Source: Candidatus Dadabacteria bacterium (GTDB lineage: Bacteria > Desulfobacterota_D > UBA1144 > Nemesobacterales > Nemesobacteraceae). Taken from it: a DNA stretch of 35,274 nt. Below, piece after piece: positions 1 to 35,274 of the stretch (positions within the stretch are counted from its first letter, which is position 1; the number at the start of each line of letters is the position of its first letter). The position numbers and the translations under genes are program-made. Under the pieces are notes generated by a model that was given only the letters and a program-made list of their open reading frames with translations, made no database searches and was not told the origin of the DNA. The stretch is taken from positions 1-35,274 of the forward strand of contig VXTZ01000029.1 in the NCBI GenBank assembly GCA_009837205.1, in the 5' to 3' direction.

Positions 1-53
1 CTCTTGCGGCGATGTTGATTTTGAATGTAGTTAATGATATTTTCTCCCAATGA
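1..53 (+). CDS. C-terminal end of an unidentified upstream gene (partial)
   Basis: The third reading frame is open from the window edge to a TGA at 51-53. It encodes a short hydrophobic tail (LAAMLILNVVNDIFSQ). The stop overlaps the rnc start codon by four bases (ATGA), an arrangement typical of co-transcribed genes. It is too short for a family call; the hydrophobic residues would fit the end of a membrane protein. Another frame closes with TAA at 32-34, so this assignment is tentative. Confidence 0.3.
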   Translation, partial: LAAMLILNVVNDIFSQ

Positions 54-706
54 CTCACCGAAAACTTGGCTATGAGTTCAAAGACCCCTCTCTGCTTGAA
101 ACGGCGCTTACCCACAGTTCATATGCAAACGAGTTTTCATGTCCCAGCAACGAGAGACTTGAGTTTCTTGGAGACGCGCTACTTGGATGCATGGTTAGTG
201 TACTGCTTTACGAAAAACACCCTTCATACACCGAGGGAGATCTCTCAAAAATCAGAGGTCAGGTGGTAAGCGGTGCGAATTTTGCAAAGTACGCCGAGAT
301 GCTAGGACTGGGAGAGCAAATAAGGCTAGGAAAGGGAGAAGAAAGCACCGGGGGCAGGGAAAGGGAGTCAAACAACGCAAATGCCTTTGAGGCACTTATA
401 GGAGTGCTGTATCTTGATGCGGGCTACGAGAAAACTTTCGAGGTTGTATCTCGACTGTTTCAAGACGCTGTTGAGGAAGACGATTTTCCCCATGACAGCA
501 AGACGCAGCTTCAGGAAGTTTCCCAGAGCGTCTTCGGAAAGACGCCCGAGTACAGGGTTCTGAGTGAAGAAGGTCCCCAGCATGAAAGGACTTTCACAGT
601 GGAGGTCAGAATTTCTTCCGACCTGGCGGGTACGGGCAAGGGCAGAAGCAAGAGACAGTCCGAGCAGTCCGCGGCGCGCGATGCGCTCAGGAAGCTTGGA
701 TATTAG
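50..706 (+). CDS. rnc: Ribonuclease III
   Basis: Endoribonuclease that cuts double-stranded RNA during rRNA and mRNA maturation in the cytoplasm. The 218-residue length is normal for the family. The RNase III signature NERLEFLGDALLG lies at residues 34-46, with catalytic acidic residues Glu38 and Asp42. The second acidic motif reads ANAFEALIG, with Glu114 present; the position that is Asp114 in E. coli is Asn111 here. A double-stranded-RNA-binding domain occupies about residues 150-218 and ends in the usual SAARDALRKLGY helix. The only ATG after the in-frame stop at 35-37 is at 50. There is no clear Shine-Dalgarno sequence, so translation is probably coupled to the overlapping upstream frame. 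The gene converges on ntrC with three bases between their stops. Confidence 0.95.
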   Translation: MTHRKLGYEFKDPSLLETALTHSSYANEFSCPSNERLEFLGDALLGCMVSVLLYEKHPSYTEGDLSKIRGQVVSGANFAKYAEMLGLGEQIRLGKGEESTGGRERESNNANAFEALIGVLYLDAGYEKTFEVVSRLFQDAVEEDDFPHDSKTQLQEVSQSVFGKTPEYRVLSEEGPQHERTFTVEVRISSDLAGTGKGRSKRQSEQSAARDALRKLGY

Positions 707-709
707 GTC

Positions 710-2125
710 TTAACTTCTTTCTATTCCTAGGTCATTTATCTTTTTTGACAGGGTGTTTCTGTTTATCCCCAGTATTGCTGCCGCCTGTTTCATGTTTCCG
801 TCAGTTTTTGCGAGAATGGTCTTGATTAACTGTTTTTCAACTTTCCCGATTACTTGCTCGTGGATGTTCTGCAGGGATAAGTCCGAATTTTCTACCATCA
901 TGTGAACAAGCTCTTCGGTTTTCCTCTCTGTCGTTTCCGTTTCTCCGTAGCCGGTTTGCGAATCGATGGCTTCTTTTGTCTCCTCACCGCTTACTATGCT
1001 GTCGGGAGTTAAAACCAGAAGACGTTTTATAGTGTTTTCAAGTTCTCGTACGTTTCCGGGCCAACTGTGGTTGATTAGTAGCTGCTTCGCTTCGGGGGAG
1101 AGCACCTTTTTCTCGGTGCCGAATTCAGTAGAGTATTTATTCAAAAAGTGTCGAACCAGTTCCTTTATATCCTCTTTTCTTTTCCTGAGAGGGGGTAGGT
1201 TTATGCTTATGACGTTTAGCCTGTAAAACAGGTCCTCTCTGAAAGAGCCTTCCGTGACAGCATCTCTTAGGTTTTTATTTGTGCTTGCGATTATTCTGGG
1301 GTCAACGGAGACCGGTTTTTCACTGCCGAGCCTGTAGATCTGTTTTTCCTCAATGGCTCTTAGGAGCTTTGACTGCAGGTCGGTTGAAAGTTCCCCTATT
1401 TCGTCTATGTGAAGGGTTCCGCCGTCGGCTTCTTCAAATCTTCCCTTCTTCAAGGTGGTGGCGCCGGTGAATGCCCCTTTTTCGTATCCGAACAGTTCAC
1501 TTTCGATAAGTTCCTTGGGGATCGCGGATATATTTACGGATACCAGTCTTTTCTTTCTTCTCGGACTGTTATAATGGATGGCTCTTGCGATAAGCTCTTT
1601 CCCGGTACCGCTTTCTCCCGTTATCAGCACGGTGATGTTTTTGGAGGCGGTGCGACCGATAAGCTTGTATACGTTCAGCATGTCGGGTGAACTGCCGACT
1701 ATTTCTTCGAACGAAATATTCTCCTCGGGATCCTGAGACAGCCTTATTTTTCTCTCGGCTTCGTAGTTCTTTATGGCCCGCTCGGCAAAGAGTTTTACCT
1801 CTTCGAGGTCAAACGGCTTGGTCAGATAATCATAGGCCCCGAGCTGTATTGAATCTATAGCGTTGCTGACGGTATTCTGCGCGGTAATGAATATTATGGG
1901 CGAGTCAATTTCTCTGTTTCTGAGCTGGTTGAGAACTTCAAACCCGTTCATATCCGGCATGTTTATGTCAAGAAGAATCAGGGAGTATGCATCCTCGCAT
2001 GCTTTTCGCACGGCGTCCTTTCCGTTTTCGGCACACTCGACTTCAAAGCCCGATTTCTTAAGGGATGTCTCGAGTATCCACCTGATGTCCTCTTCGTCGT
2101 CGGCTATTAGGATACGATTTTTCAT
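710..2125 (-). CDS. ntrC: NtrC-family sigma-54-dependent response regulator
   Basis: DNA-binding transcription activator of a two-component system. The 471-residue protein has three domains. A receiver domain (about 1-120) has acidic residues Asp9, Asp10 and Glu11, the phospho-acceptor Asp53 and Lys104. An AAA+ sigma-54 interaction domain (about 140-380) has Walker A GESGTGKE at 170-177, the GAFTGA loop at 217-222 that contacts sigma-54, and Walker [11 protein letters not shown] Fis-type helix-turn-helix (about 425-468) contains [19 protein letters not shown]. The kinase gene lies 64 bases upstream on the same strand, and hom lies upstream of that. NtrB/NtrC pairs normally control nitrogen assimilation; the exact regulon here is inferred. 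It could also be an NtrC-like regulator with another signal. Confidence 0.9.
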
Positions 2126-2189
2126 GATTTGGTTTCTCCAGCCGCCAAGTCAGCGATTGCGTTACCTGTTCCCAAAAAGCTGATAATTT

Positions 2190-3284
2190 CTAGCTCGCCG
2201 GGAGTTGTATCTTGAATTCGGAGCCCGTTCCTTCTTCACTCTCCGCGGTAATTATTCCTCCGTATTTGGCTATTACTTGGCTCGATATGAAAAGACCAAG
2301 CCCTGTTCCTTTCCTTTTGCTCGAGAAAAACGGGGTAAATATTTTTTTCAGGTCTTTTTTCTGTATTCCTGTTCCGTTGTCTTTTACCGATATCAGGACC
2401 GTGTGTTTATTGCGTATCTTGTAATCCGTGACCCACTTGGTGCTGACCGTTATCTGCCCTTTGTTCTTTATCGAACTCACCGCGTTTTGGATAATGTTTA
2501 TGAACGCCTGTTTCAGGGAGTTGTAGTCTCCTGGTATGGGAGGAATGGTAATGTCGAGCTTGTGCTTGAATTCTATGTTTTTATGAAGATTCGATTCGAG
2601 AAATATTATGTCAATCAGAATTTCATTTATATCTACCGACATCAGATGCTGCGTTGATACCGATGACGGTTTCACGAGTCTGTCAACCAAGTCTCTAAGT
2701 CTTTCCGTTTCCTTTATTATTATCTTCGAACACCGGTTTTTCTCCGTTTTTGACAGCGTGCCGCTTAGAAGTTGTGCAGCTCCCTTTATGCCGCTCAGGG
2801 GATTTCTTATTTCGTGAGCAAGTCCCCTTACAAGGGTTTCGTAATTTTCTTCGAGTCTGCAGTTCCTGCTGATGATGGACATCATGTTCATTTTTTCAGT
2901 GTTTCTTATCTGGATTACAAGTCCGTTCATCCCGCCGTCGCTTCCGTGTATCGGAGATACAGTGCATTCCACGTTGATCGAAGAGTTGCGGGATATGCGG
3001 AAAAGCAGATCGTTTTCTTGCACGACCCTTTCTTCTTTTACCGCCCTTGAGCAGAGGTTGGTTATTTCTTCCGACAGAAATTTTGATATATGATTTCCGA
3101 TTGTCTTTTGCCTTGAGATATTGAGTATGGTCTCAGACGGCTCGTTAACGGAAATTATATTAAGATCCCTGTCAGCTACTATAACCCCCTCGGGAAGTGA
3201 ATCCAGAAGATCCCTGTAGAACATAGCATGTTCCTGCGGTTCTGTGTCCGTAAGCATTTTTCTCGCTACCGCTGATTCTCTCAT
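2190..3284 (-). CDS. ntrB: NtrB-type PAS sensor histidine kinase
   Basis: Cytoplasmic sensor kinase that should phosphorylate the NtrC-type regulator encoded directly downstream. The 364-residue protein has no membrane segment, as expected for NtrB. A PAS domain spans about 20-130. The H-box GLAHEIRNPLSGIKGAAQL places the phosphorylated histidine at His157 and closely resembles NtrB (GlnL). The HATPase domain shows the N-box (INIIQNAVSSI), G1 DNGTGI and G2 GTGLGL. Its start codon overlaps the hom stop by four bases (3281-3284), so expression is coupled to homoserine dehydrogenase. Signal input through PII is known for NtrB but not visible here. Confidence 0.88.
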   Translation of the reverse strand: MRESAVARKMLTDTEPQEHAMFYRDLLDSLPEGVIVADRDLNIISVNEPSETILNISRQKTIGNHISKFLSEEITNLCSRAVKEERVVQENDLLFRISRNSSINVECTVSPIHGSDGGMNGLVIQIRNTEKMNMMSIISRNCRLEENYETLVRGLAHEIRNPLSGIKGAAQLLSGTLSKTEKNRCSKIIIKETERLRDLVDRLVKPSSVSTQHLMSVDINEILIDIIFLESNLHKNIEFKHKLDITIPPIPGDYNSLKQAFINIIQNAVSSIKNKGQITVSTKWVTDYKIRNKHTVLISVKDNGTGIQKKDLKKIFTPFFSSKRKGTGLGLFISSQVIAKYGGIITAESEEGTGSEFKIQLPAS

Positions 3285-4582
3285 ATTTCTTCGATCCTTA
3301 TGAAAATCGCGTCGGCTACAGATGTCATGGATTTCCTTATCCTATCAAGAGCTTTCCTGAGACTTTTCTCCCCCGACTCGTGGGTCATTATTATGATAGG
3401 AACCTCCCCGCCGTTTGTTTCCCTTGTCTGCTGAATTATGGACTCTATGCTTATTCCGCACTTCCCGAGAATCGTGGTTATTTTCCCGAGCGTGCCGGGC
3501 TTGTCCTCGACTTGAAATCTAAGGTAGTAGCGGCCCGTAAGACCGTCGGTGCTAACAAGAGCCCTGCGTCCTGCATCTTCCGCGTAAAGCATGGGAGGGG
3601 CGGGCTGCGAACCGTTTTGGGCGGTTTTTGCGATTGAAACCAAATCGCCCACAACGGCGCTTGCCGTCGGGAGCATCCCGGCTCCCATTCCATATAACAT
3701 TGTCGGACCTACCTTGTCTCCCACGATATGGATTGCGTTAAACGCGTCTTTTACATCGGCAAGCTGAGTGTTTTTTCTTATAAGGGCCGGATAAACTCCA
3801 GCCTGTATGCCCGAGTCGGTTGACTTGGCTATGGCAAGCAGTTTGATCTTGTAGCCGAGCTGTTCGGCGAAGCTTATATCGATTGAAGAGATGCTTCTTA
3901 TTCCCTCGACGTATATGTTCTCGAATTTCGGAAAGAATCCGTAGGCAAGCATTATCAGAATCGACAGCTTGTGCGCGGCGTCAATGCCGTCTATGTCAAA
4001 CGAGGGGTCGGCTTCTGCGTATCCCTCTTTCTGGGCACGCTGCAGCATTTCGTCAAACCCTTTTTTCTGCTCCGACATGTTGTGGAGTATGTAGTTGCAC
4101 GTCCCGTTCATTATTCCGTGTATGGAGAGGATGTTGTTTGCCACATAGCTCTCATGTGCCGCCTTGATTATAGGTATTCCTCCTCCGACGCTTGCTTCAA
4201 ACGCCACATGAACCCCGTTTGCGGCCGCTTCCCTGAATATTTCACCCCCGTGGTGAGCCAGAAGGGCCTTGTTTGCGGTTACGACGTTTTTTCCGTTTCG
4301 TATCGCGGCCAAGACCAGTTCGCGCGCTGCCGTAGTTCCGCCGATAAGCTCGATTATTATCGAGATGCTCTCGTCGTCTATGAGTTCGCGTGCCTCGGTG
4401 GTAAAAAGTTTCCTAGGGATTTTTACCGGGCGTTTTCTCTTTATGTCGATATCGGCTACTTTCTTGATTCTGAGCCTTATCCCGGTCCTTTTTTCTATTA
4501 TGTCTTTGTTTTCGCTTATTGTTTTATAAACCCCGCAACCTATGGTTCCGGCGCCTATAAGACCTATATCTACGGAATTCAT
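3281..4582 (-). CDS. hom: Homoserine dehydrogenase with C-terminal ACT domain
   Basis: NAD(P)-dependent reduction of aspartate semialdehyde to homoserine, the branch point towards threonine and methionine. The 433-residue length matches monofunctional bacterial Hom. The N-terminus carries the nucleotide-binding GxGxxG (IGAGTIG, residues 9-15). The catalytic segment includes VVTANKALLAHHG and NGTCNYIL. The C-terminal 80 residues (RYYLRFQVEDKPGTLGKI onward) form an ACT domain, the usual site of threonine feedback. The ATG at 4582 has an AAGGAG ribosome site eight bases upstream. It is the first gene of an operon with ntrB and ntrC, an unusual partnership for an amino-acid enzyme. Confidence 0.95.
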   Translation of the reverse strand: MNSVDIGLIGAGTIGCGVYKTISENKDIIEKRTGIRLRIKKVADIDIKRKRPVKIPRKLFTTEARELIDDESISIIIELIGGTTAARELVLAAIRNGKNVVTANKALLAHHGGEIFREAAANGVHVAFEASVGGGIPIIKAAHESYVANNILSIHGIMNGTCNYILHNMSEQKKGFDEMLQRAQKEGYAEADPSFDIDGIDAAHKLSILIMLAYGFFPKFENIYVEGIRSISSIDISFAEQLGYKIKLLAIAKSTDSGIQAGVYPALIRKNTQLADVKDAFNAIHIVGDKVGPTMLYGMGAGMLPTASAVVGDLVSIAKTAQNGSQPAPPMLYAEDAGRRALVSTDGLTGRYYLRFQVEDKPGTLGKITTILGKCGISIESIIQQTRETNGGEVPIIIMTHESGEKSLRKALDRIRKSMTSVADAIFIRIEEI

Positions 4583-4618
4583 CCAACAATCTCCTTTTTC
4601 TTAATGCACAAAAAGAAA

Positions 4619-4624
4619 ATTATA
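4619..4624 (-). promoter_or_regulatory. Possible -10 box for hom-ntrB-ntrC
   Basis: On the minus strand a perfect TATAAT stands about 36 bases upstream of the hom ATG, which would give a leader of about 30 bases. No convincing -35 hexamer is found at 16-18 bases, so the call rests on the -10 alone. Confidence 0.3.
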
Positions 4625-4672
4625 CATAATCCGCTTTACAATAAAGAGGGGCCGCTGTCTTGGAGCGGAGGT

Positions 4673-4700
4673 TTGACAGTCATGTTTCCTGAAATAGACT
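4673..4700 (+). promoter_or_regulatory. Promoter of tRNA-Ala(CGC)
   Basis: TTGACA (4673-4678), a 16-base spacer, and TAGACT (4695-4700). The predicted start is about 12 bases before the tRNA. The same pattern recurs before the second tRNA-Ala gene, which supports both. Confidence 0.55.
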
Positions 4701-4719
4701 AATTACTCCTGTTCTTCGT

Positions 4720-4796
4720 GGGGCCGTAGCTCAGTCCGGGAGAGCGCATGAATCGCACTCATGAGGTCGCGGGTTCGACTCCCGTCGGCTCCACCA
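4720..4796 (+). tRNA. tRNA-Ala (anticodon CGC)
   Basis: The 77-base gene includes an encoded CCA end. It folds as a cloverleaf with 7-bp acceptor, 4-bp D, 5-bp anticodon and 5-bp T stems. The anticodon loop ATCGCAC gives anticodon CGC, reading GCG. The acceptor stem GGGGCCG/CGGCTCC contains the G3-U70 wobble pair that marks alanine tRNAs. It is nearly identical to the tRNA-Ala(GGC) gene 60 bases downstream except for the D-loop and anticodon loop. Confidence 0.95.
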
Positions 4797-4808
4797 TTCT
4801 TTCAGGGT

Positions 4809-4843
4809 TTGACATGCGCTTGCCTTGAAACTAGATTTATAAT
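4809..4843 (+). promoter_or_regulatory. Promoter of tRNA-Ala(GGC)
   Basis: TTGACA (4809-4814) is followed after 17 bases by TAGATT (4832-4837). A perfect TATAAT sits at 4838-4843 but with a 23-base spacing. The TTGACA/TAGA pattern parallels the promoter of the first tRNA-Ala, so the pair may have been duplicated together with their promoters. Confidence 0.5.
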
Positions 4844-4855
4844 CCTGTTTTATGC

Positions 4856-4931
4856 GGGGCCGTAGCTCAGTTGGGAGAGCGCATGAATGGCATTCATGAG
4901 GTCGCGGGTTCGACTCCCGTCGGCTCCACCA
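4856..4931 (+). tRNA. tRNA-Ala (anticodon GGC)
   Basis: The 76-base gene includes an encoded CCA. The acceptor stem is the same as in the neighbouring gene and carries the G3-U70 pair. The anticodon loop ATGGCAT gives GGC, which reads GCC and GCU. It ends four bases before the convergent binding-protein gene stop at 4936. Confidence 0.95.
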
Positions 4932-4935
4932 CCCC

Positions 4936-6054
4936 TCATACTATGAGCCGGGAATTAGAATATTCCTTTGGAAAAACTATTTTTTTCTCCCCGTCCTGCC
5001 ATTGGGTTACCAGCATCCCGTGTCCCATCTGCCGCAGGGTCTCGGGATCAATACGGAAATCCCCGTAAAAAGTCGTGAACCGAGAGCGCAGGGCCTCGCA
5101 CAGAAGCGTCTGTTCGTCCGTTTCGCCTGTTCTCTCGATGAGTTTCTCGATTATAAGCCCCATATTGTAGGACTGTGCGGCCGTGTAGTCGGGCGTGTAT
5201 CCGTAAGCGCGGGCAAACCTGTCTGAAAACTCCTTGGGGCTCGGGCCGAAATCCGGGGATAAAGAAAGCGTTGGTTCCCACTGGCTTGTCGAGACAAAAC
5301 CGTCTGCTTCCCGCCCGAGACGTTTGTCAAACTCGTTTACCGCCGCCGCAAGCGTCGCCACTACCCCGAAGTCAAGGTCTGAGTTCTTCCGTACCCACTT
5401 GGCGAGATTTATGTCGTCTTCCATTCCTCCGCAGCAGAGCACGCAGGAAGCGCTACGGCTTTTTGGGCGGGCAAGTATGGTGGAGAAGTCTTCTGTGCCG
5501 GAGGGAAAGTCATAAACGGCTGCCGAAATACCCAGTTTCTCCGCGCGAAGCAGAGCCCCTTCGCACACGGTCTGGGAAAAGCGGCTTCCAGCGAGACGCA
5601 AAACGAAGAGCTCCACAGCTTGGCTATAGCAGTCGTGGATCATATCCACGACCGCTTGGAAGTAAGAAGATGCCCCGGTTATCGCGCTTACCGTTTTGCC
5701 CCGGGCGCGAGAAGGAATATCGTCAAGCGACCCACCGTAATTCCACACTACTCTTTGGGCGCTCTCTGCAGTTTCAACGCACGCAAGGGTGAGGCTGCTT
5801 GAATATGGCCCAAGTAGTATGTCTACTCTGTCTTTTTCTATAAGGCGGAGGGTGTTCTCCTTTGTTTTTTCGGGGATACTCTCATCGTCATAGAAGACGA
5901 GTTCCGGAACTAGGGATTTTCCATCCTGCGTCTCTATTCCGCCTCTAGAGCGCAGTTCCTCAGTAAAAAGTTTTATTCCCCGGAGGCTTTCCCTGCCTTG
6001 GACCGCGTGGCGTCCTGAGAGCGTTGCGGAAAGGCCGATTTTAAAGGAGTCCAT
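4936..6054 (-). CDS. LivJ/AmiC-like ligand-binding protein without signal peptide
   Basis: The 372-residue protein resembles the branched-chain amino-acid (Leu/Ile/Val) type I periplasmic-binding family. It begins with the domain itself (IGLSATLSGRHAVQGRESL) and contains DILLGPYSSSLTLAC, GASSYFQAV and PDYTAAQSYN-like segments usual for the fold. It has no signal peptide or lipobox. A signal cannot lie upstream, because the third codon before the ATG is the in-frame TGA of the aminotransferase. It is therefore predicted to be cytoplasmic, like the amide sensor AmiC, a known family member. No ABC permease or ATPase gene is nearby. The gene follows the aminotransferase by six bases, and no Shine-Dalgarno sequence precedes its ATG. 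The ligand is unknown. Confidence 0.8.
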   Translation of the reverse strand: MDSFKIGLSATLSGRHAVQGRESLRGIKLFTEELRSRGGIETQDGKSLVPELVFYDDESIPEKTKENTLRLIEKDRVDILLGPYSSSLTLACVETAESAQRVVWNYGGSLDDIPSRARGKTVSAITGASSYFQAVVDMIHDCYSQAVELFVLRLAGSRFSQTVCEGALLRAEKLGISAAVYDFPSGTEDFSTILARPKSRSASCVLCCGGMEDDINLAKWVRKNSDLDFGVVATLAAAVNEFDKRLGREADGFVSTSQWEPTLSLSPDFGPSPKEFSDRFARAYGYTPDYTAAQSYNMGLIIEKLIERTGETDEQTLLCEALRSRFTTFYGDFRIDPETLRQMGHGMLVTQWQDGEKKIVFPKEYSNSRLIV

Positions 6055-6060
6055 TTCGAA

Positions 6061-7254
6061 TCAGAGCAGGGTTTTTACCGCCTCTTCAATTCTGTTTAAG
6101 CCCTCTTCTATGTTTTCCATGGATGTTGCGTAGGATATCCTGAGGTAGTTTTCTTTTCCGAAGGCTATGCCAGGAACGACGGCTACTTTCGCCTCTTCGA
6201 GAAGGAATTCGGTAAACGAAATGGACCCGTCAATTCTCTTGTTTCCGTATGCTTTCCCCACGAAACCGCTTATGCTCGGGAACACGTAGAACGCTCCCAT
6301 GGGGTTAAAACAGGTAAATCCCGGGATTTCGTTCAGCCTTTTTACTATGAAGTTCTTCCTTCTCTCAAATTCCCTTGCCCTTTTGCCTAGCAGCTCCTGC
6401 GGTCCTCTAAGCGCCTCAAGGGCTGCCATCTGCGAGATTGAAGAGGGGTTTGAGGTTGACTGGCCTTGTAGCTTTGCCATCGCGCTTATTACTCTTTTGT
6501 CTCCGGCGGCGTATCCTATGCGCCATCCGGTCATTGAGTAGGATTTGGATACTCCGTTTACGAGTACAGTGGATTTTTTAGCCTTGTCGCTAAGAGAGCA
6601 GACAGATACATGTTCAGTATCTGCGTAGATTATTTTTTCGTATATTTCATCTGAAATTATAATCAGGTCGGCGTCCAAGGCTACTTTTACTATCTCTTCA
6701 AGTTCCCCGCGCGAATAAGTGGTTCCCGTTGGGTTCGAAGGATAGTTAAGAATAAGGGCCCGCGTCCTTTCGTTTATCTCTGCCTGAAGCTGCTCCGGGG
6801 TGATTTTGAAAAGTCCTTGCTCGTCTGTGTCCATGATCACCGGAGTCGCGCCCGTAAGCGCCACTTGCTCGGGATAGGAAACCCAGTAGGGAGCCGGAAT
6901 TATGACTTCGTCTCCGGATTCGAAAAGTGCTTGGGTGATGTTGTATATCGAGTGTTTTGCCCCGCAGGAAACCAGTATTTCGTCCCTTGAGTACTCAAGG
7001 CTGTGATCTTTTTTCAAAGACGCCGCTATAGCGTCTTTGAGCTCGTCGATTCCACCCACGGCAGTGTATTTCGTAAAACCGCTTTTAATCGCGGCCACGC
7101 CTTCTTTTTTCACGTTCTCCGGGGTGTCGAAATCGGGTTCCCCCGCCCCGAACCCTATGATGTCAACTCCTTGGGCGCGAAGCGACTTGGCTTTTGCCGT
7201 TATAGTCAGAGTTGCAGAAGGCTTCAGATTGCTGACCCTTTCTGAAAGTCTCAC
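6061..7254 (-). CDS. Aspartate/aromatic aminotransferase (class I, PLP)
   Basis: PLP-dependent transfer of an amino group, most likely aspartate to 2-oxoglutarate. Starting from GTG at 7254 the protein has 397 residues and begins VRLSERVSNLKPSATLTIT, the normal start of the bacterial Igamma group. The PLP lysine is Lys237 in SKSYSMTGWRIGY. The family motifs GAGEPDFDTPE and NYPSNPTGTTYS and the C-terminal LRISYATS arginine are present. I preferred GTG at 7254 over the TTG at 7296 because GGAGG lies ten bases upstream and the extra 14 residues overlap coaD without family similarity. It is third in a minus-strand operon with rsmD and coaD. Confidence 0.9.
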   Translation of the reverse strand: MRLSERVSNLKPSATLTITAKAKSLRAQGVDIIGFGAGEPDFDTPENVKKEGVAAIKSGFTKYTAVGGIDELKDAIAASLKKDHSLEYSRDEILVSCGAKHSIYNITQALFESGDEVIIPAPYWVSYPEQVALTGATPVIMDTDEQGLFKITPEQLQAEINERTRALILNYPSNPTGTTYSRGELEEIVKVALDADLIIISDEIYEKIIYADTEHVSVCSLSDKAKKSTVLVNGVSKSYSMTGWRIGYAAGDKRVISAMAKLQGQSTSNPSSISQMAALEALRGPQELLGKRAREFERRKNFIVKRLNEIPGFTCFNPMGAFYVFPSISGFVGKAYGNKRIDGSISFTEFLLEEAKVAVVPGIAFGKENYLRISYATSMENIEEGLNRIEEAVKTLL

Positions 7255-7258
7255 TTTA

Positions 7259-7762
7259 TCATTTCCTCCGTTCCCCGGTCGGGCGAAGTTTTTCAATCAG
7301 TTTTTCCTCAACCACTGCCGGCACAAAATCCTTTGCGGAACCTCCCAGGGAAATGATTTCCTTTATCAGGGAGGAGCTTATGTGAGAGAATTGGCTTTCA
7401 GTTACCATAAACAGTGTTTCCACTTCTTCGTTCATAAGCTTGTTTGCGGTGGCCATCTGAAGTTCGTATTCAAAGTCCGAATGACATCTCATTCCGCGCA
7501 ATATAGTGTTTGTTTCCTTTTCTCTTATGTAGTCGGCCAGCAACCCCTCGAAGCTTTCAACCTCGACGTTGGGGAAATCCTTGGTCACCTCGGCGATCAG
7601 AGATACTCTTTCTTCGGTCGAGAGCGTCGTTTTCTTTGAAGTATTGTGTCCGACCGAAATTATTATTTTTTCGAATATTCCCGCGGCCCGGGTAATTATG
7701 TTAAGGTGCCCGTTTGTAAAAGGGTCGAAGGAACCCGGATAGATTACAATTTTGCCGTTCAA
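7259..7762 (-). CDS. coaD: Phosphopantetheine adenylyltransferase
   Basis: Transfers AMP from ATP to 4'-phosphopantetheine to give dephospho-CoA, the fourth step of CoA synthesis. The 167-residue length is typical. The nucleotidyltransferase motif GSFDPFTNGHL (residues 10-20) holds His19, and the second motif ISSSLIKEI is near residue 128. The arginine segment ILRGMRCHSDFEYE contacts substrate in known structures. Its start overlaps rsmD by four bases, and its last codons (CGG AGG AAA) supply the ribosome site for the aminotransferase. The pantothenate kinase gene coaX lies elsewhere in this window. Confidence 0.96.
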   Translation of the reverse strand: MNGKIVIYPGSFDPFTNGHLNIITRAAGIFEKIIISVGHNTSKKTTLSTEERVSLIAEVTKDFPNVEVESFEGLLADYIREKETNTILRGMRCHSDFEYELQMATANKLMNEEVETLFMVTESQFSHISSSLIKEIISLGGSAKDFVPAVVEEKLIEKLRPTGERRK

Positions 7763-8307
7763 TCTAGCCTCCTTAGAAAACTTACGGAGGTACCTCCGTA
7801 TTTTTTGGTTCTCACGTCAAGTCCTTCAGAATTAATAACGTTTCTGGATGGATGTTCAATAACCATTACTCCCTTCTCTCCTACGACGCTTCGTATATCG
7901 CGGGCAAGCTCATAAGGCTCCGTCTTTTCGTAAAGCTCATATGGGGGATCGACGAAAACAACATCAAACCCGCAATTTTCCGCACTTAACATACTCAATG
8001 CTTTTCTGAAATCAAAATTGAGTATTCTCGATCGTTCCGTGTATCCCAAGGAACGCAGATTCTGGGCGATTATTCCCGCTGTGCCGGGGTTTTTCTCAAC
8101 GAAGACACAAAATGCGGCTCCCAGACTCAGAGCCTCGATTCCCAGGTTCCCCGAGCCCGAGAAAAGATCAAGCACCCTTGTTCCCGCCACTTCGGGACCC
8201 AGTATGTCGAAAATGGATTTTTTTATTCTGGATGCCGTGGGTCTAAGCGATTTTCCCCTTGGGACTTTCAGTTTTTTGCCCTTGGATTGTCCCGTAAGTA
8301 TGCGCAT
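7759..8307 (-). CDS. rsmD: 16S rRNA (guanine-966-N2)-methyltransferase
   Basis: SAM-dependent methylation of G966 in 16S rRNA. The 182-residue protein starts with MRILTGQSKGKKLKVP and continues RPTASRIKKSIFDIL, both diagnostic for RsmD. The SAM-binding motif VLDLFSGSGNLGIEAL and the catalytic VFVDPPY motif are intact. It is the first gene of the rsmD-coaD-aminotransferase-binding protein operon; the rsmD-coaD pairing is common in bacteria. It is transcribed divergently from gyrA with 144 bases between the starts. I see no strong ribosome site before the ATG. Confidence 0.93.
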   Translation of the reverse strand: MRILTGQSKGKKLKVPRGKSLRPTASRIKKSIFDILGPEVAGTRVLDLFSGSGNLGIEALSLGAAFCVFVEKNPGTAGIIAQNLRSLGYTERSRILNFDFRKALSMLSAENCGFDVVFVDPPYELYEKTEPYELARDIRSVVGEKGVMVIEHPSRNVINSEGLDVRTKKYGGTSVSFLRRLD

Positions 8308-8451
8308 GTCGATTATTTCAACTCTTTCGTCAAGATCGGATTTACTCCCCGTTTTGCTCTGGAATTCATGGATTTATTCATGTAAAATATCATTCTAACC
8401 GGTTTATTTCACAACCATTCTTTTTCTTTTCTCCGGAGGGCTTTTTCAGGA

Positions 8452-10884
8452 ATGGACACTTCATCCAGAGTGCAGACTGTAAACATTGAAGATGAGATGA
8501 AGGAGTCCTATCTCAGCTACTCAATGAGCGTGATAGTCGGAAGGGCTCTTCCCGACGTACGCGACGGACTCAAGCCCGTTCACAGGAGAATTCTATACGG
8601 AATGAACGAGGTCGGAAACGTTTGGAATCGGCCCTACAAGAAATCCGCCAGAGTGGTGGGGGATGTCATGGGTAAATACCACCCTCACGGAGACTCGGCG
8701 ATCTACGACTCCCTTGTCCGGATGGCCCAGGATTTTTCCATGAGAATTCCGCTTGTCGACGGGCAGGGTAACTTCGGTTCCGTTGACGGGGACAGTCCGG
8801 CGGCCATGCGCTACACGGAAGTAAGGCTCTCAAGAATCTCTTCAGAGATGCTTGAGGATCTTGATAAGGAAACAGTCGAGTTTTATCCGAACTACGACGG
8901 GGGAGAACTTGAACCAAGCGTGCTGCCGACCAAGGTGCCCAATCTGCTTCTAAACGGTTCTTCGGGAATCGCGGTGGGTATGTCGACCAATATTCCTCCT
9001 CATAACCTTGGGGAGCTTCTCGACGCCGTGGTGGCGCAGATACAAGATCCCCAAATCACTGTGGATAGGCTGCTTGAGATCATGCCTGGACCGGATTTTC
9101 CCACGGGCGGTTTCGTAAGCGGTAGGGATGACATCCGCACCGCCTACGCCACCGGTCGCGGAATAGTCAGGATGAGGGCTAGGGTTCGCATAGAGAAGCA
9201 GAAAAAAGGAGACAGGGAAGTGATAATCGTTACCGAGCTCCCCTACCAGGTTAACAAGGCACGGTTGGCCCAGAAAATCGCAGAGCTTGTGAGAGAGGAG
9301 AAAATAAAGGGTATCTCCGACATAAGGGATGAGTCCGACAGAGAGGGTATAAGACTTGTTATCGACGTGAAAAGCGGAGAACACGCCCAAGTGGTTCTAA
9401 ATCAGCTCTACAAGCATACGCAGATGTACACTTCTTTCGGCATCATAATGCTCGCGCTTGTGAGAAACCAGCCGAAGGTCCTTAGCTTAAAAGAACTCCT
9501 TGCCCACTTCGTAGAGCACAGAAAAGAGGTAATTACCCGCAGAACCCAGTACGAGCTTCGAAAGGCCGAGGAACGCCTCCACATCCTCGAGGGGTTCAAG
9601 ATCGCTCTTGATAATCTGGATGAAATTGTTGAGCTCATAAAAGGTTCTGAGAGCCCTGCGGCCGCGAAAGCGGGTCTTGTGCGGACATTTACGCTTTCTG
9701 AGCGCCAAGCCCAGGCCATTCTGGAGATGCGCCTTCAGAGACTTACGGCGCTTGAGAGGGACAAGATACTTGAAGAAAGACGTGAGCTTATCGCAACCGT
9801 TGCGAGGCTCAAAGAAATACTAGGGAGTGAAAAGCTCATACTCGATCTCGCGGTAGAGGAACTCACAGAGCTCAGGGAGAAATTTGGAGACGCGAGGAGA
9901 ACTGAGATAGTAGAGGACGTTGGGGAGATATCCATCGAGGATCTTATAACCGACGAGGAGATGGTGGTTACCACCACCTACGGGGGTTACATAAAGAGCA
10001 TCCCGCTTAGCGTTTACAGGAACCAGAGAAGAGGCGGACGTGGAAGAACCGGAATGAGTACTAGGGACACAGATTTCGTTAACGATTTGTTCACGGCATC
10101 GAGGCATAACAGCATTCTGTTTTTCTCAAGCCTCGGGAGATGCTACTGGCTCAAGGTCTACCAGATTCCCGAGGCCTCTCCCACCGCGCGGGGAAGGGCG
10201 ATGGTGAACCTGCTTAATCTTGATAAGGGAGAGAAAGTGGCGGCCGTGCTGCCCGTAAAGGACTTTGCCGAGGACGTCTCAATAGTCATGGCGACTCGAA
10301 ACGGAATCGTTAAGAAAACGAAGCTGAGAGCGTATTCAAATCCCCGCGTAGGAGGGATAAAAGCCCTTAACATACTTGAGGGAGATGAACTTGTGGGAGC
10401 GGCGCTTGCGTCAGAGGACGACGAGGTGCTCCTTACTTCAAGGAACGGCCAGGCGATTAGGTTCAAAGGCACGGACGTCAGGAACATGGGCAGGGTGTCG
10501 ACAGGTGTTAAAGGCATAAGGCTCAGAGAAGGTGACGAGGTGGTGAGTCTTGAGGTCATAAGGAACCAGAACGCGCAGATACTTACCATAACCGAAATGG
10601 GCTACGGCAAGTGCACCCTAATCTCGGAGTACAGGATTACGAAAAGGGGAGGGGTGGGGGTGAAGACCGTCAACATAACCGAGCGAAATGGAAGAGTGGT
10701 CGGGGGGTTCCAGGTGGATGATGATACGGAGATAATGCTCATAAGTAATCAGGGCGGCAAGATTATAAGAACGAGCGTTTCCGAGATACGTAACACGGGC
10801 CGAGCCGCCCAAGGGGTGAAGGTCATAAATCTTGAGCCCGAGGAGCTTGTAGCCGCGGTTGCGAAAGTCGCGGAGGGAGACTGA
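8452..10884 (+). CDS. gyrA: DNA gyrase subunit A
   Basis: Breakage-reunion subunit of gyrase, working with GyrB to introduce negative supercoils. The 810-residue protein shows the winged-helix core ([19 protein letters not shown]), the catalytic Tyr121 in [11 protein letters not shown], and the C-terminal DNA-wrapping beta-pinwheel. The GyrA box QRRGGRG at residues 525-531 identifies it as gyrase rather than topoisomerase IV ParC. In the quinolone-resistance region, Ser82 and Asp86 correspond to E. coli Ser83 and Asp87 and carry the sensitive residues. GGAGGG lies 11 bases before the ATG. A possible -10 (TAAAAT, 8383-8388) lies in the divergent region shared with rsmD. The stop overlaps the next gene. 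Confidence 0.98.
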
Positions 10885-11378
10885 TGATAAAGGAAGTCGA
10901 AAACGTGCTCTCCGGTTTTCCAGGCTATAACTGCTTTGCGTGCGGTCCGCACAATGAGCACGGACTTCGCCTTAAGTTCTTTCATGATCAGGAAACCGAC
11001 GAGGTTTTCACTACCATTTCTGCCGAGGAGCATTTCTGCGGCTGGCCGGGGATAGTGCACGGGGGAGTTCAGTGCGCCCTTGTCGACGAGGTTTCTTTCT
11101 GGGCCATGTTCAATGAAACCCGCAAGATTGCCTTTACGGCGAAAATAGACATTACTTACATGAAGAAGGTTCCAAGCGGCACAATGCTTGACGTGAGAGC
11201 CAAGATAAAGGAGATCAGGGGAAGAAGAGTTGAAGTCGATTCGGTCATAAGGGATGAGGACGGAACGGAGCTCGCAAGTGCCGCCGTTACCTACGTGTTC
11301 CCCCGAAAGGAAACCCTGCGCCAGATACTGGGCCCTGAGCTTCTGAGCGAAGAATTCTTACAATACGTGAGGGATTAG
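10884..11378 (+). CDS. Hotdog-fold acyl-CoA thioesterase (PaaI-like)
   Basis: The 164-residue protein fits the 4HBT/PaaI hotdog family, which hydrolyses acyl-CoA thioesters. The N-terminal NCFACGPHNEHGLRLKF segment is typical of this subgroup. The hotdog core contains GIVHGGVQCALVDEVSFWAM, where the HGG turn and the Asp in LVDE lie in the usual active-site helix. The downstream strand reads KIDITYMKKVPSGTMLDV. Its ATG overlaps the gyrA stop by one base, and the GST gene starts at the very next base after its own stop, so these genes are translated from one transcript. The substrate is unknown. Confidence 0.82.
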   Translation: MIKEVENVLSGFPGYNCFACGPHNEHGLRLKFFHDQETDEVFTTISAEEHFCGWPGIVHGGVQCALVDEVSFWAMFNETRKIAFTAKIDITYMKKVPSGTMLDVRAKIKEIRGRRVEVDSVIRDEDGTELASAAVTYVFPRKETLRQILGPELLSEEFLQYVRD

Positions 11379-11984
11379 ATGATAAGACTGTATGAGCACC
11401 CGCTTTCTGGGAACGCCTATAAGGCAAAGCTTCTTCTGCACCAGCTTTCGGTCGAATACGAAGGAGTAACAGTGGATATATTCTCGGGGGAACATAAAAA
11501 GGAGGAATTCTCAGCGCTTAACCCCAATTGCAAGATCCCGGTTCTCTCGGACGGAGATTTCGTCATGTGGGAGTCAAATGCGATACTTTTTTACTTGGCG
11601 AAGAAGTTCTCTCCGAATCCCTACCTCTCCGATGATCCGGAGACCTACGGTCTGATTGCGCAGTGGACTTTTTTCGGAAAGACGACCGTAGATCCGAACC
11701 TTGCTCTTGCGAGATACTTTGCGAAGTTCCTGCCACCTGACCAAGTACCCCCCGGGGCGATGGAGAAGCTTCACGTACAGGGAAACGCAGCGCTTGCGAT
11801 CCTTGACGATCATCTCTCCCGAACCGAGTTTCTCTGCGGGGACTACTCAATAGCCGACATCGCATGTTATCCCTACACGATGTTTTGCGAGGAAGGGGGT
11901 TTTGACTTGGGAGCGTATCCGTCGATCAGAAGGTGGTGCGAAAGCGTCGAGGGAACTCCCAACTTCATTGCTTTTGCCGGTTAG
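11379..11984 (+). CDS. Glutathione S-transferase family protein
   Basis: The 201-residue protein has the two-domain cytosolic GST layout. A thioredoxin-like N-terminal domain (about 1-78) begins MIRLYEHPLSGNAYKAKL with a serine at the usual catalytic region. The cis-proline motif CKIPVLSDGD and the glutathione-contacting motif MWESNAIL (the conserved E-S pair) follow. The helical C-terminal domain contains FLCGDYSIADIACYPY, the N-capping box of the family. It starts immediately after the thioesterase stop and precedes the sirtuin gene by 15 bases. The GST may act in detoxification or thiol chemistry; the substrate cannot be read from sequence. Confidence 0.88.
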   Translation: MIRLYEHPLSGNAYKAKLLLHQLSVEYEGVTVDIFSGEHKKEEFSALNPNCKIPVLSDGDFVMWESNAILFYLAKKFSPNPYLSDDPETYGLIAQWTFFGKTTVDPNLALARYFAKFLPPDQVPPGAMEKLHVQGNAALAILDDHLSRTEFLCGDYSIADIACYPYTMFCEEGGFDLGAYPSIRRWCESVEGTPNFIAFAG

Positions 11985-11999
11985 AGCCGGGCGTATTTC

Positions 12000-12737
12000 A
12001 TGGAAAAGGAAGTCGAGCTTTTTTTGGAACTGTTGGAGAAGACCCAAGGAGGGGTTGCCTTTACGGGAGCTGGAATAAGCACCGAATCCGGAATCCCCGA
12101 CTACCGTTCTCCAGGGACAGGCATGTGGGAGAAAATGGACCAGTCGGTGGTCTCGCTTTCCGGATTTTTGAGAAATCCCGAGAATTATTATTCGTACGCC
12201 ATGGAATCCTATCCTGTGAGGGCGGCCGCCGAACCCAACGCGGGCCATTACGCGCTTGCGCGTCTTGAGAAAAGGGGCTGGCTCAGGGGTGTTATAACGC
12301 AGAACGTGGACGGCCTCCATACAAGGGCGGGTTCTGAGAAAGTGTTTGAGCTTCATGGTTCCGTAAGGCGGGTCGTTTGCCTACAGTGCCGGGAGTACTA
12401 TCCGATGGCCGACACGATGAGCAGGGTTGCCGGAGGGGAAAATCCTCCTCTCTGCATGCAGTGCGGAGGGATTCTGAAGCCCGACGCCGTTTTTTTCGGA
12501 GAGGCCCTTCCCGAAGAGCCATGGGGGGAATCGATTGATCTCGTATCAGACTCAGAGGTGCTCATCGTTATGGGTTCTTCCCTTCTGGTTGCTCCGGCAA
12601 GCGGACTTCCCCGTTTAGCTCTTTCCAAAGGGGCCGCGCTTGTGATCATAAACCTGATGGAGACTCCTTTTGACGACGAGGCTGATATGGTGATCCGCCG
12701 GAGAATTGGCGAATTCTTTGAAGAAACCGGAATATGA
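12000..12737 (+). CDS. Sir2-family NAD-dependent protein deacylase
   Basis: Removes acyl groups from protein lysines using NAD. The 245-residue protein carries the Rossmann-fold motif GAGISTESGIPDYR near residue 20 and TQNVDGLHTRAG, which includes the NAD-binding Asn and Asp. The catalytic His lies in ELHGSV. A zinc site has two Cys pairs (CLQC and CMQC), and the motifs LKPDAVFFGE and MGSSLLVAPASGLP follow. It is the last gene of the gyrA cluster. Pairing with a thioesterase and a GST is not a known functional set, so their relation is unclear. The exact sirtuin class was not assigned. Confidence 0.92.
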   Translation: MEKEVELFLELLEKTQGGVAFTGAGISTESGIPDYRSPGTGMWEKMDQSVVSLSGFLRNPENYYSYAMESYPVRAAAEPNAGHYALARLEKRGWLRGVITQNVDGLHTRAGSEKVFELHGSVRRVVCLQCREYYPMADTMSRVAGGENPPLCMQCGGILKPDAVFFGEALPEEPWGESIDLVSDSEVLIVMGSSLLVAPASGLPRLALSKGAALVIINLMETPFDDEADMVIRRRIGEFFEETGI

Positions 12738-12755
12738 AAGGAACAGTGTGGTGAG

Positions 12756-12832
12756 TGGAGCGGGAAACGGGATTCGAACCCGCGACCTTCTCCTTGGCAA
12801 GGAGACGCTCTAGCCAACTGAGCTATTCCCGC
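12756..12832 (-). tRNA. tRNA-Gly (anticodon GCC)
   Basis: Read on the minus strand, the 77-base gene begins GCGGGAATAGCTCAG and ends TTCCCGCT plus an encoded CCA. All stems pair. The anticodon loop TTGCCAA gives GCC, reading GGC and GGU. The discriminator base is U, as in bacterial glycine tRNAs. It lies between the sirtuin and proB genes, on the opposite strand to both. Confidence 0.96.
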
Positions 12833-12917
12833 AACGGAAGCGAACTGAAAACATATCAAGAGCCTCCTTTGTTGTCAAATAGGATGGATTTTCGTATTTG
12901 GGTACAATAGAACCGCC

Positions 12918-14057
12918 ATGAGTGAACAGGAGAGAAAAAATCTCATTGAGAAGGTAAAGACCGCCGTCATCAAGGTAGGAAGCAGCGTGCTTACCCACGA
13001 CGACGGATCTCTTAACGAGTCCGTTTTTAAGGAGATAGCTAAGCAGGTCTTTAACCTTAAACAGAGGGGAGTGAGAACAATCATAGTTTCTTCGGGAGCC
13101 ATAGCGTCGGGGATGAAGAAACTGGGTCTTTCGAGCAAACCTGTAGAGATAGATGTAAAACAGGCGATTTCCGCTTGCGGTCAAACCGAGCTTATCAGAA
13201 ATTACGAAGAGGCTTTTTCCGAGTTCGGTCTTAATGTGGCGCAGATTCTGCTTACCCGTGACGGGTTCTCCGACAGGAAAAGGTTCCTTAACTCTAGAAA
13301 GACCATCCGGCGGTTGCTTGAGATGGAGATAATTCCCGTCATAAACGAAAATGACACGGTTGCTTTTGAGGAGATCATGTTCGGAGATAATGACAATCTC
13401 GCGGCGCTTGTGATTTCTCTTACGGAGGCGGATCTTCTTGTGCTGCTAAGCAACGTGGAGGGTTTCTTCGACAAGGACCCGGCGAAAGACGAAAACGCGA
13501 AACTGCTTTCCACAATCGCAGAGATAGATTCCAGAATAGAGTCCTTTGCCGGAGACACTTTCGGCAAAACCACTTCCGGAGGAATGAGAACCAAGGTCCA
13601 GGCGGCAAGATCCGCCGCCGCCTTTGGTGTGCCTACTATAATCGCGAATGGGAAAAGAAAAGATTCTCTTCTTAGTATCTTTAACGGCCAAGAGTACGGA
13701 ACCGTGATACTTCCGACAAGGGAAAGACTCACGGGGAAAAAACACTGGATTGCCTATACGCTTAAGCCTCAAGGGAAACTTATACTGGACGATGGTGCGG
13801 CCGAGGCTATTACCAAAAAAGGCAGAAGTCTTCTTCCTTCGGGTATAAAGGAAGTCGAGGGGGAGTTCGAGATAGGAGAACTTGTGAGCTGCTTTGATTC
13901 CTCTGAGGTTGAGATATCAAGAGGACTTTGTTCCTATGGCTCTTCAGAGGTGAGAAAGATTCTCGGGAAGAAATCATCTGAAATAGAGAGCGCGCTCGGG
14001 TACAGATACAGCGACGAGATAATCCATCGAAACGAGATGGTGATACTTTCCAAATGA
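12918..14057 (+). CDS. proB: Glutamate 5-kinase with PUA domain
   Basis: Phosphorylates glutamate in the first step of proline synthesis. The 379-residue length matches the long form: an amino-acid kinase domain (about 10-260) followed by a PUA domain (about 285-365). Visible motifs are AVIKVGSSVL, VSSGAIASGMKKLGL, VINENDTV and DNDNLAALV. The PUA domain begins near GKLILDDGAAEAI. The start has no Shine-Dalgarno sequence: TACAAT sits only nine bases before the ATG. The partner gene proA is not in the window. The stop overlaps the mltG ATG by four bases, so the two are co-translated. Confidence 0.95.
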   Translation: MSEQERKNLIEKVKTAVIKVGSSVLTHDDGSLNESVFKEIAKQVFNLKQRGVRTIIVSSGAIASGMKKLGLSSKPVEIDVKQAISACGQTELIRNYEEAFSEFGLNVAQILLTRDGFSDRKRFLNSRKTIRRLLEMEIIPVINENDTVAFEEIMFGDNDNLAALVISLTEADLLVLLSNVEGFFDKDPAKDENAKLLSTIAEIDSRIESFAGDTFGKTTSGGMRTKVQAARSAAAFGVPTIIANGKRKDSLLSIFNGQEYGTVILPTRERLTGKKHWIAYTLKPQGKLILDDGAAEAITKKGRSLLPSGIKEVEGEFEIGELVSCFDSSEVEISRGLCSYGSSEVRKILGKKSSEIESALGYRYSDEIIHRNEMVILSK

Positions 14058-15055
14058 GTGAGACTCGTGGATTTAACCGGTTCTCAAAAGGGCTTGCGGT
14101 TTTTGTTTTCGTTCTGTTGGCTTTGTCTACCTGGTTTTATTTCCTAGATGGTTTTTCAACTGAGACAAAAATTGTCGATATACCGCAAGGCCTTGGCCTG
14201 TCCGCTATAGCTGAGAAGCTTGAGGAAGAGGGAGTGATTAGAAAAGCGGAGGTTCTTTTCCTATCAGCTTTTCTTAGCGGAACCCAGCGGAAGCTTAAGC
14301 ACGGTGAATACGTGTTTTCGGCCGGCGAGGCCCCTTATACTGTTCATAGGAAGCTGCGTCGCGGCGAAGTGTCTTTAAGGAAAGTCACTTTTCCCGAAGG
14401 ACTTACCCTTGTGCAGATGGCCGGGATTCTCGATGCCTCGCAGATAGTTATCCGGAAAGAGTTCCTCGCGCTTGCGGAAAACGGTGAGTACTCCACGAAA
14501 AAACTTGGCGTGGACGTTTCGAGTCTTGAAGGGTTTCTTTTTCCCGATACTTATTTCTTCGCGCGTGGCTGCTCCGCGGAGAAGGTAATTGAAACGATGC
14601 TCGATAGGTTTCGGGAAGCTTATGCAACGCTTGGTACCGTCAATCCGCAACCCGATATAAAGGGGATTGTGACCATTGCCTCACTAATAGAGAAAGAAAC
14701 GGCTTTTCCCCCGGAGAAGCCTCTTGTATCCGCCGTAATAAGCAACCGGCTCCGGAAAGGGATGAAGCTTGAGTTCGACCCGACGGTGATTTACGCTCTT
14801 GGCGAGAAGTTCGACGGCAATATCAGAAAAAAAGATCTGAGTTTTCCTTCTCCCTATAATACCTACGTGGTTTCGGGACTTCCTCCGGGTCCGATAGCGG
14901 CTCCCGGTCTTGATTCAATCCGCGCGGCACTTGAGCCGGCGGACGTGAACTATCTTTACTTCGTTTCAAACGGAGACGGGGTTCATGTTTTCTCAAGCAC
15001 ATACGGGGATCACGTAAATGCCGTGGAGAGGCTTCTAAAGAAGGAAAAACAGTGA
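14054..15055 (+). CDS. mltG: Endolytic murein transglycosylase MltG
   Basis: Inner-membrane lytic transglycosylase that cuts growing peptidoglycan strands and helps set glycan length. The 333-residue protein has one N-terminal membrane segment (about residues 14-30), a LysM-like region starting IVDIPQGLGLSAIAEKLEEE, and the YceG catalytic domain. The catalytic Glu is Glu213 in IASLIEKETAF. The following motif AVISNRLRKGMKLEFDPTV is highly conserved in the family, and the C-terminal VSGLPPGPIAAPG is also typical. It overlaps proB by four bases. A hairpin follows five bases after its stop. Confidence 0.95.
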   Translation: MSETRGFNRFSKGLAVFVFVLLALSTWFYFLDGFSTETKIVDIPQGLGLSAIAEKLEEEGVIRKAEVLFLSAFLSGTQRKLKHGEYVFSAGEAPYTVHRKLRRGEVSLRKVTFPEGLTLVQMAGILDASQIVIRKEFLALAENGEYSTKKLGVDVSSLEGFLFPDTYFFARGCSAEKVIETMLDRFREAYATLGTVNPQPDIKGIVTIASLIEKETAFPPEKPLVSAVISNRLRKGMKLEFDPTVIYALGEKFDGNIRKKDLSFPSPYNTYVVSGLPPGPIAAPGLDSIRAALEPADVNYLYFVSNGDGVHVFSSTYGDHVNAVERLLKKEKQ

Positions 15056-15060
15056 CTTTA

Positions 15061-15089
15061 TGCGTCCAGAGCGCCTTTGGCCGGACGCA
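15061..15089. terminator. Hairpin between convergent mltG and VWA genes
   Basis: TGCGTCC (15061-15067) pairs with GGACGCA (15083-15089), and the loop holds a smaller GCC-TTT-GGC pairing. It fills the gap between two convergent stop codons. There is no immediate U-tract on either strand; on the minus strand five Ts come about 12 bases later. A weak bidirectional terminator is the likeliest reading. Confidence 0.4.
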
Positions 15090-16244
15090 CTAGAGTTCTC
15101 CTCTGAATGCTTTTGCAAAGCCGTCATGCTGGGATTTGGCAATCTTCTCCTGTTCGGCCTGCAGATAAGCTCGGTCCTTTCTCTCTATACGTATTATGTC
15201 GTCTCGGCCCTTGGATGCCATGAACTGTGTTCCTACCGTTTCCTTTGAGAGTATTTCAAGTATGGCCGGGTAGTTCTTCGATCCGATGAATATGGAATGT
15301 ATGCAAACCCCTATGCTCTTTGCGCGCGCTCTCTGCGCTTCTACATTGGGATCGCCGGAAGTTGGAATCCCGTCGGTTATAAAGAGTATGTGCTTGTTTC
15401 TAAGTCCTCTGCCTCGGAACTCCTTGAGGGCCTCTCCCAGCGCTTCTTCATAGTTTGTGTTTCCGGAGCAGTCCGTGCTCTCCGCCAGCCTTTCTATCCA
15501 CCTGTAATCCCTAGTGAAAAAGCGGGAGTTTTTCGTGTGTTTTCTTGAGCGGTGGTTAAATTCCAGATAACCGATTCTCATTCTCTTTTTTCTCGCAAGC
15601 TCTATTACTCCCTTCACGACGGATGAAGACCATTCGCTGTACACTCCCATCATCGAAGTGCTTATGTCCCTGAGAATTGCTATCTCCCCTCCGAGCGTTT
15701 CCTTTTCGCGAAGGTGAACTCTAGGCAGCTTGGGGGAAGTGTGCTCGGACCATATGAACGCCTCGACGGGATCTATATCCTCGATCTCGTCAAAAGAGGA
15801 CATGCGCTTCCATTTTCTTGGAGATCCTCCCGGGTGGGAAGTCTTTTTTGCCATGCTTTTCTGGAAATTGCCTTCGAGCACTCTCATGATGCGTTTTATG
15901 TTCTCGGCTGTTTCCTTATTTCCCCTTCCTGGTATTACTGTTTCATCGTCTTCTCCGGCCTTGGATGACTTGCTGCTCATGTATGCGCGGGCGGATTTGT
16001 CCTCCCTCTCCGTGTTCCCGCTGTCCTGTGGATTTCCGGTGGGGTCACTCGGCACGTCCTGGCCTTCTGGAGGAGCCATTTCGCTCTGGTTGTTATCGAG
16101 GTTCTGCTTAAGGTCCTTAAGCGCGTCAAAGAATGTTTTCTGGGCCTCGGCGAGCGGATTCTCGGTTTCCTTATCCGCTTCCTCGTCGGGAATTTCCCCC
16201 TTGGGCTCCTGAGAGAAGTCCTGATCGAATTCCGAATCAGGCAT
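15090..16244 (-). CDS. VWA-domain protein paired with MoxR
   Basis: The 384-residue protein has an acidic, low-complexity N-terminal third (about 1-110) and a C-terminal von Willebrand factor A domain (about 185-340). The metal-ion (MIDAS) residues are visible: Asp193, Ser195 and Ser197 in DISTSM, Thr263 in GNTNYEEAL, and Asp291 in FITDGIP. VWA proteins next to MoxR ATPases act as metal-dependent partners in chaperone-like or cofactor-insertion machines (for example RavA-ViaA). The ATG at 16244 has only a weak GGA upstream. The frame is open without a stop back into the A10 run at the end of moxR, in the -1 frame relative to moxR. Confidence 0.88.
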   Translation of the reverse strand: MPDSEFDQDFSQEPKGEIPDEEADKETENPLAEAQKTFFDALKDLKQNLDNNQSEMAPPEGQDVPSDPTGNPQDSGNTEREDKSARAYMSSKSSKAGEDDETVIPGRGNKETAENIKRIMRVLEGNFQKSMAKKTSHPGGSPRKWKRMSSFDEIEDIDPVEAFIWSEHTSPKLPRVHLREKETLGGEIAILRDISTSMMGVYSEWSSSVVKGVIELARKKRMRIGYLEFNHRSRKHTKNSRFFTRDYRWIERLAESTDCSGNTNYEEALGEALKEFRGRGLRNKHILFITDGIPTSGDPNVEAQRARAKSIGVCIHSIFIGSKNYPAILEILSKETVGTQFMASKGRDDIIRIERKDRAYLQAEQEKIAKSQHDGFAKAFRGEL

Positions 16245-16261
16245 CTGATCCGGGTCCGGGG

Positions 16262-17218
16262 TCAGCTTGTCATCTGGCTTTTTTTTTTATCCTGAACGAT
16301 GTTCCGAAGAATATTGTCCATCTGTTCGTAGACGTCGGGGGGAACCCGGAAAGCAGTCATGTACCTTAAAACGTCGAGGTCTTCTCTTGAACATACCTCT
16401 CTTTCGTTTAGAAGTGCGTGGGAGCGGATAAGTTTGAGTGCTTTTACGAAAAACGTCCTGTCGGTAATAAGGGAGTTGGTTTCGTTAAGCCCGAAGTCCT
16501 CGATCATTATGGCTGCGAAATTCGCAAGACCTTCCTGCACTTCGGGTGGAATCGGAATCTTTTCAAGTGTCTTGTAGCTTTTGTCGAAAAGTTTTTTGCT
16601 TACCCTTTTCGGTATTTTCTCTTCAAACGGCTTTTCGGCGTAAAGCTCGATAACCTTTTTAGCCTCGTCCCATTTTCTTCCATAGGAGATTCCCAAGGCC
16701 TTTACCTGGAGAATGAAACGGTCAAGGTTGGCCGGATCAAGGGGTTCATTGTAGTATTCGTCAGCCGTCGGATTGCTCGTCGCTATAGCGGTCAGAAGCG
16801 GAATGGGTTCGCTGAAGAATTTCCTTTCGTTAAGTATTCGAAGAAGTATGTTGAGCGATTCCCCGGGCGCACGAGATATGTCATCTAAAAGGCAGATCTC
16901 AGATGTAAGTATTCCGCCCTTTACGATATCCTGCTTTATCCTCTCTCCGAGTTCGGTGTCTTCCTTCACTATTGTCAGGTCTCCGACGAGTTCTGAGAGT
17001 CTGGTGTCTCTGTGAAGCTGGTAGAAAAAGAAGTTAAGCTGGGCTGCTTTGGAAACAATTTCCGAAAGCATGGTCTTTGCCGTACCCGGAGGACCTTCGA
17101 TATAAATGTGCTCTCTTGAGATTATTCCGAGAAGAAGAGCAGTTTTTACCTCATCGTGTCCGACGACATGCTTATCCATTTCTTCCCGAAGGGACGCAAA
17201 AGGGTTAGCGGGGTTCAT
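16262..17218 (-). CDS. MoxR-family AAA+ ATPase
   Basis: The 318-residue ATPase has Walker A EGPPGTAKT (residues 41-49), Walker B LLDDISRAP (110-118), sensor 1 ATSNP, and the MoxR lid segment. Members of the family work with VWA proteins to remodel or activate target proteins. The VWA gene follows 17 bases downstream. An AGGAG ribosome site and a good promoter lie upstream. Near its end the coding strand has ten consecutive A residues (GAT AAA AAA AAA AGC), followed by nine codons and a TGA. A one-base slip there would continue into the VWA reading frame. Confidence 0.92.
   Translation of the reverse strand: MNPANPFASLREEMDKHVVGHDEVKTALLLGIISREHIYIEGPPGTAKTMLSEIVSKAAQLNFFFYQLHRDTRLSELVGDLTIVKEDTELGERIKQDIVKGGILTSEICLLDDISRAPGESLNILLRILNERKFFSEPIPLLTAIATSNPTADEYYNEPLDPANLDRFILQVKALGISYGRKWDEAKKVIELYAEKPFEEKIPKRVSKKLFDKSYKTLEKIPIPPEVQEGLANFAAIMIEDFGLNETNSLITDRTFFVKALKLIRSHALLNEREVCSREDLDVLRYMTAFRVPPDVYEQMDNILRNIVQDKKKSQMTS
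16279..16288 (-). other. A10 homopolymer, candidate slippage site
   Basis: Ten As on the coding (minus) strand lie nine codons before the moxR stop. Reading after a -1 shift, or after insertion of one A by RNA polymerase, passes through AAG CCA GAT GAC AAG CTG and reaches the VWA ATG with no stop. The -1 frame is closed only by a TAA at the very start of the run, so only a slip inside the run gives the fusion. The homopolymer and the frame relation are seen directly; use in the cell is inference. Confidence 0.5.
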
Positions 17219-17249
17219 TCATCCACTCCTGAAAAAGGCAATGAGCGTT

Positions 17250-17278
17250 ATTATTACATAAAGGGATATTTTTTTCAA
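17250..17278 (-). promoter_or_regulatory. Promoter of moxR-VWA operon
   Basis: On the minus strand TTGAAA (complement of 17273-17278), a 17-base spacer, then AATAAT (complement of 17250-17255). Each box matches consensus at five of six bases. The predicted leader is about 25 bases and includes the AGGAG ribosome site. Confidence 0.5.
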
Positions 17279-17417
17279 TCTGTTTCAGCGTGTGCAGAGA
17301 CCGGAGGTTTTGACGTAACAGGCGGTTCTTCCCTGCATCTTGCACAAGTTGTTAAGGGAGTAAGTCCCTTCTGGGGCAAAGCCGAGAGGGTTTTCAGGGC
17401 AAATTGCCAAGAGTCGA

Positions 17418-18248
17418 TCAGAAGTATAAAACCGCTTTTACTGAAAAACCGGTTTCGCTTCCGTCAAGCGATATGGGAACCTTGACCTCTGACTCCGAAA
17501 AAGTGTCCCGATCTTCCTTTCCGTACTGGGTGTAGCGCACCTCGCCCCGGAGTCCTATCTTATCCCCGATCATCTTCTCAAGGCCCCCTCCCGCTGTCCA
17601 CGCGTAGAAGGTCTCGTCGTAGGAATTGGTGCCGGAGGTAAACTCTTCAGGACTGGTGCAAATCGCGTTGCCGGTTGGGCAACCGCTGTAATCAACCTTT
17701 AACTCCGCATCCAGGCGGCGCACGCCGCCAAGAGCGTAGAAGCCGGCGCCCGGGCCCAAAAGCGAAATCAGAAACGGGGGGCTTGCGCCGAACACCAACG
17801 TTACGCCGTAGCTGTTTTTTCTCTCAACGCTCCACTCATCGGGCCAGGCTTCTCCGTACTGGTTTCGACCCTCGGACTCTCCGTCCCCAGGAAGCGTTCC
17901 GCTTACCGTGCCACCGTGGAACTGTCCGTCGATCTCGACGCCTAAATAGAAGGTGTCGCTTGGATCCAGAGTAAGGCGATAGCCGGCAAGAAGCCCACCG
18001 CTAAACCCCGTCTTGCTTGCCGAATCACTCGTGCTGTAAATGTTTCCGCTCTGAAGATAGCTGGCCGGAACATTGGTGCTGTCAACGGTTTTTGCGTGTT
18101 CGATGTTTGCGCGTTCAATCCCGCCCGAGGCGCCAAGGTAAAAACTTCCGCTTTGTGCAACCGCATTTCCGGAAACACCGAAAATCATTGCCATCGCTAT
18201 TACTAAAACCCAAAGATCCGTTTTCCGATTCTTAAGAATTCTGTTCAT
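17418..18248 (-). CDS. Outer-membrane beta-barrel protein
   Basis: The 276-residue protein begins with a signal peptide: positively charged NRILKNRKT, a hydrophobic core, and an AVA cleavage site near residue 31. The mature part has alternating, glycine- and aromatic-rich strands (GSFYLGASGGIERA, GGLLAGYRLTL, FYLGVEIDGQFHGG, TYGVTLVFG-like repeats). It ends in FSVKAVLYF with a terminal Phe, the usual signal for outer-membrane insertion. This fits the OmpA-like/surface-antigen barrel group of about eight strands. The function is unknown. CAGGAG lies seven bases before the ATG, and a strong promoter lies about 80 bases upstream. Confidence 0.8.
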   Translation of the reverse strand: MNRILKNRKTDLWVLVIAMAMIFGVSGNAVAQSGSFYLGASGGIERANIEHAKTVDSTNVPASYLQSGNIYSTSDSASKTGFSGGLLAGYRLTLDPSDTFYLGVEIDGQFHGGTVSGTLPGDGESEGRNQYGEAWPDEWSVERKNSYGVTLVFGASPPFLISLLGPGAGFYALGGVRRLDAELKVDYSGCPTGNAICTSPEEFTSGTNSYDETFYAWTAGGGLEKMIGDKIGLRGEVRYTQYGKEDRDTFSESEVKVPISLDGSETGFSVKAVLYF

Positions 18249-18327
18249 GGTCTTTTCTCCTGATAGTCCTTAATTACGAGGTTAAATCCTTACTCCGGAA
18301 GGAAGCTGAAACTCTTCCTACTCAATA

Positions 18328-18356
18328 TTTATAGCTTGAAGAATGGGCATTGTAAA
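18328..18356 (-). promoter_or_regulatory. Promoter of outer-membrane protein gene
   Basis: On the minus strand TTTACA (complement of 18351-18356), exactly 17 bases, then TATAAA (complement of 18328-18333). Both boxes match five of six consensus bases. The predicted 5' leader is about 73 bases. Confidence 0.6.
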
Positions 18357-18507
18357 ATGAAGCGGTTGAGCGACTTGGGCAATGGTGCGTACTGCCGTCC
18401 GCCATGGGAAACTCCGCTTGTGGGAAAAGCGGATATTACGGTTATAATCTGCCTGCGAAGACGGTTCTTTGCCGTTTTGCGGATTCTTTATCTCCGGGGC
18501 GGGACTT

Positions 18508-19080
18508 ATGGACGCGGAAAAAATATTTTACGGAATAGACGAAGTAAAAAAGAGAAAGTCCCCCCGTAGGCTTATCCTGATAGCGGTTGTTTTCGCACTT
18601 GGTCTCGGGGCCTTTAAATTCGGGGTTTTCCCTGAGCAGTGGTTCTGGGAGAGCGACGATATTTCCCGAAAACTGATCGTGAGGAACACTGAATCCCGGT
18701 GGATAACCACCAAGAAAGGTTATCTTTTTTTCGTTCGAGGGGAGATCATGAACGAAAGCGACGTTCCCGTCAGTTACATAAAGCTCAAGAGCAGTTTTCA
18801 AGTGTCGGGGCGGACCGTTTACGTTCAGGACTTCTACTCGGGCAACACCCTTTCGATGCGAGACCTCAGAAACGCTGACACGGAGCATCCTCTTCAGAAG
18901 TTAAGCAGGAAAAGCGGGGATGACCTCTCGGCGCTTACCGGAACAGAGGCTTCGGCCAATTTCAACATAAAGCCCGGCAATACCGTTTTCTTCAACACTT
19001 TCTACCTTTCCGTGAGCAAGATACTTGGTCTTAAGTATCAAATCGAGATTACGGGTTTCGAGGTGATGTCCGAGGGCTAG
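18508..19080 (+). CDS. DUF3426-like single-pass membrane protein
   Basis: A 190-residue protein with a basic stretch (KKRKSPRR) and one membrane segment at about residues 20-38 (LILIAVVFALGLGAFKFGV). The outer part contains ITTKKGYLFFVRGEIMNESDVPVSYIKL, which resembles the DUF3426 (FxLYD-like) beta domain, and the late segment TVFFNTFYLSVSKILGL. The usual N-terminal zinc ribbon is absent. I chose ATG at 18508 over a TTG at 18469. TATAAT at 18443-18448 could be its -10, though no good -35 fits. Function unknown. Confidence 0.65.
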   Translation: MDAEKIFYGIDEVKKRKSPRRLILIAVVFALGLGAFKFGVFPEQWFWESDDISRKLIVRNTESRWITTKKGYLFFVRGEIMNESDVPVSYIKLKSSFQVSGRTVYVQDFYSGNTLSMRDLRNADTEHPLQKLSRKSGDDLSALTGTEASANFNIKPGNTVFFNTFYLSVSKILGLKYQIEITGFEVMSEG

Positions 19081-19193
19081 GGAAGTCGGTTGGGGCTTAG
19101 GTTTTGGCAGGGAGTGGAATGGTTTAAATTGCTTTATTAAGCCGTTTTTAGTAAACTATAGCCCCTTTATAGAATTAATCCGGTGGGTAAGCG

Positions 19194-21046
<1,853 letters not shown>

Positions 21047-21141
21047 TAACGGTTTTCTTATCTCGTAAAGTCAGCCTCAGAAAGTGCGGTTTACCCTTCA
21101 GGGTTCTTCGGATTTTATCGCAATGGGGGAGGCGGTTGTAA

Positions 21142-22674
21142 ATGCGGGAAAAAGTTCTTGTTCTTGATTTCGGTTCCCAGTATACGCAGCTTATCGCCAG
21201 GCGCACTAGGGAACTCGGGGTTTATTCCGAAATAAAACCCTATAACACTGCCACAGACGAAATAAAGAAAGATCCTCCAGGGGCGATAATACTCTCCGGG
21301 GGGCCCTCAAGCGTCTGGGAGGATGGTTCTCCTAGGGTGGACGGGGAAATACTGTCTTTGGGAATACCGGTTCTGGGTATCTGTTACGGGCTTCAGGTGC
21401 TGGTTTTCCAGCTCGGTGGTGAAGTTGAGCGCTCCGAGAAGAGGGAATATGGTCCCGCCGTCTTGAACTTGGTAACGGAAGACCCGCTTTTCTCGGGCGT
21501 GGAGAGGACCTCGGGAGTCTGGATGTCTCACGGCGACAGGGTTTTGAGTATGCCCGAGGGATTTACGGCGATAGCCGATACCGAGAACACGGAGTGCGCG
21601 GCGGTAAGAAACGCAGGCGGAAACATCTACGGGGTGCAATTCCACCCGGAGGTCGTGCACACGGAATTCGGAGCCCGGATACTTTCCAATTTCCTTTTTC
21701 AGGTGGCAGGGCTTGGCGGAAACTGGACGGCGGGCTCGTTCATAGAGCATTCAATACACGATATAAGGGAAAGGGTCGGGGACGGCAAGATCATATGCGG
21801 ACTCTCGGGGGGAGTGGACTCCTCGGTCGCGGCTGCTCTTATTAATGAGGCGGTGGGACGCAGGCTTTACTGTATTTTCGTTGATACGGGATGCATGAGG
21901 GTTGATGAGGCTCAGGAGGTCTGTGACGCTTTTTCCGAGTTTGAGATGAATTTTATTCACGTGGATGCCTCTGAGAGATTTCTCTTTCATCTTGAGGGTG
22001 TTGAGGATCCCGAAACGAAAAGAAAGATTATGGGCGAGCAGTTCGTGAGGGTCTTCGAGGAAGAAGCTGAGAAGATATCCGGTGTCCGTTTTCTAGCCCA
22101 AGGAACGCTCTATCCCGACGTTATCGAGAGCGTGAGCGTCAAAGGCCCCTCGGCCGTCATAAAGTCCCACCACAACGTCGGAGGGCTTCCGGAAAAAATG
22201 AACCTAGAGATAGTAGAGCCTCTTCGGGAACTTTTCAAAGACGAGGTGAGAAACGTTGGCAAGGCTCTCGGGCTTCCTTCCTCTCTTATAGGCCGCCATC
22301 CTTTTCCCGGTCCGGGTCTTGCGATCAGGATAATGGGAGAAGTCACGCGCGAGAGACTCTCCATACTGAGGCACGCGGACAGCATTTTTATAGACGAGCT
22401 TAAAAAATCGAAGGCCTATGATGAAATATGGCAGGCCTTCTGCGTTTTTATCCCGGTAAAGACGGTGGGAGTTATGGGCGATGAACGCACCTATGAAAAC
22501 GTCTGTGCCCTGAGGGCTGTGAGCAGTACGGATGGAATGACCGCCGACTGGTCGAAGATATCCTATGATCTGCTCGGGAAAATCTCAGTAAGAATCATAA
22601 ACGAGGTAAAGGGAATAAACCGGGTCGTATACGATATATCCACAAAACCTCCCGGCACCATAGAGTGGCAGTGA
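21142..22674 (+). CDS. guaA: GMP synthase (glutamine-hydrolysing)
   Basis: Converts XMP to GMP using ATP and glutamine. The 510-residue protein contains an N-terminal class I glutamine amidotransferase domain with nucleophile Cys81 (GICYGLQV) and the triad His-Glu in QFHPEVVHTE. The ATP pyrophosphatase domain has the PP-loop GLSGGVDSSVAA, and the C-terminal dimerisation domain ends KPPGTIEWQ as usual. GGGGGAGG lies nine bases before the ATG. It converges on the DUF4177-like gene with three bases between the stops. Confidence 0.98.
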   Translation: MREKVLVLDFGSQYTQLIARRTRELGVYSEIKPYNTATDEIKKDPPGAIILSGGPSSVWEDGSPRVDGEILSLGIPVLGICYGLQVLVFQLGGEVERSEKREYGPAVLNLVTEDPLFSGVERTSGVWMSHGDRVLSMPEGFTAIADTENTECAAVRNAGGNIYGVQFHPEVVHTEFGARILSNFLFQVAGLGGNWTAGSFIEHSIHDIRERVGDGKIICGLSGGVDSSVAAALINEAVGRRLYCIFVDTGCMRVDEAQEVCDAFSEFEMNFIHVDASERFLFHLEGVEDPETKRKIMGEQFVRVFEEEAEKISGVRFLAQGTLYPDVIESVSVKGPSAVIKSHHNVGGLPEKMNLEIVEPLRELFKDEVRNVGKALGLPSSLIGRHPFPGPGLAIRIMGEVTRERLSILRHADSIFIDELKKSKAYDEIWQAFCVFIPVKTVGVMGDERTYENVCALRAVSSTDGMTADWSKISYDLLGKISVRIINEVKGINRVVYDISTKPPGTIEWQ

Positions 22675-22677
22675 AAT

Positions 22678-22890
22678 CTAACTGACTCTCTTCTTGAATA
22701 TGGCAAATTCACCCGTAATGGTGGCAAGTTCCCAACCGTCCTTACCAAGCGAGACAAGAGAATCTTCAAGGCTTCCCCTAGTGTTCTCCCTTCTTGAATC
22801 AGCCTCTTCCTTGTAGACCGCTATATCATGGTCCTGGGGTCTTTTAACAAGCACATCAGTTGAGATTACCTTGTATTCCCAGCGCTCCAT
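22678..22890 (-). CDS. DUF4177-like small protein
   Basis: A 70-residue protein that starts MERWEYKVISTDV and ends LVSLGKDGWELATITGEFAIFKKR. The WEYKV start and the G-x-x-GWELA-plus-F-K-R end are the hallmarks of DUF4177. The function of the family is unknown. It is preceded eight bases upstream by a 54-residue gene on the same strand, with a weak AAGAAG ribosome site, so the two form a mini-operon. Confidence 0.75.
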   Translation of the reverse strand: MERWEYKVISTDVLVKRPQDHDIAVYKEEADSRRENTRGSLEDSLVSLGKDGWELATITGEFAIFKKRVS

Positions 22891-22898
22891 TATTCTTC

Positions 22899-23063
22899 TT
22901 ACTCTCCGGTTTCCTCTTCTTCGTCGATGAGAAGGGATGTTGCCTTGTCACTTACGTCGGGCAGGGATTTTATGTGTTTTTCGTAATCCTTCTGGGTGAT
23001 ATGCCCTTCTTTTATATATCTTTTGTAAATCCGTACATCAAAAAATTCTTCGTTATCCTGCAT
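22899..23063 (-). CDS. Small acidic 54-residue protein
   Basis: An ORF of 54 codons with a strong ribosome site: GGAGG seven bases before its ATG. It encodes MQDNEEFFDVRIYKRYIK followed by an acidic C-terminus (LLIDEEEETGE). It contains the segments ITQKDYEKHIKSLPDVSDKA. The strong ribosome site, a stop eight bases before the DUF4177-like ATG, and coding-like composition support it as a real gene. It may be regulatory or an adaptor; I do not recognise a named family. Confidence 0.7.
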   Translation of the reverse strand: MQDNEEFFDVRIYKRYIKEGHITQKDYEKHIKSLPDVSDKATSLLIDEEEETGE

Positions 23064-23137
23064 TATCCATCCTCCGAAAGAAAAACAATTCTAACCACGA
23101 GTGAGATTTTTTCAAAGACAGGGACTTCGGGCTGCCG

Positions 23138-24064
23138 TCAATTTCTCTCCTGCAAAAACCAGCTCCATGTTCTAAAAAGGCCTTCGCGTAAGGCCACCCG
23201 CGCGCTCCATCCGAATTTCTCGGCCGCTAGAGAGCAGTCAAGACTAATCCTTCTTACTTCCCCGGAACGCTCTTTTTCGTGAACAGTTGTAAATTCGGTT
23301 TTAGTTACCTCCTCAAGTATGTCCACTATGTCGTTTACCGAACTCTCGATAGAAGTTCCTATGTTGAAAGTTCCCTCTTGCATGAGGGTTGCGGCGAGCA
23401 GGTTTGCCCGCGAGACATCGGAGACATGCACATAATCCCTAGTTTGTTCTCCGTCTCCGAATATGAGGCAGGGTTTCCCGCTGATTATTTTCTCGCAGAA
23501 AATCCCTATCACGCCGGCCTCCCCCTCGGGGTTCTGCCTTTCTCCGTACACGTTTGAGTATCTCAGGATCACGTGTCCGAAACCATGATTCCTTGAATGA
23601 TATCTTACGTAGTTTTCCGTTGAGAGTTTCGAGATTCCATAAGGGGAAAGAGGAAGGGCGGGGGTCGACTCATCGGCCGGAAGTTTCTTTGGTTCTCCGT
23701 AGAGAGCGCCTCCGGTGGATGAAAAAATGAATTTTCCGATTTTGTGATCCCCGGAGAGTCTAAGAACGTTAAGGGAACCGCCTATATTTATATCAGCGTC
23801 AAGGCTGGGGTTCTCGACGGAATTTCTTACATTTATCTGTGCTGCGTGGTGGTTGACGACTTCGGGGCGGAATTGGCGAAACGCCTTCTCGAGTCTGGCG
23901 GAATCCCTTACGTCACACTCAACAAACTCAGCTTCAGGAGGGATGTTGTCCTCAGATCCCGTTGAGAGGTTGTCGACCACTAGAACCTCGTGGCCCTCGG
24001 AGATATACGCTTCGCATACCCAAGAGCCTATGAATCCCGCTCCGCCTGTGACTATTATTCTCAC
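23138..24064 (-). CDS. NAD-dependent sugar-nucleotide epimerase (GalE-like extended SDR)
   Basis: The 308-residue protein belongs to the extended short-chain dehydrogenase family that acts on nucleotide sugars. It has the Rossmann motif GGAGFIGS (residues 7-14), the Ser/Thr triad region SSTGGALYGE, and the catalytic Tyr142 and Lys146 in YGISK. The segment FGDGEQTRDYVHVSDV is typical of UDP-glucose 4-epimerase and related enzymes. It starts with GTG after GGAAGG and has a strong promoter. The exact sugar substrate is uncertain. No polysaccharide cluster surrounds it. Confidence 0.88.
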   Translation of the reverse strand: MRIIVTGGAGFIGSWVCEAYISEGHEVLVVDNLSTGSEDNIPPEAEFVECDVRDSARLEKAFRQFRPEVVNHHAAQINVRNSVENPSLDADINIGGSLNVLRLSGDHKIGKFIFSSTGGALYGEPKKLPADESTPALPLSPYGISKLSTENYVRYHSRNHGFGHVILRYSNVYGERQNPEGEAGVIGIFCEKIISGKPCLIFGDGEQTRDYVHVSDVSRANLLAATLMQEGTFNIGTSIESSVNDIVDILEEVTKTEFTTVHEKERSGEVRRISLDCSLAAEKFGWSARVALREGLFRTWSWFLQERN

Positions 24065-24089
24065 TTTTTTTCCTTCCGGGTGCGGTGAA

Positions 24090-24118
24090 ATAATAGTTTT
24101 CCCTCAGGATTTTGTCAA
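24090..24118 (-). promoter_or_regulatory. Promoter of the epimerase gene
   Basis: On the minus strand a perfect TTGACA (complement of 24113-24118), a 17-base spacer, and TATTAT (complement of 24090-24095). The epimerase GTG follows about 25 bases after the -10. Confidence 0.6.
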
Positions 24119-24166
24119 AAAGCGGTCTTGTGTGAATCTTGAGGACTGTTTAAATCGTTCAACAGG

Positions 24167-24210
24167 CAAAAAACGGGCATGCAGGTTTGTTGTTAACCTG
24201 ATGCCCGTTT
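24167..24210 (-). terminator. Rho-independent terminator after the lipoprotein gene
   Basis: On the minus strand ACGGGCAT plus CAGGTT pair with AACCTG and ATGCCCGT around a short loop, with one bulged base, giving a stem of about 14 bp. The stem is followed by six Ts. It lies 38 bases after the lipoprotein stop. Confidence 0.75.
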
Positions 24211-24248
24211 CTAAAAGTTATGCTCTGCCGTTTTTTGTAGTATCCCAA

Positions 24249-24965
24249 TTACCGTTTCGTGGGAGACAGTATGCCGTCAGCATCCAAAAGATCATGGCAA
24301 TCCCTAAGAGAACCGTCAGCGTCTGTAAGATATTGTTCCAGTGCGGGATGCACGGTGTCTCCGCCCATTTCACCACAGTCGCCTGCTCCTATGTCTTCTA
24401 ACCCAGGAGTTCCTGCCGGTACCATTACGTATGGACAAATTACCACAGGTTGATAGTCTGTGGCGTCCGCGGCGCGACGGTAGGCGTAGCCGGCCCAGTA
24501 ACCGGTATATATTGTTTCTGCATCAATACCAGAGTCGGTTTTTGCTACCAGAAAATATGCTCCGGGCCTGTCAAAATTTCCATCCGTCTCGCTTACGTAA
24601 TAAGTTGAAATAGTTTCGGCATTCGTATCGCTTTCGCCTACTTTTACTCCTACCTGTATAAAGGATGCAGATCCGAAAGCGACGCCTCTTGCGGTGATCC
24701 TGACGTTGGGCTCACTGAGATCTCCGGCCTCTTCCTCGCGCAAGTCAACGTCTTCATTCGTACAATCCGTCGTACCATCCGCATTAACACTGGTGTAGAA
24801 TCCTCTCATCTCAATTGGTTGCGCTTCCGCTTCGTCATCGTCATCATCACAGGATGAGAGCGCTAGCAATCCTGTAAGGCAGAACGCCACCGATAAAGCA
24901 AGAATTCCGAGACCGCGTATCCCTTGAAAACGGCGCAACGTAAGACTATTGTAAAACTTCCACAT
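24249..24965 (-). CDS. Orphan lipoprotein with poly-Asp after the lipobox
   Basis: The 238-residue protein starts at ATG 24965, after a GGAGGGG ribosome site. The earlier in-frame start at 25010 has no such site. A signal peptide ends in lipobox LSSC with lipidated Cys39, directly followed by DDDDDEAEA. The Asp at +2 is an inner-membrane retention signal in enterobacteria; this rule may not hold here. The mature domain has no recognised family, but four late cysteines (CPYVM, GDCGE, DCHD and an early DCTN) could form disulfides. It stands alone with its own terminator. Confidence 0.72.
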   Translation of the reverse strand: MWKFYNSLTLRRFQGIRGLGILALSVAFCLTGLLALSSCDDDDDEAEAQPIEMRGFYTSVNADGTTDCTNEDVDLREEEAGDLSEPNVRITARGVAFGSASFIQVGVKVGESDTNAETISTYYVSETDGNFDRPGAYFLVAKTDSGIDAETIYTGYWAGYAYRRAADATDYQPVVICPYVMVPAGTPGLEDIGAGDCGEMGGDTVHPALEQYLTDADGSLRDCHDLLDADGILSPTKR

Positions 24966-25229
24966 AACAAAACCCCTCCTTTTTGGACTAATAGTTCCGC
25001 TATAACACAATCAGTATAGGAAAGGTTATAGAATTTTTATTTATTTTAGGGGCCCGTTTTCGTATCAATATCCAAGGAAATTTTAGTGCTTCGGTTTGTC
25101 CGGTTTTTAAGTTATACTCCCCTCAAAACCGGTTTGCCTGCGTTCGGAATTAACGATATTTTGTTGTTCCAGAAGCGCCTGCACCTGTAAATTAACGAGT
25201 TAGATCACGATAACCGGACTTGATTAGCC

Positions 25230-26006
25230 ATGCTTCTCGCAATTGACGTTGGTAACACTAGCATAATGGTCGGAATATTTTCCGGAGAGGAACTCGTATA
25301 CAGTTTCAGGATTGATACCGACAGAACCAAGAGTCCTGACGACTACGGAATTATCTTGTTTGGAAAGATGGACGAGAAAGACATATCTCCCTCTTCGTTC
25401 AGCGGTTCCATACTTTCCTGCGTGGTCGCCGAGATGGAGGAGGGGGTGGCGAAACTGGTGGAGAAATATTTCGGTCACCGGCCTATAATCGTGGGTCCTG
25501 AGACAAGAACGGGAATGCCGATGCGGATTTATAGTCCCGAAGAACTCGGAGCCGACAGAATAGCAAACGCCGTTGCGGCTTATCACCGCTTCGGTGGAAG
25601 CGTGATAGTGGTTGATCTCGGTACGGCGACCACTTTTGACTGTGTTTCCGAAAAAGGAGAATACCTAGGCGGAGTCATAGTCCCCGGGATCGAGCTTTCC
25701 ACGGTGGCGCTTTACCACGGAACTTCCAAGCTTCCGAAGGTTGATCCCGAGAAGCCCGAGCAGGTGATAGGCAAAGACACCGTCGAGTGCATACAGTCGG
25801 GTCTGTTTTACGGTTACGCATCGATGATTGACGGGCTTTGCGCGAAACTCAAAGAGGAGATTGGTTCTTCTCCCGAAATCATAATTACCGGGGGGTTTGC
25901 CGAAGCGATCTCTGAGGAGTGCGCCTGCGTGAACCAAGTCGACAAGGACCTTGCTCTCCACGGCCTGAGACTGCTCCATGAACTCAACTCTCAGATACTC
26001 TGTTAG
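25230..26006 (+). CDS. coaX: Type III pantothenate kinase
   Basis: Phosphorylates pantothenate, the first step of CoA synthesis, complementing coaD in this window. The 258-residue protein has the ASKHA phosphate-binding start LLAIDVGNTSIMVGIF, the GADRIANAVAAYH motif, VVDLGTATTFD with its metal/ATP Asp, and GGVIVPGIELS. This identifies the type III enzyme rather than CoaA. No good ribosome site precedes the ATG. TTATACT near 25110 could be a distant -10, with a leader of more than 100 bases. It overlaps the following gene by 29 bases. Confidence 0.95.
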   Translation: MLLAIDVGNTSIMVGIFSGEELVYSFRIDTDRTKSPDDYGIILFGKMDEKDISPSSFSGSILSCVVAEMEEGVAKLVEKYFGHRPIIVGPETRTGMPMRIYSPEELGADRIANAVAAYHRFGGSVIVVDLGTATTFDCVSEKGEYLGGVIVPGIELSTVALYHGTSKLPKVDPEKPEQVIGKDTVECIQSGLFYGYASMIDGLCAKLKEEIGSSPEIIITGGFAEAISEECACVNQVDKDLALHGLRLLHELNSQILC

Positions 26007-26370
26007 GAAAATCGTCTCGGAAACCACCTGTTTTGTTCTTTCCTTGGAACTCAAAGACGGTCATCGCCACTGGGTTTTTCCAAACGCGCAATGGATGGAC
26101 AAGAGGGAGAAGGCTATCGGGGTTGAGTTTGAAGAAAATGATCTTTGGCCTTTTCTCTGCGGGCAGTCCTCCGCGGCGAAAGCCGATTTTTTCGTTTCCG
26201 GGAGGTACGTTTCGAGTCACGAAGGTTCCTTCAGACTCTCTTTTAATCTCGATGATTCACCGCTCCTTTGGGGCAATTACGTTCTGCTCTCTCCCAGTTG
26301 GGGACGTCACTCGAAAAGAAAGATGTGGCTTCTGATTCCCTCTTCGGGGCGGGAGCGCGGACGGCAGTAG
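25978..26370 (+). CDS. LigD phosphoesterase-like protein, probably inactive
   Basis: A 130-residue protein starting inside the end of coaX (29-base overlap). Its order of motifs resembles the 3'-phosphoesterase domain of LigD-type DNA-repair ligases: LSLELKDGHRHWVFP, then EKAIGVEFEENDLWPF, then SGRYVSSHEGSFRLSFNL, then WGNYVLLSPS and KMWLLIP. In active enzymes the first strand contains two His and an Asp (HxxxxxHYD) and the second an EDH. Here those positions have no His or Asp, so catalysis is probably lost. The similarity is by eye and distant. Confidence 0.5.
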   Translation: MNSTLRYSVRKIVSETTCFVLSLELKDGHRHWVFPNAQWMDKREKAIGVEFEENDLWPFLCGQSSAAKADFFVSGRYVSSHEGSFRLSFNLDDSPLLWGNYVLLSPSWGRHSKRKMWLLIPSSGRERGRQ

Positions 26371-26379
26371 GGGGTTGTT

Positions 26380-29106
26380 TCAAGCCAAATCAGAGGGTGC
26401 TTGGGTGTGGATTTCCGTTTTCGGGAGGAGTTTAGTCTGCCTTTCAGATTCCTCGGATCTAGGGTCGTAAAAAATTTCCTTTTCATTCGCCAAAAACAGA
26501 CCCTTCCATAGCGTGTATCCCTTTCTGTTCATGTGGAGACCGTCTTCGGTGAACAGTTCATCCCTTATATTCCCGCTTTCATCCAGCATGTGGTCGTAAA
26601 CATTCAGGTAAAAGGTATTTGGTTCTCTCGACAGGAACTGTCTTACGAGATCGTTTGATGCCTCGATTCTGTCAAGAAAATGGAACCTTACGGGACTCGG
26701 TTTTATTGAGACGAAGGTAAATTTCGTGTGGGGGTAGGATTCTCTGAAGCGGTGGTAAAAATCCACAAAGAAATTCAGCACCTGTCTTGGTATGCAGCCG
26801 TCCCCTATATCGTTATCGCCCGCATAGAAAACCAGGGATTTAACGTCATTCGGTTTTATGAGCCGCTCGAAATAGTGGAGGCAGTAGGCGATTCTGGCGC
26901 CTCCGAAGCCAAGATTCATGACGTTGTAATCGGAGAAATTCCTTGCCATGACCCTCCAAAGGCGGAAACTTGAACTGCCGTAAAATACCGTCGCGTCATT
27001 CTTTTTCCCCACATGGCGTCTCTCAAGGATCCTTACATCCTGTTCAAACAGATTTTTATCGATTACTGGGGACTCTTTTTCGACCTGCTCGAAGGTTTTT
27101 AAGTTTATCTTGGTGGATTCCACCCGCCTTGCGAGTCCTGCTGCCTCTTCCACATATTTTCTGTACTCGTTTTCGTATTTACTGACGAATTCAAAGAGGC
27201 TGTCTTTGTTCTCCTCCGGGTTTTTTACGTAATCGGATACCCTGAAGGGCTTTTTTATCACTAGGGAGAACACATTCTGGTTTATTCTTTTGTCGAAGTT
27301 CGCCACGGCCACGGGAACGATGTACGGTTCGGGCGAGACGGATACGGCCAGAAGAAAAGCGCCGAGTTTGAACGAACCGGGCGATTCTTCCGTCGTCATG
27401 CTGGTTCCCTCGGGGCTTATTACTATGTTAAATCCTTTTTCCAGATGATCTTTGGCCGTTTCATAGAACTTTTTCCTCCGAGCTTTTCTCCGCTCGGGGG
27501 TTCCTTGGGAGAGATCGGATTCGTCGGTGTAAACATTTATGTGTCCGAGCCTTTCGTAGTAGTATTCGTGTCCGTATTCCTCCGCCCTTGGAACGCGTAC
27601 GACGCGGATCCCGGCCTCGCCGTACTTGGCGTAAAGAACCATCGAGCTTATGAAGTGGGAATCGAGCGTAATCTGAAAATGATTGGGAAGGGTGTTATAG
27701 GGATGGTTCAGCAGATGATTGTATATGAATATGTGTCCCGGCTCATCTGGCAGATTCTCCCAGCCTTCAATTACGTAAGGAGTGCTGTTGAAGACTCCAG
27801 CGAACTGCTTGGCCGCCATGGTTCTTATTTCACTTGGAGAAAGCGACTTGGGTGCAGCGGTCACGGACTGATAGACGTTTTTTAGTCCCTCGAAAAAGTT
27901 GTATTCCTTGTAGATCTTTCCGAGAATATCGAGGCTGAGACGGGACAATTCCCTCTCAAGACTTTCGCCTTCTTTTTCCAGTCTGAACAGAAGCCGGAAA
28001 GCGTCATCCAGTGTAAGCGGACTGTTTAGCAGATGGGGCAGTTTATGGATGGGGGAGGTTACGCTTAACTGCATGGAGTTTTGCTCTATAAGGTTACTTA
28101 TAGCAAGTATTTCTCGTTCGTATCTTTGCGATATGAGCCCCGCGCGGGCATTTCGAAGCCGTATTGACACCAACCACAAAAGTCTTCTTGCCAACGCCAG
28201 TGCCGAGTGGGGATCCTGATTCAGGATTTTATGAAGATTGCGGGCGCTTATGTGGTAAACAACAGAGTTTCTGCTCGCAACAGCGGTGACATCGTTTGAT
28301 CCGTCCGGAGCGGCGCCCATCCATCCGACCAGATATCCGGGGAGGTTAATCAGATGAAGCGCGGCGGATTCCTCGATTCCTCCCTGTGCCCCGTCGGGAG
28401 AGAAGCACAGTGCCGCCTTTCCGTAAGCCAGTATGTCTATTCCTTTGGGGGTATCCCCTTGGTTGAATATGGGTTCGTTGTTTAGATAGTATTTTTTCTG
28501 GGTCGCTTTTGCCAGCTGGTGCAGTGTCTTGTCGGGGAAAACCTCGAAAAAAGGAGATTGCCTAAGAAGCTGAAGCGGGTTAGGTACGGATATGTATCTC
28601 CCTTCTTGGGAAAAACCGCCCGTTTTTCCCGTTTCAATGTCCCAGTTGACGTTGTTGTATTCCGCAAGCTCGGTCCTGACATGCTTTAGAAGGTTTATGC
28701 TTTTGCCGAGAACGAAAAGCAGGAATTCGCGTCCCAGAAGGGGTTCCTGATCGAAGAATTTTTCAAGATTCTGGTGACTCCACTTTAGCAGGACGCAGGG
28801 CCTCTCGCATGTGATCGTTGTGTAGTAGCGTTTGGGGGAGCGAAAACCCGACCAGCCTACGGGAGTGAATTTCTCGTCACTTTTCCCCACCGAGAATTCA
28901 TTGGTTCTGTCTTCGACACTGATTGAGAAATTTACTAGGCCCTCTACGAGGAAGTAGAAAGAATGACTCGGTTCGAACTGTTTGGTGAGAACGTAGCGTT
29001 CCGGCACTTCTATCAGTTCGCCTATCTTAAGCAGGAAATCGGTTTTGTCTTTCTCGAAATTCGAAACGAACGGAAGTTCGCTGAATATCTCTCTTTTTTC
29101 CCACAT
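26380..29106 (-). CDS. Fusion of cNMP-binding-like, PlsC acyltransferase and SGNH hydrolase domains
   Basis: A 908-residue protein with several domains. Two cyclic-nucleotide-binding-like domains lie at about 20-145 and 178-325 (FYFLVEGLVNFSIS; EPIFNQGDTPKGIDILAYGKA). A PlsC-like glycerolipid acyltransferase domain spans about 440-620, with NHLLNHP at 463, SPEGTSM at 564-570 and IVPVAV. The usual NHxxxxD motif is degenerate because the Asp is not at the expected place. A C-terminal SGNH hydrolase spans about 705-875 with YGSSS (710-713), GFGG, GDND (763-766) and DGLH (855-858), so its catalytic residues look intact. No membrane segment is obvious. It may remodel or release acyl groups on lipids under a small-molecule signal; this is inference. 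Confidence 0.85.
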   Translation of the reverse strand: MWEKREIFSELPFVSNFEKDKTDFLLKIGELIEVPERYVLTKQFEPSHSFYFLVEGLVNFSISVEDRTNEFSVGKSDEKFTPVGWSGFRSPKRYYTTITCERPCVLLKWSHQNLEKFFDQEPLLGREFLLFVLGKSINLLKHVRTELAEYNNVNWDIETGKTGGFSQEGRYISVPNPLQLLRQSPFFEVFPDKTLHQLAKATQKKYYLNNEPIFNQGDTPKGIDILAYGKAALCFSPDGAQGGIEESAALHLINLPGYLVGWMGAAPDGSNDVTAVASRNSVVYHISARNLHKILNQDPHSALALARRLLWLVSIRLRNARAGLISQRYEREILAISNLIEQNSMQLSVTSPIHKLPHLLNSPLTLDDAFRLLFRLEKEGESLERELSRLSLDILGKIYKEYNFFEGLKNVYQSVTAAPKSLSPSEIRTMAAKQFAGVFNSTPYVIEGWENLPDEPGHIFIYNHLLNHPYNTLPNHFQITLDSHFISSMVLYAKYGEAGIRVVRVPRAEEYGHEYYYERLGHINVYTDESDLSQGTPERRKARRKKFYETAKDHLEKGFNIVISPEGTSMTTEESPGSFKLGAFLLAVSVSPEPYIVPVAVANFDKRINQNVFSLVIKKPFRVSDYVKNPEENKDSLFEFVSKYENEYRKYVEEAAGLARRVESTKINLKTFEQVEKESPVIDKNLFEQDVRILERRHVGKKNDATVFYGSSSFRLWRVMARNFSDYNVMNLGFGGARIAYCLHYFERLIKPNDVKSLVFYAGDNDIGDGCIPRQVLNFFVDFYHRFRESYPHTKFTFVSIKPSPVRFHFLDRIEASNDLVRQFLSREPNTFYLNVYDHMLDESGNIRDELFTEDGLHMNRKGYTLWKGLFLANEKEIFYDPRSEESERQTKLLPKTEIHTQAPSDLA

Positions 29107-29261
29107 AAAAATAAAATCATACCTTTTTTGTTGGCATAATATACTTTATAGCCGGAAGTCGGCTGACCGTCCGGATAAGACCAAGGGCTTTTTCGCAATT
29201 TTGTTAGAAACAATTTACATTGTTTGGAAAAACTACAGAAACTTTTTCCAAGGAGACTCAG

Positions 29262-29564
29262 GTGATAAAACGTATGGTGATGTGGAAACTGAAGGATTCA
29301 CACGAAGGAATGAGCAAGGATGAGCTTATTGCCAAGTTCGAACAGAAAATAGAGGGATTGAAAAGCGCTGTTCCGGAGATAAAGACTATGGAGCTTGGCA
29401 AGAGTTTTAGCGAACTTCCCGTCGCGTACGATGTAGCTCTCTATTCTGAGTTCGACTCGAAGGAAGATTACGAAGTTTTCCTGAAGCATCCCGAGCACTT
29501 GAAGGTCGGGAAGTTCATCCGGCAGATAAGAACGGACGTGGCTCTTGTCGAATACGAAACGTGA
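29262..29564 (+). CDS. Dabb-domain protein, copy 1
   Basis: A 100-residue protein of the stress-responsive alpha/beta-barrel (Dabb) family: VIKRMVMWKLKD at the start, VPEIKTMELGKS in the middle, YDVALYSEFDSKEDYEVF and HPEHLKVGKFIRQI at the end. I chose GTG at 29262 over TTG at 29220. AAGGAG lies five bases before it, and the paralogue at 29757 begins identically. The family forms dimers; bacterial members are of mostly unknown function. The neighbour 29757-30059 is its duplicate. Confidence 0.88.
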   Translation: MIKRMVMWKLKDSHEGMSKDELIAKFEQKIEGLKSAVPEIKTMELGKSFSELPVAYDVALYSEFDSKEDYEVFLKHPEHLKVGKFIRQIRTDVALVEYET

Positions 29565-29628
29565 TTTTCTTGGGTCCGCCGTGCTTCGAATAAGGGGATA
29601 TATCGAGCACAGACACCCTGTTATCCGC
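29555..29628 (-). pseudogene. Truncated duplicate of the tsaD 3' end
   Basis: Read on the minus strand, positions 29625 to 29587 encode DNRVSVLDISPYS, matching the tsaD C-terminal DNRVSALDISPYS. The match continues with one 1-base indel to CGTTTCGTA, the point corresponding to the real tsaD stop. The fragment lacks the rest of tsaD and has no start. It was carried along when the Dabb segment duplicated. Confidence 0.8.
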
Positions 29629-29635
29629 TTTTATC

Positions 29636-30118
29636 GGCATAATATGCTCTGTTGTCAAAAGCCGGATAGCTGCCTAGACAGGATGGGGGCTTTTTCGCAA
29701 TTCCGGAAAAAATGGTTTATACTGTTCGGTACGGATATTTTTCCAAGGAGACCTAAGTGATAAAGCATATAGTGATGTGGAAGATCCAGGAGTCGCACGA
29801 AGGTGCGGACAAGAGTGAGCTCATGGACAGGATCAAGGAGGAACTTGAAGGGCTCAGAAATGTCATTCCTGAGATAAAGACAATGGAGATCGGCAGGAAT
29901 TCTAACGAACTTCCCACATCGTTTGATATCGCTCTCTATTCCGAGTTCGAATCGCAGGAAGATCTCGAGGTCTACAAGGAGCATCCCGAGCACCAGAGGG
30001 TCGCGCAGTTCGTTCGGCAGGTAGCTATAGATGCGGTTGTTGTCGACTACGAAACGTAATTTTTCTGGTTCCGTCTAGCGGTTGAATAAGGAGATATATC
30101 AAGTGCGGACACCCTGTT
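29636..30118. repeat. Tandem duplication, copy 2
   Basis: Second copy of the unit at 29133-29628, with the second Dabb gene and the genuine tsaD 3' end. The gene-to-gene period is 495 bases. The copy 1/copy 2 junction lies near 29629-29636, where the tsaD similarity stops. Confidence 0.8.
29757..30059 (+). CDS. Dabb-domain protein, copy 2
   Basis: A 100-residue Dabb-family protein starting with GTG and the same AAGGAG leader as copy 1. The core motifs VIPEIKTMEIGR, FDIALYSEFESQEDLEVY and HPEHQRVAQFVRQV are intact. It differs from copy 1 in many residues, mainly in the first helix and the surface. Its stop overlaps the convergent tsaD stop by 13 bases (30047-30059). Homodimer or heterodimer formation with copy 1 is possible, as the family dimerises. 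Confidence 0.88.
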   Translation: MIKHIVMWKIQESHEGADKSELMDRIKEELEGLRNVIPEIKTMEIGRNSNELPTSFDIALYSEFESQEDLEVYKEHPEHQRVAQFVRQVAIDAVVVDYET

Positions 30119-31066
30119 ATCTGCGTACATGTGGTAACCGAGCGTGGCTATCATGGCCGCGTTATCAGTGCAAAGAGCGGGCGAGGGGATAAAAACATTT
30201 ATTCCTTTGCTTCTTATTCTCTCTTCGCTTAGCTGCCTTAACCTTGAGTTGCAGGCTACTCCGCCTGCTAAAACGACGCCTTCCACTCCGTTTTTCCTCG
30301 TGGCATTAAGCGTCTTGTCAATAAGAGTTTCCACTATGGCTTCCTGATACCCGGCGCATACGTCAAAGAGGCTCTCTTCGCTTTTAACCGGGTTTTTCCT
30401 TATGTGGTTAAGAAGAGCGGTTTTAAGCCCGCTGAAACTGAAATCAGGGGATTCATTGTTAAACGGTCTTGGAAAACTGATAGCGTCGGGGTCGCCGTTT
30501 TTTGAAAGCCTGTCTATTTCGACTCCTCCGGGATATCCGAGCCCGAGGGCTTTCGCTCCCTTGTCAAAAGCCTCCCCCGCGGCATCGTCTCTCGTGCTTC
30601 CGAGCAGTTCGAAGTCAAGAAAGCCCCTTACCATGTAAAGGTTCGTGTGTCCTCCGGAAACTATGAGTGCGACAAACGGGAAATCAATTTCGTTCTCCAG
30701 ATGCGCCACTGCTATGTGCGATTCCAGATGGTTTACTCCCACAAGGGGTTTCCCATGGGAGAATGCAAGGGCCTTCGCGGTCGAAATTCCGACCATGAGC
30801 GAACCTATGAGTCCGGGTCCCTGGGTTACCGCTATGGCTTCAACTTCCCCCGCTGAAGTCTCGGCAGTCTCGAGTGCTTGATTGATTACCTGGAGAATTA
30901 TTTCCGTGTGCATGCGCGACGCTATCTCCGGGACGACTCCGCCAAAGGCGTTATGAACGTCGATTTGAGAGGAAACTACGTTTGAGAGCATCTGTTTTCC
31001 GTCTCTTACCACTGCTGCGGAAGTCTCGTCGCATGACGTCTCAATACCCAAAATGAGATAAGACAT
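30047..31066 (-). CDS. tsaD: tRNA threonylcarbamoyladenosine transferase TsaD
   Basis: Catalytic subunit for the t6A modification at position 37 of ANN-decoding tRNAs, acting with TsaB and TsaE. The 339-residue start at ATG 31066 gives the standard N-terminus SYLILGIETSCDETSAAVV, and GAGG lies nearby upstream. The metal motif HLESH is seen in GVNHLESHIAVAH. CTDNAAMIA gives the C-terminal metal Asp. The ORF could be extended upstream to 31108 but lacks support there. It converges on the second Dabb gene. Partners tsaB and tsaE are not in this window. Confidence 0.96.
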   Translation of the reverse strand: MSYLILGIETSCDETSAAVVRDGKQMLSNVVSSQIDVHNAFGGVVPEIASRMHTEIILQVINQALETAETSAGEVEAIAVTQGPGLIGSLMVGISTAKALAFSHGKPLVGVNHLESHIAVAHLENEIDFPFVALIVSGGHTNLYMVRGFLDFELLGSTRDDAAGEAFDKGAKALGLGYPGGVEIDRLSKNGDPDAISFPRPFNNESPDFSFSGLKTALLNHIRKNPVKSEESLFDVCAGYQEAIVETLIDKTLNATRKNGVEGVVLAGGVACNSRLRQLSEERIRSKGINVFIPSPALCTDNAAMIATLGYHMYADNRVSALDISPYSTARRNQKNYVS

Positions 31067-31219
31067 AAACCGAACCTCTTTGATGAACTGGATAATAACT
31101 TTACCCAAGTGTTCGATTTAGTGAACGGGAAGGGCTTTCGGTTTTACCCAGTTTCCATGGGAAGGTGTTCCGGTTAACATTCGGTGGGTTGTGAGTGTTT
31201 TTATGTTGTAGAGGTTTTG

Positions 31220-32461
31220 ATGCCGAAGATCTTCAGGATACTGATTCCATCTCTTTTTATTTTTCTTTTGTCTGCCTGCGGTTGCGGGGAAAGAACCGCC
31301 CCAGGCGAGCGTGTTGAGGTTCCATCAGAATCGATATCCGAGGAACCTCATTCGGAACCAATGCCTACTGAAACTCTTGGGGAAACACCGCCCCTGGAGA
31401 TTCCCGTGGACCCAATGCTCTCGGGCATATCCCTTCCCGGGGATTTTTCGATCTCCCTTTATTCAAACGAAGTACCCGGTGCACGTTCGCTTGCTCTTGG
31501 AGCCGATGGCACATTGTTTATCGGTACTAGGTCTAAAACCGTGTATGCCCTTAGTGATACGGATGGCGATAACTACGCCGAAACTGTCCATATAATTGCG
31601 GACAACCTCAATACTCCAAACGGTGTTGCGTTTCGGGATGGGGCACTTTATGTTGCGGAAATAAGCCGGATTCTCCGCTATGACGGGATCGAAAGCCGTC
31701 TCTCATCTCCTCCAGCCCCCGTAGTCATCATTGATACGCTTCCTAGGGATACGCATCATGGGTGGAAATTCATCCGGTTCGGACCGGACGGAAGACTCTA
31801 TGTTCCGGTCGGAGCGCCGTGCAACGTCTGCAAAAGGGGCGACGAGCGCTACGCAGCGATCCTGAGGGTCAATCCCGACGGAACGAATCTTGAGGTTTTC
31901 GCCCATGGAGTGAGAAACACCGTGGGTTTTGACTGGCATCCGGAATCTGGTGTGCTTTGGTTTACAGACAACGGAAGGGACAACATCAGCAGAGACCAGC
32001 GAATTAATGATAACAGCCCTCCGGACGAACTTAACCGTGCCGGGGAATCCGGACTTCATTTCGGTTTTCCTTACTGCCACGGGGCGGATGTCCAAGATCC
32101 GCAGTTCGGTTCGGAGCGCAGTTGTGATGAATTTACTTCTCCCCAGTGGGAGCTTCCTGCGCACGTTGCGGCGCTCGGCATGCGCTTCTATATGGGCTCC
32201 ATGTTCCCCGCGTCTTGGAAAAACGTGATCTTCATCGCGGAGCACGGCTCATGGAACAGAATCGTGCCCATAGGTTACAGGGTGACCTCAGTGCGCCTCG
32301 ACGAATTGGGGAACGCGGCTTCATACGATGTGTTCGCCCATGGGTGGCTTGGGAGTGACGGAACTGCTTGGGGAAGGCCAGTTGACGTTCTAGTTGCCCC
32401 CGACGGAGCACTGCTCGTATCCGATGACCGCAGGGGAGCCGTTTACAGGATTTCTCGCTGA
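31220..32461 (+). CDS. PQQ-type sugar (sorbosone-like) dehydrogenase lipoprotein
   Basis: The 413-residue protein starts at ATG 31220 after GAGG. A signal peptide ends in lipobox LSAC with lipidated Cys20. A short low-complexity linker rich in Glu/Pro is followed by a six-bladed beta-propeller of the soluble glucose/sorbosone dehydrogenase type. Characteristic segments are FIRFGPDGRLYVPVGAPCN, VFAHGVRNTVGFDWHP, GVLWFTDNGRDNI, and AEHGSWNR. These enzymes use PQQ to oxidise aldoses in the periplasm; PQQ biosynthesis genes are not in this window. The upstream M at 31184 lacks support. Confidence 0.85.
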   Translation: MPKIFRILIPSLFIFLLSACGCGERTAPGERVEVPSESISEEPHSEPMPTETLGETPPLEIPVDPMLSGISLPGDFSISLYSNEVPGARSLALGADGTLFIGTRSKTVYALSDTDGDNYAETVHIIADNLNTPNGVAFRDGALYVAEISRILRYDGIESRLSSPPAPVVIIDTLPRDTHHGWKFIRFGPDGRLYVPVGAPCNVCKRGDERYAAILRVNPDGTNLEVFAHGVRNTVGFDWHPESGVLWFTDNGRDNISRDQRINDNSPPDELNRAGESGLHFGFPYCHGADVQDPQFGSERSCDEFTSPQWELPAHVAALGMRFYMGSMFPASWKNVIFIAEHGSWNRIVPIGYRVTSVRLDELGNAASYDVFAHGWLGSDGTAWGRPVDVLVAPDGALLVSDDRRGAVYRISR

Positions 32462-32522
32462 AAGATCGGGGCATCACCAAGGCATTTTTGTTATCCAAAT
32501 TATTGGGAATTATAAACTTTAC

Positions 32523-32552
32523 TTGACAAAATACAACCATGTTTGATAAAAT
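32523..32552 (+). promoter_or_regulatory. Promoter of the methyltransferase cassette
   Basis: A perfect TTGACA (32523-32528), an 18-base spacer, and TAAAAT (32547-32552). The ATG at 32539 lies between the two boxes, so the true start must be the later ATG at 32587. Confidence 0.6.
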
Positions 32553-32586
32553 AATTCCGTCTGTCAATTTAGTACAAGGCGGAAAA

Positions 32587-33957
32587 ATGAAAAACAGAAC
32601 CATTTTTATCCGTGATAACCTTGAAGTTATGCGAGGTATAGCCGATGAATGTATAGATCTCATTTATCTGGACCCACCGTTTAATTCCAACCATGATTAT
32701 GCCGCTCCTATAGGTAGTCAAGCCGCGGGTGCGGAATTCAAAGATACATGGGGATTATCAGATATAGACTTGGCATGGCATGGAGAAATAGAAAGTCAAT
32801 ATCCTGGTCTTTATAAACTCTTGGAAACTACAAGAGAGATACACGGAAAGTCTATGATGAGCTATCTCATTTACATAGCCATCAGGATTATGGAAATGAA
32901 GCGAATTTTGAAACCTACAGGTTCTATCTATCTTCATTGTGACCCCACTGCTTCTCATTACTTAAAATTGCTCATGGATGAAGTTTTCGGAAGGAAATTT
33001 TTCAGAGATGAAATTGTATGGAGAAGAAATGAATCAGGGGCCAAAGGGAGTCAACACGCGTCGAAACGTTGGGGTAATAATGTAGATCATTTGTTGTTTT
33101 ATACGAAAGGAAAAAACTTCCAATTTGATCCGCGCATAATCAAAAATTTAACAGAATCGGAAATCAATAATATGTTTCCTAAAATCGACGAATATGGAAA
33201 CCGATACAACACTAAAACAACAGCTTGGCGGTCGCCGTCTATGGGAGATCGCCCTAACTTATGCTATGAGTTTCGGGGCCATTATCCACCATATTCAACA
33301 GGATGGAGAATGAAATACGAGAAAATGGAAGAAGAATATCAAAAAGGTAACATTGTTGTTACAGAAGAAGGGTTAGAGCGAAGATCGTATATGAAATATT
33401 ATGCTGGTGTGTCACCCGGCAATTTATGGGTTGAGACAGAATTACTTCTTGGGGCACGATCAAAAGAACGCACCGGATACCCAACGCAAAAACCATTAAA
33501 ATTGCTAGAGCGGATAATTAAAGCGTCAAGTAATGAGGGTGATATGATACTTGATCCTTTCTGTGGTTGCGCCACAACTTGTGTTGCCGCTGAGAAATTA
33601 GATCGTAAATGGGTAGGTATAGATATATCCCCTAAAGCTGCTGAACTTGTAAAATCGAGAATGCAAAACGAACTGGGATTTACCATTCTCAAGTTAATCC
33701 ACCGAACCGACATTCCTACCGATCGCGGAGGTAAACGTTCAAGAGATATTAAGAATATTCTGTACGGTAAACAGGAAGGAATGTGTAGTGGTTGCGGACA
33801 CTGGTACAGAATAAAGGATTTTGAAGTAGATCACATAGTACCTAAAAGCAAAGGTGGTTCAGATACAGACGAGAATTTACAACTGCTTTGCGGATACTGT
33901 AACAGGATAAAAGGCGACAGAACACAAGAATACTTGATTTCGCAAGTGAGGAAATAA
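32587..33957 (+). CDS. DNA methyltransferase fused to HNH endonuclease domain
   Basis: The 456-residue protein starts with MKNRTIFIRDNLEVMRGIAD after an AAGGCGG ribosome site. The N6/N4 DNA methyltransferase part has motif IV LDPPF (residues 28-32) before the SAM motif I DPFCGCATT (323 onward), the beta-class order. The target-recognition region lies between them. The last 60 residues form an HNH domain: Cys400/Cys403, the catalytic VDHIVPKSKGG with His416, and a second pair in CGYCNRIKGDR. It thus joins modification and cleavage modules in one chain. The surrounding DNA is visibly more A+T rich than the rest of the window, consistent with transfer. Recognition sequence unknown. Confidence 0.85.
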   Translation: MKNRTIFIRDNLEVMRGIADECIDLIYLDPPFNSNHDYAAPIGSQAAGAEFKDTWGLSDIDLAWHGEIESQYPGLYKLLETTREIHGKSMMSYLIYIAIRIMEMKRILKPTGSIYLHCDPTASHYLKLLMDEVFGRKFFRDEIVWRRNESGAKGSQHASKRWGNNVDHLLFYTKGKNFQFDPRIIKNLTESEINNMFPKIDEYGNRYNTKTTAWRSPSMGDRPNLCYEFRGHYPPYSTGWRMKYEKMEEEYQKGNIVVTEEGLERRSYMKYYAGVSPGNLWVETELLLGARSKERTGYPTQKPLKLLERIIKASSNEGDMILDPFCGCATTCVAAEKLDRKWVGIDISPKAAELVKSRMQNELGFTILKLIHRTDIPTDRGGKRSRDIKNILYGKQEGMCSGCGHWYRIKDFEVDHIVPKSKGGSDTDENLQLLCGYCNRIKGDRTQEYLISQVRK

Positions 33958-33967
33958 ATCTAAAAAG

Positions 33968-34216
33968 GTGAGTAAATTCGCAAAACATTCAAAAACCAAA
34001 TTTTTAACGCGAGCGGAGATATCCGCGGAAAAACTGTATTTTGAGATACAAATAAAGGAAAACAGGTTTCTGGTATCCGCTTGCGAATATGATAAGAAAA
34101 AATTTGAAGGAGTGATACATCCCTTTCAGTTAGACAAAGTAAGCCATATAGAAGTGGAATCACAACCAGGCGGGAAGGTTCTGCTTTCTCTCGATTTGTA
34201 CGAGGAAACAAAATGA
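33968..34216 (+). CDS. Hypothetical 82-residue protein of the methyltransferase cassette
   Basis: A GTG-started ORF of 82 residues, AAAAAGG upstream, ten bases after the methyltransferase stop. It is rich in Lys and Glu and appears as a small alpha/beta protein (LYFEIQIKENRFLVSACEYD; GKVLLSLDLYEETK). I do not recognise a family. Its stop overlaps the next start by four bases (ATGA), so the methyltransferase gene and the two small ORFs look like one transcript. A regulatory or accessory role is possible but not shown. Confidence 0.55.
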   Translation: MSKFAKHSKTKFLTRAEISAEKLYFEIQIKENRFLVSACEYDKKKFEGVIHPFQLDKVSHIEVESQPGGKVLLSLDLYEETK

Positions 34217-34395
34217 AAAAAGCCATGATAGACAAAGAACGAGACCTTAAAGGAGCAACCCCGGAAACGCTGGCTAAAGCCTTGTTACGCCCTTGCCAGG
34301 GAAGAAAGCCCGTTGTCCCGGACAAGGTCCCTGTAGAGAAGGTTGCGTCCCATAAGTCCGGCAACGGTGAAACGCATTTGAAGGAGGGTTCCTGA
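34213..34395 (+). CDS. Short ORF running into the insertion element
   Basis: An ATG ORF of 60 residues overlapping the 82-residue gene by four bases. Its first half (MKKAMIDKERDLKGATPETL) looks coding. The second half, from about 34285, is exactly antisense to the 3' end of the transposase gene. Either the IS truncated a longer gene and gave it a fused tail, or the whole frame is a chance read into the element. I regard truncation as more likely. Confidence 0.35.
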   Translation: MKKAMIDKERDLKGATPETLAKALLRPCQGRKPVVPDKVPVEKVASHKSGNGETHLKEGS

Positions 34396-35274
34396 ATCCC
34401 GCATATTATGCTTACCCGCGAATTCCTGAATATACCGATCAAGGTGCTTAGGGCTGATCTTGTGGAAAGTCCCTTTGTGCGCCCTTTTCAGTCCGGCCCA
34501 GAAAGATTCGATACCGTTGGTATGAGCCATACCCTTGACGAACTCCCCGACACTATGGTTTACGGATTTATGATTGGGAAGCCCACTGTAACTCTTATGG
34601 TTGTCGGTATAGACCTTAGCGTCAGGGGAAGTGTTGTTTCGTATAAAATCCTGTACTGTTTCCTTTTCCCTGTTGGGAACTCGCTTGGCAACAACTCTAT
34701 TGGATTTCCTGTCCTTTATTCCAATTACTACGGTTTTGCCGGAAGGGCCTTGCACATGGCTTCTCTTATTGTCATGCTTGTTTCTATCCTTACCGCCCAT
34801 AAAGGTTTCGTCAGCTTCAACAGGGCCTTGAAAATTGTTGTTTCCTTCGGTTTGCCATGCTTCCCGTATCCGGTGAAGCATGAACCACGCCGTGGGTTGG
34901 GATACCCCTATATCTCTGTGAAGTTTCATGCTGGACACGCTTTTAAGGCTTGTAAGGCAAAGGTAGATAGCCAACGCCCACTTTTGAAGGGGGACGTTAG
35001 AACGGGCAATAGCGGTTCCGGTACGGACGCTGAAATAACTCCGGCAATCCTTGCACCAGTAGGGCATGGGTTTGGCGTTAGGAACTTTCCTTGTTTCCAC
35101 GCTTCCGCACTTGGGGCAAAAACGGGAATCGCCCCAGATAATGGATTCGAACCAGCGAGTGGCCGTTTCTTCGTCAGGAAACATTTTCATAAGTTCAAGA
35201 AGATCTATTCCCTCCCTGTAAGCCTTACCGGGAGCTTTAAATGTTTTCTTTTTCATCATGGTAATAATATACAT
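34285..35274 (-). CDS. IS1595-type transposase
   Basis: A DDE transposase reading from the window edge. Near the start, FPDEETATRWFE is followed by a zinc ribbon (CPKCGS...CKDC). The catalytic segments are VEADETFMGG (first Asp), VYTDNHKSY (second Asp) and HTNGIESFWAGLKR (third acidic or Asn region). This order and the C-terminal LLYRDLVRDNGL segment match the IS1595 family (ISXO2-like). ATG codons at 35274, 35259 and 35256 are possible starts. The gene is at the window edge, so it could begin further upstream. Confidence 0.88.
   Translation of the reverse strand: MYIITMMKKKTFKAPGKAYREGIDLLELMKMFPDEETATRWFESIIWGDSRFCPKCGSVETRKVPNAKPMPYWCKDCRSYFSVRTGTAIARSNVPLQKWALAIYLCLTSLKSVSSMKLHRDIGVSQPTAWFMLHRIREAWQTEGNNNFQGPVEADETFMGGKDRNKHDNKRSHVQGPSGKTVVIGIKDRKSNRVVAKRVPNREKETVQDFIRNNTSPDAKVYTDNHKSYSGLPNHKSVNHSVGEFVKGMAHTNGIESFWAGLKRAHKGTFHKISPKHLDRYIQEFAGKHNMRDSGTLLQMRFTVAGLMGRNLLYRDLVRDNGLSSLARA
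34285..35274 (-). mobile_element. IS1595-family insertion element (partial in window)
   Basis: The transposase ORF marks an insertion sequence whose far end lies outside the window. I could not identify terminal inverted repeats or a target-site duplication; the inner end probably lies between about 34213 and 34285. The element adjoins the methyltransferase cassette. Confidence 0.7.

Follow-up and report, generated by a model that had tools for sequence, protein, structure and literature searches.

Organization of the moxR-VWA locus

The window, that is, the whole stretch of 35,274 bases that was analysed, carries on its reverse strand a gene for a MoxR-type AAA+ ATPase followed by an open frame for a VWA part (Table 1). 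The 3' end of moxR reads GAT AAA AAA AAA AGC CAG ATG ACA AGC TGA. Coordinates and reading frames agree with the initial annotation, which had described an A10 run at the end of moxR and, beginning within this run, an open -1 frame that leads into VWA: VWA is read in the -1 frame with respect to moxR, its frame opens at 16286, directly 3' of a TAA that overlaps the first A's of the run, and 14 of its 398 open codons are located 5' of the ATG. One extra A or a -1 slip would give a fusion of about 709 aa (worked out by hand).

Table 1. Features of the moxR-VWA locus, in window positions
Feature	Position	Strand	Remarks
A10 run on the coding strand	16279..16288	(-)	T10 on the + strand; ends moxR
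moxR, MoxR-type AAA+ ATPase, 318 aa	16262..17218	(-)	made by default, with the run read as A10
VWA part, open -1 frame, 398 codons	15090..16286	(-)	from inside the run to its own stop
VWA ORF from the first ATG, 384 aa	15090..16244	(-)	ATG not conserved
moxR stop TGA	16262..16264	(-)	14 nt 3' of the run
Hairpin, 8-9 pairs, CCGGATCAG-loop-CTGATTCGG, VWA ATG in the loop	16232..16253	(-)	12 genus members read
Promoter-like site 5' of moxR, 10/12 matches	17250..17278	(-)	site count as in shuffles

Pfam searches matched the moxR product to bpMoxR (8.4e-21) and AAA_5 (1.7e-18), and the VWA part to the VWA domain (4.3e-9). The MIDAS pattern (DxSxS, T, D) is present, with D154, S156, S158, T224 and D252 invariant in seven aligned rows. 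The combination taken to define a MoxR-VWA pair, namely a MoxR AAA+ domain plus a VWA domain with the MIDAS residues, is therefore found at the locus. ChlD carries a VWA domain as well. An AAA+ domain of the ChlI/ChlD type was not recognized, bpMoxR being the best match; Mg_chelatase matched the window protein at 4e-4, just under the cut-off, and L134 just over the cut-off, spanning 37 residues. In NCBIfam, RavA was the sole match to the window protein, far under the cut-off.

The A10 run is the only homopolymer of at least eight bases in the window. The 1.69-Mb genome contains 16 separate A/T runs of at least nine, two of which reach ten; other A9 runs of this genome (L115, L116, L121, L126 and L129) are inside or near coding frames.

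The neighbouring genes gave no indication of function. The gene 3' of the VWA part is convergent, lying on the other strand in 11/11 loci listed, and the genes 5' of moxR differ in strand between loci. From the look of their ORFs, the window genes beyond the VWA part are presumably mltG and proB. Promoter-like sites in the region numbered two, against a shuffle mean of 1.9. The T10 tract was also considered as a terminator on the + strand and rejected: two terminator-like matches were found against a shuffle mean of 3.8, and the mltG-like gene ends 1.2 kb before. With regard to the MoxR-vWA ternary (conflict) systems, in which a third conserved component adjoins the pair, PADLOC returned no match for the window proteins and a weak IetA match (2e-4) for the natural fusion L044. 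By eye, the ORF at 32539-33957 appears to encode in one polypeptide a DNA methyltransferase with an HNH-endonuclease-like C-terminal end (DHIVPKSKGG...CNRIKG), and a transposase-like ORF (zinc ribbon, then DDE-like) occupies the end of the window at 34285-35274.

Conservation of the A run within the Dadabacteria group

The sample of the Dadabacteria group comprised 57 species genomes. The VWA part was found at E 1e-30 in 54 of them, with no match at this threshold in G023, G036 and G038, and 51 cover the junction; in G009, G028 and G055 the contig ends before it. A record named Dadabacteria with A9 and other indels (L088) was left out of the counts.

The initial annotation had suggested comparing the run and its frame relation among relatives. 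An uninterrupted A run was present in all 51 junctions, as A9 in five, A10 in 30 and A11 in 16. The window's own family, f1, had A10 in all 13 genomes covering the junction (a 14th ends before it); A10 was found in the 12 members of the own genus that were read, and also in G013. Family f7 had A11 in 13/13 genomes and f8 A10 in 12/13. In f2 the run length varied (9, 10, 11) and the frame stayed fused.

The arrangement of the window, with VWA in the -1 frame, was found in 41 of the 51 genomes. Eight genomes, belonging to families f2 and f3, carry moxR-VWA as one ORF of 702-709 codons with the run in mid-ORF, and two, G025 and G051, have A9 and a frame shift opposite to -1, which could be a real third arrangement or an assembly error. 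Homologues with VWA outside the -1 frame, which the initial annotation had counted as evidence against the slip, do occur in these ten genomes; the run stays in all of them, and its retention there makes the case for slippage stronger. A stop in the frame +1 to VWA is located 7-25 nt 3' of the run in 51/51 junctions, the value of 7 coming from G042, which has four N there. G051 corresponds to L109 (named record L082) and G025 to L098.

A quick protein tree of 57 rows (the 51 genomes and six from outside the phylum, G088 not being included) was calculated with the junction excluded; 13 of its 54 inner branches were weak. The run is present in every row. The tree requires at least five changes of frame state, of which three are between fused and split and two depend on G025 and G051 with their A9 in the other phase, and at least six changes of run length.

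Such changes of length could be due to phase variation, in which the run would lengthen or shorten in the DNA, so that some cells make the fusion and others do not. Homopolymers of 9-11 within coding sequence are typical of phase-variable genes, and the A9 of G051 and G025, in another phase, would fit this explanation; however, run length is constant within families (f1, f7 and, with one exception, f8), and in f2 it varies while the frame remains fused. We consider phase variation quite unlikely. Even less credit can be given to the idea that the homopolymer was wrongly sequenced or assembled, or that the gene is decaying: the assemblies are from uncultured organisms and L088 shows several indels, but a run of 9-11 recurs in every one of the 51 species genomes, over many accession series, and the dN/dS of the VWA part is well below 1. 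This possibility appears to us extremely unlikely.

Dadabacteria is the name given to 22 of the 45 named loci that encode relatives of VWA, and the closest named relatives (95-99%) are Candidatus Dadabacteria; this name is used here for the phylum. The other names are Deltaproteobacteria, Thermodesulfobacteriota, 'bacterium' and the like, with one weak match in Pseudomonas. In family f5, the VWA parts of G024 and G025 (L097 and L098) have open frames of 440-443 codons and were matched by the query in two pieces; the two-piece match and the longer frame indicate that about 40 residues are inserted towards the end of the VWA domain.

Occurrence outside the phylum

The VWA part was found at E 1e-12 in six of 329 sampled genomes of other phyla. 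A seventh outside genome, G387, comes from the phylum of one of the six, G288, where 3/5 genomes matched and two gave no match. When 385 genomes around G288 were searched with a profile, nine matches were obtained, none beyond those already known. The seven outside genomes represent three phylum-level groups. All encode single-ORF MoxR-VWA fusions (that of G088 is cut by the contig end), and all seven have, at one locus each, A10 or A11 at the corresponding KKK, which follows the MoxR lid; the stretches containing these loci have 52-61% GC.

A second, more distant MoxR-VWA fusion paralog in G150 (L132) has neither the KKK nor an A run. It is a natural paralog that lost, or never had, the putative slippage site. 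When the Dadabacteria group and the outside genomes are counted together, a run of at least nine occurs at 58 of 59 loci, L132 being the exception.

Conservation of the run beyond the need for lysine

The A run is not there by chance. Outside the junction, AAA accounts for 0.50-0.52 of Lys codons in f1, f2, f3 and f7 and for 0.67-0.81 in f4, f5, f6 and f8. The two aligned columns of the run are AAA in 51/51 and 43/44 rows, and 14 other Lys columns (K in at least 80% of rows) have AAA in 0.28-0.82. In L130 (61% GC in the stretch concerned), Lys is encoded by three AAA and 24 AAG outside the run and by AAA AAA AAA within it. The run is also kept in the in-frame fusions, eight in the phylum and seven outside, where the frame does not need it. 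Conservation of the run therefore goes beyond what the amino acids require.

A single gene served as conservation control, a gene with a KKK motif to which we gave the name BamD-like (L126), a label of our own. It has A9 over the KKK in the window's genome. In 13 genus members the longest A runs at this motif were 9, 8, 7, 8, 5, 5, 5, 5, 7, 8, 5, 8 and 2, and Arg replaces Lys in three members; no match to the motif was found in G013. The L126 run is not conserved in the genus.

Translation of the VWA part

In the own genus, the ATG of the VWA ORF is present in 11 of 12 members and is replaced by ATC in G007; no ATG is found there in G013. The first ATG, GTG or TTG in the VWA frame was located relative to a conserved helix, EARKTFFQALKEL, in the 43 split genomes; rare starts (ATT, CTG etc.) were not counted. 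It was found after the helix in 14 genomes, inside it in seven and before it in 22.

For the 11 codons from the run to the ATG, the dN/dS of the VWA frame was 0.14 (12 genus members). From the run to the end of the helix it was 0.10 for 12 f7 genomes, 0.11 for the seven f7 genomes without an earlier start, and 0.11 for f8, some genomes of which have a start in this interval. G042 (four N's) and G013 were excluded from these sets. All values are approximate: f7 and f8 are close to saturation for synonymous differences, and in f1 the first codons overlap the end of moxR. The late starts, together with purifying selection 5' of the start, indicate that in many genomes VWA is translated from 5' of the usual start codons, which is what a fusion requires.

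The same locus could be read as two ordinary neighbour genes, with VWA translated from its own start by translational coupling and the run representing a Lys-rich tail. The ATG 34 nt 3' of the run and 17 nt past the moxR stop in most genus members agrees with such a reading, as do the 22 split genomes with a usual start before the helix, a number that also counts against VWA being made in the fusion only. These observations have to be set against the ATC of G007, the conserved VWA-frame codons 5' of the usual starts in many genomes, the existence of natural fusions and the exclusive use of AAA within the run where half of the Lys codons are otherwise AAA. Two independent neighbour genes appear to us very unlikely.

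A separate VWA protein, which the initial annotation had retained in addition to the fusion, is unlikely to be the main product, considering the ATC of G007, the missing ATG of G013 and the 14 of 43 split genomes without ATG, GTG or TTG until past the conserved helix. Judged from sequence comparison, in the absence of RNA or protein data, it is most likely that VWA is produced chiefly joined to MoxR, with MoxR by itself as the other product.

Proposed slippage, transcriptional or ribosomal

The proposal that a one-base slip produces a MoxR-VWA fusion, made in the initial annotation, is well supported by the comparison, namely by the run in 51/51 junctions, the purifying selection before the start and the natural fusions in 8/51 genomes, although no slippage was measured. 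Slippage of one kind or the other, transcriptional or ribosomal, is in our judgement very probable. The two would not differ in their protein, since a ribosomal -1 slip and an added A lead to the same fusion.

The explanation that we consider probable is transcriptional slippage giving two products, both the slippage and its transcriptional nature being inferred. According to this explanation, moxR and VWA would be one gene with two products. RNA polymerase would slip on the A10 run, so that part of the mRNA has an altered number of A's; mRNA with ten A's would direct the synthesis of MoxR alone, ending at the stop 14 nt 3' of the run, and mRNA in which the number of A's restores the VWA frame, 11 or 8 for example, would direct that of the roughly 709-aa fusion. 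Only, or mainly, this fusion would supply the VWA part. In the fused genes the slip would result in the short MoxR.

All three phases occur, the shortest run is nine and no signal is common to all families. As far as can be judged from sequences, a run that is never shorter than nine and is kept through frame switches favours slippage of RNA polymerase over -1 ribosomal frameshifting, without proving it. Efficient RNA-polymerase slippage in vivo is reported at 9 A or T (PMC5009743).

Alternatively, a -1 slip of the ribosome at A_AAA_AAA or A_AAA_AAG within the run may make the same fusion protein from unchanged mRNA. An in-phase slippery heptamer is available in 41 of the 43 split genomes, which have the -1 arrangement with the run covering in-phase AAA AAA; G025 and G051 lack it. 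Both chlD and E. coli dnaX are decoded by a ribosomal -1 slip on an A run, and frameshifting of chlD on A_AAA_AAR is a precedent (PMC5009743, PMC9227772). A heptamer of seven bases would be enough for the ribosome, yet no run shorter than nine was found in 58 genomes. Moreover, the fused genes keep the run, and two split genomes are in the other phase.

The RNA 3' of the run gave a mixed picture. The own genus has a 3' hairpin and an AGGA directly before the run, which would suit a ribosomal slip; but the hairpin is about 25 nt 3' of the run and absent in G013. It has one mismatch in G002 and is kept in G007 despite the ATC. Mean folding z-scores, calculated with simple base shuffles (60 per sequence), were clearly negative after the run in f1 (-2.1), f4 (-1.8), f5 (-2.3), f6 (-2.7) and f8 (-1.3), as would be expected of a ribosomal site, but close to zero in f7 (-0.1) and in the outside genomes (-0.1) and positive in f2 (+0.5); the value for f3 was -0.6. 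Folds were drawn for f1, f7 and f8 only and differ among them, and some of the sequences displayed contain SD-like words. No stem-loop or SD-like stimulator shared by all families was found in the nine groups, and a stimulating RNA structure in some families is not excluded. Because of the weak structure in five of the nine groups, transcriptional slippage was weighed slightly down and ribosomal slippage slightly up; the latter remains a possible, less favoured explanation.

Stops in the other frames, at which a slip in a fused gene would end translation, were located 1-37 nt past the last run codon in the seven outside genomes (P(max) 0.01-0.13). In seven f2 fusions they were found at 25-44 nt, no nearer than expected by chance (P 0.36-0.53), and in f3 at 2 and 25 nt (P 0.09). 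All eight fusions of the phylum contain a TAG in the +1 frame. This is weak support only, because ATA makes up 39% of Ile codons and CTA/TTA 25% of Leu codons there.

We think it probable, returning to slippage by RNA polymerase, that an ancient slippage site common to four phylum-level groups allows one gene to encode both the MoxR ATPase and its fusion to VWA, that the default has switched between short and fused, and that what has been preserved is the two-product output and not the reading frame.

Predicted products

The likely product would be a MoxR ring with a metal-binding VWA arm on a minority of its subunits; this composition is inferred, as is the ratio of VWA arms in the ring that slippage would set. 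If slips were infrequent, the rings would have one arm or a few. The ring may act as a remodelling chaperone, working like RavA-ViaA, NorQ-NorD, CbbQ-CbbO and ChlI-ChlD.

A fold model of the natural fusion L044 (702 aa) had a mean pLDDT of 63.8 and is good only in parts. In it, the final helix of the lid spans residues 300-312 and ends in the lysines of the run (about 310-312); a linker modelled with low confidence leads from there to the VWA domain. If the model is right in this region, a protein cut at the run, being cut at the end of the lid helix, would retain the whole of MoxR. The top Foldseek matches were MoxR-like ATPase, RavA and MCM chains. One VWA subunit sits on the hexamer in CbbQ6O1, a measured ratio which its authors hypothesise to be general (PMC4660213), and in NorQ-NorD a VWA finger is found in the ring pore (PMC13036017).

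Comparison with known systems

If the two-product explanation is true, a cellular, non-mobile gene has kept plain A-run slippage across phyla, as a counterpart of chlD in another AAA+ family, and MoxR-VWA chaperones gain a built-in setting of the number of VWA arms per ring. Gene callers would then be reporting, in this phylum, a separate VWA gene with a doubtful start, and assemblies 'corrected' at homopolymers could lose a genuine signal. The natural occurrence of fused and split forms makes the mechanism directly testable.

The gene pair had been regarded from the start as not being a described example of slippage, and no MoxR case was found in the literature searches made. A full-text search, with most subscription papers outside its scope, found no paper on MoxR with transcriptional slippage; among the papers listed for MoxR/VWA together with frameshifting (in one search 15 of 905), two seemed relevant, and their passages on the two topics are unrelated to each other. 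MoxR, frameshift and slippage are absent from a paper on marine Dadabacteria, and the main text of PMC3711429 makes no mention of MoxR or VWA.

In combining a MoxR-type AAA+ protein with a MIDAS VWA protein, the locus resembles RavA-ViaA, NorQ-NorD and CbbQ-CbbO. The two are separate partner proteins there, whereas here the VWA part would be covalently attached to a MoxR subunit.

In T. thermophilus dnaX, transcriptional slippage takes place at 9 T (PMC5009743). The likeness consists in a homopolymer of at least nine, in a short AAA+ product accompanied by a long one with an extra C-terminal part and perhaps, for the MoxR-VWA genes outside the phylum, in the nearness of stops in both other frames. 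The gene is a different one, and in 43 of 51 genomes the short form is encoded by default and the long one would be obtained by the slip, which was not measured here.

Frameshifted chlD of Mg-/Co-chelatase is similar in that one gene gives an AAA+ small subunit and an AAA+-VWA medium subunit through a -1 change, and in being fused in other genomes (PMC9227772, PMC3711429). ChlD belongs, however, to another AAA+ family, and the chlD signals are described as AT-rich slippery sites with 3' RNA structure, in contrast to 9-11 A without a structure common to all families in the present case.

Conserved runs of the A9 type in overlapping ORFs are likewise found in slippage genes of IS elements and Shigella (PMC1088944, PMC5009743). 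A 2005 survey lists seven conserved cases of an overlap with an A9 run, six in IS elements and one in mapW (PMC1088944). Unlike the IS-element cases, the gene described here is a cellular chaperone gene kept across phyla.
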